64,000 nucleotides of DNA from SAR202 cluster bacterium (lineage in GTDB: Bacteria > Chloroflexota > Dehalococcoidia > Lucifugimonadales > UBA2985): positions 124,001-188,000 of the forward strand of contig VFHP01000024.1 in assembly GCA_009391535.1 (NCBI GenBank). The letters are read 5' to 3'. Positions 1 through 64,000 of the stretch are shown here, one piece after another (the first letter of the stretch is position 1; every line of letters begins with the position of its first letter). A program made the position numbers and the translations under genes. The notes beneath the pieces are model-generated. The model searched no databases. It saw only the letters and a program-made list of their open reading frames with translations, and was not told where the DNA came from.

Positions 1-510
1 TTTAATCTTTTTGCACATCTCACAGACAATAATTTGAGTGGTAGCCAGGCTGCGATTGTACTTTTGGTTTGGGGACTTATAGCAATTCCTTCGACTTTAA
101 CCCTTGGATTATTGGCCGAGAGGTATTCAGTCAGGTTATTGATGATTTTCTTGACTATGGGAGTCGGAGCTGGCATATTCCTTATGTTGTTAGTATCAGG
201 TTTTTTCTCGGGTCTTATTTTCGCTGTGTTCCATGGGGCTTGCTTTGCTGGACTGTTTTTGATGTTGCAATTATTGGTGGCAGATTACTATGGATCTGCC
301 TCGCTCGGAACTATAAGGGGGTTTATATTTCCATGGCAGATGGTAGCTAACTCAGTTGGCCCTCTTGCTGCTACTTTGGTATACGATTCCACTGGAAGTT
401 ACAGTTTTATATTGACAGTCTATATTGTTATACATGCAATATTGACTGCAGCACTTATTTTTGCATTGCCCAGTCGAGATTCATGGCTCAATAGCTCAGA
501 ATCGTCTTAA
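1..510 (+). CDS. MFS transporter, C-terminal part (cut by window start)
   Basis: The reading frame is open from base 1, so the start lies upstream of the window. The visible 169 residues are strongly hydrophobic, with about five membrane segments separated by short loops. A basic loop after the first full segment (LLAERYSVR) is typical of the inter-helix loops of the major facilitator superfamily. The fragment looks like the last half of a 12-helix secondary transporter in the cytoplasmic membrane. The substrate cannot be told from this part. It ends 44 bases before the promoter proposed for metH, so the two are probably transcribed separately. Confidence 0.7.
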   Translation, partial: FNLFAHLTDNNLSGSQAAIVLLVWGLIAIPSTLTLGLLAERYSVRLLMIFLTMGVGAGIFLMLLVSGFFSGLIFAVFHGACFAGLFLMLQLLVADYYGSASLGTIRGFIFPWQMVANSVGPLAATLVYDSTGSYSFILTVYIVIHAILTAALIFALPSRDSWLNSSESS

Positions 511-553
511 ACCTTGCATTGAATATTGAACTGCGTTGCACGCAGTAATATGT

Positions 554-582
554 TTGACAGAAATGATGCTAAGGTGTATTAA
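554..582 (+). promoter_or_regulatory. Candidate sigma-70-type promoter of metH
   Basis: TTGACA at 554-559 and TATTAA at 577-582 are 17 bases apart, just upstream of metH. A 7-bp hairpin (ACTGCGT/ACGCAGT, 530-546) lies before it and may end the upstream transcript, although no T-run follows. The short leader leaves no room for a cobalamin or SAM riboswitch. Confidence 0.5.
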
Positions 583-635
583 GAGTCAATATAAAAAATT
601 GCACTTTGGCATATTGCTCAACTTGGTGTTTATTT

Positions 636-3600
636 ATGGTTGAAAAAGAACGAATCGAAAAGTTACGAAGTTTATTGAAAAACCGTATTGTTGTGATAGA
701 TGGAGCTATGGGCACGTCTATTCAAAACCTTGACTTGTCTGAAGATAATTTCGGTGGACAACAATACGAGGGGTGTAATGAATACCTCAATTTGATTAAC
801 CCCGATTGCATAAAGGAAATACACCGCACCTATATAGAAGCTGGTGCTAATGTAATTGAGACAAACTCATTTGGTAGCACACCGCTTGTTCTTTCGGAAT
901 ATGGATTAGGCGCGATGGCTTATGAAATAAGTGTATCAGCTTCTAAGTTGGCTAAGGAAACCGCAATGGAATATGAAACCGATGGAAAGATGATTTTTGT
1001 TGCCGGTTCAATTGGACCTACTACTAGGGCAATATCTGTGACTGGTGGTATCACTTGGGATGAGCTTTCAGAAAACTATTATGTACAGGCTAAGGGATTG
1101 ATAGATGGCGGATCCGATTTATTGCTTATCGAGACCTCTCAGGACACGTTGAATGTAAAAGCAGCATTAATAGCCATTGACAGACTGAGTGAGGAACTAG
1201 GTTATGAAATCCCTACAGCAGTTCAATGTACTATAGAAACAATGGGTACTACGTTGGGAGGTCAGGATATTGAAGCCTTTTATGTTTCTCTAGAGCATAG
1301 AAATTTGTTATGGATAGGGCTGAATTGTGCAACGGGTCCTGAATTCATGAGAGATCATGTACGTACTTTGGCAAGCATTTCAAAGTTTCCAGTTTCACTT
1401 GTTCCAAATGCTGGTTTGCCGGACGAAGATGGTAAATATAACGAAGATCCTGATTCATTGGCAGGTACGATTAAGGAATATTGCGAATATGGCTGGATAA
1501 ATCTAGTTGGCGGATGTTGTGGTACGGTATCGGATCATATTGGCAAACTGTCTTCTGCGGTAGAGACTCTGAATCCTAGGAAAATTACTGACCGACATGT
1601 TACTGCCATTGCTGGTTTGGAATCTTTTGTAATAGACGAGGACACTAGGCCGGTTATAGTGGGAGAGCGTACTAACGTACTTGGTAGTAGAAAATTCAAG
1701 CGGTTAGTTTCTGAAGGTAAGTGGGATGAGATGGCGGAAATTGGTAGGTCTCAAGTCCGTGGTGGTGCTCAAGTCTTGGATGTGTGCTTGCAAGATCCAG
1801 ACAGAGATGAGGTTTCCGATCTAAACGTATTTCTTGAGGCATTGACTAAGAAGGTTAAGGTTACAATAATGCTGGACACCACGGATTCCAAAGCGTTAGA
1901 AGAGGCTCTTAAACGTACACCAGGAAAATGTATCATAAACTCAATAAATTTGGAGGATGGTGAGGATAGATTTGATTCTGTGGTGCCTTTAGTAAAGAAA
2001 TTTGGATCTGCAGTGATAGTTGGATGCATTGATGAGGACAAGCAACAAGCCCAGGCCATCACTAGAGACCGAAAATTGTCTATTGCCAAACGTTCATTTG
2101 AGTTATTGACTCAAAAACATGAAATCTCTCCGAATGATATTATTTTTGATCCATTAGTTTTCCCTATTGCCACTGGGGACAATAATTATATACGAGCTGG
2201 CGTTGAGACCATAGAAGGAATACGTCTTATAAAAGATCAGATACCTGATGCCAAGACAGTCTTAGGTATTTCAAACGTTTCGTTCGGATTACCTCCTGCA
2301 GGTCGCGAGGTTCTGAACTCCGTATTCCTATATCATTGTGTACAAGCTGGATTGGATATGGCAATAGTTAACTCCGAACTTCTGCAGAGATACGCATCCA
2401 TTCCTGAACGCGAAAGGCAACTCGCAGAAAATTTAATTTGGTGGACTGGAGAAGATCCTATAGGGGAATTTGCAGACCATTTTCGTGGAAAGAGAATTGC
2501 CAGAACTGTAGAAGAAAGAAATCTACTCCCTCTTGATGATAGAATAGCGAACTGTGTCATAGAAGGTACAAAGGAAGGGCTTGTAGATGATTTAGACCTG
2601 GCTTTGTTGGAACGATCTCCATTGGATGTCATAAACGGTCCCTTAATGGCTGGTATGGATGAGGTGGGAAGGCTATTTGCTAATAACGAATTGATCGTAG
2701 CAGAAGTGTTGGGATCGGCTGAGAGCATGAAATTTGCTGTTAGTCATTTAGAACAATTTATGAGTACTGACGAGACTTCTACTAAGGGCACTATTCTATT
2801 AGCGACAGTAAAAGGTGACGTTCATGACATAGGCAAGAATTTGGTTGAGATAATTCTTAGCAATAATGGGTATCAAGTTGTTAATCTGGGCATAAAAGTG
2901 CCACCACAAGATTTGATATCTGCTTTCAAGGAACATCGTCCTGATATGATAGGTTTGTCTGGCTTGTTGGTTAAATCTGCTCAAATGATGGTTGAGACAG
3001 CTAGAGACTTGGCAGCAGAGAACATAAATGTGCCATTAGTTGTTGGAGGAGCTGCCCTAAGTAGAAGATTTACTTATCTGCGTATAGCACCAGAATACCG
3101 GGGGATGGTACTTTATGCTCAAGATGCCATGGACGGATTGTATATTGTCAACCAAATTCAAGATTCTGCTACTAAAAAGCAGTTTATAGATAAAATTGAG
3201 AAAGAAAAATCTTTGTTGGTGGCAGACGAGGGCAAAAGAACCCATAGTCCATATATATATGAATCCAAAGATTCGACTGCAGAGATTGTTATACCAATTG
3301 ATACTCCACCCATGCCCCCCGATCTAAAACGGCATGTTCTAAGAAATTTTGACTTAGCAGAGGTTTTCGATTTCATAAATCCTGTCATGCTTTATTCTAG
3401 ACATCTAGGTTACAGGGGAAGATTCGAAGATGCCTTGAAAAATGGGGATGCGAAGGCAAGAGAACTTCATGAGAAGGTTAGCGAAGTTCAAGATATAATG
3501 TTAGGCAGAGATGATGTTGCGGCTGATTGTGTATACCAATTTTTCAGGTGTGCATCTGATGGTGATGATCTACTATTTTTGTCACCAGATGGAAACTTAG

Positions 3601-4145
3601 TTATAGAGAGGTTTCAATTTGGCAGGCAACAAATTGGAGAACGTTTATGCCTATCGGATTATGTGCAGCCTTGGAGTACGGGAATACCTGATTATATAGC
3701 TTCATTTGTGACTACTATTGGTGATGGTGTTAGGTCATTGGCTAACAAGTGGATGGAACAAGGTAATTACCTTAATGCCCATATTCTTCAGGCTTTGGCA
3801 ATTGAAGGTGCTGAGTCTATGGCTGAGATAATTCATCAGAGGATTCGTGCTATGTGGGGATTTCCGGACTCGCCCGATATCAATAAGAGTGATCTTTTCA
3901 GAGCACAATATATGGGCAAGAGATACTCTTTTGGATATCCGGCTTGTCCTAGATTGGAAGATCAAAGTAAGCTATGGGATTTATTAGAACCGGACTCAAC
4001 TATAAATGTGAATTTGACTGAAGAATTCATGATGGATCCTGAAGCCTCCGTGAGTGCGATTGTCTTTCATCATAATCTGGCCAAGTATTTTAACTTAAGC
4101 ATAAATGATGTAGACGAATTAGACAGAAGAGTTTATTTGGATTAG
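636..4145 (+). CDS. metH: Cobalamin-dependent methionine synthase
   Basis: Transfers the methyl group of 5-methyltetrahydrofolate to homocysteine through a B12 cofactor, in the cytoplasm. All four classical modules are visible in about 1169 residues. These are an N-terminal homocysteine/zinc domain with a GLNC cysteine near residue 230 and GGCCGT near 292; a pterin-binding domain (about 330-600, including VVGERTNV); a cobalamin module with the axial-histidine motif DVHDIGKN near 728; and a C-terminal reactivation domain with RYSFGYPACP near 1095. The length fits full-size MetH. I prefer ATG at 636; an in-frame TTG at 606 would add ten residues, and neither has a strong ribosome binding site. 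Its stop codon overlaps the queG stop codon on the other strand (4142-4145). The reactivation domain implies dependence on SAM and a flavodoxin-like reductant, neither of which is encoded nearby. Confidence 0.97.
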   Translation: MVEKERIEKLRSLLKNRIVVIDGAMGTSIQNLDLSEDNFGGQQYEGCNEYLNLINPDCIKEIHRTYIEAGANVIETNSFGSTPLVLSEYGLGAMAYEISVSASKLAKETAMEYETDGKMIFVAGSIGPTTRAISVTGGITWDELSENYYVQAKGLIDGGSDLLLIETSQDTLNVKAALIAIDRLSEELGYEIPTAVQCTIETMGTTLGGQDIEAFYVSLEHRNLLWIGLNCATGPEFMRDHVRTLASISKFPVSLVPNAGLPDEDGKYNEDPDSLAGTIKEYCEYGWINLVGGCCGTVSDHIGKLSSAVETLNPRKITDRHVTAIAGLESFVIDEDTRPVIVGERTNVLGSRKFKRLVSEGKWDEMAEIGRSQVRGGAQVLDVCLQDPDRDEVSDLNVFLEALTKKVKVTIMLDTTDSKALEEALKRTPGKCIINSINLEDGEDRFDSVVPLVKKFGSAVIVGCIDEDKQQAQAITRDRKLSIAKRSFELLTQKHEISPNDIIFDPLVFPIATGDNNYIRAGVETIEGIRLIKDQIPDAKTVLGISNVSFGLPPAGREVLNSVFLYHCVQAGLDMAIVNSELLQRYASIPERERQLAENLIWWTGEDPIGEFADHFRGKRIARTVEERNLLPLDDRIANCVIEGTKEGLVDDLDLALLERSPLDVINGPLMAGMDEVGRLFANNELIVAEVLGSAESMKFAVSHLEQFMSTDETSTKGTILLATVKGDVHDIGKNLVEIILSNNGYQVVNLGIKVPPQDLISAFKEHRPDMIGLSGLLVKSAQMMVETARDLAAENINVPLVVGGAALSRRFTYLRIAPEYRGMVLYAQDAMDGLYIVNQIQDSATKKQFIDKIEKEKSLLVADEGKRTHSPYIYESKDSTAEIVIPIDTPPMPPDLKRHVLRNFDLAEVFDFINPVMLYSRHLGYRGRFEDALKNGDAKARELHEKVSEVQDIMLGRDDVAADCVYQFFRCASDGDDLLFLSPDGNLVIERFQFGRQQIGERLCLSDYVQPWSTGIPDYIASFVTTIGDGVRSLANKWMEQGNYLNAHILQALAIEGAESMAEIIHQRIRAMWGFPDSPDINKSDLFRAQYMGKRYSFGYPACPRLEDQSKLWDLLEPDSTINVNLTEEFMMDPEASVSAIVFHHNLAKYFNLSINDVDELDRRVYLD

Positions 4146-5311
4146 TCATCCTGTTTTGTGGCGACCAAATTAAGTAGTTCGTTTTTTACCTCGCGGTCTG
4201 TTTCGGTTAGTGAAGCATTGACCAACAATTGAACGGCTTTTGGTGTTCCTATTTGTGAAAGTGCCCACGCCGCGTGTTCTCTTATTAAGGGGTCTTCGTG
4301 ATTCAATGTTCTGCCAAGTGGCTCCACAGCTTCCGTGTCCCCTATGTTGCCTAGAGCAACACAAACGTTTCTAATCAGGCCGATTCTTTTTGCTCGTTTG
4401 ATCGGACTTGTTTTAAATTGCCTGTCGAATTCCTCCTGAGTTATATCCAGTAGCGGTATTAAACTTAGACTATTGAAACCGTGTTCGCCAGGTTGAAATA
4501 AAGGTTCCTTGGTTGGTTGAACTTGGTGATTGACTGGACAGACATCCTGACAGATGTCACACCCAAACACCCAATCTCCCATTAATCTGCGCAGTTCTTT
4601 TGGTATGGACCCTTTGGATTCTATTGTTAGAAACGAAATGCATCGTTTGTTGTCCAATACATACGGTGCGATTATTGCTTGTGTTGGACATTCCACTATA
4701 CAGATTTGGCAACTCCCGCAGTTTTTTTTCAAGGGCTGATCTTCTGACAAATCAAGGTCAGTAATTATTTGGCCCAAAAATACCCAAGAGCCATGATCTG
4801 CAGTTATTATGTTTGTATGTTTACCATACCAACCTAGCCCTGACCTCTCGGCGACAGACCTATCCAACATAGGACCAGTATCCACATAAGATTTAGATGC
4901 AAAATTTCGCCCAAGTAGTGAAGTTAGTTCCTTTATGAAGAGTTTCAATTTCTTTCCCATTACTTTGTGGTAGTCATGTCCCCAGGCATATTTTGCTATT
5001 TTCCCTGTGGGGCCATGTATTTCTTGATTCTGAGGTGTTTCTATAAAATAATTTAGAGAGAGACTTATTATTGATAGTGCTCCAGGTAGTATGGATTCGG
5101 GATTGGTGCCACGTTCGACCCTCTCTTCCGTGTACCAATCAAGTCCTTCCATAAGACCTGCATCAATTCTTTTCAACGTTACTTCTCGATGATGATCGAA
5201 AGGTTTTGCACTAGTTATGCGTATATCGTCAAACCCTAGTTTGTAAGCCAATGATTTAACTATGTTAGTTTGGTTAGTGGATTTTGATTTTATATTTGGT
5301 CTGATTCGCAT
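4142..5311 (-). CDS. queG: Epoxyqueuosine reductase
   Basis: Performs the last step of queuosine synthesis, B12-dependent reduction of epoxyqueuosine in tRNA. The 389-residue protein has the QueG core with the catalytic-acid segment YVDTGP (Asp145), a first ferredoxin-like cluster (Cys198, 201, 204, 208) and a second group (Cys251, 254, 258 in CDICQDVCPVN). HEAT-like repeats follow in the C-terminal 80 residues (PLIREHAAWALSQIGT). It is the last gene of a five-gene minus-strand operon, 30 bases after the DUF502 gene, and its stop codon overlaps that of metH. It shares the cobalamin requirement with the neighbouring MetH, though it is transcribed from the opposite direction. Confidence 0.95.
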   Translation of the reverse strand: MRIRPNIKSKSTNQTNIVKSLAYKLGFDDIRITSAKPFDHHREVTLKRIDAGLMEGLDWYTEERVERGTNPESILPGALSIISLSLNYFIETPQNQEIHGPTGKIAKYAWGHDYHKVMGKKLKLFIKELTSLLGRNFASKSYVDTGPMLDRSVAERSGLGWYGKHTNIITADHGSWVFLGQIITDLDLSEDQPLKKNCGSCQICIVECPTQAIIAPYVLDNKRCISFLTIESKGSIPKELRRLMGDWVFGCDICQDVCPVNHQVQPTKEPLFQPGEHGFNSLSLIPLLDITQEEFDRQFKTSPIKRAKRIGLIRNVCVALGNIGDTEAVEPLGRTLNHEDPLIREHAAWALSQIGTPKAVQLLVNASLTETDREVKNELLNLVATKQDD

Positions 5312-5341
5312 TTTAACCTAAATATTTGGTATATGTGTTTC

Positions 5342-5959
5342 TTAATTATTGGTTTCTCTTTTTGCATTAGGCCCATCTCCTTCACCTATTTTATCTGGGC
5401 TCATAATTCCACCGGACAAAACGAGACGCATAGCGTTTGATACTGACAAATCTGTATAGTACACCTCTCCAGACGGTATTAACGCTACCCACCCGCTGTT
5501 AGGAGTGGGTGCTGTTGGCATGTAAATTATTGATAGTGCAGCACCATTTGCATCTACGGTGGTACCAGTGAGGAATCCGATTGTCCAAGCGCCTTGTCTG
5601 GGATATTCTATTAAGACTACGTATTTGAAACTGGAATCCTCCCCTCCAGAGAAGGATTCTATAAGTTGTCTTGCTGAGGAATAAATGGTTCCAATTATCG
5701 GCGCTTTGAGGATTCCACTTCTAATAAGGTTGATTACTCGTTGACCAACGAAATTTTCTCCCAACATACCGGTTATATAGATAATAATTAATAAAGCCAA
5801 AAACCCTAAACCTGGTATGTTTCTTCCAATAGATCTACTTACTATGGGTTGCAGCAAACCGTCTACTTTATAAAAGAACCAACTTAGTACCACGTACGTC
5901 ATGATGACAGGTACCAATATAAATAAACCTGATATTAACCTTTTCTTTATGTGATTCAT
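5342..5959 (-). CDS. DUF502 family membrane protein
   Basis: A 205-residue integral membrane protein with a positively charged start (MNHIKKR), two clear membrane segments (about residues 9-30 and 50-68) and a soluble C-terminal half. The pattern of hydrophobic N-terminus, GxxxGQRxxN-like segment, KAPIIGTIYSSARQ and IEYPRQGAWTIGF matches the DUF502 family, whose biochemical role is not established. A good ribosome binding site (AAGGGA) precedes the ATG. It sits between the DUF362 gene and queG with gaps of 47 and 30 bases, which suggests co-transcription without showing a shared function. Confidence 0.85.
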   Translation of the reverse strand: MNHIKKRLISGLFILVPVIMTYVVLSWFFYKVDGLLQPIVSRSIGRNIPGLGFLALLIIIYITGMLGENFVGQRVINLIRSGILKAPIIGTIYSSARQLIESFSGGEDSSFKYVVLIEYPRQGAWTIGFLTGTTVDANGAALSIIYMPTAPTPNSGWVALIPSGEVYYTDLSVSNAMRLVLSGGIMSPDKIGEGDGPNAKRETNN

Positions 5960-6006
5960 TGAGTCCCTTTACTTTTTTTGTTTCAGAGCTTAGTGGGATC
6001 TATAAA

Positions 6007-7113
6007 TCAGTATTGTTGGAATAGTTTGCCCCATCCGGTTTCCATGGCTTTTTTAACTCGTCGTTTCCCAATCAATGGCAACCAATATCCATTGTGATAG
6101 AGATTTGATGCCATGAAAGACCAAGGTGCTATTCGACTTCGAAGTAGTATTTTTTCCAGGGGTTTTAATGGGCCCCAATAAATTAACTTCTGACCTCTAC
6201 TTGCTAATGTGTTTTGCCCTGATGCAAAATTCCAATTCACATTTGATATATCTTCACCGACGATTTCAATATCTCTAGTGTCTCCGCAACCTAGGCCTTC
6301 TTCGTGAGCTAGTCTTATAAATTTTATGGAGGTTGGATCGAAACCCATTAACTTGGCAGCTACTGCATCTATAGCTACTTGGTCCGAACTCGCCAAAAAT
6401 ACGTTTTTCTCGTGCCATCTCATTGCTCTGGGGCCTGGACCGTCTCCAGCTAATGTTCCGTCCATTACGGCAAATATTCCTTCATGTATTTCCTTTTGGA
6501 TTTTTAAAAGATCAACCAAAGTCTCGTGTATTACCGAATGTGTCCAGTGTCTTTTTCGGTTTAGTAGTCCCCCGAAAGCGTTTTTCATGGCACCTGTTAT
6601 GGTAGTAAAAACGTGAGTCTTAACTGTAGGCAAGTGGACTATGTTTGTGCCTGGGAATATTTTCGGTATAGCAAGTCCTTCTGGGAAGATCTCATCTAAG
6701 ACCATCATTTTGCTTTTCGGTTTGAATGGCATCCAGTTATTAGGGTCTACGTCCAAATGAACACTAGGTATGCCGTATTTATCCTGTACGGGTTTTTGTT
6801 TGTTGTTAATTTCTCCTTCGAAGGAATCTACTACAACTGTGCCATTGTGAGCAGCTATCAAATCTTTGTAGCCTTTATTATTAAGTGCTTTTATTACCCC
6901 TTCCAATTGCCAGGGTGATGTTGAGCAAGCTGGGTAATAATGTTGCCAGGAGACATTTACCTTTAATAATGTCGAAGTTGTTTGTTGAAGTTCATTTGTA
7001 CAACCAGCTAGATCCATGGCTTTCTCTATATCGTCCATTACTGTCTCTGGTTTGGTGTACACAACGGCAACTTTGGATGTTTGATTAACTTTATTGTTTG
7101 ATTGTGAAGACAT
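6007..7113 (-). CDS. DUF362 domain protein
   Basis: The 368-residue protein matches the DUF362 family: IPGxNIVHLPTVKTH-like segments, GAMKNAFGGLL around residue 190, and MDGTLAGDGPGP near 218. DUF362 proteins are often fused to ferredoxin domains and associated with iron-sulfur proteins, but no CxxCxxC cluster motif is present here, so this is the stand-alone form. No signal peptide is visible. It lies 53 bases after the transketolase C subunit in the same direction and is probably in that operon. The function is unknown; the neighbourhood (transketolase, QueG) gives no firm clue. Confidence 0.85.
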   Translation of the reverse strand: MSSQSNNKVNQTSKVAVVYTKPETVMDDIEKAMDLAGCTNELQQTTSTLLKVNVSWQHYYPACSTSPWQLEGVIKALNNKGYKDLIAAHNGTVVVDSFEGEINNKQKPVQDKYGIPSVHLDVDPNNWMPFKPKSKMMVLDEIFPEGLAIPKIFPGTNIVHLPTVKTHVFTTITGAMKNAFGGLLNRKRHWTHSVIHETLVDLLKIQKEIHEGIFAVMDGTLAGDGPGPRAMRWHEKNVFLASSDQVAIDAVAAKLMGFDPTSIKFIRLAHEEGLGCGDTRDIEIVGEDISNVNWNFASGQNTLASRGQKLIYWGPLKPLEKILLRSRIAPWSFMASNLYHNGYWLPLIGKRRVKKAMETGWGKLFQQY

Positions 7114-7166
7114 ACTTAAACCAGTGAGTTACAGGAATCTTAGTAGTTGAATATCTGGTCCAGATC

Positions 7167-8102
7167 TTATTTACGTTCGATGGCTACCTTAACTGCTTTA
7201 GCGATACTATCCGGAGTCAATCCGTATTTTTCTAGAAGCAACTTGGGATCTCCAGATTCTGCATATCTCGTAAGAGAAACAGCCTCTATGGGGACCGGGT
7301 AATTTTCTCCTACCACTTGTGCAACTATACTATTCAAACCCCCGTGATGGAGATGTTCTTCAGCGGTGATTATCGCCCCTGTGTTTTTTGCGGCTGTGAT
7401 TATCGCTTCTTTGTCGACTGGTTGTAAAGTCGCCATGTTTATTACGCTACAATTTATTCCTTCAGTTGAGAGTTTATCAGCTGCCATTAATGCTGCATCT
7501 ACCATTATTCCACAGGCTATAATTGTGGCCTGTGGGCCACTTCTGATAATTTCGGCCTTTCCTATTTCGAAGCTATAATTTTCCTCATGGATAACGGGAG
7601 TGGCAGCTCGGGAAAGTCTTATATAGAATGGGCCTTTCGTATTGGCCGCTGCTACCACTGCTTTCACTGTCTCAGGTCCATCTGCCGGCACTATAACAGT
7701 GAAGTTCGGAAGGGCACACATTAAGGACAGGTCCTCAATGCTCTGTGCCGACATGCCATCGTCTCCAGTCATGATACCTGCGTGTGTAACCACTATTTTT
7801 ACATTCAAATTGGGCTGTGAGATACCTAGCCGTATTTGGTCATATGGTCTTCCACTTCCGAATACTGCAAACGTGCTAGCAAATACTGTTTTACCGGCGT
7901 TAGCCAGACCAGCAGAAACGCTCATCATGTTTTGTTCTGCAGGACCCATGTCGAAAAAACGATCTGGGAATTCTTGAGCGAACAAATGAATGAACGTAGA
8001 TTTGTTCAAATCACCACCTACTACGACTATATCGCGGTTGTCGTTACCGAGTTTCAGTAATGTTTGTCCGTATACTTCTCTAGTAGCTGCTGTAGTAGTC
8101 AT
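7167..8102 (-). CDS. Transketolase, C-terminal subunit
   Basis: A 311-residue protein containing the pyrimidine-binding and C-terminal domains of transketolase. The segment DMGPAEQNMMSVSAGLA (about 52-68) carries the glutamate that activates thiamine diphosphate. The GDDGMSAQSIEDL loop near 113 and the final regulatory-type domain (IITAEEHLHHGG near 240) fit the family. With the N-terminal subunit encoded 12 bases upstream it forms a split transketolase, as is common in archaea and several bacterial phyla. It acts in the non-oxidative pentose phosphate pathway. A DXS-like or other two-carbon transfer role is possible for such split enzymes but less likely. Confidence 0.92.
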   Translation of the reverse strand: MTTTAATREVYGQTLLKLGNDNRDIVVVGGDLNKSTFIHLFAQEFPDRFFDMGPAEQNMMSVSAGLANAGKTVFASTFAVFGSGRPYDQIRLGISQPNLNVKIVVTHAGIMTGDDGMSAQSIEDLSLMCALPNFTVIVPADGPETVKAVVAAANTKGPFYIRLSRAATPVIHEENYSFEIGKAEIIRSGPQATIIACGIMVDAALMAADKLSTEGINCSVINMATLQPVDKEAIITAAKNTGAIITAEEHLHHGGLNSIVAQVVGENYPVPIEAVSLTRYAESGDPKLLLEKYGLTPDSIAKAVKVAIERK

Positions 8103-8114
8103 ATTTTCTATTTG

Positions 8115-8939
8115 TCACCTAGACAGTTCGTCTAGGGCCTTTACCAGTTCTTCTTCGTTCGGGGATTTTCCATGAAACCCAGGGTTGTTTTCCATAAAGC
8201 TAACGCCCTTACCCTTTATTGTAGTGGCTATTATAGCCGTTGGTTTATCCTTTGTTGATCTTGCTGTTTTTAAAGACGCAATTATGTCCTCAAATTTATG
8301 ACCGTCTATCTCTATTGTGTTCCATCCAAACGAGCGCCATTTGTCTGGCAACGGTTCTAGATTCATTACCTCGCTAGTCAACCTGTCATTTTGTATTCCA
8401 TTACGATCTATTATTGCGACCAAATTGTCTAGTTTATAGTGAGCTGCAGACATAGCTGCCTCCCATATCTGCCCTTCATCACACTCACCATCACCCAGTA
8501 GTACATATGTCCTAGATTTTTTTGAATCGAGTCTAGCAGCAAGAGCTGAACCCACTCCAAAAGATAGCCCTTGACCCAAAGAGCCTCCAGACATTTCCAC
8601 CCCGGGAGTCATTATATGGGCATGGCCCTGTAGGATGCTTCCGATTTTTCTGAAAGTCCAGAGTTCTTCTCTTGGGAAGTATCCACATTTAGCAAGTACG
8701 ACGTATAGCACCGGGCATGCATGAGCTTTGCTTAATATAAACTTGTCTCGATCTGGGTTGCCCGGATTTGCGGGGTCGTGTTGCATCTCTTTCCAATATA
8801 AGCTAGTCAATATCTCTACAGCTGAGAGAGAGCCTCCAGGGTGGCCACTGCCAGCCTCAAATATAGTGTTAAGTATGTCCTGTCTTAATTCTTTTGACAG
8901 GCTTTCCATTTCACCTATTGATAGTTCATTTGTGATCAA
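8115..8939 (-). CDS. Transketolase, N-terminal subunit
   Basis: A 274-residue thiamine diphosphate-binding subunit. GSGHPGGSLS (about 31-40) and the cofactor motif GDGECDEGQIWEA (about 148-160) followed by DRNGIQNDR are clear. It pairs with the C-terminal subunit directly downstream. The start given is TTG at 8939, with an AAAGG 9-10 bases before it; ATG at 8909 with AGGTGA is an alternative that removes ten residues. It is the first gene of a five-gene operon running to queG, behind a good promoter at 8974-9003. Confidence 0.93.
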   Translation of the reverse strand: MITNELSIGEMESLSKELRQDILNTIFEAGSGHPGGSLSAVEILTSLYWKEMQHDPANPGNPDRDKFILSKAHACPVLYVVLAKCGYFPREELWTFRKIGSILQGHAHIMTPGVEMSGGSLGQGLSFGVGSALAARLDSKKSRTYVLLGDGECDEGQIWEAAMSAAHYKLDNLVAIIDRNGIQNDRLTSEVMNLEPLPDKWRSFGWNTIEIDGHKFEDIIASLKTARSTKDKPTAIIATTIKGKGVSFMENNPGFHGKSPNEEELVKALDELSR

Positions 8940-8973
8940 AGAAATCTACCTTTCTTGAAAAATGCACGTCAAA

Positions 8974-9003
8974 ATTATAGCAGTCATCTTTGCACTCTGT
9001 CCA
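8974..9003 (-). promoter_or_regulatory. Promoter of the transketolase operon
   Basis: Read on the minus strand: TGGACA (9003-8998), an 18-base spacer ending in TGC, then a perfect TATAAT (8979-8974). This gives an extended -10 element about 35 bases before the first start codon. Confidence 0.65.
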
Positions 9004-9045
9004 CATGAAAACCTAATAAATAACAATATCAGTGAGAAAAGGCAG

Positions 9046-10281
9046 TCAAAATGTTTGAAAGGCCTGGACAATCATTTTATAAGTTTCTTCGTTGCTACCA
9101 ACCACTACTAGCACCTGGTTAGTTGACCCTAAGATTTCGAAACGCATATTAACATCGGATGAAAGTCTGATCTTTTTCAGCGCATTATGAAACTCATGTG
9201 TGTCTTTAGCGCTTTCCCACCTCAATAGAGATAGCAATAAAATATTTCCATTAGGGCCGGACAGCAGTTGATATTTGTCTCCCTCCCATCCACTGGAAGA
9301 AGTGGCTGCTATAGATTTATTCGTTACAATCTCTAGATAAGCTTTTAGAAAGAATTCACCCAAGACCTCTTGGTGGATTATGTTCCATTCCTGCCCAAGA
9401 ACGATCTCAACGTTGGGGAATGCTATTTCAGGGGCAGTTTCTTGGGCAAAATATTTTCTAGGATGTATTACTTGTTCTGTAGTGATTGGGGGTTGATTAT
9501 AGGATTCGTTTAATCCGGAAAGACTACCTTCGGATAATATATTTGTTACTAACGAAAACCCTTCACCATACGGGAACAGCATGATTTTCTCTAGGATTTC
9601 TGGCGTATCATAACCAGCAGATTCTGTGTAAGTATGCTGTAAAAGTTTTTGCCTCTCTTCTTTTTCTAGATACTTGTCCAAATATTTTAACTCGACATAG
9701 GTGGCGTCACCCTCTATAAGAGCCAATAAACTGGATTCATTTTCTGTTATACCTTCTGCATTCTTTGTCAAAGTAAGTATATCGAAATGTTGTTGTTGTA
9801 GTGCATGAACATATTCGTGGGCCAACGTTAATTCAATCGACGGAGTAATAGTATTAGATTCTGATATCAGGTAGATTTCCCTTGTTTCTATATCGTAATA
9901 CCCCAGTATATTTTGAAGATACATTGAGTTCAGTAATTCGGACAAATTTACATCAGACCCTATAAGTTTGAGCGTTTTAAGTAAGATCTCCAGTTTGTAT
10001 GTGCTCTCCTTATTGTCTACAGTGAGCAATTCGGCAGTTAGTTTTTGTTTCAGACCTTGTTTATCCAAAAAATTTACTTTTATGTCTTCAGTTCGTTTTA
10101 ACCCCCTAATCTGCTCCACATTATTCAAGATGTTTTCTAATTGAACTTCTAGTGTATTTAAATCATTTGAACTTGTTTCTTTTGTTGATAAACATGACTC
10201 GGAGATCAATGATAATATTAAGACTAAGGTTACGAATATTATCTTTGATGGATGTTGGATTTTTGATTTGTGTATCGGCAT
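9046..10281 (-). CDS. Putative exported zinc metallopeptidase (HExxH)
   Basis: A protein of about 411 residues with an N-terminal hydrophobic segment (KIIFVTLVLILSLISESC) that looks like a signal peptide, possibly of a lipoprotein, although the lipobox is poor. The zinc-ligand motif HEYVH occurs near residue 158, inside LTLAHEYVHALQQQHFD. A downstream EGDA motif (ALIEGDATYVEL, about 40 residues later) would supply the third ligand. This arrangement suggests a gluzincin-type peptidase acting outside the cytoplasmic membrane; the family is otherwise uncharacterised to me. I chose ATG at 10281, preceded by GGA at six bases, over the longer TTG form at 10320. It is transcribed towards, but probably separately from, the transketolase operon. 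Confidence 0.7.
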   Translation of the reverse strand: MPIHKSKIQHPSKIIFVTLVLILSLISESCLSTKETSSNDLNTLEVQLENILNNVEQIRGLKRTEDIKVNFLDKQGLKQKLTAELLTVDNKESTYKLEILLKTLKLIGSDVNLSELLNSMYLQNILGYYDIETREIYLISESNTITPSIELTLAHEYVHALQQQHFDILTLTKNAEGITENESSLLALIEGDATYVELKYLDKYLEKEERQKLLQHTYTESAGYDTPEILEKIMLFPYGEGFSLVTNILSEGSLSGLNESYNQPPITTEQVIHPRKYFAQETAPEIAFPNVEIVLGQEWNIIHQEVLGEFFLKAYLEIVTNKSIAATSSSGWEGDKYQLLSGPNGNILLLSLLRWESAKDTHEFHNALKKIRLSSDVNMRFEILGSTNQVLVVVGSNEETYKMIVQAFQTF

Positions 10282-10362
10282 TTTTATTCCATATTGTTTT
10301 AGTATACTTATGTTTCCCAAATTCTCCTATGGAATGACCTTAGAAATCTTAATTCATTTAAG

Positions 10363-10392
10363 TTGACATGCCTAGCTTTATGGATTTAGAAT
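10363..10392 (+). promoter_or_regulatory. Promoter of the DUF151 gene
   Basis: TTGACA (10363-10368), an 18-base spacer and TAGAAT (10387-10392), about 33 bases before the ATG. It lies in the short divergent region shared with the metallopeptidase gene. Confidence 0.6.
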
Positions 10393-10424
10393 TCAGTCAA
10401 GAATAGATCTACGGGGTTTCTTAT

Positions 10425-10964
10425 ATGCAAGAAGTAGTAATTGATAGCATCAGGGTCAGCCTGATGAATTACCAAAGAGTTGTTATTCTCAAGGAGAAAT
10501 CTCTAGATATGTATCTTCCTATCTGGATAGGACCATCGGAAGCTGATTCCATCGCTGTGAAACTGCAGGATGTTGATGTGCCCAGACCGTTAACGCATGA
10601 TTTGTTGAATTTAACAATAAAGGAAATGGGCGGAGAAGTGTCCCACATTGTGGTTTCTGATCTATCAAATGACACCTTTTATGCAAAAATAATTATAAGG
10701 CTGGAAGGGAAAGAAGTAGAGATAGATTCTAGGCCAAGTGATGCTATTGCATTGGCTGTTAGGGTAGGGGTGGCTATATACGTGGAAGATGAGGTCATGA
10801 GTAAGGCAGGAGTTTCTCTGGACGCCGAAACTGGAGAACCTGTGGTTGGTGGCGAGAGGGGAGACAGGGCAGTGCAAAACATGAGTGAAGACGAACTTCA
10901 ACGCTTATCAGCTTTTCAGGATTTTATAGGCGAACTCGACCTTGAGGATTTTGATAAAAAATAG
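10425..10964 (+). CDS. Bifunctional nuclease family protein (DUF151)
   Basis: The 179-residue protein begins with the family signature: a short strand, then LKEKSLDMYLPIWIG, PSEADSIAVKL, RPLTHDL and SRPSDAIALAVR near residue 100. Members of this family (BFN/DUF151) have been described as nucleases in some plants and Thermotoga; in most bacteria the role is unassigned. The last 45 residues are acidic and resemble the tail found in many bacterial members (RLSAFQDFIGELDLEDF). GGGG lies about ten bases before the ATG. Cytoplasmic by sequence. It probably starts the transcription unit that continues with the lyase and folB. Confidence 0.88.
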   Translation: MQEVVIDSIRVSLMNYQRVVILKEKSLDMYLPIWIGPSEADSIAVKLQDVDVPRPLTHDLLNLTIKEMGGEVSHIVVSDLSNDTFYAKIIIRLEGKEVEIDSRPSDAIALAVRVGVAIYVEDEVMSKAGVSLDAETGEPVVGGERGDRAVQNMSEDELQRLSAFQDFIGELDLEDFDKK

Positions 10965-11105
10965 ATTCACATTCACTCGTTCTTAGGGCATTAGATTGCA
11001 GTAACCGCGTATTTAAAAGACGCAGTTGTTGTATCAGTCGGATTGTTTTTAGGGATCCACAATGATTTCGCCGATTATGCCGATTATCATGAAGGGGAGT
11101 TTCAT

Positions 11106-11981
11106 ATGAATATTATGAGAAGCCTAATGTTTGTGCCTGGCAATAGAAGAGATATGTTGGAAAAAGCGCTCTCTTTTCGTGCTGATATTATAGTTCCTGA
11201 TATGCAGGATTCAGTTCCTTTATCAGAGAAGCAAAGTGCTAGGGATGTGATACATGACATGCTTCCTGTGTTGGCGGAAGCGCAAAAGAAGATTATTGTG
11301 CGCGTAAATGCTATGTCAACAGGTTTACTAGAGGATGATATTAAAGCAGGAGTTAGTTCTCATACATTTGCTTTAAATATAGTGAATATTGACACACCTG
11401 AAGACGTTACTGTGGCTGAACGATTAGTCGCCGAACAAGAAAGAAAACAGGGATTGGATCATGGTTCGATAAAATTCATAATATACCTCGAGTCTGCTTT
11501 AGGGGTTACCAATGCCTACAGAAATTGTCTGTCGTCAGATAGAATTATAGCTGCAGCTTTCGGGGCGGAAGATTTTACTGTAGATATGGGAGTCAATCGT
11601 ACTGATGAAGGTAAAGAAATATTGGTTCCCAGATCAATGGTTGCTATAGCTGCTACTGCTGCAGGGGTTGTGCCAATTGATGTCGTTTACGCTAACTTCA
11701 GGGACATAGATGGTTTAGAAAAAGATGTTATAGCAGGAAAGAATATGGGATACAAAGGTAAATTCGCTATCCATCCCGGTCAATTAGATTCAATTAATAA
11801 ATTACTAAGTCCAAATGAGGAGGAAATTGAATATGCTCGTCGTGTTGTTGATGTATTTGAGGAGTCTCTATCTGAAGGTAGAGGAGCGACTTCTTTGGAT
11901 GGCAAAATGGTAGATTATCCTGTGGTCAAACGGGCACAAAATATATTGGATATAGCTAAAGGTATCGGACACAGTCTCTAA
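11106..11981 (+). CDS. CitE-like HpcH/HpaI aldolase family lyase
   Basis: About 291 residues of the citrate lyase beta / malyl-CoA lyase superfamily. Visible are RSLMFVPGNRRDM at the start, IIVPDMQDSVP (about 28-38) that binds the CoA substrate region, RVNAM, YLESALGV with the metal-ligand glutamate, and AAFGAEDFTVDMG with the second metal ligand. The start at ATG 11106 is favoured by AAGGGGAG six bases upstream; the frame is open back to a TTG at 11043. Alone, without the alpha and gamma citrate lyase subunits, it probably cleaves or forms a (hydroxy)acyl-CoA such as malyl-, beta-methylmalyl- or citramalyl-CoA. The substrate is not determinable here. Confidence 0.88.
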   Translation: MNIMRSLMFVPGNRRDMLEKALSFRADIIVPDMQDSVPLSEKQSARDVIHDMLPVLAEAQKKIIVRVNAMSTGLLEDDIKAGVSSHTFALNIVNIDTPEDVTVAERLVAEQERKQGLDHGSIKFIIYLESALGVTNAYRNCLSSDRIIAAAFGAEDFTVDMGVNRTDEGKEILVPRSMVAIAATAAGVVPIDVVYANFRDIDGLEKDVIAGKNMGYKGKFAIHPGQLDSINKLLSPNEEEIEYARRVVDVFEESLSEGRGATSLDGKMVDYPVVKRAQNILDIAKGIGHSL

Positions 11982-12033
11982 AGTACTTGGTACATTTTCT
12001 GTAGATGTGTAATTGTAATCTGAAGGACCATTC

Positions 12034-12402
12034 ATGGATGATTCGATAAAATTAAGTAATATTAAACTCTACGGATATCATGGCGTTAATGATTTTGAGC
12101 GGGAAAACGGACAATATTTCTTGATAAATCTTGAGTTCTTCACAGACTTGAAGAAAGCTGGTTTATCAGATTCTTTGAAGGATACTGTTGATTATTCAAA
12201 AGTGTATGAGTCGATCAAAAATATAGTAGAAGGACCTAGTATCAGGTTGTTGGAAAAACTGGCCGCCGTGATGGTGGATAAGATTTTTGAAACCTTCCCA
12301 CAGGTGAGCGAGTTAAATCTAGAAATAGAAAAGCCCAGACCTCCGATAGAAGGATCGTGTATAGATGGAGTAAGTGTAAGGATCAATAGGAGCAAAGCAT
12401 AG
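12034..12402 (+). CDS. folB: Dihydroneopterin aldolase
   Basis: A 122-residue single-domain protein with the tunnelling-fold FolB pattern: IKLYGYHGVNDFERENGQ near the start, DTVDYSKVYE (about 47-56), and a C-terminal KPRPPIEG in which the lysine and glutamate match conserved active-site positions. It converts dihydroneopterin to hydroxymethyl-dihydropterin and glycolaldehyde in folate synthesis. GAAGGA precedes the ATG. No other folate gene is next to it. Confidence 0.93.
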   Translation: MDDSIKLSNIKLYGYHGVNDFERENGQYFLINLEFFTDLKKAGLSDSLKDTVDYSKVYESIKNIVEGPSIRLLEKLAAVMVDKIFETFPQVSELNLEIEKPRPPIEGSCIDGVSVRINRSKA

Positions 12403-12512
12403 ATAATATTTTTGCAAATAAGTTTTAAGGACTACCATACTGTGGGATTTGTTCCGAAAAATGAAGTAACGTTATTAAATACGTAAATTATGAAAAATGT
12501 GTATTTAAAGTC

Positions 12513-12541
12513 TTGACGGTGTCACTTTGGATACATGTTAT
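12513..12541 (+). promoter_or_regulatory. Weak candidate promoter upstream of rplI
   Basis: TTGACG (12513-12518) and TGTTAT (12536-12541) are 17 bases apart in the 289-base space between folB and rplI. The -10 match is only partial. A 14-codon Cys/His-rich reading frame (12573-12617) would be the first one on such a transcript. Confidence 0.3.
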
Positions 12542-12691
12542 CCTTAATGCTAACTGTTATATAAAAGCGAGTATGTGTAGGTTTTGTTTTGGTCACAATT
12601 GTCACTCTCGCAAATGAAAAGAGTTTCTTCAAGAACAGGTTACACGTTTGTTTGACAGGTTAATTTTGAGCCAAGAAGGTGGTAAAGTATT

Positions 12692-13237
12692 ATGAGAGTC
12701 ATATTTCTGGATGATGTGCCGAATGTTGCTAGAGCTGGAGATGTCAAAGATGTAAAAAATGGCTATGCAAGGAACTTCTTGTTACCCAAAGGTATTGCAG
12801 TGGCCGCAACTTCTGAAGAGATGAAACGGATAGAAACTATAAGGAAAGTTGGACTTGAACGACAATCCAAACTTAAGGATGGGGCTCAGGCTCTGGTTGA
12901 ACGACTCGAATCTTCCAAATTCACGATAAAAGTTAGATCTGGCCCAAATGGTAGACTTTATGGAGCGGTTACCAACGTAATGATTGCAGAAGAAGTATCT
13001 AGGTCATTGGAGTTGGATGTTGACCGAAGAGATGTGATGCTTGCAGAACCCATACATGAAACAGGTTCTTTTGAGGCTAAGATTAAGGTTCATCCTGAGA
13101 TATCTGCGAACATTAGATTGTCCGTAGAAGATATAGATTCTACTGGGAGCGAAGTAGAATCTATATCTTCTACGGAAGATTCTACTCAAGATTCCTTAGA
13201 AAACTCAGATACAGATTTGGATACGGAAGAACAATAG
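12692..13237 (+). CDS. rplI: 50S ribosomal protein L9 with an acidic C-terminal tail
   Basis: The first about 147 residues are a standard L9: MRVIFLDDVPNVARAGDVKDVKNGYARNFL-type N-terminal rRNA-binding domain, a connecting helix and the C-terminal domain ending near HPEISANIRLSVE. The family is usually about 148-150 residues, so the last 33 or so (a Ser/Asp/Glu/Thr-rich tail) are extra. The DNA for that tail contains a perfect 23-bp inverted repeat (13121-13143 with 13154-13176). AAGGTGG gives a good ribosome binding site. The usual neighbours rpsF, ssb and rpsR are absent; dnaB follows after 22 bases, as in many genomes. Confidence 0.95.
   Translation: MRVIFLDDVPNVARAGDVKDVKNGYARNFLLPKGIAVAATSEEMKRIETIRKVGLERQSKLKDGAQALVERLESSKFTIKVRSGPNGRLYGAVTNVMIAEEVSRSLELDVDRRDVMLAEPIHETGSFEAKIKVHPEISANIRLSVEDIDSTGSEVESISSTEDSTQDSLENSDTDLDTEEQ
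13121..13176. repeat. Perfect 23-bp inverted repeat inside rplI
   Basis: Bases 13121-13143 and 13154-13176 are exact reverse complements around a 10-base loop (13144-13153). Both arms are in frame and code for the acidic tail of L9. Shortly after the right arm, GAAGATTCTACT (13175-13186) repeats part of the left arm with six bases missing. The transcript would form a long hairpin just before the end of rplI and ahead of dnaB. Confidence 0.9.
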
Positions 13238-13259
13238 TAGCAATAAGGATTGAACTATT

Positions 13260-14621
13260 ATGTATGTAGAGAAACTTCCTCCACATGATGAGCGAGCGGA
13301 AGAATCCGTTGTTGGCTCTCTGCTTATAGATGGAGAGGCCATAGTTACGGTATCTACGTTGCTAAAGCCAGATGATTTTTATATAGAAAAAGCGAGATGG
13401 TGTTATGAGGCTTGTCTGTCGTTGTGGGAAAGCAATGAAGCAATAAACCCAATTACTGTTGGCCATAGACTTGCGATTCTAGATAGGTTGGATTCTATTG
13501 GCGGCCCTTCTTATTTGGGTTATTTAGTTAGTTCCTTACCAACGTCATCTCACGTTGAACATTACGCGAAGATAGTCAGCCGCAGTCACACTTTACGGAG
13601 ACTCATTGATGCTGCTGGGGAAATAGCATCTATTGGATATGATGGCTATACAGATGTTGATAGATCCCTTTCTCAGGCAGAAGATTTGTTGTTCAAAATA
13701 AGAACAGGCCAGGAGTCGAGAGATTTTGTGGCAATTAGGGATGTTCTAGATCAATATTTAGAAGAAAGTGCCCGTATAGATAGTTCTGTGGATGCGGGTG
13801 AAACACCTGTCTACACCTCATTTGTGGACTTGGATCAGATACTAGGAGGATTTCAACGTTCAGACTTGGTTATATTGGCATCGGGCCCTAGTGTTGGCAA
13901 GAGTACTTTAGCATTGAATATAGCTAGGAACGCTTCTGGACAAGGGCTTGGTGTAGGGGTATTCAGCTTGGAAATGAGTCGTGAACAGATAGGGCACAGG
14001 TTTCTTTCCAGTGAAGCTGATGTTAATTTGAGATTGGTTAGACAGAGATTGTATGGTGACTTGGTAGAAGGGAGAATAGTAAATGCTGCTGGCACACTGT
14101 CAGAACTTCCTATATATATAGATGATACTCCTTTGCAGGGCATAGTTGATATTCGTAATCGATGTAGAAGGATGCATATGGAGAGAAAATTAGACTTTAT
14201 TATTATAGATTATTTGCAGTTAATACAGGGTACAGGGAGGCGAGAAAATCGTGTCCAAGAAGTAGGTGAAATTACTAGATCTCTCAAGGGTCTCGCTAGA
14301 GATCTAAACTTGCCGGTTCTCGCATTATCACAGTTGAGCAGAGCTGTGGATGTCCGCCCATCGCATAGGCCTCAGCTTTCAGATTTAAGGGAGAGCGGTA
14401 GTATAGAGCAAGATGCGGATGTTGTTATGTTTATACATAGGGAGGACAGAAATTTAACTGAGAATGAGTGGTATGAACAGCATCCAAATCAGGAATTTCC
14501 TAATGGATTGGCGGATTTAATAGTTGCCAAACACAGACATGGCCCTTTGGGCACTATAAAGCTTAGGTTCAATGGTGCGATGGCAAGATTTGAAGACACT
14601 CCAACTTACAGGGAGCAATGA
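13260..14621 (+). CDS. dnaB: Replicative DNA helicase DnaB
   Basis: A 453-residue hexameric replicative helicase. The N-terminal domain (about 1-105) begins LPPHDERAEESVVGSLL, a typical DnaB start. The RecA-like domain has Walker A GPSVGKST near residue 207, FSLEM near 239, the DNA-binding region, IIIDYLQLI (Walker B) near 315 and the QLSRAVDVRP...DLRESGSIEQDAD motif near 360-385. No intein interrupts it. The stop codon overlaps the ATG of the DnaD-like gene (ATGA), which indicates translational coupling within the L9-primosome transcription unit. Confidence 0.97.
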   Translation: MYVEKLPPHDERAEESVVGSLLIDGEAIVTVSTLLKPDDFYIEKARWCYEACLSLWESNEAINPITVGHRLAILDRLDSIGGPSYLGYLVSSLPTSSHVEHYAKIVSRSHTLRRLIDAAGEIASIGYDGYTDVDRSLSQAEDLLFKIRTGQESRDFVAIRDVLDQYLEESARIDSSVDAGETPVYTSFVDLDQILGGFQRSDLVILASGPSVGKSTLALNIARNASGQGLGVGVFSLEMSREQIGHRFLSSEADVNLRLVRQRLYGDLVEGRIVNAAGTLSELPIYIDDTPLQGIVDIRNRCRRMHMERKLDFIIIDYLQLIQGTGRRENRVQEVGEITRSLKGLARDLNLPVLALSQLSRAVDVRPSHRPQLSDLRESGSIEQDADVVMFIHREDRNLTENEWYEQHPNQEFPNGLADLIVAKHRHGPLGTIKLRFNGAMARFEDTPTYREQ

Positions 14622-15400
14622 TGAAAGCACCCAATGGATTCCCTGATAAATCTAAATTTACACCTGTACCCAATTTATTGTTCGGGCAATTGCTAGAAGA
14701 AGTCATAGATATGTGGCAATTGAAGTGTCTCCTGCGCTTGATGTTTATGTTAAACCAGAAAAAGGGATTCCCTCGATTCCTAACTTGGGAAGATCTAATT
14801 TCCGATAGAGTTTTACGAATTGCACTTTCTGATTACACTTATGATCACAATGAAATACCGAATCATTCGATTCGTGATCACGATCCGTACGTTTATAAGT
14901 TGGCAAATATTTTGCACGAACTTGATTCATTGGGCCTAATATTGTCTGTTGACAAGCATGAGTCAATTGATGGCTTTAGTGTTGCTAATGCTTTTCTCAT
15001 AAATAATGAAGAAGGTAGACGGGGTATAAAGTCGGTAAGCGGTAAGTTTGATGGTAAATCGGGTATTGGCAGTCAAGGAACATTAAACGGAGGAACAACC
15101 GTTCTACCGAAAGACCGACCTAACATTTTCTCATTGTATGAAGAAAACATAGGTATAATTGGTCATATTATGGCGGAAGAATTAAAGGAAGCTGAAAAAG
15201 AATATCCTGAATCTTGGCTTAACGAAGCGTTTAGAGAGGCGGTAATACAAAACAAACGGAATTGGAGTTACATAAAGGCAATCTTGCACAACTGGACTGA
15301 AAATGGAAAAGGAAGTGGAAATGGAGAGTTTGGGAGACATTCTAAAAAGGTTGACTCACGAGAATGGATCAGAAAACATGGATTACCAAAACCAAAATGA
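14618..15400 (+). CDS. DnaD-like primosome protein
   Basis: A 260-residue protein. The N-terminal about 120 residues look like a winged-helix replication-initiation domain (PNLLFGQLLEEVIDMWQLK, then KGFPRFLTWEDL). The C-terminal part from about 178 to 228 (YEENIGIIGHIMAEELKEAE, WSYIKAILHNW) matches the DnaD/DnaB_2 domain, which binds DNA and helps restart or initiate replication in Gram-positive bacteria. It starts on the dnaB stop codon (ATGATG at 14618) and overlaps the helicase loader downstream by about 80 bases. This gives a compact DnaB-DnaD-loader cassette, so a role in helicase loading is a reasonable inference. Confidence 0.82.
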   Translation: MMKAPNGFPDKSKFTPVPNLLFGQLLEEVIDMWQLKCLLRLMFMLNQKKGFPRFLTWEDLISDRVLRIALSDYTYDHNEIPNHSIRDHDPYVYKLANILHELDSLGLILSVDKHESIDGFSVANAFLINNEEGRRGIKSVSGKFDGKSGIGSQGTLNGGTTVLPKDRPNIFSLYEENIGIIGHIMAEELKEAEKEYPESWLNEAFREAVIQNKRNWSYIKAILHNWTENGKGSGNGEFGRHSKKVDSREWIRKHGLPKPK

Positions 15401-16700
15401 GACACTAGAAGGATTTGAAGAGCCTTCATGCCCTATATGTGGAGATTTTGGTTGGGTGAGAAGACACGTTTCTGTCAATCATCCTGATTTTGGCAAAGCA
15501 TTCAGGTGTGTCTGCCATACTTCAATCCCTGACTCTTCACGCTTGGAAAGAATTCGACATTACAGCAATATGGGGCATTTGGCTGCAATTACTTTTGAGA
15601 AGACGAAGCCCGAGGGAAGGTTGTCTGATCAGTCGGCTACTGGTTCATTTAATGGAGCTTTTGACGAATCACTGAAATATGCCCAAGACCCTTCAGGATG
15701 GATTGTATTTACGGGTCCTAGTGGATCCGGCAAAACTCATTTAGCTTCCGCTATCTCGAATAGATTGATTGATGAGGGTAATTCGGTTCTATTTGTATTT
15801 GTTCCTGACCTATTGGATCACCTAAGGTCAACATACTCCCCTAACAGTGAGTTTTCATACAATGAATTTTTTGAACAAGTTAGAACTGCACCTTACTTAG
15901 TCTTGGACGATCTTGGTGTCCACAATAGTACCTCATGGGCACATGAAAAATTATACCAGATTTTGAATCATAGGTATGTCAACAAATTGCCGACAGTTAT
16001 TACGTTAGCCTTACCAATATCAGATTTAGATCCTAGATGGCAGACTAGGTTAACTGACCTAGATTTAGTCAATGAGGTTTCCTTGGGTAAGAATACGAAT
16101 TTTGGCCCCACAAATGAATGGGGAAAAGTTGGAGCGGAATTATTGAAGCGTATGACCTTTGAATCATTTGATGTTGGAGGAAATAGAGCTAATTCTAATC
16201 AAAAACAGAGTTTGGAAGTAGCTTTGCAGATTGCACTTAATTTTGCAGAAGATCCTGACGGATGGCTAGTTTTTATTGGTCCTAGTGGTTCTGGCAAAAC
16301 ACATCTATCTGTTGCAGTGGCTAACGAAAGGTTAAACAAGCATCAGGACGTTAGATATTTTATGGTAGCAGATCTTCTTGACCAACTAAGGGAGGCCTTT
16401 AGTCCTGACAGTGCTTATAGTTACTATAGACTCTTCGAACAAGTACGCAATGCAGATCTACTTATTCTGAGAGACTTTGATTTTGACCTGCAACATGTTA
16501 CTCCGTGGGCAAGGGAAAAATTGAATCAACTACTTATTCACAGATACGATTCCAGATTGCCCACCCTAATAACGACTGTTGAACTCGATGAGAATCGAAA
16601 AACAGACCCGATAATGTCAAGGTTGCAAGACGTAACCATGGTTTCGATAATTCCAATTGATGCACCAGACTATAGAGTTAGTACCAGGCGCACAGGATAA
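15321..16700 (+). CDS. DnaC/DnaI-like helicase loader with two fused ATPase domains
   Basis: About 459 residues. Order: a short helix (MESLGDILKRL); a four-ligand zinc motif CPIC...RCVCH (residues 37, 40, 63, 65/66); a first DnaC-type ATPase with GPSGSGKTH (132-140) and LVLDDLG (193-199); a linker; and a second ATPase with GPSGSGKTH (320-328) but LLILRDFDFD where Walker B should be (380-389). Family loaders usually have one ATPase. The two domains align along their length (SYNEFFEQVRTAP against SYYRLFEQVRNAD). The second keeps the SRLQD arginine motif; the first keeps TRLTD. I start at ATG 15321, which has AAAGGAAG at the right distance; ATG 15303 is possible. It would load DnaB at the fork together with the DnaD-like protein. 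Confidence 0.85.
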   Translation: MESLGDILKRLTHENGSENMDYQNQNETLEGFEEPSCPICGDFGWVRRHVSVNHPDFGKAFRCVCHTSIPDSSRLERIRHYSNMGHLAAITFEKTKPEGRLSDQSATGSFNGAFDESLKYAQDPSGWIVFTGPSGSGKTHLASAISNRLIDEGNSVLFVFVPDLLDHLRSTYSPNSEFSYNEFFEQVRTAPYLVLDDLGVHNSTSWAHEKLYQILNHRYVNKLPTVITLALPISDLDPRWQTRLTDLDLVNEVSLGKNTNFGPTNEWGKVGAELLKRMTFESFDVGGNRANSNQKQSLEVALQIALNFAEDPDGWLVFIGPSGSGKTHLSVAVANERLNKHQDVRYFMVADLLDQLREAFSPDSAYSYYRLFEQVRNADLLILRDFDFDLQHVTPWAREKLNQLLIHRYDSRLPTLITTVELDENRKTDPIMSRLQDVTMVSIIPIDAPDYRVSTRRTG

Positions 16701-16701
16701 T

Positions 16702-16729
16702 AAAAGACTAAAACTCTTGATTTGAAGAG
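16702..16729 (-). terminator. Weak intrinsic terminator of the micro-gene (minus strand)
   Basis: On the minus strand CTCTT-CAAATC-AAGAG (16729-16714) is followed by TTTTAGTCTTTTA. The stem is only about five pairs, so termination may be partial. It lies between the convergent loader gene and the 22-codon frame. A separate GGTATA-TTTC-TATACC hairpin sits at 16745-16760. Confidence 0.4.
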
Positions 16730-16797
16730 GCACGATGTTTATTTGGTATATTTCTATACCTTATCAGCTATCCTGTACTAGGGCAGTGTAATGCTCT

Positions 16798-16866
16798 TTA
16801 TCTCCTTGGGTATGGTGGTGTCGGCGGAGTTTTTATCTCGCCCTCACATCCGCAGCTATCGCACAT
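16798..16866 (-). CDS. Candidate 22-residue cysteine-rich micro-protein
   Basis: A short reading frame too small for ordinary gene finders. The peptide begins MCDSCGCEGEIK and ends PPTPPYPRR: a CxxCxC metal-binding-like head and a proline-rich basic tail. Support comes from context. AAGGGGG lies nine bases before the ATG, a near-consensus promoter lies at 16904-16931, and a weak terminator follows. The MCxxCGC start resembles the metal-binding N-terminus of HypB proteins, but nothing else of HypB is present. I know no family for it. The alternative is a small RNA whose sequence happens to contain the frame. Confidence 0.45.
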   Translation of the reverse strand: MCDSCGCEGEIKTPPTPPYPRR

Positions 16867-16903
16867 GTTTTTGTACCCCCTTGTTATAAATGTGTCGCAT
16901 ATA

Positions 16904-16931
16904 ATAATACAGTTAATGTTGTAACTGTAAA
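16904..16931 (-). promoter_or_regulatory. Promoter of the micro-gene
   Basis: Minus strand: TTTACA (16931-16926), 16-base spacer, TATTAT (16909-16904). Each hexamer is five of six from consensus. The predicted transcript start is about 30 bases before the ATG at 16866. Confidence 0.55.
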
Positions 16932-17044
16932 CCTTTCACCATGTAAACTGATTGACCGGCCTTACATACTTTGTAGTATTCAGATGAGCATGCGGCGCAC
17001 AACCTCAAAGAATCAACAAAGAATCAACTGGTTTCAGAGTATAT

Positions 17045-17121
17045 TGGTGGCGCATACGGGAGTCGAACCCGTGATCTCCGCCTTGAGAGGGCGGCGTCCT
17101 TGGCCACTAGACGAATGCGCC
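17045..17121 (-). tRNA. tRNA-Glu (anticodon CTC)
   Basis: On the minus strand the acceptor arms GGCGCAT and ATGCGCC pair over seven bases, followed by discriminator A and an encoded CCA. The anticodon stem CCGCC/GGCGG encloses the loop CTCTCAA, giving anticodon CTC, which reads GAG codons. The T arm carries GGTTCGA. The 77-base molecule is complete. Confidence 0.97.
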
Positions 17122-17398
17122 AGTTTTTCTTTATCAATGTGTCAGCCCATTGGAATAATCTTATCATACTGACTTTTGTCAGAGAATAGGATACTAGGTC
17201 GGCTTCATTTATTTCTCGATAAATGAAGTAATGCAATAGGAAACTGAAGTACTTTAATGTATTTTCTATAATGTATAACTGGTACAAACATCGTCTAAAT
17301 GCGTGTCTGTTTTGCGAAACATTGCGGATTGGTTAGGATAAATAGGGTTACATCCCAAAAATGTGGTTAAATATTCGAATTTACTAGCAAAAATTATA
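17122..17398. other. Intergenic region between tRNA-Glu and the transporter
   Basis: I see no gene here. It holds a perfect 10-bp inverted repeat, CTTCATTTAT/ATAAATGAAG with loop TTCTCG (17203-17228), and an isolated TATAAT at 17267-17272. The minus-strand tRNA promoter should lie near 17130-17190; CTGACA followed by TATGAT-like boxes is present but with poor spacing. Confidence 0.5.
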
Positions 17399-17427
17399 TT
17401 GACAACGCTTTTTTACTATGCTACATT
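17399..17427 (+). promoter_or_regulatory. Strong promoter of the peptide transporter operon
   Basis: TTGACA (17399-17404), 17-base spacer and TACATT (17422-17427) with the TGn extension at 17419-17421. It lies about 28 bases before the start codon, which is preceded by GGAGGAGGAG. Confidence 0.65.
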
Positions 17428-17454
17428 CCCCCTAACATTCTCGGAGGAGGAGAT

Positions 17455-19476
17455 ATGAGTGTGCGTTTTGCGTATCCATTGAGGCCGCTCGTAGCGATTT
17501 TAGCAGTCACGATGACTTTCGTGGCTCTTGCATGCGGTGGTGAAGAAGAAGCCGCCGCCCCTGCAGCGACGTCAGCTCCTGTAGCTACGTCAGCTCCTGC
17601 CCCCGCGACCACAGCTCCGTTGCCACAAGCAACTGAGGCACCTGCAGCAGCAGATACCTCAGATGCAGCAGCAGAGCCTGCAGCGACAGCAGCTCCTGCG
17701 GCAGCAGCCACAGAAGCACCTGTAGCAGCAGTAGTTGCGGATTACCGGGACGATTGGATCAACTTCCTGAAGCAGCACAAAGGCTATAAAGCTGAGTGGG
17801 GAGAGCCTACGTACGGTGGTATAATTAAGACCGCCGACCCAAGGCCAGCTTCCAGGTTCCAATCAACCTTGGGATATAGTGCGTTTAGCCGATGGCAGTT
17901 TGCGGCGCACAACAGTCTTCTGTTCATGGACCCATGGGGGACCATCAGAGACGCACCGGTATGTGATCTTTGCGAAAGCTATGAGATCAGTGCCGACGGA
18001 CTTAAGTACACCTTCAAGTTGAGGGAAAATGTACAGTTCCATTCTGAAGGATGGGCTAAAGATCAGGGAGCACCTGGCTTCGGCACCGAACTGGCTTGTG
18101 AAGACATTAAAGCTAGTATCGAGTGGTTTGCCAACCCGCCTCCTGAGACCCGAGCTTCGTACATCAAGTTTGGTAACACCATTATGGGCCATCTTGACGA
18201 GGCAACCTGTCCAGACGGTATGTCAGGTAAAACAGTTGTGTTGAACTTCAGCAAATATCGAAATGCAACTATCTACTGGCTCGCTGCTGGTTTTGCAGTG
18301 TGGGACAAAGAATATCGTGAGTGGATGGACGCTGAGTATCCTGGTGTGCAGTCAACTGCAAACCCAGAAGGTTACATGATTAACATGGGAACCGGTCCTC
18401 AGATTCCTCTGTCTGCTGATTCACAGACAGTCATGAAGGTAAGAAAGAACCCTAACTACTTTATTCCTGGGGCACCGTTTGCTGACGGTTTTGACACCTT
18501 CGCCATTCAGGACTACAACACGAAGTTCGCAGCCTTGGTAACTGGTAAAATCCACCAGGCCGGTCACGGTAGTAGTGGTATTACTAAAGCCCAGGTAAAA
18601 CAGGTGCAGGATTCCTATGCTGACATCATAGAACTTCAGATCGTTAGGTATAACCACATATCAGGTGTTAGGATGAACAACTTGATTCCTCCATTTGATA
18701 AATGGGAAGTACGTTGGGCGGTTCAGATAGCTCTAGACCGCATGGACTGGGACGACTTCATGACTGTAGGTGACGTCAAGATGTCTAACCCTGCCTACTA
18801 CTTGCATATAGACAGTGGTTGGGGTAAACCAGCTTCCGAATTCATGAAAACCAAAGGTTGGAATCCAGAAACCAAAGACGCTGACATAGCTGAGGCTAAT
18901 GCCTTGCTGGATGGTGTTTTCGGAGCAGGAGTACGACCTAAGACTGACCAGTATGTAATACAGCTGCTCAGTCGACGTGAGATCAGTGTATGGGCCATCG
19001 ACTTCTTCAAGAAGTATCTTAACTGGGAATTCGATGTAAAGTACGTTGACACTTACGGTAACATCGCCACGGACTGTCTCTACACCATAAGGGCAGAGGC
19101 TAACCCGAACCCGAACAAGCAGGTATACGCTTCAGATCCGAGTGACGCGTTCTGGGGTGTGCATAGTGAGTGGACAACTTCTGAGAAGTGTCTGCACACT
19201 GGTTGGAAAGGTGATGGCGAAGCATCAGCTGACGAATTGGCTAAGGTAAATGGTTGGGTTGAAGACCTCGACACCAATCTTGACCAGGCCAAGAGGCTGG
19301 AACTTGCTCGAAAGATTGAGGCATACTTGGTCGAAGAGCGAAGCACAGCCGCTATTTTGGGTGTTATGAACGTTGCATGGCCAAACCGATGGGAGTTAAA
19401 GGGTAACAGGTATTATAACCTGGGCACCTACTCGCAGCAGCGTCTACATGACAGATTGTGGTTGAACGAAGGTTAA
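17455..19476 (+). CDS. Peptide/nickel-type ABC transporter, substrate-binding lipoprotein
   Basis: 673 residues. A signal peptide (basic MSVRFAYPLRP, hydrophobic stretch) ends in a good lipobox, LALAC style (VALACGG, Cys near 27). About 65 residues of Ala/Pro/Thr-rich linker follow, then the SBP family 5 domain (FKLRENVQFHSEGW, the lobe-crossing IALDRMDW). It would be anchored to the outer face of the membrane and deliver an oligopeptide or similar solute. The gene is visibly richer in G+C and C-ending codons than its neighbours, consistent with high expression. GGAGGAGGAG gives a very strong ribosome binding site. A strong terminator follows, so it can be made in excess over the permeases downstream. 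Confidence 0.93.
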   Translation: MSVRFAYPLRPLVAILAVTMTFVALACGGEEEAAAPAATSAPVATSAPAPATTAPLPQATEAPAAADTSDAAAEPAATAAPAAAATEAPVAAVVADYRDDWINFLKQHKGYKAEWGEPTYGGIIKTADPRPASRFQSTLGYSAFSRWQFAAHNSLLFMDPWGTIRDAPVCDLCESYEISADGLKYTFKLRENVQFHSEGWAKDQGAPGFGTELACEDIKASIEWFANPPPETRASYIKFGNTIMGHLDEATCPDGMSGKTVVLNFSKYRNATIYWLAAGFAVWDKEYREWMDAEYPGVQSTANPEGYMINMGTGPQIPLSADSQTVMKVRKNPNYFIPGAPFADGFDTFAIQDYNTKFAALVTGKIHQAGHGSSGITKAQVKQVQDSYADIIELQIVRYNHISGVRMNNLIPPFDKWEVRWAVQIALDRMDWDDFMTVGDVKMSNPAYYLHIDSGWGKPASEFMKTKGWNPETKDADIAEANALLDGVFGAGVRPKTDQYVIQLLSRREISVWAIDFFKKYLNWEFDVKYVDTYGNIATDCLYTIRAEANPNPNKQVYASDPSDAFWGVHSEWTTSEKCLHTGWKGDGEASADELAKVNGWVEDLDTNLDQAKRLELARKIEAYLVEERSTAAILGVMNVAWPNRWELKGNRYYNLGTYSQQRLHDRLWLNEG

Positions 19477-19514
19477 TTATCCTTCGGACAGCTACGATTT
19501 AGCTGACAATATAG

Positions 19515-19554
19515 AAGTGCCTCCCGGGCGACTGGGAGGCACTTCTTTTTTATT
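19515..19554 (+). terminator. Intrinsic terminator after the binding protein gene
   Basis: AAGTGCCTCCC pairs with GGGAGGCACTT (11 bp, 8-base loop), followed by TTCTTTTTTATT. It separates the lipoprotein gene from the permeases and would give unequal expression within the operon. Confidence 0.92.
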
Positions 19555-19743
19555 GGTGTCTCGTAACGATGGTGACGTAGATTGTGACTGACTCTAAATT
19601 ATATCTGACGTATAAAAACTATCCAAAATCATTGACATTTAATTATATAAGTGTTAACTTCTGATTCAATGAACAATAGCGCCTAGTAGCGCTGGTTGCA
19701 GGCTGAATTCGTAGATTCTGGTTAATTAAAACTGGGAGGTACT

Positions 19744-20700
19744 ATGGCACAGTATGCGTTACGTAGAATATTCTTAGGTTTTCTTACAGCGATCTTGGTG
19801 TCAATTATCGTCTTCGTTATACTTCGTATAGCACCAGGAGATGTAGTAGATATTATACTCGGTGGTGAGGACGCTTTTTACTCTCCGGAAACGGAGGAGT
19901 TGTTAAGAGAGCAGCTGGGTCTTAATAGACCTTTACCGGTTCAGTATCTGGATTTCATGGGAGACTTTTTCACACTTAATTGGGGTGAGTCGTTAGTTGA
20001 CAGTAAAGAGATATGGCCTCAAATTAAGGAAAAACTACCAGTTACTCTTGAACTAGCTGGGTTGACAGTTTTCTTCGCAGTGTTCTTTGGCATACCTGTA
20101 GGTGTGCTGATGGCTCTGCAACAAGATTCTAAATTGGATTATTTCTTGAGGATCATGTCATTAGGCGGATTGTCTATACCCAGTTTCTGGTCGGGGACGA
20201 TAATCATATTGGTCGGCACTATGTATTTCAACTGGAGTCCAAGACTGGAGTACGTGTCATTTTTCGATGATCCAATGGGTAATTTTGTTATGTTTTTCTG
20301 GCCAGCGGCCTGTAACGGTTGGGTTTCTCAGGCTACCAAAGCGCGAATGATGCGCTCGACGATGCTCGAGGTATTGAGGCAGGACTATATACGGACGGCC
20401 CACGCTAAGGGCTTGAGATATGCAGTAGTGGTTTATAGGCACGCTATGAAAAATGCGTTGCTGCCGGTTGTTACCATCATAGGTATAACAGTAGCTTTGA
20501 CCATTGGTGGATCTGTAATTATGGAAACAGTGTTTATGTTACCAGGTATGGGATCATTCATGGTTTATAGTCTGACACGATGGGATTACCCAGTCGTACA
20601 GACTTTAGTGTTATTCTTCTCCAGTTGGATCGTTATAACCAACTTATTGATCGACATGAGTTATGGTTGGTTGGATCCTCGGGTAAGGTATGACAGTTGA
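19744..20700 (+). CDS. Peptide/nickel-type ABC transporter permease (DppB type)
   Basis: 318 residues with six predicted membrane helices. The N-terminus MAQYALRRIFLGFLTAILVSIIVFVILRIAPGD-type segment and the inner-membrane EAA loop (YIRTAHAKGLRYAVVVYRHAMKNALLPV, near 215-240) are typical of DppB/OppB permeases. It forms the translocation channel with the DppC-type protein downstream. GGGAGGT lies four bases before the ATG. The 267-base leader after the terminator contains TTGACA at 19632-19637 but no convincing -10 box. Confidence 0.93.
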   Translation: MAQYALRRIFLGFLTAILVSIIVFVILRIAPGDVVDIILGGEDAFYSPETEELLREQLGLNRPLPVQYLDFMGDFFTLNWGESLVDSKEIWPQIKEKLPVTLELAGLTVFFAVFFGIPVGVLMALQQDSKLDYFLRIMSLGGLSIPSFWSGTIIILVGTMYFNWSPRLEYVSFFDDPMGNFVMFFWPAACNGWVSQATKARMMRSTMLEVLRQDYIRTAHAKGLRYAVVVYRHAMKNALLPVVTIIGITVALTIGGSVIMETVFMLPGMGSFMVYSLTRWDYPVVQTLVLFFSSWIVITNLLIDMSYGWLDPRVRYDS

Positions 20701-20749
20701 TGAAATTGGTAGATTTAAATAGCTTAATATCTCGTTTGAGGGGGTTATA

Positions 20750-21667
20750 ATGGCAACTGAGCAAGAAACACCTAGTGCAGGTGCATTACTAGGTCGCAGG
20801 GCGAGAGATGAGAGATCTCTTGTAATTAGGGGACTCTCGACTGTAAAGAGTTTCTCCAAGAGAAAGCCTCTTGGGGCAATAGGTGGGTTTATTATATTAA
20901 TTATGGTTCTTCTGGCGGTATTCGCTCCGGTTATTGCGAACGACCCAATGGAATGGAACCTGAGAGATAAATTCCAATCACCTAACCTGGAATACTGGCT
21001 GGGAACTAATGACGTTGGGCAGGATCTGTGGGCCCAGATTGTATATGGAGCACAGATTTCATTGTACGTGGGTATATTGTCTGTAGCATACGGTTCAGGT
21101 ATTGGTGGCATTGTTGGATTGGTTAGTGCCTACTACGGTGGTAAAACTGACGTGATCATACAAAGAATCATGGATGCAATGATGGCTATTCCTACGCTGG
21201 TGTTAGCCTTGGCTATTATGGCGGCGTTGGGTGGCTCCGTAAATAACGTGGTTATTGCGATAGGTGCTGTACAGATACCCCGGGCAAACCGTATAGTACG
21301 GTCGCAGGCCTTGGCGGTTAGAGAATCGGAGTTCGCTCTCGCAGCAAGATCTATTGGAGCGACGGACATGCGCATAATGTTTCAACACATAATGCCTCAG
21401 TGTGTTGCTCCTTGGTTGATTATCGCAACTGCGGCTCTTGGAACGGCAATAATATCAGAAGCCTCGTTGAGCTTCTTAGGTATGGGTGTTCCTCCAACGA
21501 CGCCTACATGGGGTGGCATGCTATCACAAAGAGGTCGTGAATATTTCGTTCTAGCACCTCAGATGGCTATATTCCCGGGTATTGCCATTTCTCTTGCTGT
21601 ATACGGATTCAACTTATTTGGCGATGCTATTAGGGACGTTTTAGACCCTCGTTTAAGAGGCAGTTAA
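20750..21667 (+). CDS. Peptide/nickel-type ABC transporter permease (DppC type)
   Basis: 305 residues with an N-terminal cytoplasmic extension (about 40 residues) and six membrane helices. The extracytoplasmic segment DPMEWNLRDKFQSPNLEYWLGTNDVGQDLWAQIVYGAQ and the EAA loop (EFALAARSIGATDMRIMFQHIMPQ, about 192-215) identify the DppC/OppC family. It starts 49 bases after the DppB-type gene. No ATP-binding subunit follows; a strong terminator ends the unit, so the ATPases must come from another locus. Confidence 0.93.
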   Translation: MATEQETPSAGALLGRRARDERSLVIRGLSTVKSFSKRKPLGAIGGFIILIMVLLAVFAPVIANDPMEWNLRDKFQSPNLEYWLGTNDVGQDLWAQIVYGAQISLYVGILSVAYGSGIGGIVGLVSAYYGGKTDVIIQRIMDAMMAIPTLVLALAIMAALGGSVNNVVIAIGAVQIPRANRIVRSQALAVRESEFALAARSIGATDMRIMFQHIMPQCVAPWLIIATAALGTAIISEASLSFLGMGVPPTTPTWGGMLSQRGREYFVLAPQMAIFPGIAISLAVYGFNLFGDAIRDVLDPRLRGS

Positions 21668-21685
21668 CCCGTAGATCAAAAAAGT

Positions 21686-21727
21686 AAAAAGAGAGGGGTG
21701 TTTATGCACCCCTCTCTTTTTTTGTTT
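21686..21727 (+). terminator. Intrinsic terminator of the transporter operon
   Basis: A stem of AAAAAGAGAGGGGTG with CACCCCTCTCTTTTT and a six-base loop, ending in a run of T. It is A-rich on the 5' side and can act in both directions. Confidence 0.92.
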
Positions 21728-22023
21728 GAGATAAATTTAAGAGCTAAACGGATAACATTGAGCAATGTCTAGAGCAGAATATATTATATTTATGGGGCGG
21801 TGCGGTACATTGGATGAGAAAATGTTCTTAGAATGAATGTGAAAGATCCCATAATATGGAATCGCAAGATCAACTCAGCCTATGTTTTTAATCGAGCGTC
21901 TAAAATGTTACGATTCATAAAAACATCTTTACTAGAGGTCACTATGAAAGCAACTTTGGATTTGTGATTCGTTCTTACCTACGAGTCCTGTTGTTTTTAT
22001 AAAAATATCAGGGACAATTCTTT
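21728..22023. other. Intergenic region without a recognised gene
   Basis: Between the transporter terminator and the convergent aminotransferase gene. Only short frames without ribosome binding sites are present. I see no promoter, RNA gene or repeat. Confidence 0.5.
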
Positions 22024-23250
22024 TTAGAAAATTTTGCCATCGTTGTAGAAGCCGGTTTTAAGGTTTTCTAATTTGTCCCATTTGGCGAAAACCTGTTTAG
22101 CTGATGTTATGCTTGAGCCAACTTGGAATTTGTGGTCCGTTTTAGCTAATAATTCTTCTAGTGCTTCTAAGAAGGTGAGGACGTTAGTCTCTTGTGACGA
22201 TTCTCCCATTAGTCCTATTCTCCAAATCTTGCCAGCTAAGGGCCCAAATCCACCGGCAATCTCTATTCCATATTCAGATAGGAGTGACTTTCTTATGGTG
22301 GCTTCATCTACAGTATCGGGTATAATTGGAGCGGTCAGAGGCGGGGCTTGATATCCGTCCTGTGCTAATATTTCAAATCCTAGAGCCTTGAGGCCTTCCT
22401 TTAATGCTTCGGCATTGGTTTGATGTCTATGTACTCTATTAGGCATGCCTTCTTCTATCGCCATAGAGAGGGCTTCTCTTACGGCGTATATTATTGGCAT
22501 AGAAGCTGTATGATGGTATGTGCGGTCGCTAATCCAGTACTTTTCTAATAGGAGCAAATCCAAGTAAAAACTTTGAATACTGGTGGACCTGTTTTTGATT
22601 TTTTCTACGGCTTTATCACTAAGTGTTATTGGAGACAAACCCGGAGGTGCTCCAACACATTTTTGTGTGGCACTGTAGCATATGTCTACTCCCCACTCAT
22701 CTATTTTCATCTCTATGCCACCTAAGGATGTTACGCAATCTGCTAAAAACAGGGCTCCTTGTCTATGTGCAATATCGGCCAAAGGTTTTAGTGGCTGTAT
22801 TACACCTGTAGATGTTTCGACGTGTACGGCTGCTAGTAGTGCTAATTTATCGGTTGATTTGACTGCTTTTTCAACGTCTGACAAATTTAGTGGGTGGCCC
22901 CAATCAGCAGAAACAGTGGTGACGTTTGCTCCACATCGTTCTGCTATATCGGCTATCCTTTGACCAAATAATCCGTTTACTCCTACTACTACATTATCTC
23001 CAGGCTCCAAAATATTTACCAAAGCTGCTTCCATTCCGGATGTGCCTGTACCAGATAGAGGTAACGTAAACTTGTTAGATGTACCGAACAGTACTTTAAG
23101 CATGGCGACTAATTCATCCATTACTTTTAGAAAGGTAGGATCCAGATAACCCATAATAGGCATGGACATGGCGTTGATTACCCTGGCATTCACGTTACTA
23201 GGGCCTGGGCCTAGTAAGAGTCTGTCTTTAGGTTCTGTAAGATGGTCCAT
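22024..23250 (-). CDS. Class V aminotransferase, alanine-glyoxylate / serine-glyoxylate type
   Basis: About 408 residues of a PLP-dependent aminotransferase. LLLGPGPSNVNARV at the start, SGTGTSGMEAALVN near 70, the DCVTSLGG segment near 188 and SATQKCVGAPPGLSPI with the PLP lysine near 208 are characteristic of the AGXT/SPT branch. It should move an amino group between alanine or serine and glyoxylate (or form hydroxypyruvate) in glycine/serine metabolism. ATG at 23250 is chosen because AAGGAA precedes it by about six bases; a GTG at 23274 would add eight residues. It is transcribed alone, divergent from the unknown gene at 23409. Confidence 0.9.
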   Translation of the reverse strand: MDHLTEPKDRLLLGPGPSNVNARVINAMSMPIMGYLDPTFLKVMDELVAMLKVLFGTSNKFTLPLSGTGTSGMEAALVNILEPGDNVVVGVNGLFGQRIADIAERCGANVTTVSADWGHPLNLSDVEKAVKSTDKLALLAAVHVETSTGVIQPLKPLADIAHRQGALFLADCVTSLGGIEMKIDEWGVDICYSATQKCVGAPPGLSPITLSDKAVEKIKNRSTSIQSFYLDLLLLEKYWISDRTYHHTASMPIIYAVREALSMAIEEGMPNRVHRHQTNAEALKEGLKALGFEILAQDGYQAPPLTAPIIPDTVDEATIRKSLLSEYGIEIAGGFGPLAGKIWRIGLMGESSQETNVLTFLEALEELLAKTDHKFQVGSSITSAKQVFAKWDKLENLKTGFYNDGKIF

Positions 23251-23408
23251 TCTTATTTCCTTCGTCTGTGACACATCAAATTGTGAGAATAATTTGATAA
23301 TATATTACCTATAAACATAGGTCAACAGAAGCATGTGAGTTTTCGTCTTCTTGGGCGTTGTGGTAATGTATGATATGTTTGATATTCTGAAATCAATAGA
23401 GTTTATTA

Positions 23409-24152
23409 ATGTATTTTGAAAAAGGCGAGGAAACATCCCCTAAAGGGCACGCGTTAGTGTATTTTAGAGATCGGAACGACACAGATAGTATATTTGCTAC
23501 CTATATCATAGCTCTCCCCATATCTGTGGATGTTTCTAAGTATATTCCACCTATGTTTGCCTCACAAATGCAAGGCATGACTACTCAAGATTTAAATGGA
23601 TTCGCGTTTCCACCAATGCCGGAGAAAATGGATAATATAGAGAGCGTTAGAAATCTTGCTGAAATCCGAGGTGATGATTTGATTGATGGTGGGACTGGTA
23701 ATTTGACTGATCCAATGGAATCTATGAATATGGTTAATGAATTGCAACAAGAGTATACAAAGTTATGGGAAAATTCTCTGGCAAATCAGAATGATGAACA
23801 AGTATTAGATTCTGTTAAGGACGTAATATATGAATTCATGGGCGAACCGGATAAATTAAGTGAATTGTCCAAATTAGTGGGTAAATTACGGTTTGCGTCT
23901 GAAGGGCATGAAGGATTTTATAATAGATCCTTGATAGAGGAAGTGGAATCCGAAATATTATCTTTAGCCAGATACCTACCAGTAAATTATAATATAAAGT
24001 CATTAATTCAGTGTACAAAATTAGAATCTGATTCTGGATCAGTGTTGGCTCAGTTGTATTTGGAGAGATGTTATAAACTTTATGAAGAAGATTACATTGA
24101 ACTGCAAAGCATTGAAGATAAAATCAAATCGTTTGAATCGGATCAACAGTGA
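23409..24152 (+). CDS. Protein of unknown function, 247 residues
   Basis: I do not recognise a named domain. The first about 60 residues look like a compact beta-rich unit (KGHALVYFRDRND, TYIIALPISVDVSKYIPPMF), followed by acidic, helical sequence (about 100-247) with many Leu, Glu and Lys residues and no membrane segment. The opening pattern, ALVYFR then IALPIxxDxSKYxPPM, is reminiscent of conserved hypothetical proteins of Chloroflexota, but that is from memory and unverified. It ends 128 bases before purA in the same direction. No catalytic motif is visible; the coding character (length, codon use, no overlapping alternative) supports a real gene. Confidence 0.7.
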   Translation: MYFEKGEETSPKGHALVYFRDRNDTDSIFATYIIALPISVDVSKYIPPMFASQMQGMTTQDLNGFAFPPMPEKMDNIESVRNLAEIRGDDLIDGGTGNLTDPMESMNMVNELQQEYTKLWENSLANQNDEQVLDSVKDVIYEFMGEPDKLSELSKLVGKLRFASEGHEGFYNRSLIEEVESEILSLARYLPVNYNIKSLIQCTKLESDSGSVLAQLYLERCYKLYEEDYIELQSIEDKIKSFESDQQ

Positions 24153-24227
24153 TAACAATGCAAGTTAGTAGCTTTCTATATGTGTTGCATATCTGGTATG
24201 AATTCTCTTCCCAATTAAGGATTGGTT

Positions 24228-24236
24228 TGGTATACT
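24228..24236 (+). promoter_or_regulatory. Candidate extended -10 promoter of purA
   Basis: TGG followed directly by TATACT (24231-24236) makes an extended -10 box about 44 bases before the purA start. The -35 region (TTCCCA at 24208-24213) is weak. Confidence 0.4.
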
Positions 24237-24279
24237 CATCGAGGCTTTTTTAGGCACAAATTTAATATTTAGGTGGAAA

Positions 24280-25569
24280 ATGCCTGCGTACGCAATAATT
24301 GGTGGTCAATGGGGTGACGAGGGAAAAGGTAAAGTAGTTGATCTTCTTTCTGAGAAGGCAGATATTGTCGCTCGATTTAATGGCGGTAATAATGCGGGAC
24401 ATACAGTCATAAACAACATGGGGAATTTTAAATTCCATCTGATACCTGTAGGCATTTTGAGGCCAAATTGTATTGCTTTGATCGGAAACGGTGTTGTAGT
24501 TAATCCGGATGCCTTCGCAGCTGAACTAGCCACATTGCATGAAAGTGATGTTAACACCTCGAATTTAATCATCAGCGAAAAGGCTCATTTAATAATGCCT
24601 TACCATATTAAACTGGATGAATTGGAGGAACGTCGCAGATCCGAGATAGGGGAGGCAATTGGTACAACTGGCATGGGCATCGGACCTGTTTATATGGATA
24701 AAACCTCTAGGATAGGTCTCAGAATGATAGATCTTTTGGATAAAAACACACTATTTCATAAGTTGGAAGTGGTTTTGAAGCAGAAGAATGATGTTATATC
24801 GAAATTATATGGAGGAGATCCTGTAGACTTGGATTACTCCTATGAACGTTGCTTGGTATGGGCAGAGGAATTGGCGAGTTATATCAAACCAATTGAGCCA
24901 GTGTTATATGATGCTTTATCGAGTGGGAAGAAAATTATGTTGGAGGGGGCCCAAGGGGCAATGTTAGACTTGGATCACGGGACATATCCATATGTTACTT
25001 CATCCTCCCCTTCTGTTGGAGGTGCTTGTACTGGTCTGGGCATTAGTCCGAGAGATATTACGGGCGTAGCAGGTGTCTACAAAGCCTATACCACACGAGT
25101 TGGTTCTGGTGCCCTTCCTACAGAACTGCACGACGAAATTGGTGAATTTATAAGAGAGAAAGCCGGAGAATATGGTACAACTACCGGCAGGCCTCGTCGC
25201 TGTGGTTGGTTTGATGGAGTAGCCGCACGTTATTCTTCCATGATAAATGGATTCACTTCAGCCATATTGACTAGGTTGGATGTTTTAGATGGAATATCAC
25301 CCATAAGAATTTGCACTAGTTATAAATATAATGGTAAGCAGTTGACTGAATTCCCGGCCGATGCATTGATATTAGAAAATTGCGAACCAGTATACGAAGA
25401 TATGCCTGGATGGGATAAGCCTACAGCCAGTGTTACAAGTCTTGATGATTTACCTCAGGAAGCCTTGAATTACATAGAGAGATTAAGTGAAATAATAGGA
25501 TGTCCAATAGACATGATATCGACTGGCCCTGGTAGGGAAGAGGCTATAATAGTGAAACCTATATTCTAA
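24280..25569 (+). CDS. purA: Adenylosuccinate synthetase
   Basis: 429 residues, the usual length. The start carries the GTP-binding motif GGQWGDEGKGK, then NGGNNAGHT near 38-46, TTGMGIGPVYMDKTSR near 127-142, EGAQGAMLDLDHGTYPYVTSS near 222-242 and TTTGRPRRCGW near 298-308. It joins IMP and aspartate to form adenylosuccinate in AMP synthesis. AGGTGG precedes the ATG. It converges with clpC, leaving only seven bases between the stop codons. Confidence 0.97.
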   Translation: MPAYAIIGGQWGDEGKGKVVDLLSEKADIVARFNGGNNAGHTVINNMGNFKFHLIPVGILRPNCIALIGNGVVVNPDAFAAELATLHESDVNTSNLIISEKAHLIMPYHIKLDELEERRRSEIGEAIGTTGMGIGPVYMDKTSRIGLRMIDLLDKNTLFHKLEVVLKQKNDVISKLYGGDPVDLDYSYERCLVWAEELASYIKPIEPVLYDALSSGKKIMLEGAQGAMLDLDHGTYPYVTSSSPSVGGACTGLGISPRDITGVAGVYKAYTTRVGSGALPTELHDEIGEFIREKAGEYGTTTGRPRRCGWFDGVAARYSSMINGFTSAILTRLDVLDGISPIRICTSYKYNGKQLTEFPADALILENCEPVYEDMPGWDKPTASVTSLDDLPQEALNYIERLSEIIGCPIDMISTGPGREEAIIVKPIF

Positions 25570-25576
25570 TGTGGGT

Positions 25577-28030
25577 CTATTGAGTTACAAGGACAGGTTT
25601 TCTGCCTTTAGCCTTTTTTATCTCTATATTATTATCCTTCAAGTCTATAACTATTGTATCTCCAGATCTAAAATCACCGGACAAGAGTTTGTTTGATATG
25701 GGATTTTCGATGTATCTTTGAACTGCTCTCCGGAGTGGTCTGGCTCCATATTCTGGATCGAAAGCTTCACTACATAGCCATGTTTTGGCCTTGTCTTTTA
25801 TCAACAATCCAATTTTAAGTTCAGAAAGTCTGTTGCTAAGTTCTTCTACGAGTAGATTAACAATGTCTTTCAGTTGTTCAACGGTCAGAGAATCAAAAAT
25901 TACAATTTCATCGATTCGATTCAGCAATTCAGGCCGAAAGGTTTTCTTTAGAGACTCTTCTATGTGGGATCGTATCTTTTCTTGTTCTGTGATAGATGTG
26001 TCTCCTCTGAGAAACCCCATATTGCTTCTGATGTTCTCATTAGTTCCCAGATTGCTCGTCATTATTATGATAGTGTTCTTAAAATTCACTGTTCTACCTT
26101 GGCTATCTGTTAAGCGACCGTCTTCGAGTATTTGCAGTAGTATATTGAATACATCTGGGTGTGCTTTCTCAATTTCATCAAATAGGATTACTCTAAAGGG
26201 ACGTCTCCTTACTAATTCCGTAAGTTGTCCTCCTTCATCATGTCCTATGTAGCCAGGTGGTGAACCCACTAGTTTCGATACACTGTGTTTTTCCATATAT
26301 TCTGACATGTCTATTCTTATCATGTTATCTTCATGATCGAATAGAAATTCTGCTAAACTTCTAGCTAGTTCTGTTTTGCCAACACCTGTAGGTCCCAAAA
26401 ATATGAAACTACCTATGGGTCGCTTTGGGTCTCTGAGTCCTGCCATGGATCTGCGAGTAGCTTCGGATATTATAGTTATTGCATTATCTTGACCAACTAC
26501 TCTGTTGTGGAGACGTTTCTCCATGTGAAGCAGTTTCTCAGTTTCATTTTCCAACATTTCTCTGGTTGGTATTCCAGTCCATTCTGATATAAGATCACCT
26601 ATATCTTTTTCCGTGACAGTCATTTCCACTTTATGGTCTTTCAGCCATTCCTGATGCCCGTAGTCATATTCCCTTTCTTGATTGAGCCTTTCGGTACGGA
26701 ATTCGGCTGCTTTCTCGTAATCTTCTCTTTGTGAAGCTGCCTCTTCTTGGTATTGAAGCTGTTGTATAGAATTTTCCTTTTCTCTTAACTCAGTTGGAAA
26801 ACTTTCAGAATCTAGGCGCAACTTGCTTGCAGCTTCATCTATCAAGTCGACAGCTTTATCAGGAAGGTTTCTATCTGTGATGTACCTATTACTTAACTTA
26901 ACCGCGGCTACTAAAGCGGATTCATCTATCTTGACTCTATGATGAGATTCATATTTGGGGGACAATCCTTTTAGCATTTCTATCGCAGTTTCCATATCAG
27001 GTTCTTCTAAATATATAGGTTGGAACCTTCTTTCAAGTGCGGCGTCCCTTTCGATGTGTTTCCTGTATTCGTTTAATGTTGTGGCACCAATACACTGTAA
27101 TTCGCCTCTGGCTAGGGCAGGTTTCATCAAGTTGCTGGCATCTATAGCACCTTCAGCCGCCCCAGCTCCGACTACAGTGTGAATTTCGTCGATAAATAAT
27201 ATAACTTCACCTTTAGCTTGCTTGATTTCGTCCATCACACTTTTTAGGCGTTCTTCGAATTCACCTCTAAATTTACTCCCGGCTATTAGTGATCCCATAT
27301 CCAGCGCCAACAGTTTTTTACCTTTTATAGCCGATGGGACATCGCCAGAGATTATACGTTGTGCGAGAGCTTCGGCTATTGCGGTCTTACCCACTCCCGC
27401 TTCTCCTATGATTACTGGATTGTTTTTCGTACGGCGGGTTATAGTTTGCATTACGCGTTTAATCTCAAGGTTTCTTCCGATTATTGGATCGAGTTGGCCT
27501 TTATTAGCCATTTCAGTAAGATCAACACTATATTTCTCTAAAGATCTATATCGGCTCTCTGCTCTTGGGTCTGTTACTCTGTGCCCTCCCCTTATAGACG
27601 CGAGGGCTTGATATATTTTTTCCTGCGTTATACCAAACTCGGTTAATATAGTGCGTGAGTCCCCTTGGGTGTCTTGGGAAATTGCTATTAACAGATGTTC
27701 TGCCCCAATAAATTCATCTTTAAATCTATCAGCCTCTTCCTTTGCTTTTTCTATTAGTGTATTGGCCCGTGGGGTTATGTAAAGCTGAGAGTTTTCATAT
27801 GCGTTCTTAGGCATTGATTCTAGAACTATTTCAACCTTCTTGGTAATTGTATCTAGTGACAACCCTATTTCTTGGAGTATTTTGGAAGTTACTCCATTGC
27901 TAATTTCTAGCAACGCGAGCAGTACGTGCTCGACATCCCATTGACTGTGCCTATATCTTCTGACAATTGCTTGAGACAAGTTCAGTACTTCCTGTCCTTG
28001 TTCTGTGAAATCATCCGGTTTAAGTACCAT
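25577..28030 (-). CDS. clpC: ATP-dependent Clp protease ATP-binding subunit, ClpC type
   Basis: 817 residues: two N-terminal Clp repeats (1-145), a first AAA+ domain with GEAGVGKTA (209-217) and [13 protein letters not shown], a short middle region (about 400-470, with a UVR-like [14 protein letters not shown]), then a second AAA+ domain with GPTGVGKTE and [12 protein letters not shown]. The middle region is too short for ClpB's long coiled coil, so I call ClpC. MGF in the D2 loop could be the ClpP-docking tripeptide. It unfolds proteins for ClpP or as a disaggregase. It is the third gene of the CbpA-HspR-ClpC operon; GGAGG lies eight bases before the ATG. Confidence 0.9.
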
Positions 28031-28071
28031 TTTAATGACCTCCTAAGTACTTATTGTTTCTTCATGATTAT

Positions 28072-28407
28072 TTACATGCGTCTAATATTTCTGGTATGTG
28101 ATAGTTGTTGATTTAGGTTCAACACTTGTTTTTCTAAGTCACTTATCCGTTCCATCAATTGCATAACTACTTGAACTCCTGCGAGGTTGATGCCCAATTC
28201 ATCGGTAAGGGACTTGATGCTTCTGAGTTTTTCTATATCTTTTTGAGAATATAGCCTTATGTTCCCTCTGGATCGAGCCGGTTCAAGTAGCCCTTCCCTT
28301 TCGTAATAACGTAATGTTTGGGTGTGCACTCTAACCATCCGTGCAGCTACACTTATAACAAAGCAAGGATCGTTGTCATCCCACATATTATTTCTTGGAC
28401 CAACCAT
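28072..28407 (-). CDS. hspR: HspR-like MerR-family heat-shock repressor
   Basis: 111 residues: a winged-helix MerR DNA-binding domain (ISVAARMVRVHTQTLRYYEREGLLEPARSR in the first half, RLYSQKDIEKL next) and a C-terminal coiled coil (MERISDLEKQVLNLNQQL). HspR proteins repress chaperone operons, usually binding HAIR inverted repeats. The gene starts one base after the end of the CbpA gene, with GGAG five bases before ATG 28407, and precedes clpC. This context of DnaJ-like co-chaperone and Clp ATPase supports the assignment and suggests autoregulation. Confidence 0.88.
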   Translation of the reverse strand: MVGPRNNMWDDNDPCFVISVAARMVRVHTQTLRYYEREGLLEPARSRGNIRLYSQKDIEKLRSIKSLTDELGINLAGVQVVMQLMERISDLEKQVLNLNQQLSHTRNIRRM

Positions 28408-28408
28408 T

Positions 28409-29278
28409 TTACTCCTTACTTTCTCGAAGGGATTTTAATTTCAGGAACAGTTCTTTTTCTTCCTTAGATAATGCCGTCGGTATTCTTATATGTGCAGACA
28501 GATACATGTTTCCTCGTTTATCAGGAGATTTGAGCAAAGGCATGCCTTTTCCTGATAACCTGAAGGAGGTTCCATTTTGTGTTTCAGGAGGAACTGTGAA
28601 AAGGATTCTTTCTCCAATTATGTTTAGTTCGATTTCGATGCCAAATATGGCATCCAATAGATCCAGATCAATCTTGGTGTGTAGATCATTACCAATTCTT
28701 TTGTAATCTTCCATTTTAGATATTTTTGTTACCAGATAAAAATTGGTTGTATGTTTATCTTGTACGTGTATTTTGGATCCATTGTCTACACCAGGTGGGA
28801 TCTTTACTTCAATTTTTCTTTCATTCGACGACTCAGCGTCACCTATATTAATAACGCGGGATGTGCCAGTGAAAGCCTCTAAAAGGGTTATGTTGATGGT
28901 TTTTTCTATTTTCCTCGGTTTTGCGTTATTTGCCTTGGTTTTGTTGAACCTGTTGATTATGTCTTGTATGGAGTTTCGGTTCCCTCCAACATTACTAAAT
29001 CCCCAAGTAAAATTATTCCCTTGGAATGGCCTCTCTCTCCTATGCAATTCATCCGCGTTTTTCCAGTTTTCTCCGAATGTGTCGTAGTTATTCCTGTTTT
29101 CGGTATCTGATAGAACTTCGTTGGCCTCATTAATTTGTTTGAATATGCTTTCTGCTTCTTTGTTCCCCTTGTTAAGGTCAGGGTGGTATTTTCTAGCTAA
29201 GCGCCTATAGGCTTGGCTTATTTCTTTTTGCGAAGCCTTTCTGCTAATACCTAGAACTGCATAATAGTCATTATTCAT
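28409..29278 (-). CDS. cbpA: DnaJ-class co-chaperone, CbpA type
   Basis: About 289 residues. An N-terminal J domain ([12 protein letters not shown], then the HPD motif in [11 protein letters not shown]) is followed by a G/F-poor linker and the two C-terminal substrate-binding barrels ([35 protein letters not shown]). No cysteine zinc-finger repeats are present, which marks the CbpA rather than the DnaJ type. It stimulates DnaK, which is not encoded in this window. ATG 29278, with AGGT six bases upstream, is the right start: the longer form from 29299 would begin upstream of the predicted transcript start. Confidence 0.92.
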
Positions 29279-29297
29279 AACAAACCTGTGTAGTGGC

Positions 29298-29326
29298 AAT
29301 ATACATTAATGTGTGTGCATTGTCAA
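29298..29326 (-). promoter_or_regulatory. Promoter of the cbpA-hspR-clpC operon
   Basis: Minus strand: TTGACA (29326-29321), 17-base spacer and TATATT (29303-29298). The spacer edge contains the palindrome ACATTAATGT (29303-29312), a possible operator. The predicted transcript starts about 13 bases before ATG 29278. Confidence 0.6.
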
Positions 29327-29373
29327 TAAAAATGAATATGATGAATAAGCAATGTTGATAATACTGTGTTAAC

Positions 29374-29429
29374 TTTGATATATCAAAATATTCAGGGCAA
29401 GCACAAATATAATAACATTTGATATATCA
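29374..29429. promoter_or_regulatory. Two TGATATATCA palindromes, candidate operators
   Basis: TTTGATATATCAAA (29374-29387) is a perfect 14-bp palindrome; its core TGATATATCA recurs at 29420-29429, with centres 44 bases apart, about four helical turns. They lie between the divergent cbpA and alaS promoters. No known regulator can be assigned from the sequence. The rest of the 330-base region holds no gene. Confidence 0.45.
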
Positions 29430-29569
29430 TGTATTGAGTGTGTCATATTTGCATTAATGGGCAAATACTTATTTACTTGAATATGTCTCTAGCTCTGAGT
29501 TTTTGTGGGTCTTAGTTAAGTAAAGTAGTTTCTATGGACTTGTTTTGGGATACTCAAGAGCAAACTCGT

Positions 29570-29598
29570 TTGACAGTGATATTGCCATAACCTAGAAT
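29570..29598 (+). promoter_or_regulatory. Promoter of alaS
   Basis: TTGACA (29570-29575), exactly 17 bases, and TAGAAT (29593-29598), about 34 bases before the TTG start codon. Confidence 0.65.
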
Positions 29599-29631
29599 CG
29601 TGTTTAACTTTACAAGGGAAGTATTAAAGGT

Positions 29632-32511
29632 TTGATCGCAACTGGAGATTCTATAAGAGAGGCTTTCCTTAGCTTTTTTGAGGGCAAAGGGCATATGCGC
29701 ATGCCTAGCTCATCATTGATACCGGCGGCAGACCCGACTTTGTTGCTTACTAACGCAGGTATGGTTCAATTTAAGCCTTATTTCACAGGGGAAATGGACC
29801 CCCCTAACAGACGTATGACTTCGGTCCAAAAATGTTTCAGAACCACAGATATCGACTCTGTTGGTGACGCGACTCATCTAACTTTATTTGAAATGCTAGG
29901 CAATTTTAGTGTAGGAGATTACTTTAAAAAAGAGGCGATAGAGTATGGATGGGAATTTGTTACTGGTGTTCTTTCCTTGGACGCTAATAGGATATGGATA
30001 ACGATTTTCACTGATGACGAAGAATCTTTAGGTTATTGGATAAATGTAGGAGTCCCCCGAGACCGTATAAAAAGATTTGGACATGAGGACAATTTTTGGG
30101 GCCCTGCAGGAAAAGAAGGTCCTTGTGGACCGTGTAGTGAAATACATTATGACTTTGGGATGGAACAGGGGTGCCTAAAGATGGATTGCGGACCCAACTG
30201 CACTAACTTGATCGAAAGCACAGGTATTCAATGTACAAGATTCGTTGAACTGTGGAATCTAGTTTTCATGGAATATTACCAAGATGAGGACGGTTCTAGA
30301 ACCAATCTACCATCTCCAAATATTGATACTGGCATGGGATTGGAACGGTGTGCTGTAATAATGCAACAAAAAGACAATATCTACGAAACTGATTTGTTTT
30401 ATCCGATAGTGGCAAGAATATGTAATCTGACCGGTAAGACCTATGGGTCTGATATAGATGTTGATCAAGCAATAAGAATAGTCGCAGAACATTGTAGAAG
30501 CGCTGTGTTTCTGATTAGTGATGGTGTAGTTCCTAGTAACGAGGGACGAGGTTATGTTCTCAGAAGGCTTATACGAAGAGCTGTTCGATATGCAAACAAG
30601 TTGGGCGTGGCATTATTTACCGATAAAAGCCTTTTCCTTGAACAGGAAAGAGACTTTCCAATCGTCGGCATTGACAACAATAGTTTCATTGTTCAGTTAG
30701 CTAGTTTTGTCATTGAACTCAATCGGAATGTCTATCCAGACCTCTTGGATAGAGAGAGTTTTGTATTGAGGGTATTGAACACTGAAGAAGAACGATTTGT
30801 ACAAGTTTTTGATCAAGGTAATGGAATTCTTGGAGAGTTAGTCGACTATCGCAAGACTATCACTGAGATCCAAGACGATATCGTATCTCAAAATCGGTCT
30901 CTACCTGGTGTAGAAACCGCAGGGGGATCAATGGCTAAGGATGAACTTGAAAAACAGATTGCAGCCAGTTCAAATGTCGAGATTACCTTGGGAAAATGGT
31001 CCAGTAAAATATCCGGTTCTGAAGCCTTTATCATGTACGATACATACGGATTCCCTCCTGAATTGACGGAAGAAATAGCTAGGGAAAATGGTTTGGACGG
31101 TATAGACTACCCTGATTTCGCCAATAATATGGAAAACCAAAGAAATAAAGGCAGATCAGCATCTTCGAGATTTCAAGGTAATTTTGACAAAAATAGGATC
31201 TATCAACAACTTGATAGCATAGAAACTTCATTCATTGGATACGAGAGCTTTGAGAGTGAATCAGAAGTTTTAGCTATTATAATGAACGAGAAGATAGTTG
31301 ATAATGTCTTCGAAGGGGACGAATTGGAATTGATAATCAAAGAAACGCCTTTTTATCCTGAAATGGGAGGACAGCAGGGAGATACAGGATTTATCTATAA
31401 TGATACAGTTTCTCTACGAGTTGTAGACACTCAGACACCTTTAGCGGGTTTAGTAGTCCAAAGATGTCTGGTGGTGTCGGGCAATTTAGCTGTCGGGTCA
31501 AATGTTAAGTCTTCGGTGGATAATGTGAGACGTCAGGATACGGCGAGGAATCATAGTGCCACTCACATGCTACATGCTGCTCTCAGGGAAGTCTTAGGTT
31601 CACACGTTAGGCAACAGGGATCCCTTGTTACTGCCGACAGATTGAGATTCGACTTTACCCATTTGAGTTCACTGACAGATGAAGAACTCTTGCAAGTGCA
31701 GAAGATTACTAATCAAAAAATACGGGAGAATTTGCCAGTTTCTTTCGAAACCACTAGCTACCAAGAGGCAATAAATATGGGTGCATTAGCATTTTTTGGT
31801 GACAGATACGGCAATGATGTTAGGGTGGTATCAATTGATTCTGGCAACAACGGGATATTCAGTCTGGAAGTTTGTGGTGGCACACATGTGAGATACACAG
31901 GAGATATAGGTTACTGTCATATTATATCGGAGACCGGTATCGGATCAGGAATAAGACGTATAGAGGCTCTAACAGGTAGAGCAGCTGAAGACGCTATGTT
32001 AGGTCAAAAAAGGATTGTAGAAGCTGTGTCTAAGAGAATACAGGCTGCTCCACAAGAGATAGTTAACAGATTGGATGATTTCGTCTCTACATTTCAATCT
32101 AACAGCAAAAGAATTAACGAACTGGAGAGACAAATTCTGAAAAACGATTTAAATACTCTGGTTAGAACTATCATAGGAGAATCGACTCTAATAAAGGGAG
32201 AGCTAGTGGTATCTTCCGCTGATTTACTTAGGGAGGTGGGTGATTGGATAAAGAATGAAATAGACAGTGGTATTATTGTTCTAGGTGCCATTTTAAACAA
32301 TAGGCCATCTCTATTAGTAATGGCTACTCAAGATCTAGTTAGTAAAGGTTTTAATTCAGGTGATGTGATTAAGGATACTGCCAGAATAGTAGGAGGAGGT
32401 GGTGGTGGTCGACCTGATATAGCACAGGCCGGTGGTAAACAACCAGAGAAACTAAATGTAGCACTTGATTACGCAGAACAGAAGATATCGTTATGGCTCA
32501 AGACTCTGTAA
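29632..32511 (+). CDS. alaS: Alanyl-tRNA synthetase with an extra segment
   Basis: Charges tRNA-Ala. At 959 residues it is longer than the usual 870-900. The class II catalytic domain (SIREAFLSFFEGKGH, GPCGPCSEIHYD), the editing domain with zinc ligands HSATHMLH and CGGTHVRY, and the C-terminal glycine-rich GGGGGGRPDIAQAGG are all present. The extra residues, about 50-60, lie between NGILGELVDYRK and GSEAFIMYDTYGFP (about residues 405-460), where other enzymes have a short linker. The start codon is TTG (residues IATGDSIREAF), fixed by homology, with AAAGG close upstream. ruvX overlaps its end by 19 bases. Confidence 0.96.
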   Translation: MIATGDSIREAFLSFFEGKGHMRMPSSSLIPAADPTLLLTNAGMVQFKPYFTGEMDPPNRRMTSVQKCFRTTDIDSVGDATHLTLFEMLGNFSVGDYFKKEAIEYGWEFVTGVLSLDANRIWITIFTDDEESLGYWINVGVPRDRIKRFGHEDNFWGPAGKEGPCGPCSEIHYDFGMEQGCLKMDCGPNCTNLIESTGIQCTRFVELWNLVFMEYYQDEDGSRTNLPSPNIDTGMGLERCAVIMQQKDNIYETDLFYPIVARICNLTGKTYGSDIDVDQAIRIVAEHCRSAVFLISDGVVPSNEGRGYVLRRLIRRAVRYANKLGVALFTDKSLFLEQERDFPIVGIDNNSFIVQLASFVIELNRNVYPDLLDRESFVLRVLNTEEERFVQVFDQGNGILGELVDYRKTITEIQDDIVSQNRSLPGVETAGGSMAKDELEKQIAASSNVEITLGKWSSKISGSEAFIMYDTYGFPPELTEEIARENGLDGIDYPDFANNMENQRNKGRSASSRFQGNFDKNRIYQQLDSIETSFIGYESFESESEVLAIIMNEKIVDNVFEGDELELIIKETPFYPEMGGQQGDTGFIYNDTVSLRVVDTQTPLAGLVVQRCLVVSGNLAVGSNVKSSVDNVRRQDTARNHSATHMLHAALREVLGSHVRQQGSLVTADRLRFDFTHLSSLTDEELLQVQKITNQKIRENLPVSFETTSYQEAINMGALAFFGDRYGNDVRVVSIDSGNNGIFSLEVCGGTHVRYTGDIGYCHIISETGIGSGIRRIEALTGRAAEDAMLGQKRIVEAVSKRIQAAPQEIVNRLDDFVSTFQSNSKRINELERQILKNDLNTLVRTIIGESTLIKGELVVSSADLLREVGDWIKNEIDSGIIVLGAILNNRPSLLVMATQDLVSKGFNSGDVIKDTARIVGGGGGGRPDIAQAGGKQPEKLNVALDYAEQKISLWLKTL

Positions 32512-32927
32512 GAATTCTTGGCTTGGATGTTGGAGAAAAACGAATTGGCGTCGCTGTAGCATATCCAGATGGCATAGTAGTCCGACCACTTGTCGCTATT
32601 AACAGATCTTCTATATCTGATGACACTGATAAAATTGTCTCCCTCATAAATGAATACAACATCGAGTTGGTAGTAGTAGGATTACCAATTAGTTTGGACG
32701 GGAAATTTAGTCATCAGGCAAGGTTAGTCAAAGATTTTACTCGAAATTTGACTGATGCCTCGCCGGTTCGAGTTAAATCACACGATGAAAGATTTTCAAC
32801 CGTAGAAGCAAATAGATTGTTAATTGATGCGGGTCAGAAGCCTTCTAGGAACAAAGGTCTTTTGGATTCCGCCTCAGCTGCAGTGATACTCCAGTCCTAC
32901 CTAGAGTCTAATAGATTCAGAAGTTAA
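32493..32927 (+). CDS. ruvX: Putative pre-16S rRNA nuclease / Holliday junction resolvase-like protein
   Basis: 144 residues with the RNase H-like YqgF fold: ILGLDVGEKRIGVAVA near the start (catalytic Asp), VVVGLPISLDGK near 61-72, DERFSTVEANRLL near 103-115 and SASAAVILQSYL at the end. Family members process the 5' end of 16S rRNA. The ATG lies inside the last codons of alaS (19-base overlap), so the two are coupled; alaS-yqgF adjacency is common in bacteria. Confidence 0.94.
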   Translation: MAQDSVRILGLDVGEKRIGVAVAYPDGIVVRPLVAINRSSISDDTDKIVSLINEYNIELVVVGLPISLDGKFSHQARLVKDFTRNLTDASPVRVKSHDERFSTVEANRLLIDAGQKPSRNKGLLDSASAAVILQSYLESNRFRS

Positions 32928-32933
32928 CAATTA

Positions 32934-32963
32934 TTGATGGTAGATTCATTATGCTGGTATACT
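32934..32963 (+). promoter_or_regulatory. Candidate promoter of aroE
   Basis: TTGATG (32934-32939), 18-base spacer and TATACT (32958-32963) with TGG directly before it. About 37 bases before the aroE start. Confidence 0.45.
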
Positions 32964-32999
32964 CCAGTGAAATTAAAACTGTTAGCGAGTTCTTGATTA

Positions 33000-33860
33000 A
33001 TGATAAAGACGATTTTTCTGCTAGGACATCCGGTGGGCCACTCTATCTCACCAATATTTCAACAAGTTGCTTTGGATTACCATAATTTACCCATCGTTTA
33101 TAAACCGATTGATGTTTTCCCAGACAAATTGGAAGAAACCATAGATTTATTAAGACAAGAAAATTTTGTTGGAGCTAATGTTACTGTACCTCATAAAGAA
33201 ACAGTTTTTGATTTATTAGATGAAGTAGATGACACTGCGAAAGTTGTTGGTGCTGTTAATACTATTGAGAATAAGTCCGGTAAACTTATCGGCCATAATA
33301 CCGATGTAGATGGGTTTATCATGTCTTTAAAAAAAAATTCCACACTTAACCCATCTGGGAAGATGTGTGTAGTGATTGGAGCAGGCGGAAGCGCAAGAGC
33401 TGTTATCACAGGTTTGCTCCGTGTTGGAGTAGCCCGCGTAATAATATTCAACCGAACATTTTCCAGGGCAACAAATCTCGCGAATGAGATGAATCCTGAA
33501 GGAAACAAGATACAAGTTATTGATATGCAGGAAATCGATCTCTTCAAAAGATTTGTTGAAGAAGCTGATTTGATAGTTAATTGTACGTCAATAGGTATGA
33601 AAGGCGGATCCGACGCTGAAAAGACACCTGTACCTGTAGATATTATATCTCCCAAATCTTTGATAACAGATTTGGTCTATAACCCTGAGCAAACACCACT
33701 AATAAAGGGTGCTGACAAAGCTGGTGCTAATGTTTTAACAGGATTATCTATGTTAGTTTACCAAGGAGCTATATCATTTGAGATATGGACTGGTAAGAAA
33801 GCACCAGTAGATCGAATGTTTGTTGCAGCCCAATCCGCTATGAATAAAGAGGTGGGATAG
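33000..33860 (+). CDS. aroE: Shikimate dehydrogenase
   Basis: 286 residues. The substrate-binding half has GHPVGHSISP (about 9-18), the catalytic-lysine segment NVTVPHKE and NTDVDGF; the NADP half has GAGGSARAV (near 124-132) and NRTFSRA. It reduces dehydroshikimate to shikimate. The next gene is aroC, another step of the same pathway, though a separate promoter-like -10 box lies between them. Confidence 0.96.
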   Translation: MIKTIFLLGHPVGHSISPIFQQVALDYHNLPIVYKPIDVFPDKLEETIDLLRQENFVGANVTVPHKETVFDLLDEVDDTAKVVGAVNTIENKSGKLIGHNTDVDGFIMSLKKNSTLNPSGKMCVVIGAGGSARAVITGLLRVGVARVIIFNRTFSRATNLANEMNPEGNKIQVIDMQEIDLFKRFVEEADLIVNCTSIGMKGGSDAEKTPVPVDIISPKSLITDLVYNPEQTPLIKGADKAGANVLTGLSMLVYQGAISFEIWTGKKAPVDRMFVAAQSAMNKEVG

Positions 33861-33940
33861 AATCTACTATTACATTCGAATAATTGTATACTTGATCTTA
33901 TTGAACGTTTAGGTGCAAGAGATATGTTGCCTTTATGCAA

Positions 33941-33971
33941 TTGTAAATAGTAGGATTGATCGAGGTATAAT
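33941..33971 (+). promoter_or_regulatory. Candidate promoter of aroC
   Basis: A perfect TATAAT (33966-33971) with TTGTAA (33941-33946) 19 bases upstream; the spacing is slightly long. The start codon is 76 bases further on. Confidence 0.4.
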
Positions 33972-34046
33972 GGTTTAATCAATGATTAGAACTTGTCTCA
34001 AATTTGTTGATGAGACGTATTGAACTGATATGAGGAGATGTGTCAA

Positions 34047-35297
34047 ATGCTAAGGTTTCTCACTGCAGGTGAATCACACGGGAAAAGTTTAACTACTATA
34101 ATTGAAGGTATTCCTGCCGGATTAGAAATCACGGAGGAATATATAGAAAGGGATATGGCACGTCGGCAAATAGGATACGGCAGGGGTGGCAGAATGCAGA
34201 TAGAAAAAGACCGTGCTGAAATATTGTCTGGTGTGAGGCATGGTTTGACTTTAGGTTCTCCAATTACTATGTTGATAATAAACAGGGATTGGTCCACAGG
34301 AAAGGGACCAGACGGAGTTCCTTGGATGGATGAAATGAACGTTGCCCCTTCAGATGTGCCATTTGACCCCATTACTCATATAAGACCAGGCCACGCGGAT
34401 ACTCCTGGAGTCACTAAATATATGCAATCTGATGCCCGTAATATTTTAGAACGTTCAAGTGCCAGAGAGTTTGCCGCTAGAGTGGCGGCTGGAGCTGTGG
34501 CGAAACGATTTTTGGAAGAATTTGGTATAAGTGTCCATGGTCATGTATTGTCTATTGGTGGTATTCACTCAAACTCGTCTGAGGATGTTGATTGGGCAAC
34601 ACTAGAGGAATCACCATACCATAAAGAAAATATTGAGGGATCCAAGATATCAGCAGTTAGATGTGCAGATCCTGTAGCAGCTGATCTCATGATAAAGGAA
34701 ATTGATAAAGCTAGAGAATCAGGAGATAGTTTGGGAGGCAGGATAGAGATTGTTGCCACGGGCGCACCAATTGGCTTGGGTAGTCATATACAATGGGATA
34801 GAAAATTAACCACTAAATTAGCCGGAGCCATTATGAGCATGAATGCGGTTAAAGGAGTTGAATTTGGCGCCGGATTCTCTCAAGCTGATTTAAGAGGTTC
34901 TCAGGTTCATGATGTCGTCAAACCAGTTGGTGAATGGGGAAACGAGTCTGATGGAAAAATAGGTAGACCATGGCCACGAAGGACAAATAATTCAGGCGGA
35001 TTAGAAGGAGGAATGACCACGGGAGAACCTTTAGTCATTAAGGCAGTAGTCAAACCAATAGCAACTATTATGAATGGTCTTGAAACTGTGGATTTGTTGA
35101 CAGGTGAATTTGTATCAAAAGCTCATTTTGAGCGAAGTGACATAACATTTGTACCAAGTTGTGCAGTTGTGGGTGAGGCTATGGTGGCTTTGGTGCTCGC
35201 AGAGGCAGTGCTGGAGAAATTTGGGGGCGATCATATTGAAGAAACAAAACGCAATTGGATATCCTATATGGCCACGACGGCTCCTCGGACAAGATGA
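34047..35297 (+). CDS. aroC: Chorismate synthase
   Basis: About 416 residues. The canonical start MLRFLTAGESHGKSL fixes the ATG at 34047, with GAGGAG eight to nine bases upstream; an ATG at 34038 sits on top of that ribosome binding site. Conserved segments RRQIGYGRGGRM, RPGHADTPG, ERSSARE and NNSGGLEGGMTTGEP, and an Asp/Arg-rich C-terminus, bind FMN and EPSP. It catalyses the last step of the shikimate pathway. Confidence 0.97.
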   Translation: MLRFLTAGESHGKSLTTIIEGIPAGLEITEEYIERDMARRQIGYGRGGRMQIEKDRAEILSGVRHGLTLGSPITMLIINRDWSTGKGPDGVPWMDEMNVAPSDVPFDPITHIRPGHADTPGVTKYMQSDARNILERSSAREFAARVAAGAVAKRFLEEFGISVHGHVLSIGGIHSNSSEDVDWATLEESPYHKENIEGSKISAVRCADPVAADLMIKEIDKARESGDSLGGRIEIVATGAPIGLGSHIQWDRKLTTKLAGAIMSMNAVKGVEFGAGFSQADLRGSQVHDVVKPVGEWGNESDGKIGRPWPRRTNNSGGLEGGMTTGEPLVIKAVVKPIATIMNGLETVDLLTGEFVSKAHFERSDITFVPSCAVVGEAMVALVLAEAVLEKFGGDHIEETKRNWISYMATTAPRTR

Positions 35298-35367
35298 TTT
35301 AGATTGAGTACTTTACTTATGAGTCCGGAATTTGTGTTTCATTCGAATTCTATTGGTCTGAATTAAT

Positions 35368-36504
35368 ATGAGTGATCGGATAGATCAGATTAATAATCCT
35401 AGCAGAATAGTTGTGAAAATTGGTACTAATGTATTGATTGATGATTCTGGTCAATTAGACTTGGCTTTGATTGAAAGTCTGGTATCTGACATCGCTGATA
35501 TCCATGAACAAGGTATCGAGGTGGTTATTGTTACATCTGGAGCTATTGCTTTCGGTGCAAACATGCTAGGAATTGATATAGAGAACCAGGATGTTCGTTC
35601 TAAGCAAGCTTTAGCTGCAGTTGGGCAAAGTAGATTGATGCATGCATACGAGCAAATATTCGAAGCCCACAATATAGTTGTAGCACAGGCTTTGATTTCT
35701 AGATCAGACATTACAGATAGAGAAGGCTATCTTAATGTTCGGAACACGCTTGTAACACTAATGGATTTCAATACAGTTCCAATTATTAATGAAAACGACG
35801 TTGTAGCTTTGGAGGAAATAGGGGTCAAAGTTTTTGGAGACAATGATAATTTGTCCTCTATGGTGTCTAATTTAATTGATGCGGATCTCTTAATATTGTT
35901 AAGTGATATTGACGGTTTACACACTATGGATCCTCATCAACACCCTGATGCTGAGTTAATTTTGGAAGTAAATACAATAGACGAAAGTATTGAAGCTATG
36001 GCTGGTGTCTCTCACAGTTCCAGGAGCAAAGGAGGAATGCAAGCCAAGTTGGATGCTATAAAATTAGCCACGGCCTCAGGCATAGCGGTTATATTGGTTA
36101 ATGGTAGGACTCAATCGGTTGTGAGTGCCGTTTTAGCAGGCAAAAACATAGGAACCTTTTTCAAACCCTCTTCAACCAAGATGGAGAGTCGTAAGAGATG
36201 GATGCTTGGTGCACTTTCAAATGATTGCAAAGTTGTTGTTGATTTTGGAGCAGCCAATGCGTTGTTGGAATGGAAAGGCAGCCTCCTTCCTTCTGGGATT
36301 AGAGAAGTTGTAGGTGTTTGTAGAAGAGGAGAGATTATATCTATAGAAAATGTGAACGGTAAACCAATAGCTTGTGGTATTACAGGATATGATTCTGAGG
36401 ATATATCTGCCATCAAGGGTTTGCATTCTGACGATATTCTCAAGATTCTTGGGTATTATTATGGTGAGGAAATAATACATAGAAATAACATGGTTTTGTT
36501 ATGA
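35368..36504 (+). CDS. proB: Glutamate 5-kinase
   Basis: 378 residues: an amino-acid kinase domain (RIVVKIGTNVLID at the start, VTSGAIAFGANML near 50-62, ENDVVALEEIGVKVFGDNDNLS near 145-165, KGGMQAKLDA near 217) and a C-terminal PUA domain from about 285 (ALLEWKGSLLPSGIREVVG). It phosphorylates glutamate, the first step of proline synthesis. proA follows after 69 bases. The PUA domain is normal for full-length bacterial ProB. Confidence 0.96.
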   Translation: MSDRIDQINNPSRIVVKIGTNVLIDDSGQLDLALIESLVSDIADIHEQGIEVVIVTSGAIAFGANMLGIDIENQDVRSKQALAAVGQSRLMHAYEQIFEAHNIVVAQALISRSDITDREGYLNVRNTLVTLMDFNTVPIINENDVVALEEIGVKVFGDNDNLSSMVSNLIDADLLILLSDIDGLHTMDPHQHPDAELILEVNTIDESIEAMAGVSHSSRSKGGMQAKLDAIKLATASGIAVILVNGRTQSVVSAVLAGKNIGTFFKPSSTKMESRKRWMLGALSNDCKVVVDFGAANALLEWKGSLLPSGIREVVGVCRRGEIISIENVNGKPIACGITGYDSEDISAIKGLHSDDILKILGYYYGEEIIHRNNMVLL

Positions 36505-36573
36505 GTTTTCATAACTCTGTAGTTTCCCAATTGTTATTTCTTAAGACTGCACATGTAGCATGGGAGATTTAAC

Positions 36574-37848
36574 ATGACGAATATCGACGACGAATTAATG
36601 GTGAAAGGGTCTAATGCTAGATTGGCTTCAAAAGAGCTTGCAAAATTGTCCTCAGATATCAAGAACGAGGCTTTGTTAAAGATAGCTAATAACTTGGAAA
36701 GTAACTGTGAAGATATAATACAAGTTAATGCCAAAGATATAGATGCTGGAAAAGAAAAAGGTTTAACTGAGGCACTTTTAGACAGATTGTTGTTGAATCA
36801 GGACAGGGTTATTGGCATGGCTAATGATTTGCGCAATATAGTAAATATCCCAGATCCAGTCGGAGTCATTATTGATCAAAAGGTTTTACCTAATGGGTTG
36901 AATGTAAGTCGGAGGAGAGTTCCATTGGGGGTTATTGGTGCAATATATGAGAGTCGACCAAATGTTACTATAGATATATCTGCTTTATGTCTAAAATCTG
37001 GTAATGCTGTTATCTTGAGAGGAGGCAGTGAGGCCATAAATTCAAATAGAATACTTTCTGATATAGTTCGGCAATCTATAGCAGATGTTGGTTTACCAAT
37101 AGATTCGGTTTGTTTCGTTGATTCCCCTGACAGATCAATAGTAGACCAAATGTTAACTATGAAAAATGAAATAGATCTATTGATACCTAGGGGAGGAGCT
37201 GATTTTATACGTTATGTAGGAAACAACGCTACTATGCCGGTCATCACAGGTGGCATAGGTGTTTGTCATACTTATGTAGACCAGTTTGCTGATTTGGAGA
37301 AATCGGTGGCCATATCATATAACGCAAAAGTACAGAGACCCACAGTGTGCAATGCTATGGACACATTAATTATTCATTCAGCTGTGGCATCGTCTTACCT
37401 TACAGAAATTGCAAAAAAATGGTCAGATGCGGATGTGGAGATACATTGCGACGAAAAATCAATGAGTATTCTAGATTCAATTCAAGGGCTAAAACTGAAA
37501 CAAGCAAATGATGGGGATTGGGGTACAGAATTCCTCTCCTTGACAGTATCAGTGGCTGTAGTTAATTCATTGGAGGAAGCTTTGGATCATATTGATAGGT
37601 ACGGATCCGGACATTCTGAAGCGATTATTACTGAGGATCAGTCTAATGCTATGAAATTTCTTGATGACGTTGATGCTGCAGCGGTGTTTGTGAATGCTAG
37701 TACTAGGTTTACAGATGGTTCTGCGTTAGGTTTAGGGGCTGAGGTGGCAATAAGCACCAATAAAATGCATGCAAGAGGTCCAATGGGACTGAATGAATTA
37801 ACTTCTTATAAGTGGACAATAATTGGGGATGGTCAGGTAAGAGAATAA
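36574..37848 (+). CDS. proA: Gamma-glutamyl phosphate reductase
   Basis: 424 residues of the aldehyde dehydrogenase superfamily. IGAIYESRPNVTIDISALCLKSGN-type segments (about 112-135), GGADFIRYV (about 207), QRPTVCNAMDTL with the catalytic cysteine (near 254) and STRFTDGSALGLGAEVAISTNK (about 378-398) identify ProA. It reduces gamma-glutamyl phosphate to the semialdehyde. It forms a pair with proB and ends 15 bases from the convergent htrA-like gene. Confidence 0.97.
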   Translation: MTNIDDELMVKGSNARLASKELAKLSSDIKNEALLKIANNLESNCEDIIQVNAKDIDAGKEKGLTEALLDRLLLNQDRVIGMANDLRNIVNIPDPVGVIIDQKVLPNGLNVSRRRVPLGVIGAIYESRPNVTIDISALCLKSGNAVILRGGSEAINSNRILSDIVRQSIADVGLPIDSVCFVDSPDRSIVDQMLTMKNEIDLLIPRGGADFIRYVGNNATMPVITGGIGVCHTYVDQFADLEKSVAISYNAKVQRPTVCNAMDTLIIHSAVASSYLTEIAKKWSDADVEIHCDEKSMSILDSIQGLKLKQANDGDWGTEFLSLTVSVAVVNSLEEALDHIDRYGSGHSEAIITEDQSNAMKFLDDVDAAAVFVNASTRFTDGSALGLGAEVAISTNKMHARGPMGLNELTSYKWTIIGDGQVRE

Positions 37849-37863
37849 TAGTAAGTTGGTTTT

Positions 37864-39099
37864 CTAAGAACCTCTAGGTTGTTCCTCAAGTGTAATATTT
37901 AGGTCAAGTATTTCCTTGCCTCTCGATATAGTAACTTTTGCTTCTGTTCCTATGTCGTATCCTCTGACCACTTTTTGTAGTTGTTTTACAGTTGTTACCT
38001 CAATATTATCGAATGCGGTTATCACGTCTCCCGCTAATATTCCTGCTTCTTGTGCGGGTCCTGATATGTCGACCCTTGTGATCAGAACTCCTTTGTTAAC
38101 GGATAGATTTTCCTGATTCACTATTACTGGAGTAACATCTGTGACTCCAACTCCCATCCATCCGAACACTACCTTTCCGTGTTCAAGGATCGATGATATC
38201 ACTGGTACTACAGTGAATGAACTGACAGCGAATCCTATACCTTCTCCTTGTGATGTTCTAGCTGTGTTTATACCAACTATATCACCTTCCAGGTTAATTA
38301 GAGGGCCACCACTATTACCTTGGTTGATAGCAGCATCAGTTTGGATCATATTGAACAACCTGCCTCCTTCAGTGTCAATGTATCTATCAAGAGCACCGAC
38401 TATTCCCAGAGTAACAGTAGGTCCTCCTGGTAGGGCTAATGCGTTACCTATGGCGATAACCCAATCTCCAATTTGCAGAGAGTCTGGATCTGCAAAATTA
38501 ACAGCATCGTAAGAGCCTTCAGGTATTTCTATAACAGCTAAATCTGATGTCGGGTCTGTACCGCGTATTTTTGCTACGAAAGATCGGCCATCTTCTAGAA
38601 AGACATTAATTTCAGTCGCACCGTTTACCACATGATTATTTGTCACTATTAGCCCCTTCTTGTCAAATAATACCCCGGTGCCTTGAGCTTCTTGTTCAAT
38701 GTTTCTGCAACCAAAAAAGAAATCACATTGTTCTATTATTGATTCTGTTGCAATAGCTACTACGGATGGCTTAACTTCAGACACTATTTTAGCTACTGAC
38801 GGAAGTTCTTTTATCAAAGGTACAGGTGTTGGTGTAGGTACAGGTGTAGGTGTCGGTGTCGGTACTGGTGTGGGTGCCAGTGTCGCTGTTGGTATTGGTA
38901 TCATTGGAGACAATGTCTCTATAGGTATCTGGGTTGCTTTAGATGTGTTATTTGACCCAGAATCTGGGAGACCTTGTTGAGAAGCTTCATTTGTGTTTCC
39001 ATCCGTTTTTATATGGTCAATACTTCCCGTATCGCATCCGATAACTAGTAGAATAATTACTACTGCCAAGTAAATTAATTTAACTAACGAATTTGTCAT
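37864..39099 (-). CDS. HtrA/DegP-like serine protease, lipoprotein
   Basis: 411 residues. A lipoprotein signal peptide ends in LLVIGC (Cys near 22), followed by a low-complexity linker with TPTPTPVPTPTPVP repeats (about 70-92). The trypsin-like domain has VTNNHVV (His), DPTSDLAVIEI (Asp) and GNSGGPL (Ser), the full catalytic triad. One PDZ domain ends the protein (ISGPAQEAGILAGDVI). It would be a membrane-anchored protease/chaperone outside the cytoplasm, for quality control. An unusual two-cysteine insert (QCDFFFGCRN) lies just before the protease core. Transcribed alone or ahead of nothing downstream; it converges with proA. Confidence 0.93.
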   Translation of the reverse strand: MTNSLVKLIYLAVVIILLVIGCDTGSIDHIKTDGNTNEASQQGLPDSGSNNTSKATQIPIETLSPMIPIPTATLAPTPVPTPTPTPVPTPTPVPLIKELPSVAKIVSEVKPSVVAIATESIIEQCDFFFGCRNIEQEAQGTGVLFDKKGLIVTNNHVVNGATEINVFLEDGRSFVAKIRGTDPTSDLAVIEIPEGSYDAVNFADPDSLQIGDWVIAIGNALALPGGPTVTLGIVGALDRYIDTEGGRLFNMIQTDAAINQGNSGGPLINLEGDIVGINTARTSQGEGIGFAVSSFTVVPVISSILEHGKVVFGWMGVGVTDVTPVIVNQENLSVNKGVLITRVDISGPAQEAGILAGDVITAFDNIEVTTVKQLQKVVRGYDIGTEAKVTISRGKEILDLNITLEEQPRGS

Positions 39100-39196
39100 T
39101 TTTAATCTCTGATAAATTTCCGCAATTATACATGTAAATTTCGAAAAACTTGTGAATTTTTGAATCCCCGTTCAACCTCTATCTCAAGTTCTTTAT

Positions 39197-40063
39197 TCAG
39201 AATTTCACTGTGTCTTCTATTTCTCTTTCTTTTAGAAGGCTATATTGCGAAAAACGGGCAGTGATGGTTGATCCAAAGAGAAGTATGATAGATGACACGT
39301 AAACCCAAACCAATAATACTACTATGCTTCCTACAGAACCGTATATAGTTGAGTATATGGAAGAATTTCCTATAAACCAAACAAAAACATTTTTAAGTAT
39401 TTCGAAACCTGTTGTGGCAACTATAGCACCAGGTAGTGGTTCAGTTATTTTGACTTTTGTATTTGGTAGCAACCAATATATTGCAAAAAATACTATGAAT
39501 GATAGCGTCGGAGGTAAAGCCGAGGCTAACCTTTCCCATAGTAATGCCCCGTCTACATAAGTTTCGCGGGTGATGAATTCTAATATTTCCATTAGATATG
39601 TTAGTATTGCTGTCGAAAAAATTGAAATCAGCATTAAAATTGCAGCCGCAACCATAAAAGTAATATCTACTAAGCGTTCCTTCAAGAAGGGTCTCGGTCT
39701 GGTTATACCCCACGTGGCATTTATTCCTTTACGTATTGAACCAAAAACAGCAGTTCCTGCCCAGAGTAAACCTAGTATACCTACTATACCCGCAATGTTT
39801 CTGCTATTGACCGCACTGGTTATGATTTCACTTATAGTTTCTTCGGAAACAGGAGATTGCTGTGCTACTCGGTTTGCGAGTTCATCTATAGATTCTGGTC
39901 CTAATAGAAAGCTTAAACCAGATATTATAGCTACTATAAGAGGGAACAGGGAAAACAATGTGTAGTAGGATATGGCTGCGGATAATTGTGGACCATTCTT
40001 GCCCAAAAAATCATTTATAGCTCTCCACAACGCTCCAACTAACTTAACTGATGTAGTAAACAA
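39197..40063 (-). CDS. YihY/BrkB family membrane protein
   Basis: 288 residues with six predicted membrane helices. NGPQLSAAISYYTLFSLFPL at the start, GTAVFGSIRKGINATWGI near 107-124 and IYGSVGSIVVLLVWVYVSSIILLFGS-type last helices are hallmarks of the family once misnamed ribonuclease BN. The role is not firmly established; envelope or transport functions have been proposed. It lies 98 bases upstream of the htrA-like gene on the same strand, so the two may be transcribed together. Confidence 0.9.
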   Translation of the reverse strand: MFTTSVKLVGALWRAINDFLGKNGPQLSAAISYYTLFSLFPLIVAIISGLSFLLGPESIDELANRVAQQSPVSEETISEIITSAVNSRNIAGIVGILGLLWAGTAVFGSIRKGINATWGITRPRPFLKERLVDITFMVAAAILMLISIFSTAILTYLMEILEFITRETYVDGALLWERLASALPPTLSFIVFFAIYWLLPNTKVKITEPLPGAIVATTGFEILKNVFVWFIGNSSIYSTIYGSVGSIVVLLVWVYVSSIILLFGSTITARFSQYSLLKEREIEDTVKF

Positions 40064-40171
40064 TTTCTAATCCAATCTCGATTTAGCAATCGAGATCCTA
40101 TTTAATATTCGGGCGAAAGTCAACCCGTATGATGATTCATGTAGTGCTAAAAATACCACATTCCCCAATCC

Positions 40172-40200
40172 TTGATTTGAGAAGCGCGTGCAATTATAAT
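40172..40200 (+). promoter_or_regulatory. Promoter of the fatty acid synthesis cluster
   Basis: TTGATT (40172-40177), 17-base spacer and perfect TATAAT (40195-40200), about 40 bases before the first start codon of the cluster. Confidence 0.65.
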
Positions 40201-40240
40201 TTGGATGCCCTTACCAATACAAATACAAGAGAGTACATGA

Positions 40241-40660
40241 TTGTCTAAAATTGAACAATTTCCGATCGGTTATAAGCTGGAACCTGTAATATTCGATCTT
40301 CAAGATTGGGAAGTTAAGCTTTATCTTCAATCAGCCGGTGAGACCAACCCATTATTTGAAGATCAGAAATTAGTGCCACCGACGGCGATAGCCGCATTCG
40401 CTCTCAGAGGAGTCTTGAAGGAATTGGAACTGCCTCCAGGGGCCATACACATCGCCCATGAGATGTCTTTTGCTCCTTCGATAAAATCTGATCAGTCTGT
40501 GATATTCAACGCAACGCTGACCCAAAATGCTGTAAGATCCGGTTGGCGATTTGTTACAATAGATTTCGTTGGCATTTTGGCTACGGATCGTATTGAAGAG
40601 GAACAAGTTGTTAACGGTCGTAGTACTGTTGTTATATCAGAAGATTCGTTAGGGGATTAA
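40241..40660 (+). CDS. MaoC-like hotdog dehydratase, subunit A type
   Basis: 139 residues resembling the N-terminal MaoC/FAS1-dehydratase half: VKLYLQSAGETNPLFED near residue 30, VPPTAIAAFALRG, and a later HEMSFAPSIKSDQSV strand. It lacks the full hydratase signature D-x-N-P-[LI]-H, as is usual for the structural partner subunit in two-subunit (HadA-HadB type) enzymes. The likely catalytic partner is encoded one base after its stop. The start is TTG at 40241; no ATG is available before residue 70. Probable role: 3-hydroxyacyl-ACP dehydration in fatty acid elongation, given plsX, fabG and fabL downstream. Confidence 0.75.
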   Translation: MSKIEQFPIGYKLEPVIFDLQDWEVKLYLQSAGETNPLFEDQKLVPPTAIAAFALRGVLKELELPPGAIHIAHEMSFAPSIKSDQSVIFNATLTQNAVRSGWRFVTIDFVGILATDRIEEEQVVNGRSTVVISEDSLGD

Positions 40661-40661
40661 T

Positions 40662-41072
40662 ATGATAGTCGGTAAACTTTTACCATCAGTGTCAAAACAG
40701 GTAATACAAGAAAACATAAACACTTATGCTGTAGCCAGTGGTGATCATAACCCCCTCCACTGGGATGAAAATTTTGCTGTAAATGCTACCCATTATGGAC
40801 GTATCGTTGCACATGGAATGTTAGTATTAGCATATATATCCGAGATGATGACAAATGAATTTGGTACATCTTGGATAGAAGACGGTACTTTAAAGGTGAG
40901 GTTTAAAGCTCCTGTTTATCCAGGTGATAATGTGGAGACATTTGGTGAGATAGTAAAATGTGAAGAGGACATAAAAGGTTATAAAGTAAGTTGCAGTGTT
41001 GGATGCAGGAAAATAGATGGAGAAGATGTTATCACTGGCCAGGCTTCACTCTACATGGCCAAAGTAGATTAA
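40662..41072 (+). CDS. MaoC-like hotdog dehydratase, catalytic subunit
   Basis: 136 residues with the R-hydratase signature: YAVASGDHNPLHWDENFA (Asp and His of the catalytic pair, about residues 26-33) and YGRIVAHGMLVLAYISEMM. It pairs with the preceding protein to form a heterodimeric hydratase/dehydratase of HadAB type. In this cluster it likely supplies the dehydratase step instead of FabZ, which is not present in the window. It could act on CoA thioesters, but the PlsX-FabG-FabL context favours ACP substrates. Confidence 0.83.
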   Translation: MIVGKLLPSVSKQVIQENINTYAVASGDHNPLHWDENFAVNATHYGRIVAHGMLVLAYISEMMTNEFGTSWIEDGTLKVRFKAPVYPGDNVETFGEIVKCEEDIKGYKVSCSVGCRKIDGEDVITGQASLYMAKVD

Positions 41073-41087
41073 CAAATTGAGTTTTAT

Positions 41088-42104
41088 ATGAGTACATACG
41101 CAACTGAAAAAAAATACATTATAGCGGTCGACGCCATGGGTGGGGATAATGCTCCCGAAGAAATAATAAAAGGAGCTTTGCTGGCAGTTGAAAGCAACGA
41201 CGTGGAAATTATTCTAGTTGGGGATGAAGACAAGATGTCTAAATACCTGCCTACGGATCCACTTTCAAATTTGCATTGTGTTTATTCGTATGGCGTGGTT
41301 AATGAAGATGAACAGCCATTGGAGGCGGTCAAATCCAAGCCTAAGGCTTCAGTGTTTGTTTGCGCCGACCTTGTAAAAGAGGGTCGAGCAGACGCATTTG
41401 TTACCATGGGCTCTACAGGAGCGGCAATGGCCGCTGGGGTGTTGAAAATTGGAAACATTAAAGGAATAGAGAGGCCTTCTTTAGGAGGACCTTTCTTAGG
41501 TTTATCCCCAAAGACAATATTAATAGATTTGGGGACTAGTATAGATAACCGACCATCGCAGTTATTAAACTATGCAGTGTTGGGATCTACTTTCTCACGA
41601 GTTTTCATGGGAATTGAAAATCCTAGAGTTGGCTTACTAAGCGTGGGATCAGAAGAGGGAAAGGGTAATAGACTGGTAAAAGAAACATATCCCTTGCTTC
41701 AAAAGAGTGGTCTGAATTTTATAGGTAACGTCGAAGGATTTGATATTCCTTTAGGCAAAGCGGATGTGGTTGTGTGTGACGGATTTATTGGTAATATACT
41801 GATGAAGTTTTCAGAAGGCCTTGGTGTTTCTGTGTTCGATTATATAAGGTCTTCAGGCTTGTCTGACAATCCTACTGAAAACGGAATTGTCGAGGCGCTT
41901 TATAGCATGACAAATTTTGTTGAGCATGTTGGTGGTGGGCCTTTATTGGGGTTGGATGGAGTAGCTATTGTTGGACATGGTAGATCTAAATCAGCCTCTG
42001 TAAGTGCTGCAATCAAATTGGCTAAAACGGTGTTGAATCTCGATTTAGTGGATTTGATAGAAAAAGATCTAAACTTGGTCCGATCAAGATTAAACGTGTA
42101 TTAG
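41088..42104 (+). CDS. plsX: Phosphate acyltransferase PlsX
   Basis: 338 residues: IAVDAMGGDNAPEEIIKGAL at the start, MGSTGAAMAAG near 106, GSEEGKGN near 187 and VCDGFIGNILMKFSEG near 227. It converts acyl-ACP to acyl phosphate for phospholipid synthesis. It lies within the fatty acid cluster, 15 bases after the dehydratase and nine bases before fabG, a common association. Confidence 0.96.
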   Translation: MSTYATEKKYIIAVDAMGGDNAPEEIIKGALLAVESNDVEIILVGDEDKMSKYLPTDPLSNLHCVYSYGVVNEDEQPLEAVKSKPKASVFVCADLVKEGRADAFVTMGSTGAAMAAGVLKIGNIKGIERPSLGGPFLGLSPKTILIDLGTSIDNRPSQLLNYAVLGSTFSRVFMGIENPRVGLLSVGSEEGKGNRLVKETYPLLQKSGLNFIGNVEGFDIPLGKADVVVCDGFIGNILMKFSEGLGVSVFDYIRSSGLSDNPTENGIVEALYSMTNFVEHVGGGPLLGLDGVAIVGHGRSKSASVSAAIKLAKTVLNLDLVDLIEKDLNLVRSRLNVY

Positions 42105-42113
42105 GAGAATATT

Positions 42114-42857
42114 TTGAGTATCCATAATAAAGTCGCACTTATAACCGGAGGTTCTAGGGGTATAGGTAGGGCTGTAGCAGTTAGGCTAGCGAGGGATGGA
42201 GTTAAACTAGCTATTAACTATAAATCTGATAGGGAAAGTGCTGATTTGGTAGTTGGCATAGCAAACAAGATGGGAGTGGAGGCATTGGCTGTACAGGCTG
42301 ATGTATCTGATAGTTCTCAAGTGGACATCATGGTTGACCAGATAATAGGTACATTGGGTAATGTTGATATATTGGTAAATAATGCAGGAATAATCCATGA
42401 TAGCTTACTTATGCGAATGTCAGAGGACGTATGGGATGAGGTTCTGAACACCAATCTTAAGGGATCCTACAATTGTACTAAAGCTGTGTTGCGATATATG
42501 GTAAGACAACGTTGGGGTCGTGTGATAAATGTTGTTTCAGTAGTTGGGATAGAAGGTAATCCGGGTCAATCGAATTATGCTGCATCTAAGGCTGGAGTTA
42601 TAGCCTTTTCTCGGAGCATAGCAAAGGAGGTTGCTTCTCGTAATATTACTGTCAATTCTGTTGCTCCAGGCTATATATCTACCGAAATAGTTGCTGACTT
42701 AAACCCTGAATTTAAGGAACTAATATTGTCCAGAATTCCACAGAACAAATTTGGTACAGTTGAGGACGTGTCCAATATGGTGGGTTATTTGGCTAGTGAA
42801 GAAGCCAATTATATTACTGGGGAAGTTATAAGGGTTGACGGTGGTATAGAGTTATGA
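42114..42857 (+). CDS. fabG: 3-oxoacyl-ACP reductase
   Basis: 247 residues of a classical short-chain dehydrogenase: ALITGGSRGIGRAV near 9-22, NNAG near 90, Ser in VVSVVG and YAASKAG (Tyr-x3-Lys) near 152-158, and a C-terminal ITGEVIRVDGG. It reduces 3-oxoacyl-ACP with NADPH. The start codon is TTG with AGGAGA seven bases upstream. Very close spacing to plsX indicates one operon. Confidence 0.94.
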   Translation: MSIHNKVALITGGSRGIGRAVAVRLARDGVKLAINYKSDRESADLVVGIANKMGVEALAVQADVSDSSQVDIMVDQIIGTLGNVDILVNNAGIIHDSLLMRMSEDVWDEVLNTNLKGSYNCTKAVLRYMVRQRWGRVINVVSVVGIEGNPGQSNYAASKAGVIAFSRSIAKEVASRNITVNSVAPGYISTEIVADLNPEFKELILSRIPQNKFGTVEDVSNMVGYLASEEANYITGEVIRVDGGIEL

Positions 42858-42884
42858 ATAAACGAAACAATTTGATTAAATATC

Positions 42885-43637
42885 ATGTCTCTTAGTGGAA
42901 AAGTAGCATTGGTAACTGGTGGGTCCAGGGGGATTGGCAAAGCCATATGTCTAGCCTTAGCCAGTGATGGAGCTAACGTCATAGTAAACTATGCTCGCCA
43001 TTCTAAGGAAGCGGATGAAACTGTCTTATCTTTGCAGCAATTAGGTGTTAAAGCCAAAAAAATTAGAGCCAATTTAGGTGATCCTGAAAAGATAAAAGAA
43101 ATGTTTCGTGAGATTCAGCGCGAATTTGGTAGTTTGGACATATTAGTTAATAATGCAGCTTCTGGGGTTCAAAGACAGGCTACGGAATTGGAAATAAAAC
43201 ATTGGGACTGGACTTTAGATATAAATGCAAGAGCAGCTTGGTTATGTGCTATTGCATCCACGAAACTTATGGCTCCAGGTTCCCGTATAGTAAATATTAC
43301 GAGCCTAGGTTCATATAAAGTAATACCTAATTACGTGTCTGTAGGCGTCTCGAAGGCAGCATTAGAAGCTTTAACCAGATACTTAGCAGTAGAGCTTTCG
43401 TCTCAGGGAATAATAGTTAATGCTGTATCCGGTGGACTAGTGGATACTGATGCTTTAAGGAGTTTTGAAAATAGTAAAGACCTGATAGAAGATTCAGTAA
43501 GTAGGACTCCTGCAGGTAGGATGATAAAGGCCACAGATATATCTGATGTTGTGTTATTTCTTTGCAGTGAACAGTCCAGTATGATACGGGGACAAGTTAT
43601 AGTAGTTGACGGCGGGATATCACTTCTTGCGCTTTAG
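42885..43637 (+). CDS. fabL: Enoyl-ACP reductase, FabL type (ENR III)
   Basis: 250 residues of a short-chain dehydrogenase that is not another FabG. After ALVTGGSRGIGKAI the active site reads NYVSVGVSKAALEALTRYL. Tyrosine and lysine are separated by six residues (Tyr-x6-Lys), the spacing of enoyl-ACP reductases, and the following VNAVSGGLVDTDALRSF and TPAGRM closely resemble Bacillus subtilis FabL as I remember it. Two extra residues between Tyr and Lys distinguish it from Tyr-x3-Lys reductases such as the neighbouring FabG. It should complete the elongation cycle using NADPH and would be expected to differ from FabI in triclosan response. Confidence 0.85.
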   Translation: MSLSGKVALVTGGSRGIGKAICLALASDGANVIVNYARHSKEADETVLSLQQLGVKAKKIRANLGDPEKIKEMFREIQREFGSLDILVNNAASGVQRQATELEIKHWDWTLDINARAAWLCAIASTKLMAPGSRIVNITSLGSYKVIPNYVSVGVSKAALEALTRYLAVELSSQGIIVNAVSGGLVDTDALRSFENSKDLIEDSVSRTPAGRMIKATDISDVVLFLCSEQSSMIRGQVIVVDGGISLLAL

Positions 43638-43671
43638 GAAGTGGGTACAGTAACGTGATTTTACTAATAGA

Positions 43672-44667
43672 TTACTTATATGTCAGTGGTAGTTCTATTA
43701 TCTTCCCTCTAACGGCCATATTTCTTGACTTCTTAATGTCTACTTCTTGATCTATGTCTGTATTTGGTGCCTTTATGTATCCCAGTGCCAATGTCTTCCC
43801 TAGGATTGGGGACTTTACAGAAGAGGTTATAAAGCCTATTTGTTTACCGTCCAATTCTAAGTCACATGAGTCTATAGGTTGGTCATCCGACAATACTATT
43901 CCTCTTAGTCGTTTTTGAACTTTTTGATATGTATTTAGTCTCAATATAACTTCTTGCCCGATGTAACATCCCTTAGTGCCACTAATGTGACTTTCCAATC
44001 CTGCTTCTAAAGGATTATAATCTTCACCTAATTCGGCACCATGTTTTGGCACCCCTTGTTCTATACGGACTATCTCTAGAGAATCGGATCCAACTGCAGA
44101 AAAACCTGCGTTTATTAAACTCAGCCAAACGGTATCAGCAACTGAACTCCCGGACAGTATGTCAAAGCTTTCTAATCCAAATCTGTCAGTTTTAATTATA
44201 GTCACTTCTTGTCCAGCAACAGATATTTTTTCATTTTGATACAACGTTGATATTATCACACCATTTTCGTCCAATATGCTTTGGACATTTTTGCCCCATA
44301 CTGAGAAAAGGTTGGTTTTAGCACTAATATCGTCTACTTGTATGTCTTCACCAAATGTATATAGATCTATCCATTCCACAACCCGTTTAGTTGTATTCGG
44401 ATTAGTCAGTAAGATAAGTTCTTGACCAGTGTTAATGACTCTAAGCAGGTCAATTATCCTACCCTTGTTTGTTGTTAGGATAGTTGAAGTACCATAGCCT
44501 GCCTCTAGGTCAAGTAGCTTATTTGTAGACAGTCTGTTTAGTAGATCTAGAGCATCCTGTCCAGTCATTCTTAGAATCCCATGGCCAGATATGTTAGCCA
44601 AAGCATTATTTTGGTATATGTCTCGGTATTCTTGGAGCGTATTACCAAAGTTGTTTGGAGAATGCAT
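43672..44667 (-). CDS. ygfZ: YgfZ/GcvT-like folate-binding protein
   Basis: 331 residues with the aminomethyltransferase fold: GQDALDLLNRLSTN near residues 36-49, and the signature KGCYIGQEVILR (near 226-237) that defines the YgfZ/IBA57 branch. It supports folate-dependent assembly or repair of certain Fe-S enzymes. The A-type Fe-S carrier gene lies just upstream on the same strand (123-base gap), a fitting partner. It is not a glycine cleavage T protein, which lacks the K-G-C-x-G-Q-E motif. Confidence 0.9.
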   Translation of the reverse strand: MHSPNNFGNTLQEYRDIYQNNALANISGHGILRMTGQDALDLLNRLSTNKLLDLEAGYGTSTILTTNKGRIIDLLRVINTGQELILLTNPNTTKRVVEWIDLYTFGEDIQVDDISAKTNLFSVWGKNVQSILDENGVIISTLYQNEKISVAGQEVTIIKTDRFGLESFDILSGSSVADTVWLSLINAGFSAVGSDSLEIVRIEQGVPKHGAELGEDYNPLEAGLESHISGTKGCYIGQEVILRLNTYQKVQKRLRGIVLSDDQPIDSCDLELDGKQIGFITSSVKSPILGKTLALGYIKAPNTDIDQEVDIKKSRNMAVRGKIIELPLTYK

Positions 44668-44790
44668 TATGTTAGACCTTTTGTTTATGGGTTTATAACG
44701 TGTGGTGCCGGATCGAATTGGCTTTCTATTAACTCCTCATTAACTTAAATGAATCGTGTAACTGCCAATGATCAAAGTTGGTATCGATTG

Positions 44791-45123
44791 TTAAACAGAG
44801 AACGATGTTCCACAACCGCAAGTGGTTTTGGCATTTGGATTATTGAAAACAAAGCCTTTACCATTTAAGTCGTCCCCATATTCCAGTATGGTGCCCGCTA
44901 GAAAGACGTAACTTTTTCTATCAACGAACAATTTGATGCCGTTCTCTTCGATGACTTTGTCATCTGGTCTTGCTTCGTTATCTATAGACAATGTGTAGGT
45001 AAGACCAGAACATCCACCACCCTTCACTCCTACTCGTAATCCAAAGCTTTCTAGGCTGTCTCTGTCCGCGAATTCTCTTGCCTTGCGGGCGGCTTTTTCC
45101 GATATACTAATTGTGAGTGGCAT
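44791..45123 (-). CDS. A-type iron-sulfur cluster carrier (IscA/ErpA/SufA family)
   Basis: 110 residues with the three ligand cysteines: Cys38 in GGGCSGLTY, and Cys102 and Cys104 in the C-terminal CGCGTSFSV. It receives and passes on Fe-S clusters to target enzymes such as IspH and the APS reductase encoded in this window. AGAGGT lies seven bases before the ATG and a strong promoter is upstream. Which of the family names applies cannot be decided without a tree. Confidence 0.94.
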   Translation of the reverse strand: MPLTISISEKAARKAREFADRDSLESFGLRVGVKGGGCSGLTYTLSIDNEARPDDKVIEENGIKLFVDRKSYVFLAGTILEYGDDLNGKGFVFNNPNAKTTCGCGTSFSV

Positions 45124-45169
45124 ATTTCATACCTCTAAAACGGTTTTTATTTGTCCGTACATTATCAGG

Positions 45170-45198
45170 ATTCTATATATTATACGATGCGCAGTCAA
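45170..45198 (-). promoter_or_regulatory. Promoter of the A-type carrier / ygfZ unit
   Basis: Minus strand: TTGACT (45198-45193), 17-base spacer, TAGAAT (45175-45170). A TATAAT also lies within the spacer. Confidence 0.6.
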
Positions 45199-45235
45199 CA
45201 CAACCAAGTATAATTTGTTGGCCCCAGTAATTTCC

Positions 45236-45265
45236 TTGACACCTATCTAAGTAGGTAAGTATCAT
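45236..45265 (+). promoter_or_regulatory. Promoter of tRNA-Ile
   Basis: TTGACA (45236-45241), 18-base spacer, TATCAT (45260-45265). A small inverted repeat ACCTA/TAGGT lies in the spacer. Confidence 0.5.
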
Positions 45266-45330
45266 AATCAGCGATCTGGTAGTCCACCGAATACCATTTG
45301 GACAATGGACGATGTTTTGAAATATGTAAT

Positions 45331-45407
45331 GGGCCAGTAGCTCAGCTGGTTAGAGCGCAGTCCTGATAAGACTGAGGTCCCTGGTTCGAGTCCAGGCTGG
45401 CCCACCA
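45331..45407 (+). tRNA. tRNA-Ile (anticodon GAT)
   Basis: Acceptor GGGCCAG pairs with CTGGCCC, discriminator A and encoded CCA. D-arm AGCTCAGCTGGTTAGAGC, anticodon stem CAGTC/GACTG around loop CTGATAA (anticodon GAT, reading ATC/ATT), T-arm CCTGGTTCGAGTCCAGG. Complete, 77 bases. It is not accompanied by tRNA-Ala or rRNA genes. Confidence 0.98.
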
Positions 45408-45454
45408 TGTGTTATGACCCATTGATGGCATGAATCCGACTTGGAGTAAATCTA

Positions 45455-46441
45455 TTGGCCGCAGATAACTTGATATTGGACACGAGTATGAATGATCCAG
45501 TGAATCCCAATATAGTAGCTATAGGGGGAGGCACTGGATTATCTAATCTATTGATGGGTCTTAAGTATTGGACAAATAATCTGACAGCTGTAGTTACAGT
45601 GTCTGATGATGGCGGAAGTTCGGGTAGATTGCGGAAGGATCTTGGGATTCCCCCACCGGGTGATGCTAGAAATTGTTTGACAGCTTTAGCACCAGACTCC
45701 TATACCAAACAGTTATTCCAGTATCAATTTGACAAAGGTACGTCTTTGTATGGACACAGATTAGGCAATTTAATCTTAGCTGCTGTTCAACAAGGCACAG
45801 GGAATTTTGAAAAATCTTTAGAAATATCTGCTACGTTGTTGAATAGCAAGGGATCTGTACTGCCTGTGTCTAATAGAAACGATATAGTTTTGATGGGAAA
45901 AACTGTAAGAGGTGATATTTTGGTTGGTGAGTCGGTCATTGGTAATTCTTCTGAAAAAATACGAGATGTTTGGATTGAGCCTAAATCAACTGAGGCATCA
46001 AGTAGTGTTTTGACTGCCATAGAAAAAGCTGACTTGTTAGTATTCGGCCCAGGCAGTTTGTACACTAGTGTTATACCTAATTTCTTGTTTCAGGGAATGG
46101 GTATGGCAATTGCGAAATCAAAAGCCCCGAAGTTATTCGTATGCAACGTTGCTACGGAGCTATATGAAACAGATGGCTTAAATGCCCAAGATCATGTTCG
46201 GATTTTTGAAACTATTACGGGTGTTAAATGTTCACACGTTATTTTGAATGCTAATTGTAAAGACATACCTGAAGAAGTTGGACGGCACTGTATATATCCA
46301 GAAGCTTTTGTAAACGATCCTTCAGTCAAGATATTATTGAAAGATGTTATTAATGAGGACGATAGGGTAATGCATGATGCCGATAAATTAGCTAGAGAAA
46401 TAATGGATGTTACTTTTACTCGTAACACAATCGTGCATTAA
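45455..46441 (+). CDS. yvcK: Gluconeogenesis factor / CofD-like protein YvcK
   Basis: 328 residues. VAIGGGTGLSNLLMGLK (about 21-37), VSDDGGSSGRLRKDLG (about 49-64), PPGDARNCL and FGPGSLYTSVIPN (near 196) define the YvcK/YbhK family, related to CofD and binding UDP-sugars; it affects carbon metabolism and cell shape in Bacillus. I keep TTG at 45455 with GGAG eight bases upstream; ATG at 45488 is possible. It follows tRNA-Ile by 47 bases. The usual partners rapZ and whiA are absent here. Confidence 0.92.
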   Translation: MAADNLILDTSMNDPVNPNIVAIGGGTGLSNLLMGLKYWTNNLTAVVTVSDDGGSSGRLRKDLGIPPPGDARNCLTALAPDSYTKQLFQYQFDKGTSLYGHRLGNLILAAVQQGTGNFEKSLEISATLLNSKGSVLPVSNRNDIVLMGKTVRGDILVGESVIGNSSEKIRDVWIEPKSTEASSSVLTAIEKADLLVFGPGSLYTSVIPNFLFQGMGMAIAKSKAPKLFVCNVATELYETDGLNAQDHVRIFETITGVKCSHVILNANCKDIPEEVGRHCIYPEAFVNDPSVKILLKDVINEDDRVMHDADKLAREIMDVTFTRNTIVH

Positions 46442-46501
46442 GTAAGGGTTGTTGGCGTAAAGTACACATGTTTGGGATTTAACGATTTTGCTTTCAATCC
46501 A

Positions 46502-46530
46502 TTGACTAGTACTGATGGGTAGCATATTAT
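46502..46530 (+). promoter_or_regulatory. Promoter of the first DUF35-thiolase pair
   Basis: TTGACT (46502-46507), 17-base spacer and TATTAT (46525-46530), about 30 bases before the TTG start codon. Confidence 0.6.
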
Positions 46531-46560
46531 TTAGAGACCAAAAGTCCACTGGGGGTTGCC

Positions 46561-46968
46561 TTGCCTAAACAGTCGCCGGTTCCAGATGAAGTAAGTAAGC
46601 CGTTTTGGGACGCATGCAACCAAAACAAGCTCGTTGTGCAGCATTGTGAAACGTGTGACCGTATGCAGTTCCCTCCAGAGTCCACATGTGTTAAATGTGA
46701 ATCTTCCAGTATGGGATGGAAAGAAGTTAGTGGTATGGGAAAGATTCATGGATACTGTGTAATGCATGATTCTAGAATAAGGTTACTACAGGCTGATCAG
46801 CCATTTAATATAGCTGTGATAGAACTTCAAGATGATCCGGACATTAAAATGTTTTCTCATCTGCCAGGCACAGATGCAGATGAAGTAGTAATAGGTTCAA
46901 TTGTCAGAGTAGAATTTCAAGACACTGAAGCCACAGGTCAAAAAGTCCCGGAATGGCGAGTGGTGTAG
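46561..46968 (+). CDS. DUF35 zinc-ribbon/OB-fold protein, first copy
   Basis: 135 residues: an N-terminal helix (PDEVSKPFWDACNQNKLV), a rubredoxin-like zinc ribbon (Cys in CETCDRMQFPP and CVKCESS, about 31-50) and a C-terminal OB fold (GKIHGYCVMHDS, later VRVEF). DUF35 proteins form complexes with thiolase-like proteins and bind acyl-CoA, as in the ChsH2-Ltp2 steroid side-chain aldolase. The thiolase-like partner is encoded 35 bases downstream. TTG start with GGGGG upstream. Confidence 0.87.
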   Translation: MPKQSPVPDEVSKPFWDACNQNKLVVQHCETCDRMQFPPESTCVKCESSSMGWKEVSGMGKIHGYCVMHDSRIRLLQADQPFNIAVIELQDDPDIKMFSHLPGTDADEVVIGSIVRVEFQDTEATGQKVPEWRVV

Positions 46969-47003
46969 ATTAAATCCAAATTCGCTTGTTTGTGGGGGTA
47001 TAA

Positions 47004-48329
47004 ATGTCAGTAACTCAAAATGCACCAGCATCTATATATAGGACGAAAGAAGACTTGGGTGTCTGGGAGCACAGAGGAAAAGTGGCAGTAGTAGGAATTG
47101 GTCACTCTCCTACATTCAGAAGATGGGATGAGAGGCTGGAAACTAGTGTTGGTTATCTGACTATACAGGCCATTCAGAAAGCTTTGGAAGATGCTGGAGT
47201 TAAACCAGAAGAAGTGGATGGTGTCGTCTCTTCACCTAAAGGAATGGGAGAAGGATGGGCTCCGAGACCAATACCAGAAGATTTTGCTAATACATACAAA
47301 CCTACAGACGGCGACCCTAACGACGGACTCGATGGAGCCAGCGCCGATTGGATAGTTAATAATGTTCCGGGCCTGGATAACGTTTCTTTTACAATGCATG
47401 GACCGGCTTGCATCTCGAATGCATTGGTTGTTGCAGCACAGGCCGTTGGAGATGGACTTGCAAAGACTTGTTTGGTAGTAAGAGGTACAGGCAATATAGG
47501 TGGCAGATACGGTCAATATGGTGCAGCAGCAGCAGATCAGGCATCAGGCGCTTCTCAATGGACTAACCCGTGGGGTTGGCAATTGATACCTCAGATAGCA
47601 TTCGGATTCGATCAATATTGCCGTAAATATGGTTCAAACCACGATAAAATGGCTCCATTCATATTGAATCAAAGAAGGAATGGATCCATGTTTCCGGAGG
47701 GGTTTTATTACCAGAATAGGCCGGAAGATTTACAAATCACTACAGAAGATTATGTTTCTGCGAGATGGATATGTAAACCCATGAATTTGTACGATTGTGA
47801 CCTGCCCATTCAGACTGCTTGGGCTTACTTGATCACTACAGCTGATAGAGCAAAAGATATGAAACAGAAACCTGTCTACATATTGAATCATTGTTCACAG
47901 AGGGGGGTTGTGAGGAGCCTAGTAGAAACGTTGGAAGAAACAGAGGCCTTCACTGACAGTATTGCAAAAAAGGTATATCAGGGCTCAGGATTAACAGCAA
48001 GCGAATTGGATATTTGTAATCCTTACGACGGTTTCACTCTTTTCACTCAATACTATCTAGAAGGTTTGAAGTGGCATGGCGTAAAAAGGGGAGAAGCTCA
48101 TGATTTTTGGGCTGGAGATATCAGAGTCGAGGGACCTCATCCCTTTAGTTCTAGTGGAGGTAACAATGGTAATGGGCGTACTAGGACTTGGAATCAAACG
48201 GATACCATGCAACAATTGCAAGGTAGGGCAGGATTGAGGCAGGTAACAATCAGAGCCGAAACGGGCCTGGCGGGTGCTTTCACCCCGGGCGTTTCTGACT
48301 GGATGGTTTATGGGATTAGCCCTGACTAA
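47004..48329 (+). CDS. Thiolase-like protein (SCP-x/lipid-transfer type), first copy, with catalytic Cys
   Basis: 441 residues of the thiolase superfamily, SCP2-thiolase branch. VAVVGIGHSPTFRR near 28-40, LEDAGVKPEEVDGVV near 61-75, GPACISNALVVAAQAV with candidate nucleophile Cys136, NPYDGFTLFTQ near 336 and GPHPFSSSGGNNGNGR near 373. Together with the DUF35 protein upstream it probably forms an acyl-CoA thiolase or a retro-aldolase of Ltp2 type. Substrates might be sterol-like or branched acyl-CoA compounds, but nothing nearby specifies them. A second pair follows directly. Confidence 0.86.
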   Translation: MSVTQNAPASIYRTKEDLGVWEHRGKVAVVGIGHSPTFRRWDERLETSVGYLTIQAIQKALEDAGVKPEEVDGVVSSPKGMGEGWAPRPIPEDFANTYKPTDGDPNDGLDGASADWIVNNVPGLDNVSFTMHGPACISNALVVAAQAVGDGLAKTCLVVRGTGNIGGRYGQYGAAAADQASGASQWTNPWGWQLIPQIAFGFDQYCRKYGSNHDKMAPFILNQRRNGSMFPEGFYYQNRPEDLQITTEDYVSARWICKPMNLYDCDLPIQTAWAYLITTADRAKDMKQKPVYILNHCSQRGVVRSLVETLEETEAFTDSIAKKVYQGSGLTASELDICNPYDGFTLFTQYYLEGLKWHGVKRGEAHDFWAGDIRVEGPHPFSSSGGNNGNGRTRTWNQTDTMQQLQGRAGLRQVTIRAETGLAGAFTPGVSDWMVYGISPD

Positions 48330-48442
48330 TTGATCAAGGCTTTCGTTTTTTATGTCGCGCAGTTCGTGTGATGTAATGTATAATATGTTTGTTAGAGACG
48401 GATTATTCTGTTGTTTGATGCAAATTTTAACGGAGGTAGATT

Positions 48443-48847
48443 ATGTCGAAACTTATCCCGGTCCCAGATGAATTGAGCCAGCCATTTTGGGACGCTGTTA
48501 ACGAAAGAAAGTTAATAGTTCAAAATTGTGATTCCTGTAATAAATTGCAGTACCCACCCAAACCTGCTTGTGAATTATGTGGGTCCAACTCTCTTAGCTG
48601 GAAAGAGACAAGCGGCAAAGGCCATATTCTTTCCTTTTTTGTTGTTTACGACGGAAGGTATCAGGTGAGAATACCGGACCAACCATACAATGTAGCTGTG
48701 GTTACTCTTGATGACGACCCTGGTATAAACTTTTACTCCAATTTGGCAGGTACGCCGGTAAAGGAAGTGCCTGTCGGTGCAGCGGTAGAGGTTACTTTTG
48801 AAGAAGTAGCTCCAGGTCAATTGATCCACGAATGGAAATTGGTATAG
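48443..48847 (+). CDS. DUF35 zinc-ribbon/OB-fold protein, second copy
   Basis: 134 residues, parallel to the first copy along its whole length: PVPDELSQPFWDAVNERKL, zinc ribbon CDSCNKLQYPP and CELCGSNS, then GKGHILSFFVVYDGRYQVR. It precedes the second thiolase-like gene by 53 bases, repeating the arrangement of the first pair. AACGGAGG gives a good ribosome binding site and TATAAT lies at 48379-48384. Both copies keep all four zinc cysteines. Confidence 0.87.
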   Translation: MSKLIPVPDELSQPFWDAVNERKLIVQNCDSCNKLQYPPKPACELCGSNSLSWKETSGKGHILSFFVVYDGRYQVRIPDQPYNVAVVTLDDDPGINFYSNLAGTPVKEVPVGAAVEVTFEEVAPGQLIHEWKLV

Positions 48848-48900
48848 ACAGACCAAGAAATTTTGTTTAAGAATAATAATTCGATAAGAAAAGGAGATAT

Positions 48901-50235
48901 ATGGCTATTGGAGGAGTAGAAGGAACTGGATGGAGACGAGACAAACTAGGCCTAGGTGTCTGGGAGAGTCAGGGTAAGGTGGCAATAGTCGGATGGGGTA
49001 ACTCTCCTGTGGATAGGAGATGGGATGGAGTTTCAATGGATAAGACTTATGGTGCTTACGCTTTGATTGCTATTAAACAAGCCTTAGAAGATGCTGGAGT
49101 TAAGCCCGAGGAAGTAGACGGAATATTGGCGTGCCCTGAGACCGGAGCTGGTGCCACTGGTGGAGCATCGGCGGATTGGGGTCCTTCTCGACCTTATTTT
49201 GATGCTCCATATGATTCAGAATGGGGTTTAAGTAGGATAAATGCACAATGGTTGATAGAACAGATGCCTGAACTATCAAACGTACAATATGCACCTGACA
49301 ACGTTCCAGCTATAGGTGAACAGATGGGGATGGCTTCTCAAGCTGTCGCTGAAGGCAAAACTCAGATTTGTCTGGTTGTCTACGGTATGAATAACTTTGA
49401 GGGTAGGTACAGGCATGGAGGAGATAATGCGTCTCCATATGCAGCTGGTAACCGTCAGTGGAACGCCCCCTGGAGTAGTGGAGACGGACTGCAGTTAACA
49501 GGAGCTATTACTCTACAGCAATATTGTCATCGGTACGGTGTTGACTGGGATGAAATGATGGGTCCGGTGATAATTAATGAGCATAGGAATGGATTAATGC
49601 ACGACTGGGGTTTTTACACCTTGCATGGAGCCTCTGGTCTTACTCAAGATGATTATGCAAATGCCAGACCAGTTTTGTGGCCATGTAGGATCTGGGATTG
49701 TGATAGGCCAGTAAACGCAGTTGGTGCTTTCCTTTTCACAACAGCTGAACGAGCAAAGGACATGAAACAGAAACCTGTTTACGTGTTGAACCACAATCAG
49801 GGAATGGGAGGCACCGTTAGAAGCACTCAGGAGACTTTGGATGAGTCTGAAGCCGCTAGGGATCATGTTGCTCAAATGTCTTATGAAGGATCTGGGCTGA
49901 CTGCTAAGGATATAGATATTTTCAATCCTTACGATGGCTACTCATTTTTCCTTCCACTTACATTAGAAGGATTTGGTTGGCATGGTGTGGGCAGAGGAGA
50001 ATCGAGCGACTTCTTTAATGGAGATATCTCTGTGGAAGGACCTCATCCTTTTGTTTCTGGCGGTGGTAATCTTGGGGTTGGTAGGACAAGAACAGCGATG
50101 TACATTGACAGCATCCAACAACTTCGAGGTACTGCGGGTAAGAGGCAAGTGAACGTCAAGGCTGAAACAGCCATATGCGCTTTTGCTCCCGCAAGAAGTG
50201 CAGCATATTTGACCTTGTCCAACGCCTTGCCGTAA
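48901..50235 (+). CDS. Thiolase-like protein, second copy, catalytic Cys replaced
   Basis: 444 residues clearly paralogous to the first copy (LGVWESQGKVAIVGWGNSPVDRRWD; LEDAGVKPEEVDGIL; ERAKDMKQKPVYVLNH in both). At the nucleophile position it reads NVPAIGEQMGMASQAV, with Ala137 in place of Cys136 of the first copy, so ordinary thiolase chemistry is unlikely. NPYDGYSFF and GPHPFVSGGGNLGVGRTR are retained. This resembles thiolase-fold aldolases such as Ltp2, which do not need the cysteine; it could instead be a structural partner of the first copy. AAAGGAGAT lies directly before the ATG. Confidence 0.84.
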   Translation: MAIGGVEGTGWRRDKLGLGVWESQGKVAIVGWGNSPVDRRWDGVSMDKTYGAYALIAIKQALEDAGVKPEEVDGILACPETGAGATGGASADWGPSRPYFDAPYDSEWGLSRINAQWLIEQMPELSNVQYAPDNVPAIGEQMGMASQAVAEGKTQICLVVYGMNNFEGRYRHGGDNASPYAAGNRQWNAPWSSGDGLQLTGAITLQQYCHRYGVDWDEMMGPVIINEHRNGLMHDWGFYTLHGASGLTQDDYANARPVLWPCRIWDCDRPVNAVGAFLFTTAERAKDMKQKPVYVLNHNQGMGGTVRSTQETLDESEAARDHVAQMSYEGSGLTAKDIDIFNPYDGYSFFLPLTLEGFGWHGVGRGESSDFFNGDISVEGPHPFVSGGGNLGVGRTRTAMYIDSIQQLRGTAGKRQVNVKAETAICAFAPARSAAYLTLSNALP

Positions 50236-50248
50236 ATTCATCAACTTA

Positions 50249-50309
50249 ACAAGGCATGGGCTAGCTTATGGAGGATAGCCCATGCCTTGTGTCTATATTG
50301 ACAAGGCAT
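50249..50309 (+). terminator. 15-bp hairpin with a competing third segment
   Basis: ACAAGGCATGGGCTA (50249-50263) pairs perfectly with 50276-50290 around a 12-base loop containing GGAGG. A third segment ACAAGGCAT (50301-50309) can pair instead with ATGCCTTGT (50282-50290), giving a 9-bp alternative. No T-run follows the long stem, so it is either an atypical terminator or a leader structure. Confidence 0.6.
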
Positions 50310-50346
50310 TGCGGTACTTTTAATATTCAGAATTATTGCAATCAAA

Positions 50347-50368
50347 GTCCAATTTTCTGCAATTGGAC
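50347..50368 (+). promoter_or_regulatory. 8-bp hairpin in the leader of the HAD gene
   Basis: GTCCAATT (50347-50354), loop TTCTGC, AATTGGAC (50361-50368). It lies 45 bases before the HAD start codon, downstream of the three-segment element. Confidence 0.5.
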
Positions 50369-50412
50369 GTCTTACGAAAAAACACACAGCTATTAAATTA
50401 GGAGAACCAATC

Positions 50413-51369
50413 TTGAAAATCTTATTGAGCTTTGATATAGATGGCACCTTAGAAACTGGGGACCCTCCTGGCCCAGTTACCCTAGAAATGGTTAAACGTG
50501 CAAGGGATCTGGGATGCATAATCGGCAGTGCATCTGACAGAGCTATAAGTTCTCAAAAGGTCATGTGGGAAAAGGTTGGCATAGAGGTTGATTTTGTATC
50601 TAACAAGCATGTGTTGTCAGAGATCAAGGAGAGATTCGAGGCGGACTATTACCTTCATATGGGTGACAGGGAATTAGACAGACAATTCGCCTTGGAAGCA
50701 GACTTTGATTTCATATGGATGGACGAAGCTGCTACAGAACCCTGGGTTCTTAAACTTCAATCGGACACAGACCAAGATACAGATATCCCAGACCAAGAAA
50801 CAGACGAGATGAAAATCTTACTTAGTTTCGATATAGATGGGACGTTGGAGACTGGAGATCCTCCAGGTCCAGTTACAATAGAAATGGTCAGGCGCGCAAG
50901 GGACATGGGATGCATAATCGGCAGTGCTTCTGACCGGGCTATAACCTCTCAAAACTTGATGTGGGAGAAGCTAGAAATAGAACCAGAATTCGTCTGTAAT
51001 AAACACTTACTAACAGATGTAAAGCAAAAATTTAAGGCCGATTATTACTTGCATATGGGTGATAGGGAACTAGATAGGCAGTATGCTCTTGAGGCAGAAT
51101 TTGACTTTATGTGGCAGGATGAAGCTGCTACAGAGCCCTGGATAGCTATGCTGAAGGGTGAAACTGATTCGAGTGATAAAGTATCTGATGCTGTATCTAG
51201 TGGTGCATCTCGTTTGGTAATACAAGATTTATTTAAACCAGAAGATTGTCATGTTACGGAAAAAGACACTAAATGGTGTGTTGCACACCATAAACCTATA
51301 TGGGAATGTGAGTCTTATGCCAATAAAGTCTATTACTCTCCTAGAAAAGATGAAGATGGTTTAAGTTAG
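50413..51369 (+). CDS. HAD-like phosphatase with two tandem domains and a Cys/His tail
   Basis: 318 residues. Residues 1-116 and 133-248 are two copies of the same small HAD-like domain, about three quarters identical by eye. Each has LLSFDIDGTLE (Asp nucleophile motif), GSASDRA and HMGDRELDRQ (acidic metal motif), so both sites look intact. There is no cap domain. The linker (about 117-132) is acidic. The last 70 residues hold CHVTEKDTKWC, VAHH and WEC, a possible metal site. The substrate is unknown. Start TTG with AGGAGA seven bases upstream. The second copy begins with an in-frame Met (50809). Confidence 0.82.
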   Translation: MKILLSFDIDGTLETGDPPGPVTLEMVKRARDLGCIIGSASDRAISSQKVMWEKVGIEVDFVSNKHVLSEIKERFEADYYLHMGDRELDRQFALEADFDFIWMDEAATEPWVLKLQSDTDQDTDIPDQETDEMKILLSFDIDGTLETGDPPGPVTIEMVRRARDMGCIIGSASDRAITSQNLMWEKLEIEPEFVCNKHLLTDVKQKFKADYYLHMGDRELDRQYALEAEFDFMWQDEAATEPWIAMLKGETDSSDKVSDAVSSGASRLVIQDLFKPEDCHVTEKDTKWCVAHHKPIWECESYANKVYYSPRKDEDGLS

Positions 51370-51461
51370 ATTTGTTCAGGCACGGGATTTGAAATAAACA
51401 AACTATTGTGATAGAGTTTTGATTATGGATGTGAAATTGTTTTCAATGTTCTGTATCGATG

Positions 51462-51489
51462 TTGACAAATAGCAGTAGGGCAATAATAC
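51462..51489 (+). promoter_or_regulatory. Promoter-like element before the cysH terminator hairpin
   Basis: TTGACA (51462-51467), 16 bases, TAATAC (51484-51489). Transcription from it would run straight into the hairpin at 51499-51538. Confidence 0.4.
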
Positions 51490-51498
51490 CGTGGTTGT

Positions 51499-51538
51499 AA
51501 CGCCCCGCTTCATTCTTAACCAGGGGCGTTTTTCTTTT
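51499..51538 (+). terminator. Intrinsic terminator between the HAD gene and cysH
   Basis: AACGCCCC (51499-51506) pairs with GGGGCGTT (51523-51530) across a 16-base loop, followed by TTTTTCTTTT. It ends HAD transcription or acts as an attenuator for the sulfate genes 85 bases downstream. Confidence 0.8.
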
Positions 51539-51622
51539 GTTAAAACCGTGATCTACTGGAATGTATGTAATTTGAATTGATCAACTTGTAAGTTAAATTT
51601 GTTACTAAGAGGAGATAAAGAT

Positions 51623-52399
51623 ATGTCAGGTAACACAAAACTAGTTATGTCTGCAGAAGATATAGCGGCTGCAAATGTTGAGTTGGAAAACAAATCCGCC
51701 GAAGAGGTATTAGAATGGGCAATCACCAAATTTGGAGCGCGACTGGCCCTGTCATCTAGTTTTGGTGCCGAAGACGTAGCTCTTATAGACATGATGTGGA
51801 GAATAGACCCCTCTGTAAGAGTTTTCACGTTAGAGACACTTAGGCTACATACTGAGACATATACAGTTATGGATCAGATAAGGGCTAGATATGGTATAGA
51901 ACTTGAAGCGTATTATCCCGATATGGATCAAGTTAATGAAATGGTTAGAGACAATGGATTTAATCTGTTCTATAAATCTGAAGAATTCAGAAAACTTTGT
52001 TGTGGTATTAGGAAAATGGAGCCATTGAATAGGGCTTTGGGAACTCTGGACTGTTGGGTTAGTGGGTTGCGTCGTGACCAAGCGGTAACACGTGTTGCTA
52101 TTGATAAAGTTGAACTTGATGCAGCTCATGATAATCGAGTTAAACTTAATCCAATAGCTGATTGGACATCGGATCGGGTTTGGGATTACATAAAAGCGAA
52201 CAACGTTCCTTACAATGAACTACATGATAATGGGTTTCCTAGTATTGGTTGTGACCCGTGTACTCGGGCAGTAACACCCGAGGAAGATCCACGAGCGGGA
52301 AGATGGTGGTGGGAAAGTGATCCGAATTCTAAAGAATGTGGATTACACGTTATAGAAACTCTAGATAGTATAAAGCTAGCGGCGGAGAAGAACCGTTGA
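51623..52399 (+). CDS. cysH: Adenylylsulfate (APS) reductase, assimilatory
   Basis: 258 residues of the PAPS/APS reductase family. ALSSSFGAEDVALIDM near 42-57 binds the nucleotide. Cys126-Cys127 (LCCGIRK) with Cys210 and Cys213 (GCDPCTR) are the ligands of the [4Fe-4S] cluster found in APS-type enzymes. The catalytic Cys239 sits in KECGLH. The cluster cysteines favour APS over PAPS as substrate, which agrees with the ATP sulfurylase overlapping its end and the absence of an APS kinase. It makes sulfite for cysteine synthesis. ATG 51623 has GAGGAG upstream. Confidence 0.92.
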   Translation: MSGNTKLVMSAEDIAAANVELENKSAEEVLEWAITKFGARLALSSSFGAEDVALIDMMWRIDPSVRVFTLETLRLHTETYTVMDQIRARYGIELEAYYPDMDQVNEMVRDNGFNLFYKSEEFRKLCCGIRKMEPLNRALGTLDCWVSGLRRDQAVTRVAIDKVELDAAHDNRVKLNPIADWTSDRVWDYIKANNVPYNELHDNGFPSIGCDPCTRAVTPEEDPRAGRWWWESDPNSKECGLHVIETLDSIKLAAEKNR

Positions 52400-53544
52400 T
52401 TACTCCACATGATGCCACCTTAATAAATGGATATGCTGAATCAGATGAAAGAGACAGTCTAATAGAAGAGGCTAAGTCTTATCCGAAAATCCTCATAAAT
52501 AATAGACAGTTGTCTGATGCACACATGATAGCACAAGGAGCATTTAGCCCTTTAAGAGGATTTATGGGGCATGAAGACTACACATCGGTGGTTAAGGATA
52601 TGCATTTAGCAGATGGGCAAGCCTGGCCATTGCCTATAACGTTGTCAGTGAATTCGCATCAGGCTGCGCCTCTGAAAGAAGGGGATCCTATAACCCTTAC
52701 ACTAAATGGAGAAGATCCAGTAGCCATTTTGACGTTACATGGTAAATATAGAAGAGATAAAGAAGAGGAAGCAGGAAAAGTTTATCGAACTACCGATGAA
52801 AAACACCCGGGGGTAGCAAATCTATATAATGATGAAGATGTGGTTCTGGGCGGAGAACTAAAAGTCTTGCAGGAAAAACCTGATCTGGAAAGTGGATGTG
52901 ATCCGTATTATTTAACTCCTTTTCAAACGAGAGAAGTTATGACAAATTTCGGTTGGTCCACCATGGTTGGATTCCAAACTAGGAACCCCGTTCACAGGGC
53001 CCATGAATATATTCAAAAGTGTGCTTTGGAGTCTGTGGATGGCATGTTACTGCATCCCTTGGTCGGTGAAACAAAAGCAGATGATATCCAAGCTTCAGTG
53101 CGTATGCAATGCTACAAGGTTTTGCTAGACAACTATTACCCGTCAGATAGGGTCTTGTTGTCTGTTCTACCAGCTTTTATGCGATATGCTGGTCCAAGGG
53201 AGGCCATTTTCCATGCATTAGTACGAAAGAACTATGGGTGTACTCACTTTATAGTTGGTCGAGATCATGCCGGAGTAGGCAATTATTATGGTCCATATGA
53301 TGCTCAACATATTTTTCAAGATTTTGAAGCGGGTGAATTAGGAATAACACCTCTTTTTTTCGAAAATTCATTCTTCTGTAATAATTGTAAGGGAATGGCA
53401 ACTGAGAAAACGTGCCCACACCCTGCGGATGACCGAGTGAGTCTTAGCGGTACTCAAGTTAGGGAGATGTTGTCAAAAGGGCAAAATCCTCCTGAAGAGT
53501 TCACCAGACCAGAAGTGGCCAATGTACTTATGCAGAGTTTGTGA
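52396..53544 (+). CDS. sat: Sulfate adenylyltransferase (ATP sulfurylase)
   Basis: 382 residues of the single-polypeptide Sat family. SPLRGFMGHEDY near 52-63, the ATP-binding QTRNPVHRAHEYIQK near 195-209, GRDHAGVGNYYGPYDAQ near 290 and a cysteine group CNNCKGMATEKTCPH near 326-340. No APS kinase domain is fused. It makes APS from sulfate and ATP. The TTG start overlaps the cysH stop codon (TTGA), a sign of translational coupling. A dissimilatory role is improbable: aprAB and dsr genes are absent and CysH is the assimilatory type. Confidence 0.95.
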   Translation: MITPHDATLINGYAESDERDSLIEEAKSYPKILINNRQLSDAHMIAQGAFSPLRGFMGHEDYTSVVKDMHLADGQAWPLPITLSVNSHQAAPLKEGDPITLTLNGEDPVAILTLHGKYRRDKEEEAGKVYRTTDEKHPGVANLYNDEDVVLGGELKVLQEKPDLESGCDPYYLTPFQTREVMTNFGWSTMVGFQTRNPVHRAHEYIQKCALESVDGMLLHPLVGETKADDIQASVRMQCYKVLLDNYYPSDRVLLSVLPAFMRYAGPREAIFHALVRKNYGCTHFIVGRDHAGVGNYYGPYDAQHIFQDFEAGELGITPLFFENSFFCNNCKGMATEKTCPHPADDRVSLSGTQVREMLSKGQNPPEEFTRPEVANVLMQSL

Positions 53545-53649
53545 TGTACATGTTCTTTGTACCATTCATTATTGATTTGTACGTAGGGAAGTAGTTTGTT
53601 TTACAACACTTATGTTCGAATGAATTACAAAGCTAAGTAGTCTCAATTT

Positions 53650-54021
53650 ATGGCTATAAACAAAACTCAGATTCAAGATAACGCAGAAATTGTTTTAAGC
53701 CGTCCATCTGCAAGGATAGCTGTTACGTTGAAACGAAACAGAGGTTCCGTATCACTGGCAGCGAACAACAATCTAATTGCTAGATGTTATAGTTCTCGAG
53801 TCGGACTTTGGACAGCTGCTTTTATGGCCGAGTCATTAGGTGTAGATTTACCGGAAGTAGGTAAGTCTATATATGTTCAAGTTTCTACTGGTGTTTTATG
53901 GCGTGCTGTTGGCATATCAAATTTAGATCTGAAAATCAAAGAATCGAGAACCATATTGAAACGTTATTTAGAAGAGGCCGAAGCTCAGAGGGCTTCGGCC
54001 TCTGGTTACTCATCTGATTAG
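53650..54021 (+). CDS. Small protein of unknown function, 123 residues
   Basis: I do not recognise this protein. It is soluble with a central segment ARIAVTLKRNRGSVSLAANN, LGVDLPEVGKSIYVQVSTGV near 70-90 and a helical, acidic-basic C-terminus. Codon use and length support a real gene. It follows sat by 105 bases on the same strand. The last codons form a 12-bp hairpin in the DNA (53973-54003), which may act as its terminator. Confidence 0.6.
   Translation: MAINKTQIQDNAEIVLSRPSARIAVTLKRNRGSVSLAANNNLIARCYSSRVGLWTAAFMAESLGVDLPEVGKSIYVQVSTGVLWRAVGISNLDLKIKESRTILKRYLEEAEAQRASASGYSSD
53973..54003 (+). terminator. 12-bp hairpin at the end of the 123-residue gene
   Basis: AGAGGCCGAAGC (53973-53984) pairs with GCTTCGGCCTCT (53992-54003) around a 7-base loop. 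It is in the coding sequence, 18 bases before the stop, and no T-run follows, so its role in termination is uncertain. Confidence 0.45.
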
Positions 54022-54036
54022 AGCAATTCTTTTAAG

Positions 54037-54378
54037 TCAACTTTTGTTGCTCATTTTTCCTCCGAGTATAGATCCTAATGATCCCAATATCGAGATATAA
54101 ACCAATATCACTAAAGAAAGATTCCTAATTGATTGATTATCCAGAGGTATTAATGTTGCATATGTAATGTTTACAAACATAATGCCGCTTAAAGGTATTA
54201 TCATAAGGAGTCCCATTAAGATTCCTAATATGAAAGATTGGGTAGTGTTGGCCCCGAGTTTGTTTCCTGCAAACCAACCGCCAATTAATGGCGCCAAAGG
54301 ACCAGATACAAAATGAACCAGAGGTATTAATACGCAAATTAAAGTTATACCGAAACCGGTAAGCGCACACCTGATCAT
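54037..54378 (-). CDS. Small membrane protein of unknown function, 113 residues
   Basis: Three or four hydrophobic segments (about 4-35, 46-72 and 88-108) with Gly-rich turns such as LAPLIGGWFAGNKLG, resembling small DUF5518-type membrane proteins. The ATG overlaps the uvrC stop codon (ATGA, 54375-54378), so translation is probably coupled to uvrC. The function is unknown. Confidence 0.65.
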   Translation of the reverse strand: MIRCALTGFGITLICVLIPLVHFVSGPLAPLIGGWFAGNKLGANTTQSFILGILMGLLMIIPLSGIMFVNITYATLIPLDNQSIRNLSLVILVYISILGSLGSILGGKMSNKS

Positions 54379-56243
54379 GTTTTCAGAACGTCCTTAAGAT
54401 TCACCGCTAATTCTCTTGTGATTCCCTTGAGGGCTGCTATTTCTTCAACATCAGCTAGTTTTATTTTTTCAACAGATCCAAAATGACTGATCAAAGATTT
54501 TCTTCTTTTTGGACCGATTCCAGGTATAAAATCGAGTTTGGATGTTGTAGCCTTTTTGTTCCTGAGTTTTCGATGATAACTGATAGCAAATCTGTGTGCC
54601 TCATCTCTAATACGTTGTACTAGAAATAGGGCATTAGACTGGCGAGGCAACATGATTGGTTCAGAGGTTTCCGGAGTAAATATTGCCTCGTTTTCTTTTG
54701 CAAGACTCGCTATGGGCAAGTCATTGATTCCTAATTCGAGCATAACTTGCAGGATACTATTTAAGTGACCTTTACCACCATCTACAATAATCAAGTCAGG
54801 TTTTTGCCATTTGTTTGCGGATATTTTACTTGTTGTTAATGCAGAATCTTGTTTCGAGTTGGCATCATCGAGTATTATCTTTTTAAATCTTCTTCGAAGC
54901 ATCTCTTGCATCATCGAATAATCATCGGGTCCCGTTACGTTTTTGATAGAGAACTTTCTGTATGAAGATTTTTTGGGCACTCCGTTTTCGAACACCACCA
55001 TACTCCCTACTGGCGTGGTACCTTGAATGTTGGATATGTCGTAACATTCGATGATTTTGGGAGCCACCCGGAGGTTTAGATATTTTTGCAGGTCATCTAT
55101 AGCAGATTCAAGTAAATCAGGTTTTAAGAGCGATATTGCCTTAGTCCGCAACAGTTCTCTTGCCGCATTTTCTGCCGCCATCTGCACAAGATTCAGCTTT
55201 GAACCCTTCAATGGTACCGTGATTGTGATTTTCTTTTTGAATTTCTCACTCATCCACTTAGTGACAAGTTTTTCTTCTTCTAATTTGTGTTCCATCAGTA
55301 TATTTTTGGGTGCATTGGAAGAGGATTCATAATACTGTTTTACGAAACTTTCCAATATTTTTGGAGGGCTATCATATTGTGTTCCAGTCATAATGAAATG
55401 TTCTCTAGATACAAGTTTGCCAGCCCTAATGAAAAATATTTCGATTAAAGAGTGATCATTTGATTTGGCCACAGCTATAACATCTTGGTCTTCTTGAGAT
55501 ACAGAGACCATTTTTTGGCTTTCGGAAAAACGGTTTATTGCTTTGATTTGATCTCGCAAGACTGAGGCTTTTTCAAACCTCAGTTTGTTTGAGGCTTCAG
55601 TCATTGCCCGCTCTAAAACTTTGACGACACCTTTTGATTTTCCTTCCAAAATCATTATCACTTGTTCTATGATTTGGTCGTATTCTTTTTTTAGAGATAT
55701 ATCCACACAAGGTCCAATACATCTGTTGATGTAATATTCGAGACACGGTCTTTCATCGTTTCCAGTTATTTCTTTGGTGCAAGATCTGTAGGGGAACAAA
55801 CGTTTAAGCAAATCCATGGTCTTCCTAATTGATCCTGGGCCAGCATATGGGCCAAAATACCGTGCTCCGTCCTTATTTATTTGTCGAGTGATGTGTACTT
55901 GTGGAAAATCCTCGTTAGTTTCTATCTTTATATATGGGTAGGTCTTGCCGTCTTTAAGGGCTGAATTGTAGCGCGGCATGAGGTGTTTTATGAAATTGTT
56001 TTCTAATATAAGTGCTTCGGTTTCGGTATCTGTGACTACGAACTCTAAGTCTTCCACAGTTTCATATAATTTTCTTGACTTAAAGTCATCGTTATTTCTC
56101 TTTACGAAATATGATTTTACTCGGTTCTTCAAATTGGAAGATTTGCCAACGTATATTACAGTGCCTGCATTATCCTTGAACAAATATATGCCAGGTTTTT
56201 CTGGAACATAATCGAGTTGACTTTTAACATTTTGGGAAACCAT
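54375..56243 (-). CDS. uvrC: Excinuclease ABC subunit C
   Basis: About 622 residues. The N-terminal GIY-YIG nuclease (PGIYLFKDNAGTVIYVGKSSNLKNRV), a zinc-binding-like CLEYYINRCIGPC near 170-182, the UVR domain (ASNKLRFEKASVLRDQI), the RNase H-like second nuclease (ECYDISNIQGTTPVGSMV, IIVDGGKGHL) and a C-terminal HhH pair (IPGIGPKRRKSLISHFG) are in the usual order. It makes both incisions around a DNA lesion in nucleotide excision repair. ATG 56243 is preferred to TTG 56249. Divergent from ispH. Confidence 0.96.
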   Translation of the reverse strand: MVSQNVKSQLDYVPEKPGIYLFKDNAGTVIYVGKSSNLKNRVKSYFVKRNNDDFKSRKLYETVEDLEFVVTDTETEALILENNFIKHLMPRYNSALKDGKTYPYIKIETNEDFPQVHITRQINKDGARYFGPYAGPGSIRKTMDLLKRLFPYRSCTKEITGNDERPCLEYYINRCIGPCVDISLKKEYDQIIEQVIMILEGKSKGVVKVLERAMTEASNKLRFEKASVLRDQIKAINRFSESQKMVSVSQEDQDVIAVAKSNDHSLIEIFFIRAGKLVSREHFIMTGTQYDSPPKILESFVKQYYESSSNAPKNILMEHKLEEEKLVTKWMSEKFKKKITITVPLKGSKLNLVQMAAENAARELLRTKAISLLKPDLLESAIDDLQKYLNLRVAPKIIECYDISNIQGTTPVGSMVVFENGVPKKSSYRKFSIKNVTGPDDYSMMQEMLRRRFKKIILDDANSKQDSALTTSKISANKWQKPDLIIVDGGKGHLNSILQVMLELGINDLPIASLAKENEAIFTPETSEPIMLPRQSNALFLVQRIRDEAHRFAISYHRKLRNKKATTSKLDFIPGIGPKRRKSLISHFGSVEKIKLADVEEIAALKGITRELAVNLKDVLKT

Positions 56244-56306
56244 AACCAACAGATTTTAACACAGGTCGGATCAAATAATTCTATTTCATTTTTTTCTATA
56301 TTTTCA

Positions 56307-56312
56307 TATAAT
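56307..56312 (+). promoter_or_regulatory. TATAAT box upstream of ispH
   Basis: A perfect -10 hexamer 20 bases before the chosen start codon; the -35 region is poor. It supports a start at 56332 rather than 56311. Confidence 0.35.
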
Positions 56313-56331
56313 GCTGAAACTAGGAGGTGGT

Positions 56332-57237
56332 ATGGAAGTAATACTGTCTGCCCCCAGGGGTTTTTGCGCAGGTGTAGTCAGAGCTGTGGATGTAGTAGAA
56401 TTGTGCTTGAAGAATTTTGGCCCTCCTGTTTATGTTAGAAGAGAGATAGTTCATAATCCTCATGTGGTATCTGATTTACGTACAAAGGGCGCCATTTTCG
56501 TTGAAGAACTAGATGAGGTTCCCGATGGTGAAAGGGTTGTATTCAGCGCTCACGGTGTGTCTCCACAGGTTTGGCAACAGAGCAAGGAAAGAAATTTATC
56601 AGTCGTAGATGCCACTTGTCCATTAGTTACTAAAGTGCATTTAGAAGCCTTAAAATATGCTAAAGACGGCTATACGATATTACTGATTGGGCATAAAGGA
56701 CATGATGAGGTAATTGGCACTATGGGAGAAGCCCCAGATATTACCATATTGATTCAAAATGTTGATGATGCCAAAAATGTTCAGGTTACAAATCAAGATA
56801 AGGTTGTGGCCTTGACTCAAACGACGCTAAGTGTATTAGACACGGCAGAGATCGTTAATGTTTTGAAAACTCGATACCCGAACCTAGTTACCAGAAATGA
56901 TATTTGTTATGCAACTTCCAATCGTCAGGATGCCATTAAATCTATTACCAAGGATGTAGATCTTGTGATGGTTATTGGAGCTGAAAACTCTTCAAATTGT
57001 AATAGACTCAGGGAGGTGGCGGAATCTCAGGGTGTTCCGGCATATTTAGTAAACGAACCTGAGGATATTAAAGATGAGTGGTTGGATGGAGTTGAATTTG
57101 TAGGGATAACTTCTGGAGCCTCCACACCAGAACGTTTGGTCTGGGAGGTCGTCAACAAGCTTAACCCTAGCAAGGTTAGCACAGTGGAATTGGTGGAAGA
57201 AAACGTATCGTTCCTTTTGCCAAAGAGTTTGAGATAA
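56332..57237 (+). CDS. ispH: 4-hydroxy-3-methylbut-2-enyl diphosphate reductase
   Basis: About 301 residues. The three Fe-S ligand cysteines are in APRGFCAGV (about 12), DATCPLV (about 95) and SSNCNRL (near 223); HxxxH-type segments EIVHNPHVV and FSAHGVSP match the family. It makes IPP and DMAPP, the last step of the non-mevalonate isoprenoid pathway. ATG 56332 is chosen because AGGAGGTG lies five bases upstream; the longer form would include it. Confidence 0.96.
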   Translation: MEVILSAPRGFCAGVVRAVDVVELCLKNFGPPVYVRREIVHNPHVVSDLRTKGAIFVEELDEVPDGERVVFSAHGVSPQVWQQSKERNLSVVDATCPLVTKVHLEALKYAKDGYTILLIGHKGHDEVIGTMGEAPDITILIQNVDDAKNVQVTNQDKVVALTQTTLSVLDTAEIVNVLKTRYPNLVTRNDICYATSNRQDAIKSITKDVDLVMVIGAENSSNCNRLREVAESQGVPAYLVNEPEDIKDEWLDGVEFVGITSGASTPERLVWEVVNKLNPSKVSTVELVEENVSFLLPKSLR

Positions 57238-57255
57238 ATTACAGGAACTCCTGCT

Positions 57256-57600
57256 TTATCTTACAAACGCAACCAGTCCACCCATTATAGTGAATATCAA
57301 GGTCGTAACTAGTAATATTCTCTTCACTTCGGGCCATATGTGAGGATTAATATTGCCCACATCACCATTACTTTTGGAATCCACTGTTAACGTTCCAAAT
57401 CTAGTAGTGTTTGCTGCCGGTTGGGTAGAGGTAATAGAAGAGAAATCTTTGGTTGATTCAGTCTCGTTTTCTGTTGGGCGTTGAGCAATTATTGAATTCG
57501 AGTTTTCTTGGTTAGTATCTAACGGACGTTTTCTAGATCTTCTTTTTTTTTGTCCTAACGCGGCCTGTTTGGATGCTATGCGTCTAGAATTTTTTGGCAT
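57256..57600 (-). CDS. Small tail-anchored basic protein of unknown function
   Basis: 114 residues. The first 26 are very basic (KKRRSRKR), the middle is a Ser/Thr/Asn-rich disordered stretch, and a single hydrophobic helix (ILLVTTLIFTIMGGLVAFV) ends the protein at residue 113. The topology is that of a cytoplasmic protein anchored by its C-terminus, possibly with nucleic-acid or ribosome contact through the basic head. I know no family. It follows xerD on the same strand by 93 bases. Confidence 0.6.
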   Translation of the reverse strand: MPKNSRRIASKQAALGQKKRRSRKRPLDTNQENSNSIIAQRPTENETESTKDFSSITSTQPAANTTRFGTLTVDSKSNGDVGNINPHIWPEVKRILLVTTLIFTIMGGLVAFVR

Positions 57601-57693
57601 TATCTGATTTTTCTCCTTCAGGGCTTTTCATCTTTTAATAGGAATTCTAATTGCTCTTGTCAATTTATGGAAGAGGGTGCAGGTTTCCCACTT

Positions 57694-58641
57694 TTATGCT
57701 CTAGGATGTGCCTTATCATATTCTCGTAAAATATGAGTTTTTGCCATGTGAGTATAAACTTGAGTTGTGGATATGTTTGAATGCCCCAAAATCTCTTGAA
57801 GGAATCTCAGTGGTGCTCCATTTTGTATCATATGGGTTGCAAAACTATGCCGGAGTGTATGGGGTGTTAGATTGATTTTAAGATTGGCATCAATGGCACA
57901 TCTCTTGATTATCGTCCAAAACCCTTGTCTTGTAATTCTTTGGCCTCTGTTGTTCAAGAATAGGGCGTTTTCAAAGGGTGTATTTTTCTTGTGAGGTGCC
58001 AATAACGGTCGTGTTTCTAGAGTATAGTAAAGTAAAGTGTTTCTTGCCTGTTCATGTATAGTTATAAGCCTTTCTTTCGATCCTTTACCTAAGCATCTGA
58101 TGTAACCTTCTTCATAGTTAACATCCTTTGTGTTGAGGGACACCAGTTCACTAACTCTTATACCAGTCGCGTACATCAATTCTAGCATCGCTAAATTTCT
58201 GCGCCCATTGATGCTATCATCTGAGGACATTTTCTTTAACAAGCTATGTATATCCTTTTCTGTAAGGATTTTTGGAATAGACGTTCCTTTGTTCGGTGAA
58301 ACTAAGCTTATTGTCGGATTTTCATTGATTAAACCTTCATCAACTAGGAATCCGAACAAAGATTTTAATGAAGCGATTTTTCGGGCTAGAGTAGTTTTGG
58401 AATAGTCTTTTTGTTGTAATACCAACAGATATGTTTTTAGGTCATCTGGGGTTATATCTGACCAGATATTTGATTTAATTTGAATTGAAGGCTTTTCAAG
58501 TTCTAGAAAAACTAGGAATTGATGAAGGTCGTTTCTATACGCTGTTACGGTATTTTCGGAAAGACCTCGCTCAGACACAAGGTAACCAATGAATGAAATA
58601 ATCGTTTCTTGCACTTCTGCCTCCATTGGTAATTCTAGCAT
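57694..58641 (-). CDS. xerD: Tyrosine recombinase XerC/XerD
   Basis: 315 residues: SAM-like N-terminal domain (FIGYLVSERGLSENTVTAYRNDL) and catalytic domain with Arg in ATGIRVSEL, Lys in GKGSKERLI, HTLRHSFATH, and LGHSNISTTQVYTH with the nucleophilic Tyr. The compact form and lack of integrase extras suggest the housekeeping recombinase that resolves chromosome dimers at dif, rather than a phage or integron enzyme. No attachment site or mobile gene is adjacent. XerC and XerD cannot be told apart here. Confidence 0.9.
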   Translation of the reverse strand: MLELPMEAEVQETIISFIGYLVSERGLSENTVTAYRNDLHQFLVFLELEKPSIQIKSNIWSDITPDDLKTYLLVLQQKDYSKTTLARKIASLKSLFGFLVDEGLINENPTISLVSPNKGTSIPKILTEKDIHSLLKKMSSDDSINGRRNLAMLELMYATGIRVSELVSLNTKDVNYEEGYIRCLGKGSKERLITIHEQARNTLLYYTLETRPLLAPHKKNTPFENALFLNNRGQRITRQGFWTIIKRCAIDANLKINLTPHTLRHSFATHMIQNGAPLRFLQEILGHSNISTTQVYTHMAKTHILREYDKAHPRA

Positions 58642-58678
58642 AACTTTAATTTGACAGAGTAAATATCGCTATTTGTTA

Positions 58679-58707
58679 TTGACACTGAGAATAGCCGAAT
58701 GTAGAAT
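58679..58707 (+). promoter_or_regulatory. Promoter of lgt
   Basis: TTGACA (58679-58684), 17 bases, TAGAAT (58702-58707), 36 bases before the ATG. A second TTGACA lies at 58651-58656 with TGTTAT 17 bases on. Confidence 0.65.
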
Positions 58708-58742
58708 CTAGCCTGATTTTAACCATCGAAAAGAGCTATTAA

Positions 58743-59525
58743 ATGGTTTATATAGGCATGAACCCATATATGATCGATGCTGGCGGCTTCGTTCTCAGCT
58801 GGCATGGATTCTTCGCGTTTTTGGGAGTTATTGTGGCAGTTGTATTGGTAACGCGGTGGGGTCCAACAAAAGGTGTGCCATCGGATGACGTCTATGGAAC
58901 GGCTATCTGGGCAATCATAGGGGGTATATTAGGGGCAAGGTTAGTTCATGTGATTGATAGGTGGGATTACTACGGAGATAATTTAATCCAAGCAGTCGAA
59001 TTATGGAATGGTGGGATAGCTCTTTTAGGGTCAATTATCGGAGGATTTGTAGCTGGAGCCATATATGCTAGATTACAGGGTTATCCGATAGGTAAATTAG
59101 CAGATCTTGCTGCTCCGGCTTTGTTAATTGCTCAAACTATAGGTAGGATTGGTGACGTAATCAATGGGGAACATGTAAGTAAAGTTACTGATTTGTCTTG
59201 GGGTTTTGTATACAACCACCCATTGAGCCTTTCGAACCAAGTTCACGGTTTAATGGCCTCTCATCCTACTGTGGTCTATGAGATGATATGGAATATGCTT
59301 GTCCTATCCGTTGTTTGGCCTATGAGGGACAGGATCAAACCAGATGGAATGCTTTTTGCTATGTATATAGGCCTTTACGCCTTCGGCCGATTTTTCATAT
59401 CTTTCCTAAGAGAAGACAAAGTTTGGTTCGCTGGGCTACAAGAGGCTCATTTGATCTGTATCTTATTGGTGGTTATATCAGTTCCGTTGCTTGTATATAA
59501 GGGTCAGATAGTATCTAAGGATTAG
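58743..59525 (+). CDS. lgt: Prolipoprotein diacylglyceryl transferase
   Basis: 260 residues with about seven membrane helices. GGILGARLVHVIDRWDYY (about 61-78), GGIALLGSIIGG (near 90) and the Lgt signature IGRIGDVINGEH (near 137-148) are clear. It attaches diacylglycerol to the lipobox cysteine of exported lipoproteins; the binding protein at 17455 and the protease at 37864 are likely clients. It stands alone, between divergent xerD and convergent recJ. Confidence 0.95.
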   Translation: MVYIGMNPYMIDAGGFVLSWHGFFAFLGVIVAVVLVTRWGPTKGVPSDDVYGTAIWAIIGGILGARLVHVIDRWDYYGDNLIQAVELWNGGIALLGSIIGGFVAGAIYARLQGYPIGKLADLAAPALLIAQTIGRIGDVINGEHVSKVTDLSWGFVYNHPLSLSNQVHGLMASHPTVVYEMIWNMLVLSVVWPMRDRIKPDGMLFAMYIGLYAFGRFFISFLREDKVWFAGLQEAHLICILLVVISVPLLVYKGQIVSKD

Positions 59526-59564
59526 TACTTGTGAACGCTGGGATTGTATTTTTTTGATAAATTG

Positions 59565-61256
59565 TCAGGAAACCTTGAAGTCTTCTACAACTAATCTTGT
59601 TTCAGTATTACCTCGCCATTTATTGGTACCCACTGAGTAGACTATGTCGATAGCCGAGTTGTTTCTTAAATTTTCTTGTGTTAAATTGCCGCCTTGATTG
59701 AATGCAATGCCATTCCATATTTCGTTGCCTTGTTTAAATGTGAATCTTATGTGTTGTCCTTGTGAACCGATTGGAGCCCAGTCGAGTACGAGGACATTTT
59801 TGCTGGTAAAAAGGGGTTTTGGGTTCCCTTCCCCATATGGTTCCAGTTCGGTCAAGAATTGTAAGTTACTGGTATTCAGAGCCTCAAATGTTATATAGGC
59901 GTCTATATTGAGGCTAGGCCTTAGTGATTTGTCTAAGTCTCTTTCAGCTATGGCAAATAATCTGGATTCTAAGGCGGGTATATTCTTTTTCTTAATTGTG
60001 AAACCAGCGGCTCTGGGATGACCTCCTCCACTGATTAGTAAATCAGCACATTCTTCGAGGGCGGAAGAAATGTCGAATCCTGATGTACTTCTGGCACTTG
60101 CCCTTCCAGTTTCTTCATCTAATGATATTACTATAGTCGGTTTGTGATGATTGTCCACTAATCTACTAGCTACTAAACCAGCTATACCAGGTGTGAAAGT
60201 TTCATCCGATAGAATGAGTATGTGTTTTTCTAAGTTACTTGCGGTCATCTTTCTTTCGGCAATGTCCATAGCATTTTTTGTAAGATCTCTCCGCTCTAGA
60301 TTCAAAACGTCTAATTTCCTTGCTAAATCTGAGGCTTCTGATGTTGATTGTGACCTCAACAATCTGTAACTTAGCATAGGGTCGTCTAGCCTACCTGCAG
60401 CATTTATCCGAGGGCCTATAAAAAAAGAAATGGATTCTGAGTCTACGGTGTACTGATATTCCCCTCCCATTCGAAGTAATTCCTTGAGACCAGTGATAGG
60501 ATTTTCATTCATTGATTTAATGCCTTCAGATACTATGTATCTATTTTCTTTTATAAGAGGAGTCACATCCGTTATTGTTCCTAACGCTGCCATTTGCAAT
60601 AGACGCTTGTCCCATGAAATATTCATATTGTCGAACAGAGCTTGTACCAATTTGAAGGCCAAGCCGACGCCAGCAAGCCCTGTGAATGGGTATTCGGAAT
60701 CTGGTAAATTAGGATTGATTATTGCTAATGCATCAGGGGTTATATCCACCACAGGGTGGTGGTCAGTTACTATAGTGTCTATACCTAACGAATTTGCTAT
60801 TGAGATTTCTTTGAAAGAAGTGATTCCGCAGTCTACAGTTATAATTAAACTAACGCCTTGATCATTGAGGAATTTAATGGCAGGTTCACTAAGTCCATGG
60901 CCTTCTTTAACTCTGTGGGGTATGTAGGGTATGACATTTGCTCCCAGAGTTTCCAAACCTTCTGCTAGCAGTGCTGTGCCTGTTGTACCATCTGCGTCGA
61001 AGTCACCGAATACGGATATTGACTCCTTTTTTTCTAATGCCAGTTTGATTCTTTTTATTGCTGGCGCAATATTAGGCAACAAAGAAGGATCTTCTAGAAG
61101 ATCTTCGCCTTTGGATAGAAACCGCTCTCTCTCAGTTGCTGTTCTTACCCCGCGATTGTGTAATAGTTGATTCGATAATGGCGAGTATTTACCTAGCTCC
61201 TCGCTAATTTTTGAGGATATGCGAGGCATTACATGCCATGATTTAATTACACGCAT
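59565..61256 (-). CDS. recJ: Single-stranded-DNA-specific exonuclease RecJ
   Basis: 563 residues: DHH domain with VFGDFDADGTTGTALL (about 80-95), TVDCGI, TDHHPV, then a DHHA1 domain with SGGGHPRAAGFTI (near 413) and a C-terminal OB-like domain. It degrades 5'-ended single strands in recombination and mismatch repair. It is the last gene of fabF-zinc ribbon-recJ on the minus strand, with gaps of 21 and 64 bases. Confidence 0.95.
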   Translation of the reverse strand: MRVIKSWHVMPRISSKISEELGKYSPLSNQLLHNRGVRTATERERFLSKGEDLLEDPSLLPNIAPAIKRIKLALEKKESISVFGDFDADGTTGTALLAEGLETLGANVIPYIPHRVKEGHGLSEPAIKFLNDQGVSLIITVDCGITSFKEISIANSLGIDTIVTDHHPVVDITPDALAIINPNLPDSEYPFTGLAGVGLAFKLVQALFDNMNISWDKRLLQMAALGTITDVTPLIKENRYIVSEGIKSMNENPITGLKELLRMGGEYQYTVDSESISFFIGPRINAAGRLDDPMLSYRLLRSQSTSEASDLARKLDVLNLERRDLTKNAMDIAERKMTASNLEKHILILSDETFTPGIAGLVASRLVDNHHKPTIVISLDEETGRASARSTSGFDISSALEECADLLISGGGHPRAAGFTIKKKNIPALESRLFAIAERDLDKSLRPSLNIDAYITFEALNTSNLQFLTELEPYGEGNPKPLFTSKNVLVLDWAPIGSQGQHIRFTFKQGNEIWNGIAFNQGGNLTQENLRNNSAIDIVYSVGTNKWRGNTETRLVVEDFKVS

Positions 61257-61320
61257 AGTTATCTAATATTTCCTTCTTGTTTTAAATATGATAAGTGGAT
61301 TTTCTGGATCTATTTCAATG

Positions 61321-61566
61321 TTAATATCCCCAGCCATACTTGTCGTCTCCCAGTTCATCCACTTCGCCATACAGACCTAATTCCGACTTACAATTTGGAC
61401 ATAAACAGTTGTTTTGTATGCCGAGCCGTATAGCGTAGTCAAATCCACATTTAAAACAAATGTTTAAATTGCAAACTCGGCATCCAACCCTTATATTGGT
61501 TTTTGTTTCATCCAAAGGTGAGCGTGTATCAATATTGGTATTGCAATTATGACATATTTGAGGCAA
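61321..61566 (-). CDS. Small zinc-ribbon protein
   Basis: 81 residues with eight cysteines in four CxxC pairs (CHNC, CRVC, CFKC, CPNC) and an acidic, aromatic tail (DDKYGWGY). Two zinc sites are likely. No family recognised. The start is TTG at 61566, the only start codon available because the frame follows directly after the fabF stop; GAGGA lies about ten bases upstream. Very likely co-transcribed with fabF. Confidence 0.65.
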   Translation of the reverse strand: MPQICHNCNTNIDTRSPLDETKTNIRVGCRVCNLNICFKCGFDYAIRLGIQNNCLCPNCKSELGLYGEVDELGDDKYGWGY

Positions 61567-61587
61567 ATCTGGTCCGTCCTCGTGTTT

Positions 61588-62826
61588 TCAGATAAATTTC
61601 TTAAATACCAAGCAGGTGTTATGGCCGCCGAATCCCAGCGAATTGGAAATGACCACATTAACCTGTTTACGGGTGGGTTTATTGGGTGTGTAATCTAAGT
61701 CACAGTCAGGATCTGGGTTTTCAAGATTTATAGTGGGAGGAATGACGTTATTTTTTATACTGAGGACTGATATCGAAGCCTCAAGAGCGCCTCCAGCTCC
61801 TAACAAATGGCCTGTCATGGATTTTGTGGAACTAATTGATATGTTCTTGGATTGCTCACCGAAGACTGATTTAATCGCCATTGTTTCGTATTTGTCGTTG
61901 AGTGGTGTAGAAGTTCCATGAGCGTTTATATACGACACATCGTTTTTTGACACATTTGCGTGGTTGAGAGCCTTTGTTATGGCTCTGGCTCCTCCTTCAC
62001 CCCCTGGAGCGGGTTGGGTTATGTGATGAGCATCAGCAGTGGCCCCGTGCCCAGCTAACTCTGCCAAAGGTTCTGCTCCTCGTTCTATCGCATGTTCCAA
62101 ACTTTCCAGTATCAAAACACTTGCACCTTCTCCAATCACGAATCCATCTCGATTAGCATCGAATGGTCTGGATGCAGCAATGGGGTTGGAGTTGTTTTTA
62201 GATAGAGCGTGACAGGCGTTGAACCCCGCTATACCTATAGGGCAGATCGGAGCTTCTGCTCCGCCGGTAATAGCAATATCAATCTCACCTTTTCTTATTA
62301 AGGCTGATGCTTCAGCTATGGTATCCGCACCAGTTGCACATGATGATATAGAACTGAAATTTGGCCCTTTAGCTCCTACTAACATGGAAACCCTGCCCGA
62401 GGCCATATCTCCTAGCATCATGGGAATCAAAAAGGGGTTTACTCGGGAAGGTCCTCTTTGAAGTAGGACTTCCATTTCTTTAGATAGAGTGAGAATACCG
62501 CCGATACCACTACCTATCATTACTGAAACTCTCTCTGGATTCTCATTGGATAATTCTATCTTAGCGTTCAACAAAGCTTCTTGTGTTGCCACAGCAGCGA
62601 ATTGTACGAAACGATCCATACGACGAGCCTCTTTTTTATCTAAAAAATCTTCAGGGTTGAAGTTTTTAACCTCGGCTGCTATGTGTGTTTCAAACTGTTC
62701 AGTATCGAAACTTCCGATATAGTCCACACCAGACTTCCCTTCGATAAGTGAATCCCAAGTGGACGAGGCATCCAATCCTAAAGGACTTATTATACCTATC
62801 CCAGTTACAACAACATTTTTGCTCAC
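61588..62826 (-). CDS. fabF: 3-oxoacyl-ACP synthase II
   Basis: 412 residues. VVVTGIGIISPLG at the start, SISSCATGADTI with the nucleophilic cysteine near 165, NAHGTSTPLND with the first His near 304, and MTGHLLGAGG with the second His near 341 make a complete Cys-His-His ketosynthase. It elongates acyl-ACP with malonyl-ACP, complementing the dehydratase and reductases at 40241-43637. ACP and FabD genes are not in the window. Confidence 0.95.
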   Translation of the reverse strand: MSKNVVVTGIGIISPLGLDASSTWDSLIEGKSGVDYIGSFDTEQFETHIAAEVKNFNPEDFLDKKEARRMDRFVQFAAVATQEALLNAKIELSNENPERVSVMIGSGIGGILTLSKEMEVLLQRGPSRVNPFLIPMMLGDMASGRVSMLVGAKGPNFSSISSCATGADTIAEASALIRKGEIDIAITGGAEAPICPIGIAGFNACHALSKNNSNPIAASRPFDANRDGFVIGEGASVLILESLEHAIERGAEPLAELAGHGATADAHHITQPAPGGEGGARAITKALNHANVSKNDVSYINAHGTSTPLNDKYETMAIKSVFGEQSKNISISSTKSMTGHLLGAGGALEASISVLSIKNNVIPPTINLENPDPDCDLDYTPNKPTRKQVNVVISNSLGFGGHNTCLVFKKFI

Positions 62827-62939
62827 TGTACATTCCTTTCGTTATTGCAATAAATTTGGTCTTTGAGTCTGTATGAATCTATTTTATCAGATTTTTGTTC
62901 AATTACATAAAATTTGTAAATCAATGCAAAAAATCGGCA

Positions 62940-62948
62940 TGCTATAAT
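62940..62948 (+). promoter_or_regulatory. Extended -10 promoter of the tRNA nucleotidyltransferase gene
   Basis: TGC directly followed by a perfect TATAAT (62943-62948), 31 bases before the GTG start; no good -35 box, as is common with extended -10 promoters. Confidence 0.5.
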
Positions 62949-62979
62949 TCCAGCATTCAATAATTACGGGGACATTGTA

Positions 62980-64000
62980 GTGCAAATATTTACTAAATTG
63001 GAACAATTTATGCCACCAATTAAATTGGAGTTACTGAATAACATTGGTAAGACGGCTACCGACTATGGAGTTTCTGTGTATATAGTTGGAGGAACTGTGA
63101 GGGATATCTTGTTAGGCAGAACACCTAGGGATATTGACATTGTTGTCGAGGGTGATGGAATCAAATTATCTCATATTTTGGCATCTAAAATGGGAGGTAG
63201 TGTATTATCTGTTTCCAGATTCTTAACGTCTAAACTACGTATAAAAGGAAATGCTTTCGACATTGTAACTGCCAGGCGAGAATCATACCCTCGTCCTGGG
63301 GCTTTACCTATTGTATCTCAGGGTAGTCTTAGAGATGATTTAGCAAGGAGAGATTTTTCAATTAACGCTATGGCTTTAAGAATTAATGCTTGGGGCCAAG
63401 AACAGATTGCTGATCCATTTGGAGGACAGAAAGATTTAGAACATTCCCAAATAAGAATCCTTCAAGAAACAAGTTTCCAAGATGATGCTACAAGGATTAT
63501 GAGAGCTATCAAATATGAGAAACGGCTGGGAATGGTTTTGGAAAAAGGAACAGAATCCTCATTAATATCTAATTTATCTATGCTCGATACCATAGAGGGA
63601 TATAGATTGAGGAAAGAATTGAAGCTTTGGTTTGAGGAACCATTATGCTCCAGTATTTTGGTTAGGGCATCCGATTTGGGAGTTATAGAGGCTTTGGATA
63701 ACGGCCTTAATCAAGGCGTAACATTTGTGCGGAAAGAGAGTTGGTTATGGGATAAGAAAATGGAGACTGAAAGATTCTGGTTGTCCCTCATAGCTTACTT
63801 CATGAATTATGATGAATGTTCACACTTCATCGCAAGATTTGGGTTTAGGGGTGGTTTAGCAAAAATAATTTGGGCCACAAACAGACTGAAATGTTTGGCA
63901 GATTCATTAATATTGACTGATAAAGGTGATCTACAATATCAACGCTATCTGGACTGTTATGATCATTCTATCCTTAGGATAGTTGCGTTGATTAACAGAA
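62980..64000 (+). CDS. tRNA nucleotidyltransferase / poly(A) polymerase family protein (cut by window end)
   Basis: The frame runs open to the last base. GTG at 62980 has GGGGA seven bases upstream; ATG at 63010 is in frame. The nucleotidyltransferase core is plain: VYIVGGTVRDILLG (about 36-49), RDIDIVVEGDG with the metal aspartates (about 52-62), then RRDFSINAMAL near 126 and DPFGGQKDL, FQDDATRIMRAIKYEKRLG. It adds CCA to tRNA or, as part of a split system, only C or A residues; the missing C-terminal half is needed to decide. Both tRNA genes here already encode CCA, so it may serve mainly in repair. Confidence 0.9.
   Translation, partial: MQIFTKLEQFMPPIKLELLNNIGKTATDYGVSVYIVGGTVRDILLGRTPRDIDIVVEGDGIKLSHILASKMGGSVLSVSRFLTSKLRIKGNAFDIVTARRESYPRPGALPIVSQGSLRDDLARRDFSINAMALRINAWGQEQIADPFGGQKDLEHSQIRILQETSFQDDATRIMRAIKYEKRLGMVLEKGTESSLISNLSMLDTIEGYRLRKELKLWFEEPLCSSILVRASDLGVIEALDNGLNQGVTFVRKESWLWDKKMETERFWLSLIAYFMNYDECSHFIARFGFRGGLAKIIWATNRLKCLADSLILTDKGDLQYQRYLDCYDHSILRIVALINR

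Follow-up and report, generated by a model that had tools for sequence, protein, structure and literature searches.

Template switching during replication has been documented in E. coli and yeast, where it can give perfect hairpins in one step and changes coding sequences (PMC7202029, PMC6357072, PMC8604942, PMC8794818). The template-switch mutation is a known type, and what is unusual in the case that we report here, a perfect inverted repeat inside the gene for ribosomal protein L9 (rplI), is the length. Four described systems can be set beside this locus. First, the E. coli lacZ QP reporters (PMC7202029, PMC6357072) share with it a perfect in-gene inverted repeat whose one arm looks as if templated by the other, but the reporter quasi-palindrome is 18 bp long, against a stem of 24 bp here, and the event that we propose was not observed directly and is deduced from one genome. 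Second, protein-coding template switches in yeast (PMC8604942) likewise show homogenization of the arms that alters coding sequence; those events were fixed by a 50-strain tree, whereas no same-genus comparison is available for rplI. Third, the coding palindromes of Nematomorpha mitochondria (PMC6649704) are also perfect inverted repeats inside translated genes, but they reach up to 284 bp, are numerous and lie in conserved protein regions, whereas the rplI repeat is short and located in a variable tail. Fourth, the Rickettsia palindromic elements (described in PMC10969869) are, like the rplI repeat, in-frame palindromic DNA in a protein gene; however, they are about 150 bp long and form multicopy families, while the rplI repeat is 56 bp long and present in a single copy.

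The perfect inverted repeat in rplI

The repeat spans 13121-13176 of the window (the whole stretch of 64,000 nt that was analyzed), exactly where a preliminary description had placed it. The locus is organized as follows, in positions of the window.

12034-12402: folB, upstream of rplI
12692-13237, + strand: rplI, ribosomal protein L9, 181 aa, with Pfam L9_N and L9_C matches
13121-13144, + strand: 5' arm of the repeat, encoding SVEDIDST
13145-13152, + strand: loop of 8 nt, GGGAGCGA
13153-13176, + strand: 3' arm, reverse-complementary to the 5' arm without a mismatch and translated as part of EVESISSTE
13177-13186, + strand: AGATTCTACT, direct repeat of 13135-13144 and reverse complement of 13153-13162 (10 bp)
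13260-14621, + strand: dnaB, the next gene, 22 nt 3' of the rplI stop

The two arms are 24 nt long and complementary throughout (24/24 bp, 100%), on either side of the 8-nt loop. The perfect complementarity reported earlier is therefore correct, but the sizes given with it (23-nt arms and a 10-base loop) need adjusting because T13144 and A13153 also pair, adding a 24th base pair to the stem. The whole repeat folds as one unbroken stem, with a predicted energy of -38.4 kcal/mol as RNA (z -11.3) and -23.3 as DNA. Both arms lie in the rplI reading frame, as previously noted, with the second shifted by one base relative to the first, and the frame is open across the repeat up to a stop just before dnaB. 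Within the protein, the repeat corresponds to codons 144 to 162 of 181. The L9 core extends to about residue 146, the end of the Pfam L9_C match, and is followed by a 35-residue tail—of which the repeat forms the first half—that is as acidic as first described (13 D/E and no K/R). The view that the repeat encodes residues beyond the normal end of L9 holds for most of them, except that the 5' arm opens with three codons (S144-V145-E146) that are still part of the core. The partial third copy is genuine as well, since AGATTCTACT at 13177-13186 repeats 13135-13144 exactly. As for a target-site duplication, a 9-nt direct repeat, TACGGAAGA, occurs at 13171-13179 and 13222-13230; the palindrome is not flanked by its copies, and the available relatives are too distant to provide an empty site for comparison.

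All 26 contigs of the 1.36-Mb assembly (1,362,308 bases) were scanned for perfect inverted repeats with a loop of 3-60 nt, and the 24-nt one in rplI proved to be the longest. The next longest (20, 19, and 19 nt) are outside ORFs, and their arms contain A and T tracts, which makes them resemble bidirectional terminators.

Two other features of the region were recorded. Downstream of dnaB, an ORF at window positions 15303-16700 contains two tandem IstB/DnaA-like ATPase stretches and adjoins a DnaB_2 (DnaD-like) protein at 14618-15400, the two possibly representing a duplicated helicase-loader arrangement. At window positions 21675-21732, a long but imperfect inverted repeat is bordered on each side by A/T tracts and so resembles a bidirectional terminator.

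A probable template switch at the variable end of L9

The reading that we favor, with a probability of roughly 0.8, is that the repeat arose when replication switched templates (quasi-palindrome "perfection") within the L9 tail, which varies freely. The nascent 3' end would have copied the 5' arm and the loop and then folded back on a short complement, such as TCTACT/AGTAGA; the 5' arm would then have been copied again, now in reverse-complement form, before synthesis resumed on the normal template. A single event of this kind would yield a perfect 24-bp stem, by luck in frame, and its product could survive because a low-complexity L9 tail would tolerate Ser/Glu/Asp/Thr-type codons. The 10-bp inverted pairing between 13153-13162 and AGATTCTACT at 13177-13186 may be what is left of the quasi-palindrome from which the event started. 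The layout of the arms is consistent with such a scenario. The 5' arm starts at the Val-Glu conserved at the L9 end and the 3' arm falls within the freely varying tail, which is what would be expected from fold-back copying of a conserved arm. Since its first codons match the conserved L9 end, 13121-13144 is likely to be the template arm, and 13153-13176 is likely to be the copied one, although we infer both the switch and the direction of copying from one genome.

Comparison with relatives places the repeat in context. The family set consists of five genomes including this one, one per genus, and L9 identity to the family relatives is 55-59%. A contig search for nearer genomes yielded, beyond distant relatives, only a duplicate contig of this locus (CAJXCD010000025.1, see below). 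In three of the four relatives (G001, G003, and G004), L9 is 148-151 residues long and almost tail-less, whereas L9 of the fourth (G002) has a 49-residue acidic tail containing no perfect stem longer than 6 nt. The pairing is thus absent from all four, and the repeat is lineage-specific. Alignment to the relatives is limited to the first codons of the 5' arm, the remaining tail being too diverged or absent. In other members of the order, acidic L9 tails of 30-90 residues are common, again with no perfect stem longer than 7 nt; over the family and the other order members examined, the longest perfect stems at this site measure 4-7 nt. The tail of G002 and the tail here have an EVES motif in common; however, in a tree of L9 and DnaB, the tail-less G003 and G004 are nearer to this genome than G002 is, so that common ancestry of the two tails is uncertain. 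A search of viral contigs found no relative of the rplI-encoded protein.

Three considerations temper the template-switch reading. The perfection of the 24-bp stem could reflect later selection for pairing; the whole tail, and not one arm alone, may be a recent gain; and there is no same-genus genome to show the ancestor or the switch points, the L9 proteins of the family being only 55-59% identical.

Other possible origins of the repeat

The alternative that survives best, although we consider it unlikely, is an mRNA hairpin selected at the rplI-dnaB junction, where it might serve as an RNase III site, a stabilizer or an attenuator setting dnaB expression. The stem is very stable, the dnaB start is 84 nt downstream of it, and the gap between the two genes is short (22 nt). 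Nevertheless, this stem is kept in no relative, and it is located within translated codons, where ribosomes would open the pairing. An intrinsic terminator or attenuator was rejected because the stem is followed by AGATTCTACT, with no U-run on its 3' side, and the scan called no terminator on the + strand. A conserved structured RNA was rejected because of the lack of pairing in relatives and because the Rfam search of the stem region gave no family at gathering score, all matches being sub-threshold. On the same grounds—no stem in relatives, no U-tract, and no Rfam family at threshold—the RNA structure between rplI and dnaB put forward in the preliminary description finds no support. The hairpin in the mRNA would then be a by-product, with no function indicated for the stem and presumably no selection acting on it.

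It is quite improbable that the repeat is an artefact of assembly or amplification, i.e., a fold-back chimera. Amplified DNA can yield short-loop inverted repeats as chimeras, and the source is evidently metagenome-assembled (26 contigs, 89.6% complete). Against this, the reading frame is open through the repeat to the stop just before dnaB, and a second metagenome-assembled genome (MAG) contig, CAJXCD010000025.1 from run ERR599156, is identical to window positions 12385-22167 over 9,783 of 9,783 bases, while a random chimera is not expected in a consensus. The MAG that includes this contig belongs to another family and carries its own, different rplI, and CAJXCD010000025.1 evidently belongs to the organism analyzed here and was mis-binned. 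It confirms the repeat sequence but may come from the same sample or reads and is not fully independent.

We regard as very improbable the other origin suggested earlier, in which a palindromic mobile element, comparable to a Rickettsia palindromic element or a MITE, was inserted and absorbed in frame. The presence of the repeat in frame within a protein tail and the lack of this segment in three of the four family relatives would fit such an insertion, but the searches for other copies do not. The arm has no second site in this genome with up to three mismatches allowed, its only match among 250 genomes of the order is the duplicate contig CAJXCD010000025.1, and a short-word BLAST with the repeat returned only short chance matches. 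Moreover, at 56 bp the repeat is far below the size of the Rickettsia elements, about 150 bp (PMC10969869), and an insertion would not explain why the 5' arm starts in conserved L9 codons.

Finally, the probability that low-complexity acidic and serine codons gave the repeat by chance is negligible. Such a codon repertoire eases moderate palindromes, and some synonymous shuffles of the whole rplI give long arms (at least 24 nt in 4 of 3,000, under a null that is over-conservative because it keeps the protein sequence, which the repeat itself produced). However, when codon order in the tail was shuffled 20,000 times, no arm exceeded 16 nt, and 29 further L9 3' ends, many of which encode tails that are longer and more acidic, contain no perfect stem longer than 7 nt. 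The repeat, the longest perfect one with a loop of 3-60 nt in the assembly, is not a product of chance or codon usage, in agreement with the initial opinion that drift was very unlikely to produce it. That opinion had come with a proviso, namely that the repeat would be a chance product of acidic-codon usage if relatives had the tail without the pairing and no other copies existed. We did find a tailed relative without pairing and no other copies, but the conclusion does not follow from these two observations, since the shuffles exclude chance. A templated fold-back copy in replication, which was absent from the options considered at that stage, is most likely the remaining cause.

In-gene repeats across the genome and exonuclease VII

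Perfect inverted repeats within genes (loop of 3-16 nt) were counted and compared with a synonymous-shuffle expectation. This genome has 9 with arms of at least 12 nt (1.1-1.3 expected), 7 with arms of at least 13 nt (0.35-0.6 expected), and 3 with arms of at least 16 nt (0.06-0.12 expected). In G002 (about 1.16 Mb), the corresponding counts are 9 against 0.85 expected for at least 12 nt and 3 against 0.18 for at least 13 nt. Since the excess is also found in G002, the process is a general one that is not confined to rplI. After rplI, the two longest in-gene repeats of this genome, both at variable protein segments, are the following.

L113:5982-6024 (G000:C20:25982-26024): 16-nt perfect inverted repeat, loop 11, in ornithine carbamoyltransferase (OTC)
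L068:7619-7654 (G000:C15:7619-7654): 16-nt perfect inverted repeat, loop 4, in a RimI-like acetyltransferase

Of the two OTC arms, one overlaps the conserved ASPPxY motif and its partner is in a stretch that is variable among relatives, a layout as would be expected if one arm had been overwritten from the other. The RimI-like repeat is within an insert that is variable among relatives.

Exonuclease VII (ExoVII) is among the nucleases that limit template-switch mutations in E. coli, although our literature search found no paper stating that it suppresses template switching. All four family relatives have its large and small subunits (xseA and xseB), but neither was found in this genome, whose assembly is 89.6% complete. 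Most of the genes flanking xseAB in G002 are also without a clear counterpart here, which, together with the level of completeness, makes a missing stretch as likely as a true loss. Five in-gene repeats of at least 14 nt are found in this genome and none in G002, a difference between two genomes that is suggestive. Taken further, these observations would depict a lineage that lost ExoVII and so accumulates long in-gene template-switch palindromes, with rplI as the extreme case, and that is a natural template-switch mutator whose fold-back copying rewrites variable protein segments, an idea that we hold to be unlikely. Loss of SbcCD as the cause of palindrome tolerance finds no support, because each of the five family genomes has SbcD.

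In conclusion, a long perfect hairpin within a gene need not mean an RNA element or mobile DNA. The rplI repeat, from an uncultured Chloroflexota-like bacterium, is what we infer to be a clear natural example of how fold-back in replication can rewrite the end of a conserved ribosomal protein. The excess of in-gene repeats, combined with the possible loss of ExoVII, offers a testable case of how often fold-back events feed protein tails.
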